A stretch of DNA of 41,924 nt. It comes from an uncultured Bacilli bacterium. Lineage in GTDB: Bacteria > Bacillota_I > Bacilli_A > RF39 > UBA660. Both the position numbers and the translations under genes were made by a program. The notes under the pieces are model-generated. The model did no database searches. It saw nothing but the letters and a program-made list of their open reading frames with translations, and had not been told where the DNA came from. Shown in pieces: positions 1 to 41,924 of the stretch. The DNA is taken from assembly GCA_944332725.1 (NCBI GenBank), contig CALVKO010000006.1, positions 1-41,924 of the forward strand. The letters run 5' to 3'. How positions within the stretch are numbered: position 1 is the first letter of the stretch; each line of letters begins with the position of its first letter.

Positions 1-113
1 AATTCTATTATTTCTTTTTCCAAAATATGTTCTAGTAATGGTTTTAAAATATTTGGTTTAACTACTGCTCTCATAAAAATTGGTTCATATTTTGCAGTAT
101 AGAACTTTTTTAT
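1..113 (-). pseudogene. Partial gene at window edge, possible PD-(D/E)XK-family protein N-terminus, frame broken at its start
   Basis: An open minus-strand frame runs off the window start. It encodes a segment reading KFYTAKYEPIFMRAVV followed by KPNILKPLLEHIL. The alternation of a short basic start, an aromatic/Phe block and an LLxxIL helix resembles N-termini of Rpn/PD-(D/E)XK nuclease-family 'transposases', but this is weak. A good ribosome-binding site (GGAGG, 122-126) is followed by a TTG codon. The TTG frame stops after ten codons, while the readable frame lacks a standard start and has an in-frame TGA just upstream. Removing one A from the six-A run (T6 at 106-111) would join TTG to the readable frame. 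Either the gene is broken, or there is an indel error, or it uses ATA (113-111) as start. Confidence 0.35.
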
Positions 114-317
114 TCAAATCACCTCCTATTAGTTATATTAGCCAAAAATTGGTGATTTCCTTTTTATTTAGCAAAGAAATTGTAATTTCTTACAATTTCT
201 TACAAATTATATTATCAATCTTTTTATTTTATCAGCATCTACTTTATCAAGTATTATCATATTTTTACCTTGAGTTATGTATATTATATATCAAAAATAC
301 ATAAAAGTCCATATTTT

Positions 318-1595
318 TTAAGGCTTTAAAGCAGTTATTGGAATTATATAAATTCCTGTTTCTGGATCTTTAGCTATTACATCTGTATATCCAACTATAA
401 CACACATAAATTTAGGTTTTTTTATCATATTATTATATAAATTTAATAAATTTTGCTTAGCCTCTTCAACTTGATTAAATCCTAATTTTATTTCAATGAT
501 AGCATATTCACCATCTTTAAACTCCAATATAGAATCTGCTTCTAAACCAGTAACATTATCTCTAAAATGATATAATTTACCACCTAAATATTCCATATAA
601 ATATTTAAATCACGTTCTACTAATGCTTCAAACATAAGCCCAAAAGTTTTTAAATCATTCATTAATTTATCTTTAGTTAAGTCTAAACAAGCACAGGCTA
701 ATGAAGGATCTATAAAATGTCTTTTAGCTGTCTTACCTACTCTTTCTTTTGAACGATAGTTATTACTATATGCTTCTTGGTTTTCAATTATATTAAGTCT
801 ATTTAAAACATCTAAATAGTCATCTATAGTAATACGACTTTCAATTAATTCTTTTTCATTAGCAAACTCTTCTATATCTTTTAATAGAGTACTTTTATTT
901 GAAATAGTCGATTCATTACGAGCCAAACTTTTAAGTAACATCAACATTTTATTTTTATCTCTTTTTTTATCATCGTTAATATCTTTTTCGAGAATTGCTT
1001 CAATATAACTTTTAGGAATAATTCCAGCCTTATTTTCTTCAATATTTATATTTGAAGGCCAGCCACCTCTTATTATTAAATTAGCTAATTCATCTAATGT
1101 AATTTTAGGATTTAATTCATTTTTTACATTATTATTTAATAAATCACTAATCGAAACTTTTCCAGTTGAATCACCTGATTCGTATAAACTCATAGTATTC
1201 ATTTTTATTTTTCCTATTCTTCCTGCTCCAAAATGATGAATCTTTTCTTTTTGATTTTCATCAGTTAATTTTGTTGAACAAGTTAGAATATAATTTCCTT
1301 TTGCCGTTGTGTCATCACATTTTCTTCTAATTGCATCCCATATTTCTGGAATTAAATTCCACTCATCAATTAATTCTGGTTTTTCATTATTTAAAATTAA
1401 ATCAAAACTTAATCTTGCTTTTTCCTTTGTTTCTTCTTCATCTAAATATACTACACTATTAGCGTGGTTTAAAGATGTCCAGGTTTTACCACACCATTTT
1501 GGTCCTTCAATACTTACAGCCCCAAAAATAGATAAATAATCATCTATTTTTTTATCAACCAATCTTTCTATATATTCATTTTTACGCAATGACAT
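318..1595 (-). CDS. ATP-binding protein with AAA_14 and DUF4143 domains
   Basis: A 425-residue protein with a P-loop near the N-terminus (GPKWCGKT, about residues 40-47) and a Walker B-like LIDEW about 55 residues later. The C-terminal part has a PD-(D/E)XK-like signature (GLEADSILEF then YAIIEIKLG), as expected for DUF4143. These AAA_14-DUF4143 proteins are widespread, often multicopy and have no firm function; some are tied to mobile or toxin-like loci. I chose ATG 1595 (MSLRKNEY) rather than the longer frame from 1622 because GGAGGG lies 5 nt before it. A TGA-TAAAAT extended -10 at 1613-1621 sits six bases before that site, and three 23-bp repeats lie further upstream. Confidence 0.85.
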   Translation of the reverse strand: MSLRKNEYIERLVDKKIDDYLSIFGAVSIEGPKWCGKTWTSLNHANSVVYLDEEETKEKARLSFDLILNNEKPELIDEWNLIPEIWDAIRRKCDDTTAKGNYILTCSTKLTDENQKEKIHHFGAGRIGKIKMNTMSLYESGDSTGKVSISDLLNNNVKNELNPKITLDELANLIIRGGWPSNINIEENKAGIIPKSYIEAILEKDINDDKKRDKNKMLMLLKSLARNESTISNKSTLLKDIEEFANEKELIESRITIDDYLDVLNRLNIIENQEAYSNNYRSKERVGKTAKRHFIDPSLACACLDLTKDKLMNDLKTFGLMFEALVERDLNIYMEYLGGKLYHFRDNVTGLEADSILEFKDGEYAIIEIKLGFNQVEEAKQNLLNLYNNMIKKPKFMCVIVGYTDVIAKDPETGIYIIPITALKP

Positions 1596-1621
1596 TTTAT
1601 CCCTCCATATAAATTTTATCA
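1596..1621 (-). promoter_or_regulatory. Compact promoter plus RBS of the AAA_14/DUF4143 gene
   Basis: Extended -10 TGA-TAAAAT (1621-1613), six bases, then GGAGGG (1606-1601), five bases, then ATG. No convincing -35. The spacing matches the other compact promoters in this window. Confidence 0.5.
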
Positions 1622-1640
1622 TAAAATAATTATTTAATCA

Positions 1641-1709
1641 AATTTAATATACAAATTTTAAGAATTTTAATATACATTTTTTAAGAATTTTGATATGCAA
1701 ATTTTAAAA
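1641..1709. repeat. Three tandem 23-bp AT-rich repeats
   Basis: Three consecutive 23-base units at 1641-1663, 1664-1686 and 1687-1709 share the pattern ATTTTAATATACAAATTTTA followed by AGA, with a few substitutions each. They lie directly upstream of the promoter of the DUF4143 ATPase gene. Regular phasing of about two helical turns suggests an iterated protein-binding site, but AT-rich sequence can look repetitive by chance. Confidence 0.6.
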
Positions 1710-1731
1710 AAACTGTTTTAAAAACAGTTTA
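1706..1731 (-). terminator. Rho-independent terminator after the CofE-like gene
   Basis: On the minus strand AAACTGTTTT pairs with AAAACAGTTT and is followed by a run of T. The stem begins within the stop codon of the CofE-like gene, closing the t6A operon. Confidence 0.8.
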
Positions 1732-2901
1732 TTCATCAGCATAATTACTAAAATATCTTTGTACTAAAACTACTGGTGTCCCTTTATCTCCAGAACCACT
1801 TGTTAAATCACAAAGGGAGCCTAATAAATCAGTTATTTGTCTTGGCGTTGTACCTAAAGTTATATTTTGGCCTTTTAAATCTTTTTCTTTATTTTTAATT
1901 TCTTTCCTCATTGCTTCTTGTAATTCACTACCTCTTAAATTAGCAAATTTATTGTCAGAAACATATTTTAATTTAATTTCATTAGGTGTTCCTTTTAAAC
2001 CATCAGTATAAAATGGTGAAACAACAGGATCAGCTAACTCCCAAATTTTACCAACTGGATCTTTAAAAGCACCATCACCATATATCATAACTTCAACATT
2101 TTTATTAGTTTTTTCTTTTATCATTTTTTGAATATCTAAAACTAATTGTTCACAATTATTAGGAAATAATTTTAATCTTTCATCCGTTGATTTATTAGAA
2201 CCTAATAAACCATATTTACTATTAAATCCAGAACCATTTATTGATTCATTTAAAATATTATCTAAACCTAAACAATTAAGTAATCTTTTAGTTTCAAAAC
2301 GAGTATGAATATCACATGCTAAGGCTTCATCAACATAATTATATATAACTTTTGGATCATTAGCAAAAACAAAATCAATTTCACAATTTTCACTTTCAAC
2401 TAACTCTTTATAAAAATCAACATAATTTATTCCTGTAAATGTATGAACCTCATTTTTAAATAATTCATTATATTTTTCGTATGATAAAACATCAACATAA
2501 GGATTTATATCATATTCTCTTAAATATTTTTCATCAAATAAATGATTCCCCACTTCATCTGCTGGATAACTTAATAACATTGTTATTTTACTACATCCTC
2601 TTGCTATACCTTTTAAAATCATTGAAAACCTATTTCTACTTAAAATTGGAAAAACAATTCCAATATGATTAGTTTTAAATTTTCTTTTAATGTCTAAAGC
2701 AATATCATCAACTGTGCAATAATTACCTTGAGCAATACCAACTACTGCTTCAGTTACAGCAATAACATCTTTATCTAATATTTCAAAATTTTCACTTATA
2801 CTAGCGTTCATAACTGAATCTACAACAATACTAGCTAAATCATCATTTTCTTTAATAATAGGTGTTCTAATACCTCTTACTATAGTTCCTACATTTCTCA
2901 T
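1729..2901 (-). CDS. Coenzyme F420-0:L-glutamate ligase-like protein (CofE family)
   Basis: A 390-residue soluble protein resembling the CofE/FbiB ligase fold family. It has an N-terminal block ([14 protein letters not shown], about residues 8-21), a region with [13 protein letters not shown] (about 49-61) and a conserved [18 protein letters not shown] stretch in the second half. CofE itself adds glutamate to F420-0. Nothing else in the window suggests F420 synthesis, and the Bacillota versions of this family are uncharacterised, so the substrate here is probably something else. The ATG overlaps the tsaD stop by four bases and is preceded by GGAGAG, so it is translated as the last gene of the t6A operon. 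A terminator follows its stop. Confidence 0.75.
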
Positions 2902-3902
2902 ATATTCTCTCCTAACTCACAATTTGCCTTAGCATTTAAATTTATATCACTAACTATTCCTTTTTGATAGGCATAATAACCTGCTGCTCCAATCATTGCT
3001 GCATTATCGGTACAATATAAAATTGGAGGTACAGTTAAATTAATATTATTTTTATTACATTCTTGTTCTAATGATGATCTAATACCACTATTAGCTGCAA
3101 CACCACCAGCAACAATTAAATTTTTAACATTATATTCTTTTAAAGCTTTCATTGTTTTTTTAGTTAATATTTCAACAACTTTATTTTGAAATGAGCACGC
3201 TAAATCTTCTTTTCTAATAGTATTTCCTTTTTGTAATTCATTATGATTTAAATTAATAACTGCAGATTTAATACCACTAAAACTAAAATCATACGAACTA
3301 TCATTAAGCGGAAGTGGTAATTTATAAGTATCTTTACCTAATTTAGCCATTTTATCGATACTAGGGCCTCCTGGATAAGGTATATCTAATACTCTAGCCA
3401 CTTTATCATAACATTCTCCAACAGCATCATCTAAAGTACCACCTATTTTTTTAAATGAATAATCACTTTCCATATATACTAATTCTGTATGCCCACCACT
3501 AACAACTAAAGCAATTAAAGGAAATTCTAATCTTTTAACTAAGTTATTAGCATATATATGTCCTGCTATGTGATGTACAGGAATTAATGGTTTATTATAA
3601 ATATAAGATAATGTCTTAGCAGCTAATAATCCTACTAATAAAGATCCAATCAACCCAGGACCATAAGTCACAGCAATTGCATCAATATCTTCAATCTTCA
3701 TATTTGCTTTGTTTAATACTTCTTCTAAAACAATAGTTATACTTTCAACATGAGAACGACTTGCTATTTCAGGTACTACTCCTCCATATAATTTATGAAT
3801 ATCAATTTGAGATAATATCACCGTTCCTAAATCAGTAGTACCATCTTTAATTATACTCATACTTGTTTCATCACAAGATGATTCAATTGCTAAAATTGTC
3901 AT
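2898..3902 (-). CDS. tsaD: tRNA threonylcarbamoyladenosine synthesis ATPase-fold transferase TsaD
   Basis: TsaD joins the threonylcarbamoyl group to A37 of ANN-decoding tRNAs, working with TsaB and TsaE in the cytoplasm. The 334-residue protein has the family length and starts with the typical [14 protein letters not shown]. It carries the metal-binding HxxxH motif ([10 protein letters not shown], about 109-118), SGGHTEL (about 134-140), and the C-terminal [11 protein letters not shown] and [12 protein letters not shown] blocks. GGAGGTG is correctly placed before ATG 3902. Its start overlaps the end of rimI, and its end overlaps the CofE-like gene, so expression is coupled in the tsaE-tsaB-rimI-tsaD operon. 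Confidence 0.97.
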
Positions 3903-4272
3903 TTTTCACCTCCATTAAGTAACCATCTATACCATCATAATATTTTTTTCTTATACCAATAATTTTAAATCCTAATTTTTTATATAAATTAATTGCACTA
4001 ACATTATTTACATTTACTTCTAAAGTTATATTTTCAAAATCATAATTATCAACTACATATTTTATTAAATTATAAGCAATACTTTTTCTTCTATATTCAT
4101 TAATAACAAATATATAATTTATTTCTATCTTTTCATACATAACACTATAATCTAAAAATCCTACTAATATATCATTTATATAATACCCTATTACTTTATT
4201 AAAAGGATTTAAAGTTACTTTATAATTACTCAAATTTTTTATATAATTAATGTCTTTAATTTCTTTTATCAT
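3883..4272 (-). CDS. rimI: RimI-like GNAT N-acetyltransferase
   Basis: A 129-residue GNAT protein. The acetyl-CoA loop appears as [13 protein letters not shown] (about 78-90), a variant of the usual RxxGxG/A with Ser replacing the first Gly. The C-terminal half has the RimI-like [17 protein letters not shown] block. RimI acetylates the N-terminal alanine of ribosomal protein S18 in E. coli, and its gene commonly sits between tsaB and tsaD as here. The name rests mainly on that position plus the C-terminal motif. It overlaps both neighbours (17 bases with tsaB, 20 with tsaD). The loop substitution leaves activity somewhat uncertain. Confidence 0.8.
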
Positions 4273-4837
4273 CTAATTTTTCTTCTGCTTCAGTTCTTTT
4301 TAAATAATTAGGATTTAAGTTATGAGGATTAATAGGCTCATCAAATTCATGTTTTTTTATTATTTTAAGTAAATCAATATTATCATAACTATTAATTATA
4401 GTATAATCTATAGGATATTTTATATCATTTAATAAAATGTGTTGATCTTCCAAATAACAATTCAAATCCTTATCATAAATTCCAGCATAAACATATCCTC
4501 GTCTTGCATCAATTAAAGCCACATTATATTTTGTATCTGTATTAGTAGTTGCTAATAATTCTAATTCACTTAATTCAATAATAGGAATATTTAAACAAAA
4601 TCCAATTGTTTTAGCAATTGTAACTCCAACTCTAATTCCTGTAAAAGAACCAGGACCATTTACTACAAATATTTTATCAATACCCATAATATCAGGAACT
4701 GCTTCTTCTATTACTTTCATAACTTTAGATGATGTATCATTGTTATTTTTATCAATAAAAAAATAGTCAATTTTATTATTGATAATAGTGCTTATAATTA
4801 AACTATTAGAACATGTATCTATGAAAAGATATTTCAT
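4256..4837 (-). CDS. tsaB: tRNA threonylcarbamoyladenosine synthesis protein TsaB
   Basis: TsaB is the scaffold partner that dimerises with TsaD in t6A synthesis. The 193-residue protein begins MKYLFIDTCSNS, has the diagnostic GPGSFTGIRVG (about 61-71), and later LIDARRGYVYAGIYD. It is somewhat shorter than the usual 220-230 residues because the C-terminal half is reduced. The start overlaps tsaE by four bases (ATGA) and the end overlaps rimI. Confidence 0.95.
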   Translation of the reverse strand: MKYLFIDTCSNSLIISTIINNKIDYFFIDKNNNDTSSKVMKVIEEAVPDIMGIDKIFVVNGPGSFTGIRVGVTIAKTIGFCLNIPIIELSELELLATTNTDTKYNVALIDARRGYVYAGIYDKDLNCYLEDQHILLNDIKYPIDYTIINSYDNIDLLKIIKKHEFDEPINPHNLNPNYLKRTEAEEKLDDKRN

Positions 4838-5283
4838 AAAACAGCCTCACACAATTCTTCATATTGTTTACCATAAGGAGTTATTATTAAAATTCTTTTA
4901 TTTTCATCTAATACTTTAATTTTAATATCTAATCTTTCTTTAGGTAATATATCTTTAATCGTATCAGCCCATTCAATTATAACAACTCCTCCTTTAGTAT
5001 AATATTCTTCAATATTAACTCCACTAGTATTGCCATCTAAACGATAAACATCCATGTGATATAGAGGTAATTCACCATCATATTCTTTAATAATAGAAAA
5101 AGTTGGAGAAGTAATATTATCTTTAATTCCCAATGCTTGAGCAAATCCTTTAGTAAATAAAGTTTTCCCGCTTCCTAATTCACCATTTAAACAAATAATC
5201 ATATTAGGAAATTTTTCAGATTCTAAATTCTGCGCTAGTTCAATTGTATCATATTCATCTTTCATTGTAACTTTATATTCCAT
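4834..5283 (-). CDS. tsaE: tRNA threonylcarbamoyladenosine synthesis ATPase TsaE
   Basis: TsaE is the small P-loop ATPase that resets the TsaBD complex between cycles. The 149-residue protein has Walker A GELGSGKT (about 34-41), SPTFSIIKEY (switch I-like) and the HMDVYRL and VIIEWAD blocks typical of the family. It is the first gene of the operon. GGTGAT lies four bases before the ATG, and a TATAAT -10 (5305-5300) lies six bases before that, giving a very short leader. Confidence 0.96.
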   Translation of the reverse strand: MEYKVTMKDEYDTIELAQNLESEKFPNMIICLNGELGSGKTLFTKGFAQALGIKDNITSPTFSIIKEYDGELPLYHMDVYRLDGNTSGVNIEEYYTKGGVVIIEWADTIKDILPKERLDIKIKVLDENKRILIITPYGKQYEELCEAVL

Positions 5284-5305
5284 TTATATCACCAACATTA
5301 TTATA
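5284..5305 (-). promoter_or_regulatory. Compact promoter plus RBS of the tsaE operon
   Basis: On the minus strand TATAAT (5305-5300), six bases, GGTGAT (5293-5288), four bases, ATG. A perfect -10 with a predicted leader of about 10 nt. No clear -35 is visible. Confidence 0.6.
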
Positions 5306-5343
5306 TAAAATAAATCAAATTATTACAATATATTTTAATTAAT

Positions 5344-5372
5344 TTGACTTTTTTTTAATTTTGTAGTATTAT
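5344..5372 (+). promoter_or_regulatory. Sigma-A type promoter of the 5404 gene
   Basis: TTGACT (5344-5349), 17 bases, TATTAT (5367-5372). It fits the housekeeping consensus well and points at the gene at 5404. It is divergent from the tsaE promoter about 40 bases away. Confidence 0.75.
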
Positions 5373-5403
5373 TATTGACCGTGCACTTAAAAAGGAGGTT
5401 TTT

Positions 5404-6189
5404 ATGTCAAATAATGTAATAGAATTTAAAGAATTTATAAATTGTTATCAAAATGCTTTAAATTCATCTTTAAAAGCAAATGAAAATGTGAAAGTTTATT
5501 TTACTTATAAAAATGAAAGACTAAATGTTGAAATTATTAGTGATTCAACATATATAGTAGATTCATTTCAATGTACAAATCAATTATACAATGAAATGAT
5601 AAATCTATTATATACAAGTTTTATCTCATCAGGAAAAGCAGTTGTTCCATATAACTTAAATGGAAAATATATTGTTAAAGGTGAAAATATCGAATTAATT
5701 TCTACTATTCCACAAGAATTATCTGATAAAATTTCTACATATTTCTATAGTAGTAAAAGAAATACAATATCAAGTCAAAAACAATTAACTGAATTTGACA
5801 AAGTTACTTCATTATTTAAATCTTATAGTACTTTTTTAAAAAGATGTATAAAAAAAGAATATCCTAGTGATGTAAAAATAGCATATAAAAACGGATTTTA
5901 CACTATAACAATAACTAACAATAATGAAATAATATTTAAAAAGGAAATTGCTTGTAGTTTAATTAAAGCACAATTTTTAGATAAAATAATATGTGAAAAT
6001 ATTATTGATGAAAGCAGTGTTATTTTATCTAGTATTATAAGTGATTGTTTAAAAATTCAAACACCAAAAATTCATTTAACAATTCCATATAATGATAAAC
6101 TTCACAATTTTCATGAAGAAGCTTTAGAAAAAATTAATGAATATAATTTTTCTTTGCCAAAGCAAAAAATAAAAAGTTCTAATCGTTAG
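5404..6189 (+). CDS. Unrecognised 261-residue cytoplasmic protein
   Basis: I do not recognise the family. The protein has no signal peptide or membrane segment. It is rich in Lys, Ile, Asn and Ser. It may consist of two similar halves: a region about residues 1-90 and one about 130-225, both containing a strand-rich stretch (VKVYFTYKNERLNVEII and VKIAYKNGFYTITI) followed by helices. That internal similarity is only suggestive. It has a strong promoter and a canonical AAAGGAGG site, so it is a genuine expressed gene. It stands alone on the plus strand between the divergent t6A operon and convergent tyrS, with which it overlaps by 11 bases inside a shared terminator. Confidence 0.7.
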   Translation: MSNNVIEFKEFINCYQNALNSSLKANENVKVYFTYKNERLNVEIISDSTYIVDSFQCTNQLYNEMINLLYTSFISSGKAVVPYNLNGKYIVKGENIELISTIPQELSDKISTYFYSSKRNTISSQKQLTEFDKVTSLFKSYSTFLKRCIKKEYPSDVKIAYKNGFYTITITNNNEIIFKKEIACSLIKAQFLDKIICENIIDESSVILSSIISDCLKIQTPKIHLTIPYNDKLHNFHEEALEKINEYNFSLPKQKIKSSNR

Positions 6190-6200
6190 AACTTTTTTTG
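6171..6200. terminator. Bidirectional terminator shared by the 5404 gene and tyrS
   Basis: AAAAAGTTCTAA, loop TCG, TTAGAACTTTTTTT. A-tracts and T-tracts flank the stem, so it works in both directions. The TAG of the plus-strand gene lies in the right arm and the TAG of tyrS in the left arm. Confidence 0.8.
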
Positions 6201-7411
6201 ATACCTAAATAATATTTCTTCTTTCCTTTTCTTAACACAATTATTTCATTATTAATAGCCATATCTTTAGTTATTAATTTATCTTCTATTATCTTCTCAT
6301 CATTAATAGTTATAGCACCATTATTTATAAATTCCCTTGCTTCTCTTTTAGAAGAACAAATATTATTATCTACTAATAATTCAACTAAATTTTTTTCTTC
6401 AAAATTAAAAGTTGGAACACCTTTAAATCCTATCAATATTTCCTCTTTAGTTAAATTTTTAATATTTCCACTAAATAAAGATTCACTAATCTTAACTGCT
6501 TTTTCATATTCGTCTACTCCATGTAAAAATGTAATGACTTCTTTAGCCAAAGCTTTATGAGCTTCTCTTTTTTCAGGACATGATAAATGTTTTTTTTCTA
6601 ATTCTTTTATTTCATCAATTGATAAAAATGTTAATTTTTTTATGTATTCAATTACTTTACTATCTTCAGAATTTAAGAAAAATTGATACATTTCATAACT
6701 AGATGTTTTATTGATATCTAACCAAATAGCGTTTCCTTCTGACTTACCAAATTTGGTACCATCTGCTTTTGTAATTAATGGCATAGTTAAACCATAGGCT
6801 TCTTTATTTATTTTTTTTCTTATTAATTCAACACCAGAAGTAATATTACCCCATTGGTCAGAACCGCCTATTTGTAATATACAACCTTTGTTTTCATATA
6901 GCCATAAAAAATCTAATGCTTGCATAATCATATATGAAAATTCAGTATATGTTATCCCAATATCTAATCTACTTTTGACAGTTTCTTTATTTAACATATA
7001 ATTCAAATTAAAATATTTACCATAATCTCTTAAATAATCAATAAAATTAATATCTTTTGACCAATCATAATTATTAACTACTTCAAAACCAAATATCTTT
7101 TCAACTTGAGCCCTTAATTTTTTGTAATTATAATCTAATAATTCTTTAGTAATCATTGGTCTTTCAGCAGTTGGTTTAGGATCACCAATTAATCCAGTTG
7201 CTCCGCCTACTAACAAAATTGGATTATGTCCACCTTTTTTTAATCTAGTTGCCATTGAAAATGTTGAATAGTGTCCAATATGCAAACTATCACCTGTTGG
7301 ATCTGTTCCTATATAAAAAGTTAAGCCACCATTATTAATTTTTTCAATTAAACTTTCATCAGTTATATTTTCAATTAAACCTCTCCATACTAATTCATCA
7401 TATAATTTCAT
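6179..7411 (-). CDS. tyrS: Tyrosyl-tRNA synthetase
   Basis: Class I synthetase charging tRNA-Tyr. The 410-residue protein has FYIGTDPTGDSLHIGHY (HIGH at about 43-46), the tyrosine-pocket region YMIMQALDFLWLY and GGSDQWGN, and a KMSKS-type loop as KFGKSEGNA. An S4 RNA-binding domain forms the C-terminus (ICSSKREAREFINNGAI). Its ATG overlaps the dut stop (ATGA), so it is translationally coupled to dut and lies under the upstream T-box. Confidence 0.97.
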   Translation of the reverse strand: MKLYDELVWRGLIENITDESLIEKINNGGLTFYIGTDPTGDSLHIGHYSTFSMATRLKKGGHNPILLVGGATGLIGDPKPTAERPMITKELLDYNYKKLRAQVEKIFGFEVVNNYDWSKDINFIDYLRDYGKYFNLNYMLNKETVKSRLDIGITYTEFSYMIMQALDFLWLYENKGCILQIGGSDQWGNITSGVELIRKKINKEAYGLTMPLITKADGTKFGKSEGNAIWLDINKTSSYEMYQFFLNSEDSKVIEYIKKLTFLSIDEIKELEKKHLSCPEKREAHKALAKEVITFLHGVDEYEKAVKISESLFSGNIKNLTKEEILIGFKGVPTFNFEEKNLVELLVDNNICSSKREAREFINNGAITINDEKIIEDKLITKDMAINNEIIVLRKGKKKYYLGIKKSSND

Positions 7412-7893
7412 TTTTCATCTCTCCTATCTGTACTTCCAATACCACCTTTTCGAATTTCAGTAGCATCATCATTATCTGTAATTAAAAAATTAATAAATAC
7501 TCCTTGGCCATATGCTTGATTTTTAGAAATAATAACTTCTTCTTTTCCTTCATTTTGAATAGAAAACCACATATGTCCCTCATTTGTTTCATTATTATAA
7601 TAATCACTTTCGATTAAACCAACTTGATTTGTTAATCTTAAATTATACTTAAACCCCAAACTGCTCCTCATCAATAGTAATAATGCTTCATCACTATTAA
7701 AATTAGATTTATAGCCAGTAGGGATTTTAACTATTTCTCCTGGTTTAATTATTATATCATTTATAGCAAAAAAATCATATCCCGCACTGTTTTTAGTTGC
7801 TCTTTTGGGTAATAAATAATTATTATATAAATTTATGTCATTTTTAATATCTTTTTTAAACTGCTCAAAACTTATTTTTTCAAAATATCTCAT
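7408..7893 (-). CDS. dut: dUTP diphosphatase (dUTPase)
   Basis: Hydrolyses dUTP to dUMP and pyrophosphate, keeping uracil out of DNA and feeding dTMP synthesis. The 161-residue protein shows the trimeric dUTPase motifs in order: motif 1 SAGYDFFA, motif 2 MRSSLG, motif 3 NQVGLIESDYYNNE, and C-terminal motif 5 as RKGGIGSTD. ATG 7893 is chosen because GGAGG is 5-6 bases upstream; a TTG four codons earlier lies inside that site. The gene is the first after the T-box terminator and overlaps tyrS. Being under tyrosyl T-box control is unexpected for a nucleotide-pool enzyme. Confidence 0.9.
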   Translation of the reverse strand: MRYFEKISFEQFKKDIKNDINLYNNYLLPKRATKNSAGYDFFAINDIIIKPGEIVKIPTGYKSNFNSDEALLLLMRSSLGFKYNLRLTNQVGLIESDYYNNETNEGHMWFSIQNEGKEEVIISKNQAYGQGVFINFLITDNDDATEIRKGGIGSTDRRDEK

Positions 7894-7905
7894 ATTTACC
7901 TCCAA

Positions 7906-8109
7906 AAAAAATATTCATAATTTAAGGACGAATATAATCCGCGGTACCACCTTAATTTATGAATATCTCATACACTCTAATTTATAACGCAATTACCCGT
8001 TTCAACTCCCAAAATGTAATTCATTATTTAATCTTGATTAGTTTCCATCAACCACTAACTTTCTATATTGCTAATTAAATAACTATATTTTTGTTCCTCG
8101 TCAAATATA
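7906..8109 (-). promoter_or_regulatory. T-box riboswitch leader, tyrosine type (specifier UAC)
   Basis: The minus-strand transcript carries the diagnostic T-box AAGGTGGTACCGCGG (7953-7939). Just downstream CCTTAA...TTATGAATAT pairs with ATATTCATAA...TTAAGG to form the terminator, followed by a run of T that ends at the dut RBS. The T-box bulge reads UGGU, matching a tRNA with discriminator A. In stem I, UAC (8018-8016) followed by a purine lies where the specifier is expected, between the upper helix (GTTATTTAAT with ATTAAATAA) and the lower helix. Uncharged tRNA-Tyr would stabilise the antiterminator and turn on dut-tyrS. Confidence 0.93.
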
Positions 8110-8115
8110 TAAACA

Positions 8116-8145
8116 ATAATATCACATAATCAATATAAATGTCAA
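8116..8145 (-). promoter_or_regulatory. Promoter of the T-box/dut/tyrS transcript
   Basis: TTGACA (8145-8140), 18 bases, TGA-TATTAT (-10 at 8121-8116). The -35 overlaps the last codon and TGA stop of the upstream HD gene. Confidence 0.8.
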
Positions 8146-9011
8146 ATAATTATTCCATCACTTTTTTTAATCAATTTATTTAATTTATCAATTGTAAAAT
8201 CAAAAGCTTCAATAACTTGGCTATGAGTTTGTTTTTTACGCATCTTTTCTAATAAATTTTCTTCTTTAATTATTTGTGCGACACTTAACAATCTAATTTG
8301 ATTTATAAAAGATAATCTAACTAATTCTCCAACATTACTATTCCATAACCCTTGTTTTCTCAATTCAATAATATTTAAATATTCTCCATTATAAAATTTA
8401 TTTAAAACCAATTCATCTATTTTTTTATCGGATTTACATGGTTTCCATCTACCATCAATTATCTGATGATAAATATCTAATCTATCTACATCTTGAACAA
8501 CCTGAGTAATCGCATCTATTACTTTTTGTTTTATTTTTTCATCTGCATACATAAAAAATTCTACTGCTTCTTGACTTTTTAATAAGTTAGAAGATAAAAT
8601 TAATAATTGTTTAGGATCAACCACTTTAGTAACATGATTATTTACAATTTCAAATATTGGTTCGTCAAAATATCTAGTAGTAGGTATTTGAGAATATATT
8701 AAACCTGACTTTAAAATGTGTTTACCTAATTCACCATGATTATCAAAACAAAATTTATGTAATTCTATATCATTAAATGATTTCGTAACATGTGCTTGTA
8801 AAAATCTACCAACATCATGATTAAGTAAAGCAATTTTTGTAAAATCAACAAATGAATCACTAAAATTTAATTTATTTATTGTCTTTACGCCATCTACTAT
8901 TACTTCATTAGTATGAATTCTTTTTTGCTTTATTAGTTCGCTAATATCTGATTCAGTAAATGAAGAAACATATCTATCAAAATACTTTTTTGCAGTTGTA
9001 TAATATTCCAT
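8142..9011 (-). CDS. HD-domain metal-dependent phosphohydrolase
   Basis: A 289-residue soluble protein with an HD-type metal site: H33 (RIHTNEV), the HD pair in ALLNHDVGRF (H65-D66), and further His in FDNHGELGKHIL and NNHVTKVV. HD proteins of this kind cleave phosphate esters of nucleotides or other metabolites; the substrate cannot be read from sequence. It starts directly after the der stop with AAGGTGAAG as ribosome-binding site and is probably in the same transcript. Its TGA stop is embedded in the -35 of the next promoter. Confidence 0.8.
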   Translation of the reverse strand: MEYYTTAKKYFDRYVSSFTESDISELIKQKRIHTNEVIVDGVKTINKLNFSDSFVDFTKIALLNHDVGRFLQAHVTKSFNDIELHKFCFDNHGELGKHILKSGLIYSQIPTTRYFDEPIFEIVNNHVTKVVDPKQLLILSSNLLKSQEAVEFFMYADEKIKQKVIDAITQVVQDVDRLDIYHQIIDGRWKPCKSDKKIDELVLNKFYNGEYLNIIELRKQGLWNSNVGELVRLSFINQIRLLSVAQIIKEENLLEKMRKKQTHSQVIEAFDFTIDKLNKLIKKSDGIII

Positions 9012-10322
9012 TTATTCTTCACCTTTATTTTTAAATTGTAAAATAATTGGTGTTCCTTCAAAGTCAAATGACTCCCTTATTTTATTTTCTAAATATCTTT
9101 CATATGAAAAATGAATTAATCCTTTACTATTAACTTGAATATTGAATTTTGGTGGTCTATTAGAAACTTGATTACAAAAATAAATTTTTAATCGTTTGCC
9201 TTTATATGAAGGCGGTAAATTAAGATTATATGCATCTTTAATACAATCATTGATTAAATTGGTTGCTATCATTTTAGTACTGTTATTATAAACTTTGATT
9301 ATTTCCGGCATTAATGTATGCATTCTTTTACGAGTTTTAGCAGATAAAAATACTATAGGAGCATATGGCATAAATTGAAAATTATTTCTTATATCTTTAA
9401 TGAATTTTTTCATATTTTCATCTTTATTATCAATAACATCCCATTTATTAACAACTATTACTATTGGTTTACCCGCTTCTATTGCATATCCTGCTATATG
9501 TTTATCATGTTCTATTATTCCTGTTTCAGCATCAATTACTAATAAACAAACATCTGACCTATCAATTGCTTTCATGCTTCTTAATAAACTATATTTTTCT
9601 ACAGTTTCATAAATTTTACCTTTTTTACGCATTCCTGCCGTATCGATAACAACAAATTTTTGGTTATGATAGGTAAAAGGAGTATCTATTGCATCTCTTG
9701 TTGTTCCTGCAATATTACTAACAATAACTCTTTCTTCATTTAATATTGCATTAACTAAACTACTTTTTCCAACATTTGGTCTTCCAATTACACTAAATTT
9801 AATAACATCATTTTCTTCTTCTTCATACTCTTTAAAATCCTTAGTTATTTCTAATAATAATTCATATATTCCTTCATTTTGTTCCGAACTAATATTTATA
9901 TAATTATCAAATCCTAATTCATAAAAATCATAAATATTATCTTTTGCTAATTTACTATCTATTTTATTTACTGCAACAATTATTTTTTTGCCCGATTTTA
10001 AAAGCATATCCTTAACAACTAAATCATTTTGAGTTATTCCTTCTTTAGCATCAACAACAAACACAATAATATCTGCTTCGTTAATCGCTATTTCGGCTTG
10101 TGATTTAATTTCTTCATTAAAATTTTCATCACTTATATCAATACCACCAGTATCAATCAAGTGAAAAGAATATTTATCAAAATTAACATCGCCATATATT
10201 CTATCACGAGTGATTCCTGGAATATCTTCAATTATAGCCACCTTAGTTCCTATTAAACGATTAAATAATGTACTCTTTCCAACATTAGGTCTTCCTACTA
10301 AAGCAACAACAGGTTTTTTCAT
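9012..10322 (-). CDS. der: Ribosome-assembly double GTPase Der (EngA)
   Basis: Der has two tandem GTPase domains and a KH-like C-terminus and is needed for 50S assembly. Both P-loops are clear (GRPNVGKST at residues 10-18 and GRPNVGKSS near 182), with G3 DTGG and DTAG and G4 NKID and NKWD. The C-terminal KH-like region has NRPPKFNIQVN. At 436 residues it has the normal length. GGTGAT lies three bases before ATG, and the start overlaps the preceding small gene by four bases. Confidence 0.97.
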   Translation of the reverse strand: MKKPVVALVGRPNVGKSTLFNRLIGTKVAIIEDIPGITRDRIYGDVNFDKYSFHLIDTGGIDISDENFNEEIKSQAEIAINEADIIVFVVDAKEGITQNDLVVKDMLLKSGKKIIVAVNKIDSKLAKDNIYDFYELGFDNYINISSEQNEGIYELLLEITKDFKEYEEEENDVIKFSVIGRPNVGKSSLVNAILNEERVIVSNIAGTTRDAIDTPFTYHNQKFVVIDTAGMRKKGKIYETVEKYSLLRSMKAIDRSDVCLLVIDAETGIIEHDKHIAGYAIEAGKPIVIVVNKWDVIDNKDENMKKFIKDIRNNFQFMPYAPIVFLSAKTRKRMHTLMPEIIKVYNNSTKMIATNLINDCIKDAYNLNLPPSYKGKRLKIYFCNQVSNRPPKFNIQVNSKGLIHFSYERYLENKIRESFDFEGTPIILQFKNKGEE

Positions 10323-10777
10323 ATTATCACCTTCTTACTTGATTTCATTATTTCCTTAACTCTATCACCATATATAATTTTACTACATTCAATTATTTTA
10401 TTCAAAATATTTTTATCTGTTATTTTAAAATACAATTTATTGTTTTGTTTATAAATAATTGATTTACTTAGTAGTTCTTTATCTAAATATTCATAATCTA
10501 TTTCATATAAAAATGTTGTTTTATTTACTTTTATTTCCATATCAATTTGATTGAAATAGTTATAATAATCCAAATCTTCATTTTCTATTTCAATTATACT
10601 ACCATAATTATTATCTATATATACATTAATATCATAATAACCATTTAATTCCAAATTATATTTATTTTTTATTCTTAAAAATAATTTTTTAAAATAAATA
10701 TCTAAATTAACTTTATCTAAGTCTAACTTTTTATTTAAAAAAACAATAATTTTATTGTCTTTAAAAACTACTTTCAC
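10319..10777 (-). CDS. Unrecognised 152-residue protein upstream of der
   Basis: I do not recognise this family. The protein is soluble, charged and rich in Ile, Lys, Asn and Tyr, with alternating hydrophobic patterns that suggest mixed alpha/beta structure (KVVFKDNKIIVFLNKK; YDINVYIDNNYGSIIEI). It uses GTG as start, with GGTGAT exactly three bases upstream as in neighbouring genes. It overlaps der by four bases, which implies translational coupling to the GTPase. It lies 33 bases after engB and so is likely on the engB transcript. Confidence 0.7.
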   Translation of the reverse strand: MKVVFKDNKIIVFLNKKLDLDKVNLDIYFKKLFLRIKNKYNLELNGYYDINVYIDNNYGSIIEIENEDLDYYNYFNQIDMEIKVNKTTFLYEIDYEYLDKELLSKSIIYKQNNKLYFKITDKNILNKIIECSKIIYGDRVKEIMKSSKKVII

Positions 10778-10810
10778 TTTATCACCTAAAATAGTTTATG
10801 ATATTATTTA

Positions 10811-11392
10811 TTAAATCGTTCGTTCAATTTTTTGATGAATTTCATCTTTACCTACTTTAGTAACATTACTAAACATTACAAATTCATCACCGACAACTAA
10901 ATCTAAATCTTCTAACAAAATTGTTCTTTGTTGTTGTTGTTTTGTAATCGGTATTTTATCTACTTTAGTGGCTACTATGGTAACTGGCAATTTATAATAT
11001 TTTAAAAAATTATACATCATAATATCATCATTAGATAATTTGTGTCTAAAATCAACTAACATAAAAACTTGTTTTAAATTTTTTCTATTAGTTAGATAAT
11101 CTTCCATCATTAAACCAAATTTTTTTTGCTTCTTCTTATTAACTTGTGCATATCCATAACCAGGAGCATCAACTAAGTAAAACTGATTATTTACCAAATA
11201 GAAATTAATTGTTTGTGTTTTTCCAGGTGTAGCAGATGTTCTTGCATAATTTTTTCGATTTATTAAAGTATTGATAAAACTACTTTTCCCAACATTAGAT
11301 CTCCCTACTAATAAAAATTCTGGCTTATTATCAGTAGGATATTGACTACGTCTAACTGCACTTATTTCCAAATTAACTGAATTAATTTTCAT
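10811..11392 (-). CDS. ysxC: Ribosome biogenesis GTPase EngB (YsxC/YihA)
   Basis: A small circularly conserved GTPase needed for late 50S assembly in Bacillus. The 193-residue protein has P-loop GRSNVGKSS (about 30-38), the typical SATPGKTQTINFY (G2), DAPGYGYAQV (G3), and TKVDK (G4). AGGGGTGA precedes ATG 11392. It has its own near-perfect sigma-A promoter (11418-11446) and begins a transcript that probably continues through the 152-residue gene, der and the HD gene. Confidence 0.95.
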   Translation of the reverse strand: MKINSVNLEISAVRRSQYPTDNKPEFLLVGRSNVGKSSFINTLINRKNYARTSATPGKTQTINFYLVNNQFYLVDAPGYGYAQVNKKKQKKFGLMMEDYLTNRKNLKQVFMLVDFRHKLSNDDIMMYNFLKYYKLPVTIVATKVDKIPITKQQQQRTILLEDLDLVVGDEFVMFSNVTKVGKDEIHQKIERTI

Positions 11393-11417
11393 TTTAATTC
11401 ACCCCTTAAACTATTTA

Positions 11418-11446
11418 ATTATAACATTGTGAATAATAAATGTCAA
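11418..11446 (-). promoter_or_regulatory. Consensus sigma-A promoter of ysxC
   Basis: TTGACA (11446-11441), exactly 17 bases, TATAAT (11423-11418), preceded by TGT (extended -10). Every hexamer base matches consensus. It lies two bases after the stop of the upstream gene. Confidence 0.9.
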
Positions 11447-11448
11447 AG

Positions 11449-12000
11449 TTACTTTATATATGTTTTTCCTTCGCCTAATAGCATACATTGTAATCTTTGT
11501 TTACGCTCATTTTCAACTGAATGATAATATTGATAATACATATATTCAAATTTTGAAATAGTGTCATCTGTTAAATTATCAATAAACTTATCTTGTAACA
11601 TCAATATTTTTTCTTTAGTACGTTCACTAAATATTTTTAGACTATAATATTTTATTATTTCCTCAACTTTATCAATTGGAACATCAAAATAAAATGATAA
11701 TTCTACTAATCTTTCAATTTCATTATAAATTTTATTATATTCATCAATAGGCATTTCTGTCATATAACTTCCTAATAACAAATTAGCACTTACTTGTTTT
11801 CCATCATATATTGTTAGAAAATCAATAGGCTTTTCCCCATTACTACTATTTGGAACCATTGTAAAATATTGATACAAATAATTTAAATACTTTGTATAGC
11901 ATCTATAACAATAACCATTAATTGGATTTTTTAATACTATTTTTCTTGAATCAAATAAAAATTTTTTTAATTCTGAATTAACAATATTAATATGTATCAT
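11449..12000 (-). CDS. Unrecognised 183-residue protein
   Basis: I do not recognise this protein. It has a CYRCYTKYLNYLYQYF segment (two Cys near residue 30) and a mostly helical, Tyr-rich body with no signal peptide or membrane helix. The ATG at 12000 is preceded by GGGGGA and by a TGT-TATAAT extended -10 at 12028-12020, so it appears to have its own promoter. It stands between ysxC and the 142-residue gene below. The stop lies two bases from the -35 of ysxC. Confidence 0.65.
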   Translation of the reverse strand: MIHINIVNSELKKFLFDSRKIVLKNPINGYCYRCYTKYLNYLYQYFTMVPNSSNGEKPIDFLTIYDGKQVSANLLLGSYMTEMPIDEYNKIYNEIERLVELSFYFDVPIDKVEEIIKYYSLKIFSERTKEKILMLQDKFIDNLTDDTISKFEYMYYQYYHSVENERKQRLQCMLLGEGKTYIK

Positions 12001-12028
12001 AACACTTCCCCCTAGTTAAATTATAACA
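12001..12028 (-). promoter_or_regulatory. Compact promoter plus RBS of the 183-residue gene
   Basis: TGT-TATAAT (12028-12020), seven bases, GGGGGA (12012-12007), six bases, ATG. Extended -10 with no obvious -35. Confidence 0.55.
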
Positions 12029-12035
12029 CACAATT

Positions 12036-12464
12036 TTATTTTTTTATATAATTATTTTTTTCTGATACAAATTTCCCTATTCTACTATCAAATAAGAACT
12101 CATAAGAACTTGTCTTTTCATCAAAAGTAATAATATATTTTTCAGTAAATGGTTCAAAAGTAACCTTATCCGTTTTGAAGATATTAAAAAAAGTTTCAAT
12201 TTTTAATTTAGTTTTGTATATATCATTTTGTTCTGAATAAAATCCTGGTATAACTAAATATTTAAAACAATACTTGTCATCATTATCAATTAAATTTAGC
12301 ATTTTTAAAATTATTGGTATCCAATCGGATGTGCAATGACCGACAATAGCAATTTTTTTAGTTTCTTCATATAATAATATTCCAAAACAAGTAGCTAATG
12401 CATGTGTACCAATAATAGGATATTCTTCACTCGAAATTCCAACTTCATTCATTTCAACTATCAT
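12036..12464 (-). CDS. Unrecognised 142-residue protein, faintly CheD-like
   Basis: The N-terminal part reads GTHALATCFGILLYEE followed by IAIVGH. This resembles the CheD glutamine-deamidase core, in which a Thr/Ser-x-LGSC segment precedes a strand and a catalytic His. No chemotaxis gene is present and the rest does not match CheD, so this is only a fold hint. It is soluble. GGTGAT lies three bases before ATG. No promoter-like -10 precedes it; the tmRNA terminator lies immediately upstream, so its transcription start is unclear. Confidence 0.6.
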   Translation of the reverse strand: MIVEMNEVGISSEEYPIIGTHALATCFGILLYEETKKIAIVGHCTSDWIPIILKMLNLIDNDDKYCFKYLVIPGFYSEQNDIYKTKLKIETFFNIFKTDKVTFEPFTEKYIITFDEKTSSYEFLFDSRIGKFVSEKNNYIKK

Positions 12465-12478
12465 TATATCACCATATT

Positions 12479-12520
12479 AAAAACCACCAAATGTGGTTTA
12501 TTTTTCATTTGGTGGAGTCG
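12479..12520 (-). terminator. tmRNA terminator overlapping the encoded CCA end
   Basis: On the minus strand CCACCAAAT pairs with ATTTGGTGG around an A-rich loop and is followed by TTTTAA. The left arm is made of the tmRNA's own 3'-terminal CC-ACCA bases, so processing must cut within the hairpin. Confidence 0.75.
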
Positions 12521-12852
12521 AGGGGAATCGCACCCCTGTCCGAAAATATAAAGATTAAAGTTCTACAAGTTTAGATAATTTGCTAATGTCCTAAATAATA
12601 ATAAATTATCAAAATTTTATTTAGTAATTCTTATCTTAATTCATCAATAATTCTAAGAAAAAATTATCAATATAACTCACTAATCGAGCCTCTTTTATAT
12701 TCCGTGAGTAAAAATATAAAGAAGCAGCCTTCTAATATATTAAGCGAAAGCTAATTGATTTCTGTTTCCAGTTATTTTTAAGTTTGAATGTTTCGTATAT
12801 CTTACGACTTGCCCTTTAAAAATTATTATTTCCGTCGAAACTAGACGACCCC
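12510..12852 (-). ncRNA. ssrA: Transfer-messenger RNA (tmRNA, ssrA)
   Basis: The RNA frees stalled ribosomes with SmpB. The acceptor stem is intact: 5' GGGGUCG pairs with CGACUCC before an encoded ACCA (3' end 12510). The TPsiC-arm GGACAGGGGTGCGATTCCCC and the D-like GUCUAGUUUCGACGG are typical. Before the tag frame, TTAAAAATAACTGG closely matches the B. subtilis resume-site context TTAAATATAACTGG. Reading from GGA gives GNRNQLAFA then TAA, so the predicted tag including the tRNA-borne Ala is AGNRNQLAFA. It is 343 nt and follows smpB directly under its own promoter. Confidence 0.95.
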
Positions 12853-12854
12853 AT

Positions 12855-12892
12855 GTGGTATAAATTATACCACAAAATATTATTTTTTTCAA
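12855..12892 (-). promoter_or_regulatory. ssrA promoter with palindrome over the -10
   Basis: TTGAAA (12892-12887), 17 bases, TGG-TATAAT (-10 at 12869-12864). The -35 contains the TGA stop of smpB. A perfect 19-base palindrome (GTGGTATAAATTATACCAC, 12855-12873) spans the -10 and could be an operator or a chance product of AT-rich sequence. Confidence 0.75.
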
Positions 12893-13326
12893 ATTGCTTT
12901 TAATTCTTTAGCTATTTGTCTTTCAATATCTTTTTTCTTAATAGTTTCTCTTTTATCATAATTCTTTTTACCTTTAGCTAAGCCTATTAATAATTTCGCT
13001 TTGCTACCTTTAAAATATAATTTAATCGGTACTAAAGTAAATCCTTCTATTTCTAATTTATCTCTTAATTTTAATATTTCTTTTTTATGCATTAATAATT
13101 TTCTAGTTCTAGTTTCTTCATGATTAAATCTATTTCCCTGTTCATAATGACTAATATGCATATTAAGAATAAATATTTCATTATTCTTAATAATTGCATA
13201 ACTATCTTTTAAATTACATTTACCAAGTCTTATTGATTTAATTTCAGTACCAGTTAAAACTATGCCTGTTTCAAAGGTATCAATAATTTCATAATCAAAA
13301 TTAACTTTCCTGTTTAGTATCTCCAT
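12889..13326 (-). CDS. smpB: tmRNA-binding protein SmpB
   Basis: SmpB brings tmRNA to stalled ribosomes. The 145-residue protein has the N-terminal NRKVNFDYEIIDTFETGIVLTG pattern with GTEIKSIR, the central HISHYEQGNRFNHE, and the C-terminal GLAKGKKNYDKRETIKKKD tail that mimics the mRNA path. It overlaps the end of rnr by 26 bases, and ssrA follows it. The rnr-smpB-ssrA order is common in Bacillota and matches the known link between RNase R and trans-translation. Confidence 0.96.
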   Translation of the reverse strand: MEILNRKVNFDYEIIDTFETGIVLTGTEIKSIRLGKCNLKDSYAIIKNNEIFILNMHISHYEQGNRFNHEETRTRKLLMHKKEILKLRDKLEIEGFTLVPIKLYFKGSKAKLLIGLAKGKKNYDKRETIKKKDIERQIAKELKAI

Positions 13327-15409
13327 CTCTTACCACCTCGAAGTCAATTGTTCTTTTTTCTTTATCGGCTGCTACAACTCTTATTCTAATACTATCACCT
13401 AATCTAAATCCACGTTTATCTTTATTGCCTCTTATTGTAAATGTTGTTTCATCATAAGTGTAATAATCACCTTTAATACTATCTAATCTAACTAATCCTT
13501 CAATTAAATTAGGCAATTCGACAAACATTCCAAAATTCATAACCGAACTAATAATTCCATCAAATTCTTCACCTATGTGATCCATCATATATTCCGCTTT
13601 TTTCATATCATCAACTGCTCGCTCACATTCAATACTTCTTCTTTCCATATTAGATGTATGTTCAGCTACAAAAGGTAATTCTCTTTCATAAAAATTAATT
13701 GTTTCATTATTTATATTATTGTCAAATACATAAGTGTGTAATAATCGATGGACAGTAGTATCAGGATATCTTCTAATTGGTGAAGTAAAATGAGTATAAC
13801 ATTTACTTGCAATACCAAAGTGACCTATATTATTAGTGTCATATATAGCTTTCTGCATACTTCTTAATAATAATGAAGACAATAAATGAAATTCTTTTTT
13901 ATCCTTTAATTGACCTAATATATCTTGCATAGTTTTAGGAGTTAATCTATTTATATCTGCTTTAACTTTATAACCTAATATATTTAAAAATCTCATAAAA
14001 TTACTTATTTTTTCTTCACTAGGTTCACCATGGATACGATAAATAAATGGTAATTCCATATAATAGATATGAGTCGCTATTGTTTCGTTAGCTACTATCA
14101 TAAAGTCTTCAATTAATTTTTCTCCTTCACCACGATATCTTAATGTTACATCAACTGCTTTTCCTTTATCATCTACTATTATTTTAGATTCGTCAATATC
14201 AAAATCAATATAACCTCTTTTTTCTTTATTTTTACGAAGAATATGGGCTAAATCTAACATCATTCTTAATTTTTCTTCATATTCTTCATAGCCATCTGGC
14301 ACGATATTTTCTTCTAATATTTTATTAACATTTTTGTATGTCATTTGTTTTCTAGATCTAATAACAGTTTGTAATATATCATAATCAACAACATTACCAT
14401 TTTTATCTATTTCCATAATGCAAGATAAGGCTAATCTATCAACACCAGGATTTAATGAACAGATGCCATTAGATAGTTTATGAGGTAACATTGGAATTAC
14501 TCTATCAGCTAAATAAACGCTAGTTCCTCTATCAAATGCTTCACTATCTAGTGATGTGTTAGGTCTTACATAATAACTTACATCTGCTATATGAACACCT
14601 AATTTGTAATTATCGCCTATTTTTTCAATTGATATAGCATCATCGATATCTTTAGTATCATCGCCATCAATTGTAAATATCATTTCATTTCTTAAATCAG
14701 TTCGATTAACTAAATCTTTTTCTAAAACTTCATCTGGTATATTATTTACTTCTTCCATTGTTTTATCACTAAAAGTATCAGGAATACCCATTTCATTAGT
14801 AATAGATAATATATCAACACCCGGATCATTTTTATGACCTAATATTTTTATTACATCACCTTTATAGTTATTATCTTTTAATTTATTAGTTATTTTTACT
14901 AAAACTTTATGACCTGGCATAGCTCCCATAGTTTTATCTAATTTAACTGTAATTTTAACCCTTTCATCATCTAAATCAACATAAGGAGTATTTTTATTAT
15001 AATACACTTCTCCTACCATTTGTTTAAATTTACGATCTACTATTTTAACTATCCTACCTTCTAAATCAATACCTTTTGGCGATGTTATTTCAACTATTAC
15101 TCTATCCCCATGAATAGCGCCATTCATATTAGTTGGTGCAATAAAAACATCGTCATCACCATCGATATCGACAAAACCATAACCTTTTTTATTAGCAATC
15201 ATCGTTCCTAGTTTTAAATGACTATTGGTAAATAATAAATAATTATTTTTTTTCGTACGATATATTTTTAAACTATCTTCCATCTCATTTAATACTTTCA
15301 ATAATTGTTTTAATTCATCTACTGAATTAAATCCTAATTCATCATTAATTTCTTCAACAGATAATGCCTTATCAGTGTTTTTTAATAATTCTATAATTCT
15401 TTCTTCCAT
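13301..15409 (-). CDS. rnr: Ribonuclease R
   Basis: 3'-5' exoribonuclease of the RNB family that degrades structured RNA. The 702-residue protein contains an N-terminal winged-helix region, cold-shock-like OB folds (KKGYGFVDIDGDDDVFIAP about residues 74-92), and the RNB core with metal ligands in FTIDGDDTKDIDDAISIE. A second block is DRGTSVYLADRVIPMLP, then FTSPIRRYPDTTVHR. An S1 domain (FDGIISSVMNFGMFVELPN) closes it. GGAGG is correctly placed. It follows a membrane-protein gene and rmuC in one run, with smpB overlapping its 3' end. Confidence 0.97.
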   Translation of the reverse strand: MEERIIELLKNTDKALSVEEINDELGFNSVDELKQLLKVLNEMEDSLKIYRTKKNNYLLFTNSHLKLGTMIANKKGYGFVDIDGDDDVFIAPTNMNGAIHGDRVIVEITSPKGIDLEGRIVKIVDRKFKQMVGEVYYNKNTPYVDLDDERVKITVKLDKTMGAMPGHKVLVKITNKLKDNNYKGDVIKILGHKNDPGVDILSITNEMGIPDTFSDKTMEEVNNIPDEVLEKDLVNRTDLRNEMIFTIDGDDTKDIDDAISIEKIGDNYKLGVHIADVSYYVRPNTSLDSEAFDRGTSVYLADRVIPMLPHKLSNGICSLNPGVDRLALSCIMEIDKNGNVVDYDILQTVIRSRKQMTYKNVNKILEENIVPDGYEEYEEKLRMMLDLAHILRKNKEKRGYIDFDIDESKIIVDDKGKAVDVTLRYRGEGEKLIEDFMIVANETIATHIYYMELPFIYRIHGEPSEEKISNFMRFLNILGYKVKADINRLTPKTMQDILGQLKDKKEFHLLSSLLLRSMQKAIYDTNNIGHFGIASKCYTHFTSPIRRYPDTTVHRLLHTYVFDNNINNETINFYERELPFVAEHTSNMERRSIECERAVDDMKKAEYMMDHIGEEFDGIISSVMNFGMFVELPNLIEGLVRLDSIKGDYYTYDETTFTIRGNKDKRGFRLGDSIRIRVVAADKEKRTIDFEVVRDGDTKQES

Positions 15410-15418
15410 ATAAACCTC

Positions 15419-15970
15419 CTACAAATTGTCAATTAAAAATCTAACTAGTAATTTTTTATTTTTAAATTCAAAAATAAAACTTAATATAAACAAAATATTT
15501 CCAAATAATGCAATAATAATATCATTCATTGTATCATATACACCAGTTTCTCTTCTTTGCATGTCAGAATTAAATATATTATCAATTGTAAATTCACACA
15601 CTTCCCATAATCCTGAAGTGGCTAATGAAAAGATAAAAATAAATAAACAACTAAATATTATATTATTAAATTTTTTAAATTTTTTTAATAATATAACAGC
15701 CAATAAACTAGATAAAAATCCCCAAAGAAAATGTGCAAAGTTATCATACCAATAAACAGTTTTATATAAATGTAATTGAAATCCTAAAAATAAAGCAAGA
15801 AAACCAAATATTAAATATAAAAGTGTAATTATTGGTTTTAATTTTAAAATAAAGGGAATTATTATATATAAACTAAATAATAATAATGTAACATCCTTAT
15901 ATATAAATGAAAACAAAAATGAAATAAAACAAAATACAAAGGAAATTATTATATTTATTTTATTCAACAT
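15419..15970 (-). CDS. Multi-pass membrane protein, YjdF/DUF2238-like
   Basis: A 183-residue protein with five or six hydrophobic helices. Conserved polar positions inside the membrane part are diagnostic of the YjdF/DUF2238 group: WYDNFAHFLWG (about residues 74-84), GLWEVCEFTIDN, and TGVYDTMNDIIIALFGN with its paired Asp residues. The function of the group is unknown. ATG 15970 lies inside the end of rmuC and is preceded by GGAGAAAA, so the gene is coupled to rmuC; rnr begins nine bases after its stop. Confidence 0.75.
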   Translation of the reverse strand: MLNKINIIISFVFCFISFLFSFIYKDVTLLLFSLYIIIPFILKLKPIITLLYLIFGFLALFLGFQLHLYKTVYWYDNFAHFLWGFLSSLLAVILLKKFKKFNNIIFSCLFIFIFSLATSGLWEVCEFTIDNIFNSDMQRRETGVYDTMNDIIIALFGNILFILSFIFEFKNKKLLVRFLIDNL

Positions 15971-17021
15971 CTATTTTCTCCATTTCTACTTGATTAATTG
16001 AATTAAATCTTTTCGTTATTTTATCAGTTGTTGTATGTATTTCTTTAACATCTTTACTTACTGTTTCAATACTACGATATAACTTGTCCCATCTTTCTTT
16101 ATATCTACTAAATTCATTACTTAATAATTTTAATTCATTATGAATAACTGTTGTATATTTATCTCGTTCCATATTTTTTATTATTACTTGAATTGTTGTT
16201 AAGGTACTAATTAAAGTAGTTGGACTAGTAATCCACACTCTTTTTTTATAAGCATACTCAATGATGTCTGGATGATGGGCATTAACTTCCGCAAAGATTG
16301 CTTCAGCAGGTAAAAATAAAATCGCTTGATCTGATGTTACGTCATCAATTATATATTTACTTGCTATTGCATCAATATGCTTTTTCATATCTGCTCTAAA
16401 TAGTTTTTCTGCTTGTTCTCTAATACTTATTTCATTTTTTCTATCAGTCATCATCTGATAATGTTCTAATGGAAATTTAGAATCAATAGCAATAGTCCCT
16501 AGTGGAAGAGGCGCAAATAAAACGCAATCTGCTATTGTATCATTATTAAACTTATACTGCATCTTATATATTTTATCGTTATCACCAAATATATTATACA
16601 TAATATTTTTTAAATTAACTTCCCCAAATATTCCTCTTGTTTTTTTATCAGTTAAAATACTTTGTAAAGATATAATATCACTAGATAAATTATCAATTTT
16701 CTTTTGGGCTTCATCTATTTTAGATAATCTTTCTAAAACATTAGTAAATGTTTTATTAGTTTTTTCAAAATTTTCATCTAGTCGTTCATTAACTTTATTA
16801 TTGATTAAAGTTAACTTATTATCTAATTTATCATTTAGTTTATCAAAGTCATTAGTCAAATCTCGACTAAAAGATGTTTTAAATTCACTAACTTCTTTTA
16901 CAACATTTGTCTCTAATTTTCCTAATCTTTCTGTTATATTTGATTCATTAATATTTTTAGACAATGATAAAATACAAACTATCAAAATAACTATTAATAA
17001 AATAATTATTATATATTCCAT
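15960..17021 (-). CDS. rmuC: RmuC-family DNA recombination protein
   Basis: RmuC family proteins limit rearrangements at inverted repeats in E. coli and have a PD-(D/E)XK-like core. The 353-residue protein has an N-terminal membrane anchor (residues 2-20), a long coiled coil (about 30-120) and the family core GIFGEVNLKNIMYNIFG, AIDSKFPLEHYQ and QAILFLPAEAIFAEV. Start ATG 17021 has GGTGAT three bases upstream and an extended -10 six bases before that. It begins the rmuC-membrane protein-rnr-smpB run. Confidence 0.93.
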   Translation of the reverse strand: MEYIIIILLIVILIVCILSLSKNINESNITERLGKLETNVVKEVSEFKTSFSRDLTNDFDKLNDKLDNKLTLINNKVNERLDENFEKTNKTFTNVLERLSKIDEAQKKIDNLSSDIISLQSILTDKKTRGIFGEVNLKNIMYNIFGDNDKIYKMQYKFNNDTIADCVLFAPLPLGTIAIDSKFPLEHYQMMTDRKNEISIREQAEKLFRADMKKHIDAIASKYIIDDVTSDQAILFLPAEAIFAEVNAHHPDIIEYAYKKRVWITSPTTLISTLTTIQVIIKNMERDKYTTVIHNELKLLSNEFSRYKERWDKLYRSIETVSKDVKEIHTTTDKITKRFNSINQVEMEKIDVE

Positions 17022-17045
17022 ACAATCACCATTTTAATTATACCA
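17022..17045 (-). promoter_or_regulatory. Compact promoter plus RBS of rmuC
   Basis: TGG-TATAAT (17045-17037), six bases, GGTGAT (17030-17025), three bases, ATG. This is the cleanest example of the compact promoter layout in the window. Confidence 0.7.
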
Positions 17046-17053
17046 TATTTTAT

Positions 17054-17084
17054 AAAAAAAAGTCTTATATTTCTATAAAACTTA
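17054..17084 (-). terminator. Terminator after the rhodanese gene
   Basis: AAGTTTTATA, loop GAA, TATAAGACTT (one G-T pair) and a run of eight T on the minus strand. It begins at the stop codon. Confidence 0.75.
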
Positions 17085-17369
17085 TTTTTCTAATAACCAT
17101 CCTTCATAACCTTCTAAAATATTATATACTTTATAACCTTTTGCCGCTAAAATATTACAAACTTTTAAACTATTTTTTCCATATTGACAATATATATAGT
17201 ATTCTTCATTCTTATTTAAATATTTTTCTGGTTCTTTTAGCAATAATATATATGGTATATTAATTGCATTATTTATATGGTTATCATTATATTTTTCAAT
17301 ACTTCTAATATCAATAATATTAATATTACTTTTTTTTAATACTTCCTTTATTGAAATATTTAATGCCAT
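17082..17369 (-). CDS. Single-domain rhodanese-like sulfurtransferase
   Basis: A 95-residue rhodanese domain. It has the N-terminal NIIDIRSIEKYNDNHINNAINIP (the DxR...H...A.N.P signature) and an active-site loop YCQYGKNS with the catalytic Cys near residue 69. The C-terminal GYKVYNILEGYEGW is typical. Such proteins move sulfane sulfur, often for Fe-S or tRNA thiolation, but no partner is obvious here. A TATAAT (17391-17386) followed by GGTGGT and ATG gives it its own promoter, so it need not belong to the adjacent type IV secretion operon. Confidence 0.9.
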   Translation of the reverse strand: MALNISIKEVLKKSNINIIDIRSIEKYNDNHINNAINIPYILLLKEPEKYLNKNEEYYIYCQYGKNSLKVCNILAAKGYKVYNILEGYEGWLLEK

Positions 17370-17391
17370 ATAACCACCCTAATACATTATA
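17370..17391 (-). promoter_or_regulatory. Compact promoter plus RBS of the rhodanese gene
   Basis: TATAAT (17391-17386), seven bases, GGTGGT (17378-17373), three bases, ATG. No clear -35. Confidence 0.55.
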
Positions 17392-17424
17392 TGTACTAAT
17401 TATTATTTAATAAAGGTAATTAAA

Positions 17425-19596
17425 CTAATCTTCATCATTAAAGAAATCATCAAAAAATTCATCATCAGTAACACCATTGATTACTTTGCTTTCTTCTTCT
17501 TTTAATTTAATTTCAGGTAATGGTGTCGTAGCTTGTTTAATATCTTGTTTAATTTCTGGAATAGGATTAGTTGAAACATCAGTTTTTTCAACAGGTGTTG
17601 GAGTGACTTTATTTTCAATAGGCACTGAAATAGTATTATCAATAGGTTTTGTTTCGGTAGAAGAAACTTTATCTTGAGTTAATTTAGCTGCATTTTCTTG
17701 TTTTTCTTGTTCTTCTAATTCTGCTATTTTAGCATCAATTCTCTTAACTAAAGAATCAATATCAAAAGAATCATTTTTTGGTAATGGTCTCTGTTCAGGT
17801 CGTGGTATATTAGGAATTCCTCCACCTGCTGAACTCATTGGATTAAATGAATTCATCATTTCATTTAATTTTGATTCTCTTTTTTTATCAACATATGCTT
17901 TTATATCAAACAATTTAATTTCTTGTTTTTCTCTTTCTGGATAAGTTGCTTTAGGATAAGACTTACCCCAGCCACCTTCTTTTTGAATTTTCCAGTCAGG
18001 AACAACTTTAGTTTTAAATGGCATTGATCTAATTCTTAAAACAATAATTGTATTTTCAGGTAATCTTTGTAAATCACTAACTGTTACTAAAGGAGTACTA
18101 GCAGTTTTATCTTTTTCTTTTGATTTAACTTCACCACATAATTTACTAATTTCCTCTAATGATGCTAATTCACTACTAATGAGGTATACAATATTACCAC
18201 AGTTACCTTTAATTGTTTCACCATTTTCTTTGCCATATACTTGATACAATTGCGCAAAGTTTTGAATAATAAATGTAAATCTTATATTTCTACTTCTTGC
18301 TGCTGTAACCATTGTAGTTACATCTTTTAAAGGTGGCATGTTAGCAAACTCATCTAATATAAAATTAGTTTTAAATGGTAATTTACCCCCTGACTCTTGA
18401 GCAACATCAATCAATGTCTCATAACATTGCTTAATAAATATTGTAACTAATGAATGATATGTTTTCTTTTCATCTTGAATTACTAAAAATACCGCTGTTT
18501 TTTTACGACCTATATCTTTTAAATCAAAATCACTGTGACTTAACATTTCAGATAAATTTTCTCTTGATGAAAATAATTTTATCTTTTGTTTAAATACTGA
18601 TAAAATACTACTTTTTGTATCATTAGGTGCCATAATAGTTGAAGAAACATTGATATAAGCGGGACTCGATTTATCTTTGTAACCAAAGTATTCCTTTATA
18701 TAAGTAGTATTACCTATTTTTTCTTCCCCAACAGTAGTCATTAAATTAATTGTATTTAAATTTATTTCTTCTTCTTTAGCATCTTCAAATAATGCTAGCG
18801 CTAAACCTGTAAAATAATCTGCAGATGTTTTTTCCCAAAATGGATCTTGACTTTGTGCCTTATCATCATAAAGAATATTCATTGCTAAGTCATCTAACAA
18901 CTCATTTGCTTTGTCTTTATTACCATTTTTATATAATTGATATGGCAAACCTAATGGATTCCATGCACTACCTTTTTGTGGATCACGAAAATTTAATAAT
19001 ACAATGTTATATCCTTTTTCTTTTAACATTTCAGCATTATTTTCATAAATTTCACCTTTTGGATCGGTAATAATCATAGATTCACCTTTTTTAGCCAATA
19101 TTCTAACCATTGGTTGAACCATTGTTTGAGTTTTACCAGCCCCAGTAGAACCTAATATTAGATTGTGATATTCACCTGAATCAACCCAAATTTCTTTACC
19201 ATTATTTATTAAAGGAATTCCCGCATATTCACTTGTTTCTTGATTAGGTAAAACCTTATTAATACCACTTTGTTTTTTAAATTCCTTTTCTTCTGCCCAT
19301 CTTGAGTATCCTTTTTCTTCTTTAGATCCTGTACTAAACCCAAAACCTTTATCTCTTTCAAAAAAATAAGAAGATACACTAGTAAAAATAAAAACTAACG
19401 CGAAAAAATATCCTACTAATGTTGGCAATAAATATTCACTTGTAAAGGCTGGAATAGGATTTAATCCATGAAAACTAGCATCGGTTGCAAAACTTGATAT
19501 ATTAAGTACTGCAATAGCTACAAAATATAACAAAACTACTGCAAATATAACAAATATCAAATAATCTTTAGCTGTTGCCTTAAATTTTAATTTCAT
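17425..19596 (-). CDS. VirD4/TraG-family type IV coupling ATPase
   Basis: Coupling proteins gather substrates at the membrane and feed them to a type IV secretion channel. The 723-residue protein has two N-terminal membrane helices (about 10-35 and 50-75), Walker A GSTGAGKT (about 150-157), a GEIYEN block, Walker B ILDEFANMPPL (about 415-425) and the conserved AARSRNIRFTFIIQN. The last 180 residues are an acidic, Pro- and Thr-rich tail ending EFFDDFFNDED, possibly a docking tail. ATG 19596 has AAGGGGTGA upstream; the GTG at 19605 lies in that site. It is the last gene of the type IV set. Confidence 0.93.
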   Translation of the reverse strand: MKLKFKATAKDYLIFVIFAVVLLYFVAIAVLNISSFATDASFHGLNPIPAFTSEYLLPTLVGYFFALVFIFTSVSSYFFERDKGFGFSTGSKEEKGYSRWAEEKEFKKQSGINKVLPNQETSEYAGIPLINNGKEIWVDSGEYHNLILGSTGAGKTQTMVQPMVRILAKKGESMIITDPKGEIYENNAEMLKEKGYNIVLLNFRDPQKGSAWNPLGLPYQLYKNGNKDKANELLDDLAMNILYDDKAQSQDPFWEKTSADYFTGLALALFEDAKEEEINLNTINLMTTVGEEKIGNTTYIKEYFGYKDKSSPAYINVSSTIMAPNDTKSSILSVFKQKIKLFSSRENLSEMLSHSDFDLKDIGRKKTAVFLVIQDEKKTYHSLVTIFIKQCYETLIDVAQESGGKLPFKTNFILDEFANMPPLKDVTTMVTAARSRNIRFTFIIQNFAQLYQVYGKENGETIKGNCGNIVYLISSELASLEEISKLCGEVKSKEKDKTASTPLVTVSDLQRLPENTIIVLRIRSMPFKTKVVPDWKIQKEGGWGKSYPKATYPEREKQEIKLFDIKAYVDKKRESKLNEMMNSFNPMSSAGGGIPNIPRPEQRPLPKNDSFDIDSLVKRIDAKIAELEEQEKQENAAKLTQDKVSSTETKPIDNTISVPIENKVTPTPVEKTDVSTNPIPEIKQDIKQATTPLPEIKLKEEESKVINGVTDDEFFDDFFNDED

Positions 19597-19639
19597 TAAG
19601 TTCACCCCTTAATCATATATAAGTATATCATATTATTAA

Positions 19640-20314
19640 TTAAATTTCATTATTTTTTTTACCAATAACAACAATAATAACTATGACAATAGCAATTATT
19701 ACAAATAATCCACCAAATATAGAAATAGTTAACAAATTATCAATTATAAAATTAAATATTTTTTCAAAAAAGTTTAGTTCTCGTAATTCACCAAATTTTA
19801 CATAAATTTGTTTATCTTTTGCGTTTTCATCATTTATATTCCATATAAGTTTATTATTTTTTAATTCATCAGCATTACTTTCAATAATTTCGTGATTAGA
19901 AGTAATAATTATTTCAACGCTATCAACTTCATTGTAATCAACAAACATGCACTTAAAACCTTTACTTGTTGATAAAATATAATCATTATTATTAGTAACA
20001 AAACTGAAAGCATCAAAACAACTATTAATGTAAAGAGCATGCCTAAATTCATCAAAATTATATGTATATTCATAAGCAGCAGTAAAATAAGAGTTTCCAT
20101 CATTATATTTTGTTTTATATAGTTTTTGAGTCGAATTATCAAAAATTGAAAAAGCGGTATATTTTTTTAAATCACTAATTTGTTTTTCATTTTCATTACT
20201 TATTTTTACATTTATTTTTTCAATTAAATTATCACCATTAAAATTTAATTCGTACTTTATTTGGCAACCAGTTAATAAAACAACAAATAATATTAAAATA
20301 ATTTTTTTAATCAC
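19640..20314 (-). CDS. Predicted lipoprotein with C-terminal membrane anchor, type IV set
   Basis: A protein of about 224 residues starting MIKKIILILFVVLLTGCQ. The LTGC lipobox predicts lipidation of the Cys near residue 17. An extracellular domain of about 165 residues follows, then a second hydrophobic helix near the C-terminus and a short basic tail. Two anchors, lipid and helix, would tie the domain tightly to the membrane surface. I do not recognise the domain. GTG 20314 is preferred because AAGGGTGG is 5-6 bases upstream. It overlaps the SpoIID-CHAP gene and precedes the coupling-protein gene, so it is probably part of the secretion apparatus. Confidence 0.7.
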   Translation of the reverse strand: MIKKIILILFVVLLTGCQIKYELNFNGDNLIEKINVKISNENEKQISDLKKYTAFSIFDNSTQKLYKTKYNDGNSYFTAAYEYTYNFDEFRHALYINSCFDAFSFVTNNNDYILSTSKGFKCMFVDYNEVDSVEIIITSNHEIIESNADELKNNKLIWNINDENAKDKQIYVKFGELRELNFFEKIFNFIIDNLLTISIFGGLFVIIAIVIVIIVVIGKKNNEI

Positions 20315-22808
20315 TTGATCCACCCTTACCTAATATATAAACATATCCATTAAAAGTATATCCTGTGCCGTAACTTTGTAATTGTTCAAAAGTTTTCGTT
20401 GTTGTACTAATAACTACATTGTCCCAATTTGAAGCACCATGTGCTCCTGCTCTATTCCACCCTTCTGACATAACAACAGTTCTATTTTCATAATCAACAC
20501 TTTCTATTATTGCAACATGTCCATAATCATGTCTAGCACCTGCGTCCGTATCACTAGTCCAAGATATTATAGAACCAGGCATTGGCATATTTCTATCAGT
20601 ACTTTTTTCAAATATATCTAATGACGGATAATCAAACCATCCTTCACCGTTTGCTCTAACAGACATTATAGCATTCAATGCAATGGATTTGGTTAAATCG
20701 TCCATATCAGAAGATAAAATTATTTCTAATGCCCTAGATTTTGCATACCAAACACATTGTCCTAAATTACTAGCATTACTATCATATATCTTTGATAAAT
20801 CAAATTGTTGACCACCAATTGAAACAATTCCTAACGATGAATAATAATCCGATCTTTCCTTTAATTCTTCAACACTTGAAGGTAAAGCAGAAGAGCTCTC
20901 AAATCCTCCAAATATGGTATTCATACCTACTATTTCAATTCCATCAGAATAGAAAAAATGTAATATTTCATCATATGATGAACCATTGTTTGCCATTTCA
21001 TATGACGCAACTTGACTCATACCGCGTCCGTGACCACCAGCAATCATATAATAATATTCTGGACTTAAATAAACCTTATGTGTTTCACCATTTGGCTTCT
21101 TTGAATAAATAACATATCTTTTACCATTTTCTTCACCATAAGTACAATTAGAATCACCATAACAATATGAATCATATTCTGAAGAAAATATCTCATCATC
21201 ATACACTAGTACCAAACCTTCAGTTGCTTCAGTTGCTTCTTTAGCAAAATCTTTAATATCTTCACTAAATACTTGATCACTTTGACTACTTTCAATTGCT
21301 TGCGAACAATTTTGTGTCCTACTTAAAGTATATGTTCTAACAGCAATAGCTTGGGCCTTATATGCTTCCATATTTTGACCACCCCACGCTTCGCCACTTA
21401 CTACACCAGCAACATATTCCTCTAAATCATATGTTCCTATAACACTACCATCAGGATCTACTACAGTAACACCCGAGCAATATGCATAAACTTTACCAAA
21501 AGATTTATGCTCATCAAAATTTTCATAAAATGAAACCCTTAAAAATATTTCTTCTACAGCGCGATCTATTTTACCCTGTGTATCCTCATTTTGCTTATTA
21601 TCATAATAAAATTTAAGCATAAATTCATTTTCTAGATATTCACGGTATCTTTCTATATCTAATTTATATTTTTCTTCATAATCAATTACTAATACTTCAC
21701 TTTTTTCACCTGTTTCAGGATCTGTAACGGTTTCATAAACATCTTCTGGACAAAAGTAATTAATATCATCATAATTTTTACCATCACTACCTCTACACAT
21801 ATGTTCACCATTAGGTGCTGCATATTCAGAACCATTTTCATAACAACAATAACTAACCATTTTAGTAGCTAACAAGTCTACTTTCTTTTCACTTTTTTTA
21901 AAATTAACATAATTAGATGGTAATAAAGCATCAATACTTGAAGCATTATCATCATCACCAGCAGTTGTTAAAAAAGGATCTGAATAAGTAAGTGTTGCTG
22001 TTATTAAATTAGTATTTAATGTTACATAATATGGATCTTTTTTGTATTTTTCATATGATTCTTCTATTTTTTCATAGAAATCATTTTGTTCTTTTTCTTC
22101 ACATTCAGAATCAGTACACCAACCTCTAAATGTTAATAAATTTCCGATTTTTTCACCAATCGATGATAACGAACCAGTAACATTTCCCATTATTTTATTA
22201 ATGTAAATTAAAGGAGCAATACTCAAACTTATTATAGCAACCAAAATTATAACTAACAAACATCCATTAATACCAAAAGTTCCTGCAGTGAAAAAACTAA
22301 TGATTTTTTTAGCCAAATCAGCCCCAAAACTACCAGAACCATCTATATTTTCCTCTTGCTCTTTATCTTTCTTGAAAAAATTAAATAATGATGGTTTCAA
22401 TGGATTTTGCAATTTCTTTGAAGTTTCATTTAGTGCAATTTGTCCAAGTTTAGTTTTTGATAATTGTTCAACTGCTATTCCACCAACTGGACCAACAGTA
22501 GCATCTGCTGCCTTTTTAGCGCCTTCTTTTATGATTTTTTGTTTGGCCTGATTAATCTTATTATTTCTATTCAAATTATTTTGTTGTAACTTATTTCCTT
22601 GATTTGTTTGATTACTAGAATACGATTTTTGTTCTTGAAAATTATTCCTTTTATTAAAATCTTCTAATTGATTATCATTATTATTTAAAATTTTATTTTG
22701 TGAAGGCAATGGTTGTTGAACATAATTTTGTTGAAAAGATTTTTCTTTTGGTGATGCCGAAAAATTTCCTTTTTGAGGAAATTCTTCTTTTTTATCTTTA
22801 TTATTCAT
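20307..22808 (-). CDS. SpoIID-CHAP two-domain peptidoglycan hydrolase of the type IV secretion set
   Basis: An 833-residue protein likely to open the cell wall for the secretion channel, the job of VirB1/CwlT-type proteins. Order: a Gln/Asn-rich cytoplasmic region (1-175), one membrane helix (about 180-205), and an external Cys-containing linker. Next comes a SpoIID domain (about 440-625) with VVSGEAWGGQNMEAYKAQ carrying the catalytic Glu, and GGHGRGMSQVASYEMA. Last is a CHAP domain (about 675-830) with Cys in LGQCVWYA and His in YGHVAIIE. SpoIID cuts glycan strands, and CHAP domains cut peptides or amide bonds. ATG 22808 has GGTGAT four bases upstream. Pairing SpoIID with CHAP in a conjugation-type protein is unusual. 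Confidence 0.85.
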   Translation of the reverse strand: MNNKDKKEEFPQKGNFSASPKEKSFQQNYVQQPLPSQNKILNNNDNQLEDFNKRNNFQEQKSYSSNQTNQGNKLQQNNLNRNNKINQAKQKIIKEGAKKAADATVGPVGGIAVEQLSKTKLGQIALNETSKKLQNPLKPSLFNFFKKDKEQEENIDGSGSFGADLAKKIISFFTAGTFGINGCLLVIILVAIISLSIAPLIYINKIMGNVTGSLSSIGEKIGNLLTFRGWCTDSECEEKEQNDFYEKIEESYEKYKKDPYYVTLNTNLITATLTYSDPFLTTAGDDDNASSIDALLPSNYVNFKKSEKKVDLLATKMVSYCCYENGSEYAAPNGEHMCRGSDGKNYDDINYFCPEDVYETVTDPETGEKSEVLVIDYEEKYKLDIERYREYLENEFMLKFYYDNKQNEDTQGKIDRAVEEIFLRVSFYENFDEHKSFGKVYAYCSGVTVVDPDGSVIGTYDLEEYVAGVVSGEAWGGQNMEAYKAQAIAVRTYTLSRTQNCSQAIESSQSDQVFSEDIKDFAKEATEATEGLVLVYDDEIFSSEYDSYCYGDSNCTYGEENGKRYVIYSKKPNGETHKVYLSPEYYYMIAGGHGRGMSQVASYEMANNGSSYDEILHFFYSDGIEIVGMNTIFGGFESSSALPSSVEELKERSDYYSSLGIVSIGGQQFDLSKIYDSNASNLGQCVWYAKSRALEIILSSDMDDLTKSIALNAIMSVRANGEGWFDYPSLDIFEKSTDRNMPMPGSIISWTSDTDAGARHDYGHVAIIESVDYENRTVVMSEGWNRAGAHGASNWDNVVISTTTKTFEQLQSYGTGYTFNGYVYILGKGGSSD

Positions 22809-22829
22809 AAACATCACCACCACTTATTA

Positions 22830-24614
22830 TTATAATCCACCGCCACTACCAAAAGAATCTAATTCTTGTTCTGTAGCGATTATATTTATTCTCATACGCC
22901 TACTACCACATACAAATAAAGCTTCACCTTGATTGTATTTTTTAATACTTTCTTTTTCATTATCATTTAAATCTATTAATTTAGATAAATCTTCAACTGC
23001 TTGCTTTTTTAATCCCATAACTAAATAATATGAAGCATTATCAAAAATTGCTTTACCTTGAGTTATAACAGAAGGATCACTAAAATCTGATGGTTGTTGC
23101 GTTATTATGATAGTACCGGTATTGTATTTTCTAGCACGTCTTTGAATTTGACCTAAGAAATCTGCACCCAAAATATTGCTACCAGAAATTAATACATGGG
23201 CTTCATCAACAGTTAAAACAGTGTTAATACTTGAATCTAATGTTAAGCTCCAAGCATATTTTAATATATTGAAAAATAAAGCATTTCTGATATTTTTATC
23301 ACTGTTCATTAATTCTTTAATATTGAAAACAACAAAATTGCTTTTTGGTTGAATTGTAGTATGTCCATCAAAATAATACCTTAATTCTTTAATTAATGGT
23401 CTAATTTTTAATTCTAATTTTTCTAAGATATCTTTTTCATGTGTCTTTTCAGGAATTGATAACAATTTTCCTTTAATTGTCGCATAAACATCTTTAAATG
23501 TTGGATAATCTTTAGATGTTAATTTAGAAAAATCAGTTGTAAAATCAATACCAAATCTTCGATATGTTTCTTGTACAATTTCACTAAAAATATTTATAAC
23601 ATCTTCATCTGTACTTGGATCGTAATATTTGATAAAAGCTTTTATTGATTGTAAAGTTCTTGTTAAAACAGTGTAACCTAATCCTTGTTTAATTTCATCA
23701 TCATCAGCATCCATTATTATTTCTAGTGGATTTACCATTCCGAATTCTCCACCTTTACCTAAATCAATGAAATCTCCACCATATAATTTGGCCATGTCCT
23801 CAAATTCGCCTTCAGGATCAATGATAACCAATTGAATGTCATTTCTAATATGCGTTCTAATTAATAATTTTGCTGCTGTTGATTTACCAGAACCAGATGT
23901 ACCTAAAATAATAATATTTGCATTATTTCGATTATGCTCTTTCTTTATTTGATACAAGAATTGATTAAATAAGATTACTCCACCAGAAAAATCAACACCT
24001 AATAAACATGATAAACCTGGATCTTTAATACTATCAAATATAAATGGGAACATTGCAGCTATAGTAGGAGCAGGAATTGGAGTACCAATTCTACTTTCAA
24101 TTGATTGGTTAGGGAAAATAGGTATTATTGATTTTAAAACTTTTTCTTGTTCAAATCGTAATGGAAAAGCTTTTAGTTCCATCGCTTCCAAATAACTTTT
24201 TACCTGCATTTTTTTTGCTATTAACTCTTCTTCAGAATTAGCAGTTATCATAACATGCATTTGAAAATCAAATATTTTAGATTGTGTACTAGCCAATTGT
24301 GAAATGAAATATTCTAATGATTCATAATCCTGTCTGATTCTTTCTTGAATAGTTCTATCATTTTCTTCTTGATATCTTACTTTTAAATCTGCTATTTCTT
24401 TATTTAACATTCTTTGAATAACACTGAATGGTAGCGGAATATGTTTTATAACAACTTTCACTCCAGACATACTTGTTAAATTAGCCAAATACCCTGGTGA
24501 AATAAATTTTGGATAAGAAATTACTGTTAAAATTGTAGCATGTTTATCACTAATAATAAAATCACTTGATCTAAACTCCAAACCTTTAGGAGCAATTTGA
24601 CTTTTAATATCCAT
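22830..24614 (-). CDS. VirB4/TraE-family type IV secretion ATPase
   Basis: VirB4 ATPases power assembly of and transfer through type IV channels. The 594-residue protein begins with the family entry DIKSQIAPKGLEFRSSDFI and has an N-terminal domain of about 210 residues. The RecA-like domain follows, with Walker A GTSGSGKST (about 240-248), Walker B LTVDEAHVL (about 470-478) and RARKYNTGTIIITQQP. It is shorter than the usual 650-830 residues at the N-terminus. The start overlaps the stop of the 181-residue gene (TAATG), so the two are coupled and may together equal a complete VirB4. Confidence 0.93.
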   Translation of the reverse strand: MDIKSQIAPKGLEFRSSDFIISDKHATILTVISYPKFISPGYLANLTSMSGVKVVIKHIPLPFSVIQRMLNKEIADLKVRYQEENDRTIQERIRQDYESLEYFISQLASTQSKIFDFQMHVMITANSEEELIAKKMQVKSYLEAMELKAFPLRFEQEKVLKSIIPIFPNQSIESRIGTPIPAPTIAAMFPFIFDSIKDPGLSCLLGVDFSGGVILFNQFLYQIKKEHNRNNANIIILGTSGSGKSTAAKLLIRTHIRNDIQLVIIDPEGEFEDMAKLYGGDFIDLGKGGEFGMVNPLEIIMDADDDEIKQGLGYTVLTRTLQSIKAFIKYYDPSTDEDVINIFSEIVQETYRRFGIDFTTDFSKLTSKDYPTFKDVYATIKGKLLSIPEKTHEKDILEKLELKIRPLIKELRYYFDGHTTIQPKSNFVVFNIKELMNSDKNIRNALFFNILKYAWSLTLDSSINTVLTVDEAHVLISGSNILGADFLGQIQRRARKYNTGTIIITQQPSDFSDPSVITQGKAIFDNASYYLVMGLKKQAVEDLSKLIDLNDNEKESIKKYNQGEALFVCGSRRMRINIIATEQELDSFGSGGGL

Positions 24615-25159
24615 TATCCTAACACCGTCCCAAAAGTAGTAGTTGTACCACCATTTAAAAAGTTATCCAAAATCATTCTCAAATCATCATTAGTTGTTTG
24701 ATAAGCAATTAATCCTGCTCCAGCAAAAGTATTAATTAAATTTCTTATTCTCTTTTGAATTAAATCATCTTTCTTTTCTCTAAATAGTAAAAAATACTCA
24801 GTATCAACTATATTATTATTCATAAACATATTTCCTTTATTAATATCTTCCATTATCAATTTTCTTTTAACTGGATTACTAACATTATTATATAACAATT
24901 CTAATTGTGATAAATAAACATTTATATCAACAGGTCTATCAGCTGCAATTATCCAAAATTCATAGTCTATCGTATTATAGACAGTTCGTAAATTTGAAAT
25001 AATACTATCTTGTGTTAATTGATCTAAAATAAAAATATTTCTAGGCATTATTTTAACACCAGTAACTTTCAATCCATTATCTAATATTATATATCCATTT
25101 TTTATTTCTTTTACTGGTATATCATCATTTGTATACCTATTTCTTTTTTTCTTCGCCAT
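24614..25159 (-). CDS. Small protein between PrgI and VirB4, possibly TrsD-like or a split VirB4 N-terminus
   Basis: A soluble protein of about 181 residues with a basic N-terminus (MAKKKRNRY). It has an alpha/beta body (GYIILDNGLKVTGVKIMP) and a C-terminal helix rich in FAGAGLIAYQT followed by a Gly/Thr tail (NGGTTTTFG). The position between a PrgI-like gene and VirB4 equals that of TrsD in staphylococcal conjugation clusters. Added to VirB4 the length would be about 775 residues, a normal full-length VirB4. Homology to either cannot be proved by eye. ATG 25159 follows a GGTGTG site; the start overlaps the PrgI gene by 23 bases. Confidence 0.6.
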   Translation of the reverse strand: MAKKKRNRYTNDDIPVKEIKNGYIILDNGLKVTGVKIMPRNIFILDQLTQDSIISNLRTVYNTIDYEFWIIAADRPVDINVYLSQLELLYNNVSNPVKRKLIMEDINKGNMFMNNNIVDTEYFLLFREKKDDLIQKRIRNLINTFAGAGLIAYQTTNDDLRMILDNFLNGGTTTTFGTVLG

Positions 25160-25454
25160 GTGGTACACACCAACCTTTCCACTTAAATTTTCTTTGATTT
25201 GTATAAAAACTTATTGCTGAACCAATCAAAGTTCTCATATTATAGTAATTTGGAACTGGGAGCACTAAAAATCCTGTTATTAATGCTGGAAGAAGTGCAA
25301 TAATTGATATTGCAAATTCTTCCAATGGTAATGTCATTAATAATAATAAAGTTAGTCCAACACCACATCCAAACAAAATCAAATCAAATTTTGTAAATAA
25401 TCCCAATATCAACATTGATTTTTTTGCATTTGCTGGTATCAAAAAATTATTCAT
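25137..25454 (-). CDS. PrgI-family (VirB3-like) inner-membrane protein
   Basis: A 105-residue protein with two adjacent membrane helices (about 22-42 and 45-68), then a short cytoplasmic tail with FYTNQRKFKWKG. Size, topology and position directly before VirB4 match PrgI/TrsC/VirB3-type components, which link VirB4 to the membrane. AGGGGTGAT precedes ATG 25454, and a TATAAT at 25479-25474 lies eight bases further up. The gene may have a second promoter besides read-through from the VirB6-like gene. Confidence 0.8.
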   Translation of the reverse strand: MNNFLIPANAKKSMLILGLFTKFDLILFGCGVGLTLLLLMTLPLEEFAISIIALLPALITGFLVLPVPNYYNMRTLIGSAISFYTNQRKFKWKGWCVPHGEEKKK

Positions 25455-25508
25455 TTTATATCACCCCTTTTTAATTATAAATAGTTATTATTTTAAAATT
25501 TTATTAAA

Positions 25509-27305
25509 TCAAGATTGTTGTGAATTATTATTATTTGGTAAAAATGGCTCTGCAGTTCTCATTGCGTCTTCAACATCTTTTTTAGGAGAATCATCAATAT
25601 GATACAATCTTTTAATATCTTTAATTTGATCATCAAGCGAACTAATATTTTTAGCATATTTACCATATAATTCTCTATTGTCTTTAATATCCTTCTCAAT
25701 AGAAATTTGTGAATTATTCATAACATTTATTTCTGCCTTTATTCTATCTTTTTCTACTTGAGTTGTAGCGGAATTATATTCCATATTTTTTTTCTCTATT
25801 TGTGTTTTAATATCCTTCAATCTATCATAATGTGATTGAAGTGCAGCATCTAATTTAGCTTGTTCACCTTGTAAAGCATACTTACTATCTTTATATTTCT
25901 TTACTTCTTTTTCACCAGTTGATTTTCCGAAATCTTTCCAAAAACCATATTGAGTAAAATCTTTACCTGTTATTTCTTTATAACCGGCTTGCATACCTGT
26001 ATGCAATGCTCTTGGGCTTTTTCCCCCTTTATCGTCACCCATTAATGGAACTTTACCTCTTATTTCTCTACCAGCCCCCATCATACCTTGCCACATACCT
26101 CTACCAGGATGTCCTGCTTCTACACCTGCTTTGTATCCAGTATAAGCTCCTCCTGCTAATGCAGCAGCTGTTGTTACGCCTGCACCAACTAAAGGTGTTT
26201 GTCTTAATTTATTCATCGGATTAAGAGTAAATTTGCCGTCCATCTTAAATCCAGTCAATTCTTCAATTAATTTAGGTAATTGTTTAGCAAATAGCAACGC
26301 ACCTAATATAATAAAAACTTTTACAAATGCATTAATATCAGGAGTTTGACCCGTAACAGCATCTTCCATTTCTAAGTCAATAAGTTGAGTTACTATAAAT
26401 ACGGCAAAATAAATTCCTAATAATCTAATAAATAAATCTAAATAAGTATTAACACAAGTTTTAACCCATTTATCAAACATATCTTTTCCTTTTTTAGGAT
26501 CAATTCTAGATATTATTGGCACAGGCGCTAACATACGTAGAAATCCAATTTTTACACTTCTAACGGCAATATCAAAGCAAAAAACTATCAATAATAGTGC
26601 AATTGCTCCACCTGCTAAAGTTGAAATAATTGGTATATATTCCATAACATATTGTTCATCACTAGTTTTCATAAATAATAAATCATAATCCATATAAATA
26701 CTAACACTAGATGTATTGTGTGCTGTTTCTAATATTTTTTTTAAATTTTCAAAATTATCTACTTTTAGCGCACTTTCACATCCACTTTCACTAGTAAACA
26801 CATGATTTCCATCACTCATACAATCAGAATATTTTCCTGTATTTTTCACATGATAAAATGCTTTTAGTGTCTCATAAGCCATAATATTACCTGGCTCATT
26901 ACTTGTATCAATATTAACACCATTTACAGAAAAAACTTTTCCAATAATATTATCATTTAAAATAATTCTTTGTATATCCATTGCTTGATTAAAAATCCAA
27001 GGCACAAACAATAATAACGCTAAAGTAATTATTATATTACTAATTAGTTTACTAAAACCCTTACTCTTGTCTAAAAAAGCATCTGGATCAACTATGTATG
27101 TAAAAATTGAAAAAGAAACTTTAAATAGCATAAAAACTCCTAATAAAGCATAAACTTTATTAGCAAATAATTCAAAAATATCATTAGTAAAAATAGATGT
27201 TTGAGCTATATCAATCAACAAGCCGTAAACTGTTGATATAAAATTATATAAAATTCCATCTAACCAAAATGATAAAAACCTTGCTATTATCTCTATATAT
27301 TCCAT
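25509..27305 (-). CDS. Polytopic VirB6/TrbL-like channel protein
   Basis: A 598-residue membrane protein. Hydrophobic helices occur in the first 100 residues, then an external domain (about 130-210), then four or more helices to about 350. A Gly/Ala-rich segment (VGAGVTTAAALAGGAYTGYKAG) and a charged, coiled-coil cytoplasmic tail ending in Gln/Ser and Asn follow. This layout is typical of VirB6/TrsL/Orf15 proteins of Gram-positive conjugation systems. It uses ATG 27305 (MEYIEII) with GGGAG six bases upstream; the longer GTG start lies in that site. It is the first gene of the type IV set. Confidence 0.85.
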   Translation of the reverse strand: MEYIEIIARFLSFWLDGILYNFISTVYGLLIDIAQTSIFTNDIFELFANKVYALLGVFMLFKVSFSIFTYIVDPDAFLDKSKGFSKLISNIIITLALLLFVPWIFNQAMDIQRIILNDNIIGKVFSVNGVNIDTSNEPGNIMAYETLKAFYHVKNTGKYSDCMSDGNHVFTSESGCESALKVDNFENLKKILETAHNTSSVSIYMDYDLLFMKTSDEQYVMEYIPIISTLAGGAIALLLIVFCFDIAVRSVKIGFLRMLAPVPIISRIDPKKGKDMFDKWVKTCVNTYLDLFIRLLGIYFAVFIVTQLIDLEMEDAVTGQTPDINAFVKVFIILGALLFAKQLPKLIEELTGFKMDGKFTLNPMNKLRQTPLVGAGVTTAAALAGGAYTGYKAGVEAGHPGRGMWQGMMGAGREIRGKVPLMGDDKGGKSPRALHTGMQAGYKEITGKDFTQYGFWKDFGKSTGEKEVKKYKDSKYALQGEQAKLDAALQSHYDRLKDIKTQIEKKNMEYNSATTQVEKDRIKAEINVMNNSQISIEKDIKDNRELYGKYAKNISSLDDQIKDIKRLYHIDDSPKKDVEDAMRTAEPFLPNNNNSQQS

Positions 27306-27352
27306 ACAATCTCCCACTCTCTAGTTAAGTAATTATCATAAACAATTATATC

Positions 27353-27393
27353 ATAAAAAAAAAAGATAATAAATAGATTTTAATTATCTTTTT
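27353..27393 (-). terminator. Terminator between the bactofilin-like gene and the type IV set
   Basis: AAAAGATAAT pairs with ATTATCTTTT on the minus strand and is followed by more than eight T. It separates the bactofilin-like gene from the VirB6-like gene transcriptionally. Confidence 0.75.
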
Positions 27394-28420
27394 TAAATTG
27401 TTGTAGTATTACTCCCATACCAATCATAATACTTATTACACTTACTAAAGTGCCTAAATATGGAACTACAGATAAAACACTAATAACACTAATGCCTATC
27501 AATCCAGTTAAATAAACATTTTCATCCTTTTTAACAAAATACTTCCAAATTAAATTTCCTACCAAATATGAAGTAAATATACTAGATAACCAAATTGCTA
27601 AAATATATAAAATTAATAATAAAATAGCAAGAGGCATACAGAACACTAATGTTAGCAACATAAGAAATATAACTGGTATCAATATGATGGATAAAGTACC
27701 AAAACCAAATAATGAAAAACCATTTAAAATAGTAATATTTTCATTTTTCTTATCAATCCGTTTAAATAACTGTGGAACAAATAGAGCAAAGGCTAAAAAT
27801 AAAACTAGTTTCCCACCATAATTAGCAATAAAACTCCATATTTTATCTTGAAATGTTACTTCAGACACTAATTTTTCAGTTGTTTTAGTTTCATTAACTT
27901 CACCATTAATTGCTATAACAGCATCTTCATTATAAGATAATGTTCCACCTATTTTGCCATCAACAGTTACTTCTGTTGCTTTCAAATTAACATTTCCTGC
28001 TATATCACCATCTATTTTAACGTTCATACCATAAATAGTAACATCTCTATTAATTTTACCTTTGATTGTAATATCACTACCAAATATAATTAAATCCCGA
28101 TCAATAGTTACATTTTCATCAAATACAATTACATTACCAAAAATAAAACCATCATTTTTAATATTTCCTTTGACACTTATATTATTACCAAATATAAGTG
28201 AATAATCGCTTTCGCCATTAAAATTTACATTATTTCCGAATAACATATCTATGCCTTCAACAATATTATTAGATGTTACATTATTGCCAAAAATAACTGA
28301 ACTACCAACAACTTCTTTTGTGTCATCCACATCTTCATCTGCTATAAAATTTAAACCATCTGCTCTTATAATCATAGGAATAATTAATAGACACACTATC
28401 AAAAAAATTAATTTCTTCAT
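27380..28420 (-). CDS. Bactofilin-like beta-helix protein with signal peptide and membrane domain
   Basis: A 346-residue protein with a cleavable-looking signal (MKKLIFLIVCLLIIPMIIRA). About 140 residues of short beta-helix repeats follow, many reading like FGNNV or IFGNxI every 16-18 residues. The C-terminal half has four or five membrane helices. The repeat region resembles polymer-forming bactofilin (DUF583) domains, but here it is predicted outside the cell and tethered to a membrane domain. ATG 28420 is preferred because GGTGAT lies exactly three bases upstream, as in neighbouring genes; ATG 28423 touches the site. It has its own promoter and terminator, so any link with the adjacent secretion genes is only positional. 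Confidence 0.75.
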   Translation of the reverse strand: MKKLIFLIVCLLIIPMIIRADGLNFIADEDVDDTKEVVGSSVIFGNNVTSNNIVEGIDMLFGNNVNFNGESDYSLIFGNNISVKGNIKNDGFIFGNVIVFDENVTIDRDLIIFGSDITIKGKINRDVTIYGMNVKIDGDIAGNVNLKATEVTVDGKIGGTLSYNEDAVIAINGEVNETKTTEKLVSEVTFQDKIWSFIANYGGKLVLFLAFALFVPQLFKRIDKKNENITILNGFSLFGFGTLSIILIPVIFLMLLTLVFCMPLAILLLILYILAIWLSSIFTSYLVGNLIWKYFVKKDENVYLTGLIGISVISVLSVVPYLGTLVSVISIMIGMGVILQQFKKDN

Positions 28421-28444
28421 CATATCACCATTAACATAATACCA
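28421..28444 (-). promoter_or_regulatory. Compact promoter plus RBS of the bactofilin-like gene
   Basis: TGG-TATTAT (28444-28436), six bases, GGTGAT (28429-28424), three bases to ATG 28420. Confidence 0.65.
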
Positions 28445-28490
28445 TTTTATGCTGAAAAAGTCAAAAATAATAGTAAAAAATTTAAAAAAT

Positions 28491-28514
28491 TGGTATAATA
28501 TAAATGGTGATGAT
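28491..28514 (+). promoter_or_regulatory. Compact promoter plus RBS of the DUF2179 gene
   Basis: TGG-TATAAT (28491-28499), six bases, GGTGAT (28506-28511), three bases to ATG 28515. It is divergent from the bactofilin-like gene promoter 47 bases away. Confidence 0.7.
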
Positions 28515-29042
28515 ATGGAACTATTATTGTTGTGTATAAAAATTTTTTTTGCTAGAATACTTGATGTATCTTTAGGAACTTTAAGAACTGTTATTACGGT
28601 AAAAGGTAAATCTTTATATGCAAGTTTAGTTGGTTTTATTGAAATTTTTGTATGGTTTTTAATTGTTAAAGAAGCATTAAATACTGATGAAACAAGTATT
28701 TGGATTGCTATTTCTTATTCACTAGGTTTTGCTACAGGTACTTTTATTGGTAGTATTTTATCGCAAAAACTTATAACTGGTAATTTAAGTGTACAAATTA
28801 TTACTGATAAAGCATATCCTGATATGGTAAATACTTTAAGAAATGAAGGATATGGCGTAACAGTAATGAATGTTGAAGGAAAAAATAAAGAGGAAGAGAA
28901 ATATATGTTGTTCATTGAAATAAATAATAAAAGTTTGAATCATCTACAACATTTAGTAAAAAAAATAGATAGTGATGCTTTTATGGTTGTGAATGAAACA
29001 AAATATGTTCAAAATGGTTATATTGATGTTATAAAAAAATAA
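28515..29042 (+). CDS. DUF2179/UPF0316 membrane protein
   Basis: A 175-residue protein with an N-terminal membrane part of three helices (FFARILDVSLGTLRTVITVKG is typical of UPF0316). A C-terminal DUF2179 domain of about 70 residues follows (YPDMVNTLRNEGYGVTVMNVEG). DUF2179 domains occur in small-ligand sensing or transport proteins of Bacillota; the role of this family is not established. ATG 28515 is chosen from the compact promoter and GGTGAT; an earlier ATG at 28449 lies upstream of the -10. It converges on rbfA with a shared terminator. Confidence 0.85.
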   Translation: MELLLLCIKIFFARILDVSLGTLRTVITVKGKSLYASLVGFIEIFVWFLIVKEALNTDETSIWIAISYSLGFATGTFIGSILSQKLITGNLSVQIITDKAYPDMVNTLRNEGYGVTVMNVEGKNKEEEKYMLFIEINNKSLNHLQHLVKKIDSDAFMVVNETKYVQNGYIDVIKK

Positions 29043-29070
29043 CTTTGACTTAGGTCAAAGTTATTTTATT
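29031..29070. terminator. Bidirectional terminator between the DUF2179 gene and rbfA
   Basis: AATAACTTTGAC, loop TTAG, GTCAAAGTTATT, flanked by A and T runs. The DUF2179 stop lies in the left arm, and the rbfA stop is at the right edge. Confidence 0.85.
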
Positions 29071-29404
29071 CTTCATGAATTTTTTCTATTATATCTTCTA
29101 TTTTTTTTCCATATTCAATAGATTCATCATATATAAATTCTAATTCTGGTGTATGTCTGACTTCAATTCTATCGGCTAATTCTTTTCTAATAAATCCACT
29201 TGCTTCATTTAAGGCTTTCATTGTAGATTCACGTTTTGTATCGTCTAATACTGTAACATATATTTTGGCATAACTTAAATCACTACTTAATTTACAATCA
29301 GTAACAGTAACAAATTTTATATCACTATCTTTTACTTCATAGGCTAAAATATAACTAATTTCTTTAATTATATTACTTGATATTCTATCTATTTTTACAC
29401 TCAT
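29066..29404 (-). CDS. rbfA: 30S ribosome-binding factor RbfA
   Basis: RbfA aids late 30S maturation. The 112-residue protein has the family pattern: [14 protein letters not shown] at the start, [21 protein letters not shown] in the KH-like core and a C-terminal [16 protein letters not shown]. The start overlaps the infB stop by four bases. It is the last gene of the rimP-nusA-ylxR-infB-rbfA operon. Confidence 0.96.
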
Positions 29405-31473
29405 CTTTTTATTTCCACCATTTCATATGCTTCGATAATATCTTTTTCTCTTATATCGTTATAATTTTCAATTGTAATACCACATTCTAAACCTTTTTTA
29501 ACCTCTTTAACGGAATCTTTTTCTCTTTGAATTGAATTAATATTACCATCATATATAACAACACCATCACGAATTATCCTTGCTTTAGAATCTCTTTTAA
29601 TAAGACCATCTGTTACGTAAGATCCTGCAATAGTACCAACTTTTGAAAATTTAAACAATTTTCTAACTTCTGCAGTACCAGTTACTTGTTCTTCATAAAT
29701 TGGTTCTAACATTCCTTTCATCGCTGCTTCCATCTCTTCTACTGCTTTATAAATAATATTATATAATCTGATTTCAACGCCTTGTTCTTTAGCATAATCT
29801 TTTAACTTACTATCAGGTCTTACATTAAAACCAATTATGATTGCATTAGATGCTTTAGCTAAGACAATGTCACTTTCCTTAATAGCACCAACACTACTTC
29901 TAATAACATTTACTTTAACACCTTCAACATCTAATTTTTCTAAAGAGTTTTTAACTGCTTCCGCACTACCATTAACATCCGCTTTAATAATTACATTAAT
30001 TTCTTTTTTACCTTCTTGAATCTTATTAAATAAATCTTCTAAAGTGACCGCTTTATTTGGTGTCATATCTTTTTGTTTAGCCATTTCTTGTCTTTTTAGT
30101 CCAATACTTCTTGCTTCTTTTTCTGATTCAAAAGCCATAAATTTATCGCCAGCCTTAGGTACTTCGTTAATACCTGTTATTTCGACTGGTTGTGACAATT
30201 TAGTAGATGTTAAATTTAATCCTTTATCATCTTTTAATGTTCTTATTTTACCATAAGCATGACCAACAACGATTGGATCACCTAATCTTAATGTACCGTT
30301 TTGTACTAATACAGTTACAATTGGACCTAAATGTTTATCTAATCTTGATTCAACAACTGTTCCAACCGCATAACGATTAGGGTTTGCCTTATATTCATTC
30401 ATTTCAGCAACTAATAAAATACTATCTAATAATTCATCAATTCCTTCACCTGATTTAGCAGATATCAAATTAACAATAGTGTCGCCACCCCAGGATTCAG
30501 GTGTCAAACCATGTTCTGTTAATTGTGTCATTACTCTTTCAACATTTGCTTCTGGTTTATCGATTTTATTGATTGCTACAATAATTGGTACATTTGCTGC
30601 TTTAGCATGATCAATTACTTCTTCTGTTTGAGGCATAACTCCATCATCAGCCGCAATAATAATTATTATTATATCGGTAATACTTGCACCTCTTGCACGC
30701 ATTTCAGTAAATGCCGCATGGCCAGGTGTATCAATAAATGTAATGTAATCATCTTTTACTTTAACCTGATAAGCACTAATAGCTTGAGTAATACCTCCTG
30801 CTTCACTACTTGCTACATCAGTTTTTCTAATAGCATCTAATAATGTAGTTTTACCATGATCAACATGACCCATAACTGTTACAACAGGTGGTCTTTTAAC
30901 TAAATCTTCTTCTTTATCAATTATTTCATATTCCTCAAAATTAGTTACATCTAAAGATTCTTCTCTTTTTAATTCTTTATTATATTCTAGTACTAATATT
31001 TCAGCATTTTCAAAACTAATTGCATTATTAATAGTAGCCATTATACCTAAAGAAAATAATTTCTTTACTAATTCACTACTATTTACACCTAACTCATTAG
31101 CAAGTTCACCAATTGTCATATTTTCTTTATATAAAACAACATTATCATTAGTTTTATTAGTCATTAATTTTGTTTTGTTTTTGTACATTTCTTTTTTCTT
31201 TTGTTGAAAATCTTTTTTAGATGGTTTAATATCTTGTTTTTTCTTTAATTTTTGTTTAGATATTGAATCATCAACTTTAATATTTTTATTTTCGATTATT
31301 TCTTCTACAATTTCATCCATATCATCATAATCAGCATTATCTAATATAACAATATCATCTTCACTTAACAAATCTTCTTCACTAGTGACATTAATATTAA
31401 ACTCTTCACATTTTTTCAGTATTTCAGCAACACTTTTGTTTACATCATTAGCGTATTCCAATACACTCATCAT
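29401..31473 (-). CDS. infB: Translation initiation factor IF-2
   Basis: IF-2 places initiator tRNA on the 30S subunit. The 690-residue protein has a short, Lys-rich N-terminal region, then the IF2_N domain ([22 protein letters not shown]). The G domain has [17 protein letters not shown] and NKIDKP, and domains II-IV follow, ending with [26 protein letters not shown] 31473 is chosen because AGGAGGTG lies about eight bases upstream; the GTG start of a longer frame is inside that site. It is coupled to rbfA by overlap. Confidence 0.97.
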
Positions 31474-31485
31474 AATAAACACCTC

Positions 31486-31743
31486 CTATAATGTTTCTTT
31501 TAATTTTTCATAAATTTCATCTTTAACCTCTATTTCCAAAATCTTGTCTAAAACTTTACTTTTTTTAGCTTTTTCAAAAACTGTTAAATCTTTTTTTAAA
31601 TAAGCTCCTCTACCATTTGCTTTACCAGTTAAATCAACAATAACTTCTTGATTTGGAGTTCTTACAACTCTTATTAATTCTTGTTTAGGTAATTTTTCTT
31701 TAGTAACAACACATGAACGCATTGGTATTTTTTTTACTTTCAT
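31486..31743 (-). CDS. rnpM: YlxR-family nucleic-acid-binding protein (RnpM)
   Basis: An 85-residue YlxR protein with the conserved RSCVVTKEKLPKQELIRVVRTP and GKANGRGAYLKKD blocks. In B. subtilis the family member binds RNase P RNA and was renamed RnpM. It lies between nusA and infB as in most Bacillota; the usual neighbouring ribosomal L7Ae-like gene (rplGA) is absent here. ATG 31743 has AGGTGA upstream; the longer GTG start falls in that site. Confidence 0.93.
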   Translation of the reverse strand: MKVKKIPMRSCVVTKEKLPKQELIRVVRTPNQEVIVDLTGKANGRGAYLKKDLTVFEKAKKSKVLDKILEIEVKDEIYEKLKETL

Positions 31744-31744
31744 T

Positions 31745-32905
31745 TTATTCACCTACTATATTTATCCCCATTTCTTTAGCTTGGTCAATTGTTTTTATAT
31801 CTAATTTATATTTAGTTAGACGAGATGCTAATTTAACATTTAATCCTTTTTTACCAATTGCTAAAGATAAATTATCATTATCAACAATTACTAAAGCTTC
31901 TTGTTTCTTTTCATCTGTTAAGAATACATGTAAGTTTTTAGCAGGTGATAGAGCATTTTCAATAAATTTTGCTTTATCGGTTGTATAAGCTACAATATCA
32001 ATTTTTTCTTTACCTAATTCTTTTAATATATTAGCAATTCTCATTCCTTTTTCACCAATACAAGAACCAATTGGATCAACATTAGGATTTTCTGAATAAA
32101 CAGCAATTTTAGATCTAACGCCTGCTTCCCTTGCAACACTATAAACTAAAATAATTCCTTCATTTATTTCTGGTATTTCTAATTCAAATAATCTTTTAAT
32201 AAAACCAAAATGATTTCTAGATAATAAAATAAGTGGACCTTTTCCTGTACTTTCAACTTTAGTTACATATACTTTAATATTTGAACCCATTTTTATCTTT
32301 TCACCTGGAATTATTTCTGATTTTGGTAATATGCCTTGGGCTCTACCTAAATCGATATAATAATTTCTAACATCTTCCATTGCTACTAAACCAGTTACTA
32401 ATTCATCTTGTTTATCAGCAAATTGTTCCATTATAATACTTTTTTCGGCTTCTTTTATTTTTTGAATAACTACTTGTTTAGCAGTAGCAGCAGCAACTCT
32501 TCCAAAATCCTTTGGTGTTACCTCTTCTTCAATAGTTTCACCAACTTCAATATTAGGAACAATTTTTCTTGCTTCTTCTAAAGTTATATGAATTCTTTTA
32601 TCAAATATGTAAGGTTTTTCTACTTCGATAGTTGCTCCTTCTTCTTCTGATTCTGTATCTTCTACTTCAATCATAATTGGTTCTCTTGCTTCATGTTCTT
32701 CATCTAATACAACTGTTTTAAATGAATATACATGAATATCTCCAATTTCTCTATCGATAGCAACACGAACGTTTGTCAAAGATTTGTAATTTTTTTTATA
32801 AGCAGATGTCAATGCAAGCTCTAGTGCATCATAAATATAATCTTCAGATATTCCTTTTTCTTTTACTAATAAGTCTAATGCTTTTTTAAATTCTTTTGTA
32901 TTCAA
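31745..32905 (-). CDS. nusA: Transcription termination/antitermination factor NusA
   Basis: NusA modulates pausing, termination and antitermination. The 386-residue protein has the RNA-polymerase-binding N-terminal domain (FKKALDLLVKEKGISEDYIYDALELAL), an S1 domain and two KH domains. Typical KH1 blocks are DPIGSCIGEKGMRI, and KH2 has IGKKGLNVKLASRLT. I take TTG 32905 (LNTKEF) as start because AAAGGATGTGAT is suitably placed and the rimP stop ends at 32907. Longer starts would run deep into rimP. Confidence 0.95.
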   Translation of the reverse strand: MNTKEFKKALDLLVKEKGISEDYIYDALELALTSAYKKNYKSLTNVRVAIDREIGDIHVYSFKTVVLDEEHEAREPIMIEVEDTESEEEGATIEVEKPYIFDKRIHITLEEARKIVPNIEVGETIEEEVTPKDFGRVAAATAKQVVIQKIKEAEKSIIMEQFADKQDELVTGLVAMEDVRNYYIDLGRAQGILPKSEIIPGEKIKMGSNIKVYVTKVESTGKGPLILLSRNHFGFIKRLFELEIPEINEGIILVYSVAREAGVRSKIAVYSENPNVDPIGSCIGEKGMRIANILKELGKEKIDIVAYTTDKAKFIENALSPAKNLHVFLTDEKKQEALVIVDNDNLSLAIGKKGLNVKLASRLTKYKLDIKTIDQAKEMGINIVGE

Positions 32906-32906
32906 A

Positions 32907-33155
32907 TTAATCACATCCTTTCTCTTTTGAACAAATATCCACAATATAACTTTCATCTATAAAATCAATTTTATCTAAAATAGGATCAACTAAATCATTT
33001 ACTTTAACACAATCATTAATAGTAATGAATCCTTCTTTATCGATAATAATTCTTAAAAAATTAGTATTGTTTTCTTTAACATATTTTACTTCATCTAAAA
33101 TATAACCTAAATCCGTAATTGGCTTTTCAATTAATTCTTTAATTTTACTTTCCAT
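32907..33155 (-). CDS. rimP: Ribosome maturation factor RimP, short form
   Basis: RimP assists 30S maturation. Only 82 residues are present, against about 150 in most bacteria. The N-terminal domain is intact (LIEKPITDLGYILDEVKYVKE, then NFLRIIIDKEGFITINDCVKVNDLVDPILD). The C-terminal SH3-like domain is absent and the frame ends KEKGCD-stop just before nusA. Typical RimP has VSSPGLDRPL after that point; here DICSKEKGCD replaces it. The shortening may be real genome reduction or a frameshift. It is the first gene of the nusA-infB operon, with GGAGGAG before ATG. Confidence 0.9.
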   Translation of the reverse strand: MESKIKELIEKPITDLGYILDEVKYVKENNTNFLRIIIDKEGFITINDCVKVNDLVDPILDKIDFIDESYIVDICSKEKGCD

Positions 33156-33218
33156 AACTCCTCCAATTATATTAAAGAGTGGGATTATGTCCCACTCACT
33201 TGCAATAATATTATATCA
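33156..33218 (-). promoter_or_regulatory. rimP operon promoter and leader hairpin
   Basis: TGA-TATAAT extended -10 (33218-33210) predicts transcription start near 33203. The roughly 48-nt leader contains a perfect hairpin GAGTGGG-ACATAAT-CCCACTC (33196-33176) just upstream of the GGAGGAG ribosome-binding site. Only three T follow the stem, so it is a weak terminator at most; it could protect the RNA or be a protein-binding site. Confidence 0.6.
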
Positions 33219-33274
33219 TATTTTTTTTATTTTAAAACATTTTTCTAAAAAAGATTTATTATTTTTATTTAAAA

Positions 33275-33299
33275 TGATATAATGTATTATGGTGATAGT
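33275..33299 (+). promoter_or_regulatory. Compact promoter plus RBS of the CPBP gene
   Basis: TGA-TATAAT (33275-33283), seven bases, GGTGAT (33291-33296), three bases to ATG 33300. Confidence 0.65.
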
Positions 33300-33995
33300 A
33301 TGAAAAATGAAAATTTAAAACAATCAATTATCGGATTATGCGTTGTTGTATCTTATTTTATATATAGTTATTTTCAAATAGTTCCTTTAAGTTTATTAGG
33401 AATTAATTATTATAATTTAAATATGTTTGATAAAATTCTTTATTTAATGATTACAGAATTAATTTATTTACTTATTTTGTTTTTTATTTATCGTAAAGAT
33501 TATATTAAATCTTTTAAAGATTATATAAAGAATTTTAAAAAATATATGCCAAAATATATGGAATATTGGGCTTTAGCCTTTTCGTTAATGTTAATAAGTA
33601 ATTTTATTATAATTACTTTATTTCCAAATTCTGTTGCTACAAATCAAGAGGCTATAAATAGTATATTAGTTGATGCTCCATTTTATATGATAGTATCTGC
33701 AGTTATTTTTGCCCCATTCCTAGAAGAAACTATTTTTAGATTCAGTTTTAGAAAAATATTTAAAAATGATTTGTTTTTTATCATTATATCAGGATTAGTT
33801 TTTGGAGGATTACACGTAATAAGTTCTTTTAATAATTTTATTGATTTAATTTATATTATCCCATATTCTATTCCTGGTGCAGTATTCGCTTATACTCTAG
33901 TTAAATCTAAAAATATTTTTGTTCCAATGAGTTTACATTTTTTCCACAATGGTATTATGATGTTTATTCAAACAGTATTATTATTTTTTCTTTAA
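33300..33995 (+). CDS. CPBP-family intramembrane metalloprotease
   Basis: A 231-residue protein with about seven membrane helices and the Abi/CPBP (Rce1-like) motifs: FAPFLEETIFRFSF (EExxxR, about residues 136-149), FGGLHV and HFFHN. These are the Glu and His residues that bind zinc in Rce1. Bacterial members act in peptide maturation, bacteriocin immunity or sigma-factor signalling; no substrate is evident. The start is set by the compact promoter, since the earlier ATG at 33282 lies on the -10. It forms a two-gene plus-strand unit with the phosphoesterase. Confidence 0.88.
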   Translation: MKNENLKQSIIGLCVVVSYFIYSYFQIVPLSLLGINYYNLNMFDKILYLMITELIYLLILFFIYRKDYIKSFKDYIKNFKKYMPKYMEYWALAFSLMLISNFIIITLFPNSVATNQEAINSILVDAPFYMIVSAVIFAPFLEETIFRFSFRKIFKNDLFFIIISGLVFGGLHVISSFNNFIDLIYIIPYSIPGAVFAYTLVKSKNIFVPMSLHFFHNGIMMFIQTVLLFFL

Positions 33996-34003
33996 GGTGA
34001 AAT

Positions 34004-34846
34004 ATGAAAAAAATTATTATTACTTTGGTTATTATTATTTTATTAATTAGTTCAATTTTATTATATTCAAGATTTATTGCTACAAAAGGATTAAAAATTA
34101 AAGAATATAAGGTAGTAAATACCAAAATAACTGATTCTTATCACGGGTTAAAAATTGTTCATTTATCTGATATTCATTATGGCTCTACTATTAGTGAAAA
34201 AGAATTAAATAATATTGTTGATAAAATTAATGAAATCAAACCAGATATTGTTGTTTTAACTGGTGATCTAATAGATGATAGATTATCCTTTGACAAGGAT
34301 AAAATAATCAATTGTTTAAGTAAAATAGAGGCTAATCTTGGCAAATATGCAATAAGTGGTAACCATGATTTACCTATAGACGATTATAATTATATTATTA
34401 AAGAAAGTGGATTTACTAATTTAGATAATAAATATGATTTAATATATTATAAAAGTAATGATCCAATTGTTATATCTGGTATTGGTTATGATGGCGAAGA
34501 TGTTGGCATCAAAACCGAACAATTTGATAAATATATTTCAGAGTTAAAAGCAGATGATGTTAAACCTATTTATTCAATATTATTAATTCACGAACCAGAT
34601 ACTGTGGATAATTTAGATTTAAATAAATATGATTTAGTACTATCAGGTCATTCCCATGGTGGGCAAGTAAGATTACCTTTTATTGGGGCAATATATACAC
34701 CAGTTGGAGCCAAAAACTATTATGATGAATACTATAAAATAAATAATACAGATTTATATATATCTAGTGGTTTAGGAACTTCAATGTATAAATTTAGATT
34801 ATTTAATAAACCTTCTATTAATTTTTATCGAATAACAAATAAATAG
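34004..34846 (+). CDS. Membrane-anchored metallophosphoesterase, YkuE/YaeI-like
   Basis: A 280-residue calcineurin-like phosphoesterase with an N-terminal membrane anchor (residues 3-25). The metal-binding series is complete: LSDIHYG, LTGDLIDD, SGNHD, and SGHSHGGQVRLP. Family members of this type act on phospholipid head groups or on lipid A intermediates in other bacteria; the natural substrate here is unknown. AGGTGA lies three bases before ATG, eight bases after the CPBP gene. It converges on the 34850 gene with a shared terminator. Confidence 0.9.
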   Translation: MKKIIITLVIIILLISSILLYSRFIATKGLKIKEYKVVNTKITDSYHGLKIVHLSDIHYGSTISEKELNNIVDKINEIKPDIVVLTGDLIDDRLSFDKDKIINCLSKIEANLGKYAISGNHDLPIDDYNYIIKESGFTNLDNKYDLIYYKSNDPIVISGIGYDGEDVGIKTEQFDKYISELKADDVKPIYSILLIHEPDTVDNLDLNKYDLVLSGHSHGGQVRLPFIGAIYTPVGAKNYYDEYYKINNTDLYISSGLGTSMYKFRLFNKPSINFYRITNK

Positions 34847-34872
34847 CCTTTAATTTTGGCTATTTATTTTAT
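34838..34872. terminator. Bidirectional terminator between the phosphoesterase and 34850 genes
   Basis: AATAAATAGCC, loop TTTAATTTT, GGCTATTTATT. The plus-strand TAG lies in the left arm and the minus-strand TAA in the loop. Confidence 0.8.
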
Positions 34873-35455
34873 TATATAATATTATACATATAAACAAAAC
34901 TGCGAACAATCCATAAAATTGTGATACATAATCTAAATTATTATATATCATAGAATAATTTGTTATTTCTGGTAATTTAGGATTGAAATAAGCATTTAAA
35001 TAAATAATTATATTTAATAAAAATATTATACTAAACAATGTATCTATCTTATTATTACTTTTATCTCCCATAAAAATATCAAACGTAATAAAAAGATTTA
35101 AAAACAAAGAAATAAAATATAAAAATGTAAATAAAATATTAAATGAAAAATTCACTTTAGTATAACTATAGTTAATTGCTTCTTCGGTAGTATCTATACC
35201 TAAATGATACCAAGATGATGAAGTAATATCAACTGCACTAGATACTATATATATTGTTAAAAACAAGATAATTGTACTTACTATAATTGTATATACTTTA
35301 TTTTTTCTTTTATCTTTGTATAATAAATAGAATGGTATAGACATTAATAAAAAAATCAAAAGTGTAAATATTGATGTTCCATCATTACATTTTATCATGA
35401 AAAAACAAGATAAAATAGTTAATATAATGTTTAAAATAAATTTAAATATTTTCAT
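34850..35455 (-). CDS. Membrane protein partner of the XRE regulator
   Basis: An unrecognised 201-residue protein with about five hydrophobic helices and a short external loop (DITSSSWYHLGIDTTEE, about residues 75-91). No catalytic motif is visible. Its ATG lies inside the end of the XRE gene (14-base overlap) with AGGTGAAA as ribosome-binding site, so both are made from one transcript. Co-translation suggests that it works with the membrane-anchored regulator, for example as sensor or target. Confidence 0.7.
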   Translation of the reverse strand: MKIFKFILNIILTILSCFFMIKCNDGTSIFTLLIFLLMSIPFYLLYKDKRKNKVYTIIVSTIILFLTIYIVSSAVDITSSSWYHLGIDTTEEAINYSYTKVNFSFNILFTFLYFISLFLNLFITFDIFMGDKSNNKIDTLFSIIFLLNIIIYLNAYFNPKLPEITNYSMIYNNLDYVSQFYGLFAVLFICIILYNKINSQN

Positions 35456-36371
35456 TTATTTCACCTACTTCTATAATATCATTTAATACTAAATTATATA
35501 AATCATATCTATTATCTAAAGAAAAATAAATATTATTAGCTATTTCTTTAGGAACATTATAATAATAAAGGGAAGAATCTGTGTTAAGAGAACTTATATT
35601 ATTCTTAAATCCCCAGTGGTTATCTATCCTCCAACTACAATCACGAATATTATTTGCTTTATTTATATCGTATTTTATTAATAAATAATAAACATCAATA
35701 GAGTTATCCACACTATAATCTAAAAATCTGTCATCATAACTATTAACGCTTTTATAGTTTTCAATTAATTTTTTTAAATCATTATAAGTATAATATTGTT
35801 TTTTAAAATATTCTTTTTCATTCAAGGTTAATACCTTTTTAATATTATCAATATAGTTTGTTAAGCGTACATAATCATCATCACTATATATTCCTTGATT
35901 GTTTAAAATTAGATCAACATTATTTTTTATTTCTTCATATTGTTTTAAATTAGAATCTTCTTCTGCTTTTACCATTGCTTCATAATCAACAGTATATTTA
36001 TATTTTTTATGATATCTAAATTCTACTTTTAAAATACTTAATAAAATAAATATAATCAAAAATATCATAATACTAATTAAAGTTATATTAAAATATTTTA
36101 TTATTCTTTGTTTCATATTTTTTTTAGTAAATTGTATTGTTTTATTAATACTTTCATCAGATAATTCTTCACCACATATCAATTTAGAAATTGAAATACC
36201 TAATATGTTAGATAAATCTTTTAATAATGATATATCCGGACAACATAAACCTCTTTCCCATTTAGATACCGCCCTATCAGTTACGTTTAATTTATCAGCC
36301 AAATCTTTTTGTGTCATTCCTTTTTCTTTTCTTATTTTAGAAATTAATTTTCCAATATTTTCATTTTCCAT
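35442..36371 (-). CDS. XRE-family transcriptional regulator with membrane anchor
   Basis: A 309-residue protein. Residues 5-65 form a Cro/C1-type helix-turn-helix (SKIRKEKGMTQKDLADKLNVTDRAVSKWERGL). A linker leads to one membrane helix (about 95-118), then a 190-residue domain outside the membrane rich in Tyr, Asn and Asp that I do not recognise. Such HTH-TM proteins can pass an envelope signal directly to DNA. ATG 36371 has AGGTGA upstream and a TATAAT at 36396-36391; the frame could begin at 36386 but that lies in the leader. Confidence 0.88.
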   Translation of the reverse strand: MENENIGKLISKIRKEKGMTQKDLADKLNVTDRAVSKWERGLCCPDISLLKDLSNILGISISKLICGEELSDESINKTIQFTKKNMKQRIIKYFNITLISIMIFLIIFILLSILKVEFRYHKKYKYTVDYEAMVKAEEDSNLKQYEEIKNNVDLILNNQGIYSDDDYVRLTNYIDNIKKVLTLNEKEYFKKQYYTYNDLKKLIENYKSVNSYDDRFLDYSVDNSIDVYYLLIKYDINKANNIRDCSWRIDNHWGFKNNISSLNTDSSLYYYNVPKEIANNIYFSLDNRYDLYNLVLNDIIEVGEINENI

Positions 36372-36437
36372 TATTTCACCTACCATCTAAATTATAAATA
36401 TTATTTTTTACAAAATCAACAAACCATTAGTTGAATC

Positions 36438-36468
36438 AAAAAAAATCATTAAATTAATAATGATTTTT
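36438..36468 (-). terminator. Terminator after the kinase-fold gene
   Basis: AAAATCATTAT, AT-rich loop, TAATGATTTT and a run of T on the minus strand. It starts at the TAA stop. Confidence 0.75.
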
Positions 36469-37213
36469 ATACTATTTTTTTTACTTTATATTCTGCAAAT
36501 TCACCTATTGGTGTTCTATAATCAGTTCCAATTTCACTTTCTAATAATTCCAAAAAATTTCTAGAATTAATTACTTTTTTTAACCATTCGTTTAATTTTT
36601 TTAACTGTTCTTTATCTAAATTTTTTGACATTACAACTGCTAAAAATTTTGCAATAACATAATTTAACCTACTTTTATTTAAATCTTCTACTCTTACTAA
36701 ACCTATTTGATATTTATCCATATCACATAAATGCATAAAATCAGTTGTAAATATATAACTACCTCTATTAATATCTGTTGCTAAGACATTTTTTTTAGTT
36801 AATTCATTAAAATCATCTATTAAATCATGCATTGAATTAATTAATTCGCCACAACTAAAATCTGATACTTCACGATAAATTGGTGTTCCTTTCTTCTTAG
36901 AATCAGTTACATCATCTAAACAATTCATAACATATCCTGTATATATACCTTCTTCATCTAATAATATATCAATTGGTTTAACTATCCTTTTTAAATTTAA
37001 TTCATCTAAAAAATAAGTAGCTTTAGCAAAAGTCATTAAATCTTTTTCTTTTCTTAAACTTATATCATATTTTAACAATTTTAATGCTTTATTATTAAAT
37101 CTAAATACCCTTCCATCATGACCAGCACCTAATTTAGGTAAATCATATATATTAGGGACTACACTTAAATCACTTCTAAAAATAACTTGCTTTGATTGAC
37201 TAAATTTAGCCAT
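36467..37213 (-). CDS. Divergent protein-kinase-fold protein
   Basis: A 248-residue soluble protein with the order of a eukaryotic-type kinase: glycine loop KLGAGHDGRVFRF (27-39), a candidate ATP-binding Lys in KALKLLKY (K42, K45 or K48) and a hinge-like YVMNCLDD. A catalytic-loop equivalent is ATDINRGSYIF (D147, N149), with a DFG-like CDMDKY (D164 or D166). The HRD His-Arg is missing, although the Asp and Asn remain. It could be an active small kinase of an antibiotic- or HipA-like branch, or a pseudokinase. GGGGGG lies five bases before ATG 37213. It has a terminator and appears to be a single-gene unit. Confidence 0.7.
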   Translation of the reverse strand: MAKFSQSKQVIFRSDLSVVPNIYDLPKLGAGHDGRVFRFNNKALKLLKYDISLRKEKDLMTFAKATYFLDELNLKRIVKPIDILLDEEGIYTGYVMNCLDDVTDSKKKGTPIYREVSDFSCGELINSMHDLIDDFNELTKKNVLATDINRGSYIFTTDFMHLCDMDKYQIGLVRVEDLNKSRLNYVIAKFLAVVMSKNLDKEQLKKLNEWLKKVINSRNFLELLESEIGTDYRTPIGEFAEYKVKKIV

Positions 37214-37256
37214 TATATCCCCCCTTTTTAGAAATTGGAGTTATTCTAACATATAA

Positions 37257-37988
37257 TTAAAAAAAAATCAAATTTAATAACTTATTAATCAAAAATCCTA
37301 TCAAAAAAGGGATTGTCATTTGACCTATAATCATGACCAAACTATAATAATTCTTAAATACATTTTCAAATATTAAAAATAATTGAAATCCTTCATTTAT
37401 AAACATTAAATTGCCATTAAAATTAATATTTATTATATATGCTAGTGCACAAATTATAAAAACTAAGAATGAATAGTATTTTATATCACTTATATGTACT
37501 TTCACATATTTATATTTTATAATAATAATTCCTAAATATATCATAACTGCGTGGTAAAATAAACTTTGAAAACTTATAAAATGAAATAAAGGATATATTC
37601 CTAAAGAAGTTCCTGGAGATATTAAAAAACAAATACCAGCGAATAAACACCCTGTTGCTAAAAAAATATCACCTACCTTTTTTAATTTTCCCTTAGTAAA
37701 GCCACTTAAAATACCAGCGTACAATAGTATACTGCAATAATATAATGGCACATAAGTATTAACATTATTAATATTGCCAATAAATAAATTAAAAATTATT
37801 TTTATTATTTCTAATATCCAAATTATAATAGTAAATATTTTAATAATCTTAGTAATGTCTTCTTTTTTCTTTATTTTAGTATTTTTAACACCAATAATAA
37901 TCAAAAATATTAATACTATTATTGATATTAAATGTTTTAAATTATATAATCCACATGCTGGATATATATCTGGTTTTGCAAAAAACAT
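37257..37988 (-). CDS. YwaF/TMEM164-like (TIGR02206) membrane protein
   Basis: A 243-residue protein with about seven membrane helices. It carries the family features: an N-terminal HLISIIVLIFLIII helix, then YVPLYYCSILLYAGILSG (the LPLHxC-like motif), and FHFISFQSLFYHAVMIYLG with paired His. TMEM164 relatives act as acyltransferases on phospholipids; the bacterial members are not characterised. ATG 37988 has AGGAAGTGA upstream. It probably shares a transcript with the GNAT gene that ends ten bases before it. Confidence 0.75.
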   Translation of the reverse strand: MFFAKPDIYPACGLYNLKHLISIIVLIFLIIIGVKNTKIKKKEDITKIIKIFTIIIWILEIIKIIFNLFIGNINNVNTYVPLYYCSILLYAGILSGFTKGKLKKVGDIFLATGCLFAGICFLISPGTSLGIYPLFHFISFQSLFYHAVMIYLGIIIIKYKYVKVHISDIKYYSFLVFIICALAYIININFNGNLMFINEGFQLFLIFENVFKNYYSLVMIIGQMTIPFLIGFLINKLLNLIFF

Positions 37989-37998
37989 AATTCACTTC

Positions 37999-38484
37999 CT
38001 AAACTATAAATAAATATATATTTTCAAGATATTTTTCTCTAAATAAATTATTACCAATATATTTTCCACCCATATACTTGTAAAATTCATTCGAAGGATT
38101 ACCTTCTAAACATCCGACAACAAATTTATTTATATTATTTTTTTTCATATCATTTACAGCAAAATTAAATAATAATTTGCCATATCCTTTTTTATGATAT
38201 TCTTTAAGAATATATAAAGAATAAATTTCACCGGCGTTTTCGTATTTATCACTGACATAATCATAATAAATCCAACCAATAATTTTATTATTTAATTTTA
38301 AAACATAATAGTTATCGTTATTATCTATCTTATTTATAATATTTTTAGCAGAATAATCTTCATTTGAATATAAAATTTCCAAAAATTCATTGTCAACAAT
38401 TCCATTATAGGTTGTATTCCAAACAACTGCTATATTATGAGCAAGTTCTTTAGCATCTTCTTTTTTTATTTTTTCTATTATCAT
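37999..38484 (-). CDS. GNAT acetyltransferase
   Basis: A 161-residue GNAT protein with the acetyl-CoA loop KEYHKKGYGKLLF (about 99-111, RxxGxG form) preceded by the beta strand EIYSLYIL. A typical end is GNPSNEFYKYMGGKYIG. The substrate is unknown. ATG 38484 is chosen with GAGG about ten bases upstream; the TTG start of the longer frame lies against it. It sits directly after the remnant of the methyltransferase 3' end, so before the insertion it was probably the next gene in that operon. Confidence 0.88.
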   Translation of the reverse strand: MIIEKIKKEDAKELAHNIAVVWNTTYNGIVDNEFLEILYSNEDYSAKNIINKIDNNDNYYVLKLNNKIIGWIYYDYVSDKYENAGEIYSLYILKEYHKKGYGKLLFNFAVNDMKKNNINKFVVGCLEGNPSNEFYKYMGGKYIGNNLFREKYLENIYLFIV

Positions 38485-38516
38485 AAATATCAATCCTCAT
38501 TAAAAATTATAATTAT

Positions 38517-38548
38517 TTAAGATATAGCAAACACACACATTCAACGTG
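38517..38548 (-). pseudogene. Detached 3' end of an RlmD-type methyltransferase gene (att site copy)
   Basis: In one minus-strand frame the sequence reads HVECVCLLYLK-stop, the typical C-terminal signature of RumA/RlmD proteins, with no gene body upstream. The intact gene at 39402 ends HVECVCLLKLR. The DNA of the shared part (38528-38548 and 39417-39437) matches in 20 of 21 bases. This is what remains of the original gene end after an element inserted there. Confidence 0.75.
38528..38548. repeat. Direct repeat, left copy (candidate attL)
   Basis: CAAACACACACATTCAACGT followed by G. It matches 39417-39437 in 20 of 21 positions (A to G at the fourth base). Confidence 0.8.
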
Positions 38549-38675
38549 CCTTGTTTGTATATTATGACTAGTTGGTTTTGATATGTATTGGTGTGAGTGA
38601 CTAATTCATAATATAACATAGCAATATAATACAATAAAATAACATATATATCTATTAAACAAACTAAAAAGCATT

Positions 38676-39206
38676 TTATGTATATTTTTGTTTAATCCAA
38701 ATTTGAGCAATACATTTATTACAATTTTTATCCCTGTTTATACATTTATAACAATAATTATTTTTCTTATAATAATCATTACCTAAATCTTTAATTATTT
38801 CATATCCACACTTTTCTAAAATAAATCTAGAATTTACATATCTCCCGTTATCTCCCCATGCTTCATAAATTATATCATATTCATTATTATTACTGCATAA
38901 TTCTAATAAGTTTGTTCCAATTCCTCTACCTTGATATTCTTTATTGACAACTAAATATAAAATTTCCTTGACATTCTTTAAATTCAAACTATATTTATCA
39001 CACTCTAAAACATCGCTTATTCCGCAAGCTCCTACTATTTTATCATCAATAATACAGACATAATAATTATTTATATCTTTAGATATTTCTTCAATATTAC
39101 TTTCTAATATTGGCTTTTCAGATTCAATATTACAAGTTCCGAGTAAATCAGTAACAAGTTGTGCTATATAATTAATATCGTTACTTATAGCTTTTCTATA
39201 TTTCAT
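38676..39206 (-). CDS. GNAT acetyltransferase carried by the putative element
   Basis: A 176-residue GNAT. It has DDKIVGACGISDVLE, then the strand NVKEILYLVVNKEYQGRGIGTNLLELC, in which QGRGIG is the acetyl-CoA loop. A Cys-rich C-terminus follows (CYKCINRDKNCNKCIAQIWIKQ) with four Cys in two CxxC-like pairs that may bind zinc. The extra Cys cluster is unusual for a small GNAT. The start is ATG 39206 with GGTG close upstream. Flanking non-coding DNA and the repeats suggest that it came in as cargo. Confidence 0.85.
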   Translation of the reverse strand: MKYRKAISNDINYIAQLVTDLLGTCNIESEKPILESNIEEISKDINNYYVCIIDDKIVGACGISDVLECDKYSLNLKNVKEILYLVVNKEYQGRGIGTNLLELCSNNNEYDIIYEAWGDNGRYVNSRFILEKCGYEIIKDLGNDYYKKNNYCYKCINRDKNCNKCIAQIWIKQKYT

Positions 39207-39401
39207 AAACACCAGCTTCTTTCATTAATAATTCAACTAATCAACCAATACCACTAGACCTTGTATGTGGAAACATATACTACTAAAACAACCTATCATA
39301 TTTTTGAAGTGTTTTTTTATAAAATTTTGCTATTTTTGACTATTTTTTTGACTTTTTTTAGCGCCCTATGTATAGTTGATTTTCTCTTATTTTATAAGGG
39401 T
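39207..39401. other. Non-coding right part of the putative element
   Basis: No open frame with a convincing start. It contains tandem TTTTTGACT-like units (about 39333-39360) and a GCGCCCTATG segment. TATAAGGGTTTAACGCAG abuts the methyltransferase stop. These could be recombinase arm sites, but that is a guess. Confidence 0.35.
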
Positions 39402-40580
39402 TTAACGCAGTTTTAACAAGCACACACATTCAACGTGATAAGTATTACTAAACATATCAAAAGGTGTAATTTCTAAAACATCATAATATTCTTTTAAAAT
39501 ATTTAAATCTCTTGCTAAAGTAACTGGATCACAAGAAACATAAATAATTTTATTAGGGTTTATCTTAATTATATTATTAATACTATTACTATCCAAACCT
39601 GCCCTAGGTGGATCAACAATTACGATATCCGCTTTAAAATTATTTCTAGATAAAATAGTTCCTACATCACCGCTAATAAAATCTATATTTTTAATATTAT
39701 TTAATTTTTTATTAATTTGAGCATCTTTAATTGCTTCTTTATTTAACTCAATACCTAAAACATTATTAGCCTTTTTAGAAACATAAATGCCAATTGTACC
39801 AGTTCCACAATATAAATCTAAAACATTCCCACCATCAATATAATTTAAAACTTTGTTATAGATATTAATCATTCCAATATTATTAACTTGAAAAAAAGAA
39901 GTTGGCGAAATAATAAAATTTAATCCATTAATATTTTCTTTAATATAACCATTCCCTTTAATAACTTTATTATTTACAATTATTGTATCAACATCAAGAT
40001 TAATTTTACTGGTTATATTTCCATAGAAAACGACCATACTTTCTAAATTAGTTACTCTTATGACTATTTTATTTATTTTACTAATATCTAATTTTTTCAA
40101 TTCAACGATTATTTTATTTATTTTATCATCAACTAATAAACATTTATCAATAGCAATAATATCATTAGTTTTTTTCTTAAAATATCCTATTTCCTTATTA
40201 ACTTGTAAAGTTATCTTATTACGATAATTAAATTGCTTACTTCCTACAATACTATTCACACATTCTAAATCACTAAATTTTTTAATTATCTCTTTAACTT
40301 TATTTTCTTTATATTTAAGTTGTTCTTCATAAGATAAATGCAACAAATCACAACCACCACAATTGTCATAATATGGACATTTACTTACCACTCGTATTGG
40401 ACTAGTTTTAATATACTTATCAACAATTCCTTCCATATAATTCTTTTTTTCTTTAGTTACAATTATTTCAACTTCTTCATCTATTAAACTGTTTTCGACA
40501 AAAATAGGCATATTATTTACTTTAGCTATACCTCTTCCAAAGTGATCTAAATTTTCAATTTTAACTACTAACTTTTTCAT
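39402..40580 (-). CDS. rlmD: 23S rRNA (uracil-5-)-methyltransferase, RlmD/RlmCD type
   Basis: Methylates 23S rRNA uracils (U1939 and, for RlmCD, U747) with SAM. The 392-residue protein has an N-terminal TRAM domain, the 4Fe-4S ligands in CPYYDNCGGCDLLHL, and SAM motif LDLYCGTGTIGIYV. The catalytic site appears in IVDPPRAGL and YVSCDPVTLARDL. The C-terminus HVECVCLLKLR has the family HVE signature but its last residues come from the inserted segment. A TGA-TATAAT sits only six bases before ATG with no Shine-Dalgarno, so the mRNA is probably leaderless. Confidence 0.93.
   Translation of the reverse strand: MKKLVVKIENLDHFGRGIAKVNNMPIFVENSLIDEEVEIIVTKEKKNYMEGIVDKYIKTSPIRVVSKCPYYDNCGGCDLLHLSYEEQLKYKENKVKEIIKKFSDLECVNSIVGSKQFNYRNKITLQVNKEIGYFKKKTNDIIAIDKCLLVDDKINKIIVELKKLDISKINKIVIRVTNLESMVVFYGNITSKINLDVDTIIVNNKVIKGNGYIKENINGLNFIISPTSFFQVNNIGMINIYNKVLNYIDGGNVLDLYCGTGTIGIYVSKKANNVLGIELNKEAIKDAQINKKLNNIKNIDFISGDVGTILSRNNFKADIVIVDPPRAGLDSNSINNIIKINPNKIIYVSCDPVTLARDLNILKEYYDVLEITPFDMFSNTYHVECVCLLKLR
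39417..39437. repeat. Direct repeat, right copy (candidate attR) inside the methyltransferase gene
   Basis: CAAGCACACACATTCAACGT followed by G, encoding the HVECVCLL end of the protein. It is paired with 38528-38548. Confidence 0.8.
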
Positions 40581-40595
40581 AATATTATTATATCA
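40581..40595 (-). promoter_or_regulatory. Promoter of the methyltransferase gene, likely leaderless
   Basis: TGA-TATAAT (40595-40587) and six bases to ATG 40580, placing the transcription start on or next to the A of ATG. The expected -35 zone lies in the terminator of the lysozyme gene. Confidence 0.6.
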
Positions 40596-40597
40596 TA

Positions 40598-40626
40598 AAA
40601 AATAGAATGCTTTTCATTCTATTTTA
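40598..40626 (-). terminator. Terminator after the GH25 lysozyme gene
   Basis: AAAATAGAATG, loop AAAAG, CATTCTATTTT and T run on the minus strand. The stem covers the lysozyme stop codon. Confidence 0.85.
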
Positions 40627-41642
40627 AATAACTTTTTAATAAAATTAATTATTGTTTTAAATATTGAAACAAAAATATTTTCTTTAACAATATCTGTATT
40701 TTGATTATCATTAGGAATATCCACAGTATTATTATTTGAATCAAGATTATCACTAGAATTATCTACAGATTCTTTTGTATAATTAACATTAATAACTTCA
40801 TCTTTTGTTATTACACCAGATATAATATCTTTATCGGCAATATAACCTTCTATTTTTGGACTAGTAAAACTATAACTTGTATTTAATAATAATTCTTTAT
40901 TAATAGCTGGTGCAATAGTTTCATCGTTATATAGATAATTTATTGTAAGTTTTTTATATTCAACTATTTTCGAATAACCATTTAAACCATTTTCAAGCAT
41001 AATATTAGGATAATCTTTATAACTATAATTCATATCAACATTTCCACCAATACCATTAACTTTACCAGAACTAGAATATTGCCATAAACCATACTTTTCA
41101 CTAAAACTAACTGTTTTACTCCATTGCGCTATCCATTTATCATAACTAGTTAAATCTTTTAAAATCAATTTATCTTTAAACCAAGAAGTAGAAGCATAAA
41201 TAGAAACATAATACTTATTAGACTCTAATATATCGCAAAAAGTTTTAATAATAGGCGTTAGTTTTGTCTTGCCAATAGTTGCTTGACTAGTAGGAGCATA
41301 TGAAGAGTTACTTATATTGTGACTATCCTCAGTGTCAATAGCGATTGGATATTCGAATTTCTTACCTTTTAATATTGATAATACAAAATTAGCCTCAGAT
41401 TTGGCTTCGTCAATAGTAGTAGCACAAGAATAATAATAAGTGCCAAGTGGTAAACCAACTTGTTTACATAAACTATAATTGTTTTCAAAATATCTATCAA
41501 CATATTTTAATTTACTTTTACCATAAGAAGTATATCCACATCTAATTATAACAAATTTAACTCCATCATCTTTCATTTTTTGAAAATCAGATAAATTCAA
41601 TTTACCTTGCCATTCTGAAATATCTATACCTTTTAATTCCAT
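40614..41642 (-). CDS. GH25 lysozyme with MucBP-like domain, no signal peptide
   Basis: A 342-residue protein. Residues 1-205 form a GH25 muramidase with GIDISEWQG, RCGYTSYG, GTYYYSCA, AIDTED (catalytic acidic residues), WIAQW and the closing WQYSSSGKVNGIGGNVDMNY. A MucBP-like segment follows (about 228-290, LTINYLYNDE...VNVNYTK). Then come an Asp/Asn/Ser linker and a C-terminal amphipathic helix (FVSIFKTIINFIKKLFKIE). No secretion signal precedes the catalytic domain, and AGGAG before ATG 41642 supports this start. It could be exported by another route, or the C-terminal helix may attach it to membranes. Its gene follows the rRNA operon terminator. Confidence 0.9.
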   Translation of the reverse strand: MELKGIDISEWQGKLNLSDFQKMKDDGVKFVIIRCGYTSYGKSKLKYVDRYFENNYSLCKQVGLPLGTYYYSCATTIDEAKSEANFVLSILKGKKFEYPIAIDTEDSHNISNSSYAPTSQATIGKTKLTPIIKTFCDILESNKYYVSIYASTSWFKDKLILKDLTSYDKWIAQWSKTVSFSEKYGLWQYSSSGKVNGIGGNVDMNYSYKDYPNIMLENGLNGYSKIVEYKKLTINYLYNDETIAPAINKELLLNTSYSFTSPKIEGYIADKDIISGVITKDEVINVNYTKESVDNSSDNLDSNNNTVDIPNDNQNTDIVKENIFVSIFKTIINFIKKLFKIE

Positions 41643-41702
41643 ATTAATTCTCCTTTCAAGATAAAATATGAAGAAAATTTAATAATGAAAAGTTTAAATA
41701 AC

Positions 41703-41731
41703 TAAAAAAAGATACAAAAGTATCTTTAAAG
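41703..41731 (-). terminator. rRNA operon terminator
   Basis: AAAGATAC, loop TTTT, GTATCTTT and further T on the minus strand, just after the 5S gene. Confidence 0.8.
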
Positions 41732-41740
41732 CAAAAAAAA

Positions 41741-41844
41741 ATTGGCAACTTGCTATTTTCGCTTACACTATCTTCGCCGTTAAAGAGCTTAACTTCTGTG
41801 TTCGAGATGGGAACAGGTGTATCCTCTTTGCTATCGTTACCAAT
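41741..41844 (-). rRNA. rrf: 5S ribosomal RNA
   Basis: The minus strand reads ATTGGTAACGATAGCAAAGA, then the conserved CACCTGTTCCCATCTCGAAC and AGAAGTTAAGCTC, and ends GCAAGTTGCCAAT, whose TTGGTAAC pairs with the start. At about 104 nt it is shorter than the usual 115-120 because the helix IV-V part is trimmed, a size seen in some Mollicutes relatives. Confidence 0.95.
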
Positions 41845-41904
41845 AAAATATAGAGAAATAATTCTCTGAAAACATGGTAATTGTTTTTATCACATTTAGA
41901 AATA

Positions 41905-41924
41905 AATAAATGATTAAATCCTCG
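41905..41924 (-). rRNA. rrl: 3' end of 23S ribosomal RNA, cut by the window edge
   Basis: CGAGGATTTAATCATTT on the minus strand matches the usual 23S 3' end (CGAGGACTTAACC-like). About 60 bases of AT-rich spacer separate it from 5S. Confidence 0.75.

Follow-up and report, generated by a model that had tools for sequence, protein, structure and literature searches.

The window (the whole 41,924-nucleotide stretch of DNA that was analysed) carries a block of seven type IV secretion system (T4SS) genes at positions 17425-27317, all on the minus strand. On balance, this block is probably the export half of a chromosomal contact apparatus that combines a Tad/Flp-type pilus, VirB2-like pilins and a monoderm T4SS. 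Gene content assigns the T4SS to the monoderm MPF-FATA class, of the TrsD/TrsE type with VirB4 in two pieces: VirB4 and a TrsD-like N-terminal protein are encoded apart, and a VirD4 and a VirB1-like hydrolase are both predicted. All seven consecutive genes described in a first-pass annotation of this DNA are present, with profile matches for VirD4, VirB4 and the hydrolase and weak ones for VirB6 and PrgI, and ordinary genes bound the block on both sides, as had also been claimed. The features are listed below.

15960..17021, minus strand: RmuC, conserved neighbour (39 of the 51 loci with 8.5 kb of downstream sequence)
17082..17369, minus strand: rhodanese domain protein, conserved neighbour (38 of the same 51 loci)
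17425..19605, minus strand: VirD4-type coupling ATPase (T4CP), 726 aa (PF02534, E 1e-55; NF045973, 298.6 bits with a cut-off of 250)
17440..17466, minus strand: putative VirD4 C-terminal docking motif DDEFFDDFF (motif conserved in relatives)
19640..20323, minus strand: double-anchored lipoprotein, 227 aa, with an LppM-like fold (lipobox, AlphaFold2, Foldseek)
20307..22823, minus strand: membrane-anchored wall hydrolase with SpoIID and CHAP domains, 838 aa, predicted VirB1 role (PF08486, E 1.5e-14; PF05257, E 1.7e-11)
22830..24614, minus strand: VirB4 ATPase (TrsE-like), 594 aa, C-terminal part of the split VirB4 (NF045975, E 1.7e-106)
24614..25168, minus strand: N-terminal part of VirB4 as its own gene (TrsD-like), 184 aa (NF045975, E 4.8e-13)
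25137..25454, minus strand: PrgI/VirB3-like membrane protein, 105 aa (PF12666 at E 0.1 only; position, size and conservation in relatives)
25509..27317, minus strand: VirB6-like polytopic membrane protein, 602 aa, with a long charged cytoplasmic tail (PF19597 TrbL_4, E 1e-5)
27380..28423, minus strand: bactofilin-like membrane protein, adjoining the block upstream only where the genome is in the rearranged state C (PF04519, E 0.001)

The VirB4 ATPase also matches PF19044 and AAA_10. The NF045975 model covers both pieces of the protein, with the small protein aligned to model positions 97-276 and the ATPase to positions 295-891. Thus, the gene previously described as a small VirB4 companion exists, but according to this model it encodes the N-terminal part of VirB4 itself. 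The order PrgI-TrsD-VirB4 is kept in 75 of 77 loci, most of which show a stop/start overlap of 1-4 nt. This conserved order accompanies a PrgI match that lies under the curated cut-off. The VirB6 gene, which starts at either GTG 27317 or ATG 27305, matches TrbL_4 weakly (25.4 bits versus a cut-off of 27). Both domains of the hydrolase exceed their cut-offs, and its CHAP domain is exchanged with M23 within the genus, requiring at least five changes on the genus tree and including cases among close congeners.

The lipoprotein has a lipobox Cys20 that is invariant in 66 sequences and a C-terminal transmembrane (TM) helix at residues 197-225, and therefore its earlier description as double-anchored is correct. 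It is less apt as a system-specific part, being a fast-evolving and exchangeable piece with the LppM fold (dN/dS 0.57). The AlphaFold2 model (pLDDT 92.5) has LppM as its top Foldseek match (2nc8, E 2e-7), and this fold rules out the lipoprotein as the VirB8 component. No VirB8-like protein is encoded within the block. A VirB8/TcpC-like protein occurs in only a minority of relatives; in nine related loci, a 168-aa TcpC-like protein (Z 10.9 to 3ub1) occupies the slot between the hydrolase and VirD4 genes. Several variable ORFs from this slot were clustered, and none is recognisable as cargo.

The acidic VirD4 tail, also proposed earlier as a system-specific part, is confirmed, and its last residues form a motif that is kept throughout the order. 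The pattern [VI][TS]DD[QE]FFDDFFxD lies at the extreme C-terminus of 62 of the 63 intact VirD4 proteins of relatives (DDQFFDDFF in short form) and is preceded by an unconserved linker. It matches once in the window and never in 100 shuffles, is missing from the three VirD4 proteins of ICEs or other families that were compared, and its FFDDFF core is found in no viral contig. Judging from this conservation, the tail is a strongly conserved part specific to the system, and it offers a handle for finding cargo.

The T4SS genes had been viewed as a stand-alone set. In relatives, two VirB2-like pilins and a cluster for a Tad/Flp-type pilus instead make up the beginning of the locus: of 51 loci, 48 have Tad genes upstream on the same strand, and 50 encode small, two-TM VirB2-like proteins. 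Comparison of these loci indicates that the Tad and T4SS genes were ancestrally linked. In the genome analysed here, the Tad/VirB2 half is on another contig (G000:C26:6061-15186), a placement that follows a rearrangement. Among the 13 congeners with a readable locus state, the gene beside VirB6 is bactofilin-like in six, and TadZ and VirB2-like genes take this position in seven.

The pair by which a Tad/Flp pilus is recognised, a CpaF/TadA ATPase and CpaB/RcpC, is predicted on contig C26. CpaB is over the cut-off for PF16976 and below it for TIGR03177 (E 1e-12), and the ATPase has CpaF as its best PDB match (E 6e-16), with NCBIfam scoring VirB11 (110 bits) above TadA (90). Profile searches for TadB, TadC, TadZ, Flp pilin and TadE/F returned no significant match, nor did Pfam, PDB profile and profile-profile searches for a T2SSF identity of TadB and TadC. 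TadB, TadC, TadZ and the pilins are therefore candidates by gene order, size and TM topology. The VirB2-like proteins reach at best E 2e-4 with PF18895, matching in 9 of 31 members and under the curated cut-off. The B2a profile matches small membrane proteins indiscriminately, and VirB2 counts were therefore restricted to ORFs of 100-160 aa upstream of VirB4. VirB4 and TadA co-occur (Fisher p 2e-6), but both the linkage of the genes and the common ancestry of the genomes confound this association. Some genera (g22, g42 and g47) keep the T4SS in the absence of a TadA match, so that the machine does not strictly depend on the Tad part.

If the block does belong to a contact apparatus, the pilus and VirB2 filament would grip a neighbouring cell, and the membrane-anchored hydrolase would open the wall locally. 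The two-polypeptide VirB4 together with PrgI, VirB6 and the lipoprotein would form the membrane channel, to which VirD4 might hand over cargo picked via its flexible arm with the terminal DDQFFDDFF. Such a machine would exchange protein or DNA with other cells by contact, with protein the most likely cargo and DNA less likely. The exposed VirB2, VirB6, hydrolase and lipoprotein would diversify quickly, presumably because different partner cells are met. It counts against this reading that neither a cargo nor an immunity gene was recognised at the locus, nor any partner. A broader version, which we regard as tentative and rather doubtful, is that a Tad-pilus/T4SS hybrid serves the whole order, whose members are abundant in the gut and have reduced genomes, as an epibiotic or predatory machine dedicated to living on, feeding from or attacking other bacteria. 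It might have arisen in Bacilli in parallel to Patescibacteria or been exchanged with them, and would recruit cargo via the universal FFDDFF docking tail of VirD4.

VirB4 is present in 17 of 18 congeners and in approximately 260 of 288 genomes, representing about 102 genera, of one Bacilli order that is very probably RF39. No VirB4 with more than 35% identity occurs among approximately 340 genomes of other families in the class; relatives outside the family reach 31-35% identity only, and the best plasmid match is 30.8%. The VirB4 and InfB trees have 12 of 23 splits in common (null mean 0.25, maximum 3), with a Mantel r of 0.66. Within the genus, dN/dS is low for VirB4 (0.034), the TrsD-like protein (0.052) and VirD4 (0.114), with Rnr (0.067) and RmuC (0.050) as reference genes, and is high for VirB2 (0.33), VirB6 (0.395) and the hydrolase (0.51). 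Rhodanese or RmuC adjoins the T4SS in 48 of the 51 loci with 8.5 kb of downstream sequence. Of the two flanks proposed for comparison with relatives, the rhodanese-RmuC side is thus conserved, but the bactofilin/DUF2179 side is limited to rearranged congeners. At the level of sequence, these distributions, congruent trees and dN/dS values demonstrate fixation, vertical inheritance and strong purifying selection on the ATPases, and they bear out the suggestion of a domesticated machine, chromosomally fixed and lacking a relaxase, rather than an ICE.

An ordinary ICE or ICE remnant would account for the homology of some parts to Mycoplasma ICE TraE (NF045975) and to CD1115-type VirD4, and for a direct repeat (17010-17030 and 27294-27314, identical at 20 of 21 positions) that brackets 17031-27293. 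This repeat is the only flank-like one. It was rejected as an att site, because it corresponds to 'GATTGTATGGAATATATA', with which both RmuC and VirB6 start, and most congeners lack it. No relaxase is encoded in the block or its flanks, and no integrase or recombinase was seen among the window ORFs. Relaxases of PF18555 and PF03432 were likewise not found in the rest of the genome (71% complete), which agrees with the reported lack of a relaxase in the set; it had further been proposed that one could lie elsewhere, and what did lie elsewhere is the Tad/VirB2 half. No congener offers an empty site: G003 was considered, but it is uninformative because RmuC is missing there as well, and the whole region is perhaps just absent from that MAG. 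Given the conserved neighbourhood, purifying selection and congruent trees, an ICE was rejected and retains almost no probability. Relaxases over cut-off are patchy (MobL in 10 and PF03432 in 20 of 97 genomes) and, by these searches, independent of the T4SS. Their presence in roughly 20-25% of the genomes, and separate ICE-like loci in congeners, would suit a resident conjugation machine that acts as a helper pore and transmits relaxase-bearing elements in trans. This is decidedly improbable: the machine is strongly selected although no relaxase is found in most genomes, and the congener loci L093 and L094 have their own VirB4 and MobL-like relaxase, with L093 also having its own VirD4. The S. 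suis 89K T4SS is reported to secrete into the medium with no target cell, and general secretion of proteins or surface components in this manner is improbable here as well. Protease export by monoderm T4SSs is possible (PMC12857230), but the linkage to genes for a pilus and a VirB2 filament points to contact, and the exposed parts evolve fast.

It is also conceivable, although unlikely, that the locus serves DNA exchange or import as a bacterial counterpart of the archaeal Ups pili and Ced system, in which pili gather kin and a relaxase-less T4SS moves chromosomal DNA. Ced is likewise a domesticated, relaxase-less T4SS with VirB2, VirB6 and VirB4 homologues, accompanied by type IV pili (PMC9905601), and VirB4 has a weak match to CedD (46 bits). 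RF39 reportedly lacks de novo nucleic acid synthesis (PMC13155120), and the conserved neighbour RmuC is associated with DNA recombination. Unlike the present system, Ced is described as CedA, CedA1, CedA2 and CedB only, and VirD4 and a wall hydrolase are absent there. DNA import would leave the cargo-arm-like VirD4 tail and the hydrolase domain swaps unexplained, and an uptake route with a Com-type pilus ATPase, pseudopilins and ComEC already exists. A second pilus would be unnecessary for uptake given the separate Com-type pilus and ComEC, which still leaves room for such a role. In Patescibacteria, moreover, ComEC loss is unlike T4SS loss (PMC12857230). The Com-type pilus (a PilB/ComGA-like cluster at G000:C12) was rejected as the T4SS partner because it forms a separate cluster and occurs in G003, which has no T4SS.

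For the favoured contact apparatus, the closest known systems are Ups with Ced and the relaxase-less, pilin-bearing T4SSs of Patescibacteria, which have VirB2 arrays and type IV pili and are essential for epibiotic growth (PMC12102498, PMC12857230). The latter (Saccharimonadia and others) are also chromosomal, lineage-wide and mostly relaxase-less monoderm MPF-FATA systems with VirB4, a separate TrsD and, as candidates in the present locus, PrgI, VirB6 and VirB2-like pilins, found in small genomes that also encode type IV pili. They differ in phylum and in rarely having VirD4 in the operon; the locus described here additionally has a Tad/Flp-type cluster, the FFDDFF tail and a regular, domain-swapping VirB1-like hydrolase. 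According to a 2025 review, VirB2-type pilins of monoderm T4SSs are known only in Patescibacteria (PMC12857230). RF39 would thus be a second, unrelated small-genome lineage with a fixed relaxase-less T4SS and pilin-like proteins, here encoded at a single locus together with a Tad-type pilus. Beltran et al. knew of no conjugation apparatus domesticated for DNA transfer outside archaea (PMC9905601), and the literature covered here contained no relevant paper linking RF39 to a T4SS or to Tad pili. These uncultured bacteria are widespread in animal guts and are suspected to depend on others (PMC13155120), and the locus is a concrete, testable candidate for their interaction with other cells.

More distant parallels exist for both halves. 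The Tad/Flp pilus and T3SS* of the Myxococcus Kil system, a precedent for contact killing, similarly place CpaB, a CpaF-type ATPase and small pilin-like proteins beside a secretion machine (PMC12075869, PMC8460266). The partner here is instead a T4SS, a secretin is absent as in a monoderm, and TadB, TadC and TadZ are assigned by position and topology only. IncI R64 and PAPI-1 also pair a type IV pilus genetically with a T4SS (VirB4/VirD4), but are Gram-negative conjugative elements. For the T4SS itself, NF045975 is the nearest named VirB4 model, pointing to the Mycoplasma/Spiroplasma ICEs (Mbov_0397/TraE type) and pGO1-type TrsD/TrsE, and the best plasmid VirB4 matches include Mycoplasmatota and Spiroplasma (27-31%). 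Those are mobile elements, unlike the fixed locus described here, in whose genome no relaxase was found. A split VirB4 is also present at a mobile-looking locus (L154) of another Bacilli family.

The type IV secretion system (T4SS) block of the window comprises, in order of transcription, genes for a VirB6-like protein, a PrgI/VirB3-like protein, a 184-aa protein, VirB4 (594 aa), a SpoIID+CHAP wall hydrolase, a lipoprotein with an LppM-like fold, and VirD4. Profile searches bear out the seven-gene set of the first-pass annotation, with VirD4, VirB4 and the hydrolase matching strongly, VirB6 and PrgI weakly. The locus in this genome (G000) lies on two contigs:

Window, 17425-27317, minus strand: T4SS block, seven genes
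Contig C26, 6061-15186: Tad/VirB2 half (Tad/Flp-type pilus cluster and VirB2-like pilin genes)

The 184-aa gene, earlier described as a small VirB4 companion, is real, and its product is the TrsD-like N-terminal part of VirB4 itself. On NF045975, the NCBIfam model of Mycoplasma ICE TraE, this protein matches positions 97-276 and the ATPase positions 295-891. Since one full-length VirB4 model covers both in succession, VirB4 is divided here into TrsD-like and TrsE-like proteins. The split is old, because the PrgI-TrsD-VirB4 order is common to 75 of 77 related loci, where stop and start codons mostly overlap. Another Bacilli family has a split TrsD-like/VirB4 pair inside a mobile-looking locus (L154, G439:C4), which suggests that the split predates domestication.

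The window is contig C6 of its genome, a 1.2-Mb MAG (71% complete) whose close matches are MAGs labelled uncultured Bacilli, Mollicutes, Tenericutes and Candidatus Coprosoma. Coprosoma has been assigned to GTDB order RF39 (PMC8035907), and from this placement the order carrying the T4SS is very probably RF39. VirB4 is present in 17 of 18 congeners (86-99% identity) and, at E <= 1e-131, in 260 of the 288 genomes of the order, representing about 102 genera. Among 395 genomes of the class, matches of 66-100% identity occur only in the window's family, and the eight matches outside it are 31-35% identical. A search of 72,556 plasmids with VirB4 gave none above 31% identity among the matches listed. 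For 26 genomes, 12 of 23 splits are common to the VirB4 and InfB trees, where random labels give 0.25 on average and 3 at most (Mantel r 0.66, p 1e-4). Within the genus, VirB4, the TrsD-like protein and VirD4 have dN/dS values of 0.034, 0.052 and 0.114, compared with 0.050-0.067 for the reference genes RmuC, SmpB and Rnr; the VirB2-like proteins, VirB6, hydrolase and lipoprotein lie at 0.33-0.57. Distribution, tree agreement and low ATPase dN/dS uphold the proposal of a domesticated machine rather than an ICE. The sequences show a fixed, selected, vertically inherited T4SS, and its genes are linked to those of a pilus.

Among related loci with enough sequence, drawn from the nearest 80 relatives and hence biased to close kin, VirD4 lies downstream in 51/51 and rhodanese or RmuC is present in 48/51. 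Of the two flanks proposed for checking, this is the conserved one; the bactofilin-like side belongs to the T4SS-alone state, seen in six of 13 congeners with a readable locus. Two relaxase families were searched in 97 genomes, with PF18555 (MobL) found in 10 and PF03432 in 25, of which 20 score above the cut-off. The window's own 71%-complete genome has no match to either family, in line with the relaxase-free set first proposed. Congeners also carry separate ICE-like loci whose VirB4s are 25-35% identical, two of them with a MobL-like ORF (L093 over the Pfam cut-off, L094 below it). The VirB4s of these loci (L093, G011:C14:8000-27999; L094; L095; L096) are about 690-840 aa long, and besides its MobL relaxase L093 encodes a large surface protein and one that is sortase-like. 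The block had been said to lack bounding direct repeats. A 20/21-nt repeat does exist (17010-17030 and 27294-27314), but it is the common ribosome-binding/start region of RmuC and VirB6 and is not kept in relatives.

The seven genes do not hold up as a stand-alone set. Upstream of VirB6, on the same strand, relatives encode CpaB, a CpaF/TadA-type ATPase, two TadB/TadC-like membrane proteins, a short pilin-like protein, two TadE/F-like proteins, a TadZ-like protein and two small VirB2-like proteins. Tad genes occur in 48 and VirB2-like genes in 50 of the 51 loci that extend 9.4 kb or more upstream. CpaB and the ATPase are backed by profile matches, the NCBIfam VirB11 model scoring above TadA for the latter; the remaining Tad assignments are positional. 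T4SS_pilin (PF18895) gives weak matches to 9/31 of the VirB2-like proteins, with a best E of 2e-4. Three states occur in the genus: contiguous Tad and T4SS (G002, G011, G012, G013), TadABC apart (G007, G009, G015), and a T4SS on its own next to the bactofilin gene (G000, G001, G008, G014, G016, G017). These states, with the Tad half on C26, indicate that the window shows a secondarily broken locus. Three congeners (L140, L157, L158) have HPF and SecA after the Tad/VirB2 half. Across the order, 227 genomes have both VirB4 and TadA, 33 VirB4 only, 13 TadA only and 15 neither (Fisher p 2e-6, inflated by linkage and common descent), and in some genera the T4SS persists with no TadA match.

The Tad clusters hold further genes. 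In G000 (L139:10041-12524, contig C26) and G016, an inserted gene for a large polytopic membrane protein, YfhO-like by eye, separates the pilin-like gene from the TadE-like one, and the L046 cluster has a similar large gene. A 358-412 aa single-pass extracellular family, possibly an adhesin or pilus tip, lies between the VirB2-like genes in 19 loci (L020, L028, L034-L036, L041-L044 and others). In the single-contig genome G128 (L155, C1:66448-77438) the cluster comes after ftsA-ftsZ; among its genes are two for CpaB and one for a 1439-aa surface protein. In G153 (C2:46613-47701), the open frame containing TadA runs to 24,789 aa and looks like a masked/N-filled stretch or a giant stop-free region.

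The VirD4 tail, already singled out as a candidate system-specific part, fits that role. The motif [VI][TS]DD[QE]FFDDFFxD ends 62/63 VirD4s after an unconserved linker. Each of its 79 hits in the loci retrieved sits at a C-terminus, and it is missing from three VirD4s of mobile-looking loci. Such a motif on a flexible arm would be typical of docking peptides. The hydrolase has a constant N-terminal cytoplasmic part and one TM, but its C-terminal enzyme differs: six congeners have CHAP and ten have M23 (called by Pfam in ten congeners and from C-terminal sequence in the others), and on the genus tree it changed five times or more. Frequent swaps of the wall-cutting domain would fit changing target walls better than the cell's own wall. 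By eye, more hydrolase types are apparent in other relatives.

In the proposed working, the pilus and VirB2 filament would establish contact, the hydrolase would clear the wall, VirB3/4/6 would build the channel, and VirD4 would feed in cargo recognised via its tail. Protein delivery or exchange is our first choice of function. DNA exchange of an Ups+Ced-like kind comes second; for DNA uptake the same cell has an alternative route in ComEC and a distinct Com-type pilus. By its published descriptions, the nearest system to this putative delivery machine is the Patescibacteria T4SS, which lacks a relaxase, combines TrsD and VirB2-like arrays with type IV pili, and is needed for epibiotic growth (PMC12102498, PMC12857230). 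One review names only Patescibacteria as monoderms with VirB2/VirB5-type subunits (PMC12857230). A search of mainly open-access literature returned no report of this machine in RF39. A precedent for Tad working alongside a second secretion machine is Myxococcus Kil, where both act where the predator touches its prey (PMC12075869), and a type IV pilus with VirB4/VirD4 is already known in R64 and PAPI-1.

The slot before VirD4 varies. In nine relatives it holds a 168-aa protein with a TcpC/VirB8-like NTF2 fold (Z 10.9 to 3ub1 and 8.1 to OrfG, only 3ub1 noted above all background rows). Other loci (L029, L041, L043 and others) have one to three extra hydrolases between VirB4 and VirD4, apparently NlpC/P60, C39-like, M23 and glucosaminidase-like by eye. 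Recurrent single-pass proteins of about 257 aa and, on the opposite strand, 187 aa also occur there, and some of the slot genes may code for cargo or immunity proteins. Near the window's locus, at 40614-41642, lies another wall hydrolase, by eye a GH25-like muramidase with a short amphipathic C-terminus.

Follow-up and report, generated by a model that had tools for sequence, protein, structure and literature searches.

A putative single-gene, recombinase-free cassette in the 3' end of rlmD of uncultured Bacilli, probably mobilised by large serine recombinases

Known elements at methyltransferase genes

SCC elements (SCCmec) are islands that carry Ccr serine recombinases and lie at the 3' end of the methyltransferase gene rlmH. 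CIMEs are att-flanked derivatives of ICEs that lack recombination genes; a related element can mobilise them in cis or in trans. Integron cassettes are mostly single genes, arranged in one orientation and in tandem at one site, for which the enzyme is supplied from elsewhere. ECC islands also carry Ccr serine recombinases in the 3' end of rlmH, measure 21-78 kb, encode ccrAB and possess direct repeats and variable cargo, with composite islands containing several attR sites (PMC6222049). Among streptococcal ICEs and IMEs, a single serine integrase targets rumA, which is the same gene as rlmD, and the att site is located inside the integrase gene (PMC4701971). Direct repeats of 2-21 bp and exchanged 3' ends are described for rumA/rlmD elements, CTn5 of C. 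difficile is placed in rumA (PMC4701971; PMC12785378), and an Erysipelothrix prophage adjoins rlmD (PMC12785378). The targeting of rumA/rlmD by serine integrases and the presence of serine-recombinase islands at rlmH are already known; the new part is a small recombinase-free unit with standard ends, present in many genera. In the open-licence PMC literature, where an absence carries little weight, no recombinase-free single-gene cassette arrays at rlmD/rumA were found.

The locus described here lies in a stretch of 41,924 nucleotides from an uncultured Bacilli bacterium, referred to as a whole as the window; compared genomes are designated by G numbers and loci by L numbers. Similarly to SCC and ECC, insertion takes place at the 3' end of a methyltransferase gene, large serine recombinases are present at the site, the cargo is variable, and direct-repeat att sites are accompanied by composite tandem arrays (G009, G320 and G389). 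Unlike in SCC and ECC, the target is rlmD (PF05958) and not rlmH, and the window cassette is devoid of a ccr-type large serine recombinase, such genes being found only in larger elements at the same site; in contrast to the size of ECC, most units measure 0.9-3.2 kb, hold between one and three genes and lack a recombinase. The target, the site-specific insertion, the short repeats and the replacement of the gene end are shared with the serine-integrase elements of rumA/rlmD. Those elements, which are autonomous or conjugative, differ from the window cassette, which has no integrase of its own (the elements of G001, G389, G280 and G005 encode one) and holds a single GNAT gene, with no conjugation or mobilisation genes. 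CIMEs are resembled in that units flanked by attL and attR, without a recombinase, are stacked at one site, whereas the recurrence of single-gene units with common ends across genera suggests that they spread independently and do not go back to one deletion. Integron arrays likewise consist mostly of single genes in tandem and in one orientation, but here long conserved ends seem to stand in place of the folded attC, no integron integrase is apparent at the locus, and serine recombinase elements occupy the site. Hairpin (attC-like) ends were unsupported, their folding being no better than that of shuffled sequences (z of 0.89, -1.29 and -0.16).

The rlmD end in the window and an empty site in the genus

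Downstream of rlmD on the minus strand come a spacer, the cargo GNAT gene, a second spacer, a detached HVECVCLLYLK-stop and a host GNAT gene (Table 1). The cargo GNAT is the sole gene between the two cores, and rlmD itself ends in HVECVCLLKLR-stop. A preliminary description of this DNA had reported a 21-base near-identical direct repeat around about 0.9 kb, an intact HVECVCLL gene end in one copy, a detached HVECVCLLYLK-stop without a gene in the other, and one GNAT cargo gene with a Cys-rich tail. All of this is borne out: the 21-mers at 38528-38548 and 39417-39437 share 20 of their 21 bases, the longest exact repeat is the 17 nt of the two cores, both gene ends can be read directly, and the cargo is a GNAT by Pfam, with a tail that reads C-x2-C-x6-C-x2-C. 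Over a longer stretch (38520-38548 and 39409-39437) the copies are identical at 25 of 29 positions, and the core 18-mer, with up to 2 mismatches allowed, is found at only 2 sites in the window's genome, the assembly of which is 71% complete. The repeat on its own is statistically weak: when the 4.4 kb region was shuffled 1000 times under a second-order Markov model, an exact repeat of at least 17 nt arose in 46 cases. It derives its weight from the in-frame position at the gene end and from the comparative evidence.

Table 1. Features of the rlmD locus in the window, with their coordinates
Feature	Position	Strand	Basis
rlmD, 23S rRNA m5U methyltransferase, rumA-type; target host gene	39402..40580	-	Pfam PF05958/PF01938
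attL-type core CACGTTGAATGTGTGTG, rlmD 3' end	39421..39437	-	Inside left-end profile R3 match 39358-39437
Cassette left end	39222..39430	-	Alignments A2/A5; conserved ~80 nt between genera, ~200 nt within genus
Cargo: GNAT acetyltransferase, 178 aa, likely ATG start 39206	38676..39212	-	Pfam PF13508/PF00583
Cassette right end, TATTATGAATTAGTCA..CTAGTCATAATATACAAACAAGG + core	38536..38653	-	Alignments A1/A4; profile R2 match 38536-38640, E 1e-21
attR-type core, same 17 nt as the rlmD copy	38532..38548	-	Direct reading
Orphan HVECVCLLYLK-stop	38513..38548	-	Direct reading; no gene body upstream
Downstream host gene, second GNAT, 164 aa	37999..38493	-	Also behind core in G001, G016
Entire cassette, 889 bp core to core	38542..39430	-	Putative cut within GA of both cores

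Elsewhere in the window, a gene for a TMEM164-family membrane protein (PF14808; 37257-37988) belongs to the host and is found repeatedly on the downstream side of the rlmD site within the genus, a tmRNA gene is present at 12510-12852, and a 5S rRNA gene (41740-41844) lies just upstream of the neighbour of rlmD, near the contig end. A run of genes at 17425-27317, in housekeeping surroundings, resembles a type IV secretion or conjugation set (VirD4- and VirB4-like by eye).

Within the genus, the rlmD query matched 15 of the 18 genomes, a count that includes weak matches to other methyltransferases. In G009, the rlmD of which is 84% identical, four core copies stand behind the gene and bracket three units, 1431, 879 and 1067 bp long. 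In the middle unit the same GNAT as in the window (86%) is present together with both ends, one outer unit holds an unknown gene of 139 aa, and the other a broken gene with a relative in another genus; copies of the window left end in G009 are 94% and 84% identical. The 88-aa gene past the last core of G009 is nearly the same as the gene that directly follows rlmD in G015, and the outer flanks of G009, once joined, align with G015 over 1407 positions at 91.1% identity, in one ungapped block across the junction. By this alignment, G015 is an empty site relative to G009, which places the demonstration in G009 and not in the window's own lineage; a relative with rlmD ending in YLK directly before the host GNAT, as had been expected, was not found. 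The tail of the orphan recurs in G001 with a 96.7% identical flank after the core. As judged from these comparisons, the orphan HVECVCLLYLK-stop is the original rlmD end of the host, displaced by the insertion, and the last rlmD codons in the window (LLKLR-stop) are cassette-derived. A truncated rlmD paralogue was discarded as the source of the orphan end, there being no gene body upstream and the sequence before the core being the conserved cassette end.

The cargo GNAT was found in 6 of the 193 sampled genomes of the family. Its dN/dS of 0.15-0.33 over 15 pairs indicates purifying selection, and because of these values we consider that it is retained as a working protein. It had no match in PADLOC, and its predicted structure (mean pLDDT 63.9 from 6 sequences) was judged too weak; the most likely role is that of a modifying enzyme that works alone and is of selective benefit to host or cassette. 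The preliminary description had seen in the segment a worn-down remnant. The 879 bp unit of G009 with both ends and the selected cargo point instead to a complete minimal cassette. In three other genera (G062, G065 and G086) the cargo GNAT, 77-84% identical, stands directly behind rlmD with different neighbours, the rlmD genes being 40-45% identical, and the right-end search found no right end behind it. A decayed GNAT-Cys copy at L107 (G096), with a serine recombinase close by, is situated between genes that resemble lepB and ylqF by eye, suggesting that the cargo travels outside the rlmD site too.

Shared ends, cargo and larger elements in the family

Conserved ends of ~80 nt on the rlmD side and ~118 nt on the far side surround unrelated cargo. 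Searches with the right-end profile yielded 37 sites, distributed over 34 of 386 family genomes and 26 of 150 genera, and those with the left-end profile yielded 30 sites, in 28 of 193 genomes and 26 of 148 genera. For the right-end set, rlmD is upstream on the same contig in 18 of the 34 genomes; G280 showed only the rlmD end motif in the examined stretch, G257 was left out, and the 14 others have no rlmD in the examined stretch, which is often at a contig edge. Coordinates compared by eye indicate that 28 of the 30 left-end matches overlap the rlmD 3' end, the other two being second copies in arrays; for the weak matches (E above 1e-9), some of the score comes from rlmD codons that the model includes. 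The pattern of right end plus core was found in 13 stretches of the GTDB collection, all of them MAGs titled uncultured Bacilli, Tenericutes, Firmicutes, Bacillales or bacterium. The same pattern had no match in IMG/VR, and viral carriage of the cassettes was rejected on this basis.

Delimited from core to core, 25 units measure 878-3244 bp (median 1431), and all their listed cargo ORFs of at least 75 aa are in the orientation of rlmD. Three cassettes are stacked in tandem in G009 and three in G320, and G351 harbours a larger unit, with rlmD and its left end followed by a right end ~8.5 kb on. Between units, right ends are 60-82% identical over ~75 nt up to the core and ~35% beyond it. Five rlmD genes that share a left-end type are 57-85% identical over the last 200 nt before the core (57-74% between genera) and 94-100% identical over the 70 nt after it. 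This jump at the core, from 57-74% to 94-100% between genera, implies that the element supplies the new gene end. Together with the empty site and the ends shared among genera, it supports the site-specific insertion restoring the rlmD end that had been put forward at the outset. A conserved rlmD terminator as the source of the shared left end is ruled out by the same jump and by the array left ends that lie away from rlmD in 5 of the 25 (G009, L110, L113, L138 and G280).

Most cassettes contain one or two genes, many of defence or toxin-antitoxin type; one member per cluster was scanned, the rest being assigned by cluster membership, and the PDC families are phage-defence candidates, not proven systems. 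RhuM (PADLOC PDC-S05) is the cargo in G256, G284, G027, G283 and G376 (mutually 77-96%), with a more distant copy in G077; ORF6N is found in G345 and G032 (92%), AbiEi/AbiEii in G333, G321, G181 and G348, and a YhcG nuclease (PDC-S02) in G389 and G391 (83%). Methyltransferases, a C39-type peptidase, a carbon-nitrogen hydrolase, a nucleoside deoxyribosyltransferase and unknowns make up the other cargo.

A parent element elsewhere and larger recombinase-bearing insertions at the same site had also been anticipated; the former was found within the genus, in G001, and the latter in G001, G389 and G280. In G001 a BREX-1 island (PglX, PglZ, BrxL) precedes a gene of MazF-like type and a large serine recombinase of 603 aa; the core lies 128 nt past the recombinase stop and is followed by the window-type YLK tail and the host GNAT. 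From the core on, 699 nt of G001 are 96.7% identical to the window, and the preceding 120 nt match at 37 positions; its right end gave no match to the cassette right-end profile. Downstream of a 598-aa serine recombinase in G389, and no more than about 100 nt away, lie a right end and a damaged core (~96 nt after the stop); a left end comes next, then the YhcG cassette and, last, a right end with an intact core. The right ends of the recombinase element and of the adjacent cassette are identical at 92 of 102 positions (90.2%). The recombinases, with the domains PF00239, PF07508 and PF13408, form a lineage (at least 60% identity) comprising G389, G280 and G001, all three at rlmD-type cores; that of G280 has an internal stop. 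G005 encodes another recombinase, 44% identical to that of G389; an HVET-type core stands where its match ends, and beyond this core the usual downstream host gene is present. The next relatives, at 49% (G330, and G267 near a contig end), are not at rlmD-type cores. The location of the core after the recombinase stop in G001 and G389 differs from the arrangement of the streptococcal rumA elements, which is resembled by two viral contigs from IMG/VR (L198 and L199; recombinases 47-48% identical) with the core inside the recombinase gene. Only a distant recombinase (33%, C9) was found in the window's own, 71% complete, assembly. Against plasmids, all recombinase matches are below 60% identity, and 1 of 565 records covers at least 80% of the query. 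Small conserved genes beside the recombinase at L141 and L172 are sigma-factor-like (~160 aa) and MazF-like (~130 aa), and at L163 and L164 (G267 and G330) several serine recombinase genes stand in a row, as operons, without an rlmD-type core behind them.

A candidate mechanism and its alternatives

We propose that the segment in the window is probably a complete non-autonomous cassette, integrated and excised in trans by the large serine recombinase of larger elements. Insertion exchanges the last rlmD codons for equivalent codons of the cassette, the old end moving to the far side. Integration and excision would be performed by a recombinase of the G389/G280/G001 lineage, acting in trans on the shared cassette ends; such action is suggested because the recombinases of this lineage sit at rlmD-type cores and G389 shares the cassette end. 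The crossover may take place at the dinucleotide GA within CAYRTTGARTGY, with the equally constant CA as the alternative: in every one of the 18 attL/attR pairs whose cores are good, the two cores are identical in G and A at offsets 6-7, amid variable neighbouring columns, and they are likewise identical in CA at offsets 0-1, in a count from which 7 of 25 cassettes with one core under 10 of 12 were dropped and in which the scoring motif itself favours CA and GA. Several observations weigh against this proposal: a recombinase of the lineage is present in only 2 of the 34 right-end genomes, with an internal stop in one of them (G280), the window's own assembly has a distant one alone, the right end of G001 does not fit the cassette profile, and G062, G065 and G086 showed no right end behind the GNAT. 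Many cassettes may be fixed, because several cores are damaged (7 of 25 below the score). The evidence for mobility is comparative throughout.

It can be hypothesised, more tentatively, that the site forms an integron-like platform for gene capture run by a large serine recombinase, in which short single-gene cassettes with common ends would pile up in tandem after rlmD. In an uncultured Bacilli family, across 26 genera or more, they would constitute a swappable stock, mainly of defence and toxin-antitoxin genes, moved in trans by enzymes of larger BREX-type islands at the same site. If cassettes are indeed mobilised in trans, this would be a serine-recombinase counterpart of an integron cassette collection, with units far smaller than SCC or ECC. 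The exchange of the last codons of an rRNA methylase keeps the host gene intact through repeated insertions. The ends of ~80 and 118 nt, the known target and the candidate enzymes define a compact recombination system in uncultured Bacilli, for which tools are poor, and the rlmD site is a marked spot for finding small defence genes by position.

The segment, and each cassette likewise, could instead be a CIME-like deletion derivative of a larger serine-recombinase island that has lost its integration genes and is no longer mobile, which we regard as unlikely. Further right ends are present in G012 and G014, and the deletion reading draws on G012, where a truncated cassette end adjoins a G001-type right end, on G016, where the left end is present and the right end absent, and on the recombinase lineage being found in just 2 of the 34 right-end genomes (G389 and G280). 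It is opposed by the recurrence of the same single-gene units in different genera (RhuM in five genomes, ORF6N in two, the GNAT twice in g1) and by the same short ends around unrelated cargos, which independent deletions would not be expected to yield. Movement by a tyrosine recombinase or by host XerCD is considerably less probable still: tyrosine integrases, too, typically use a short core shared at the 3' end of a gene, and the 17 nt core would suit them, but the recombinases seen at the site in the family are of the large serine type, one of them sharing the cassette end. Ordinary tandem duplication or illegitimate recombination that copied the rlmD 3' end, with no mobile element, is barely credible: the short exact repeat and its frequency in shuffles speak for it, but the empty site, the identity jump, the same cargo in other genera and the conserved ends lying away from rlmD in arrays all contradict it.

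Two observations concern the diversity of ends at this target. A different right-end sequence precedes rlmD-type cores at L117:349 and at L121:1282 and 2665 (G117 and G169); it reads ..CTGACACTGATACAACC in two of the three, the copies in G169 are 1383 bp apart, and rlmD may thus also be the target of another family of units, unrelated to the first. In the window, the left end (39358-39437) contains the motif AACTATACA and the right end (38536-38653) contains AACTAGTCA, unlike several other units, in which the same motif is present on both sides; the ends of the window cassette may be hybrids of two element lineages.
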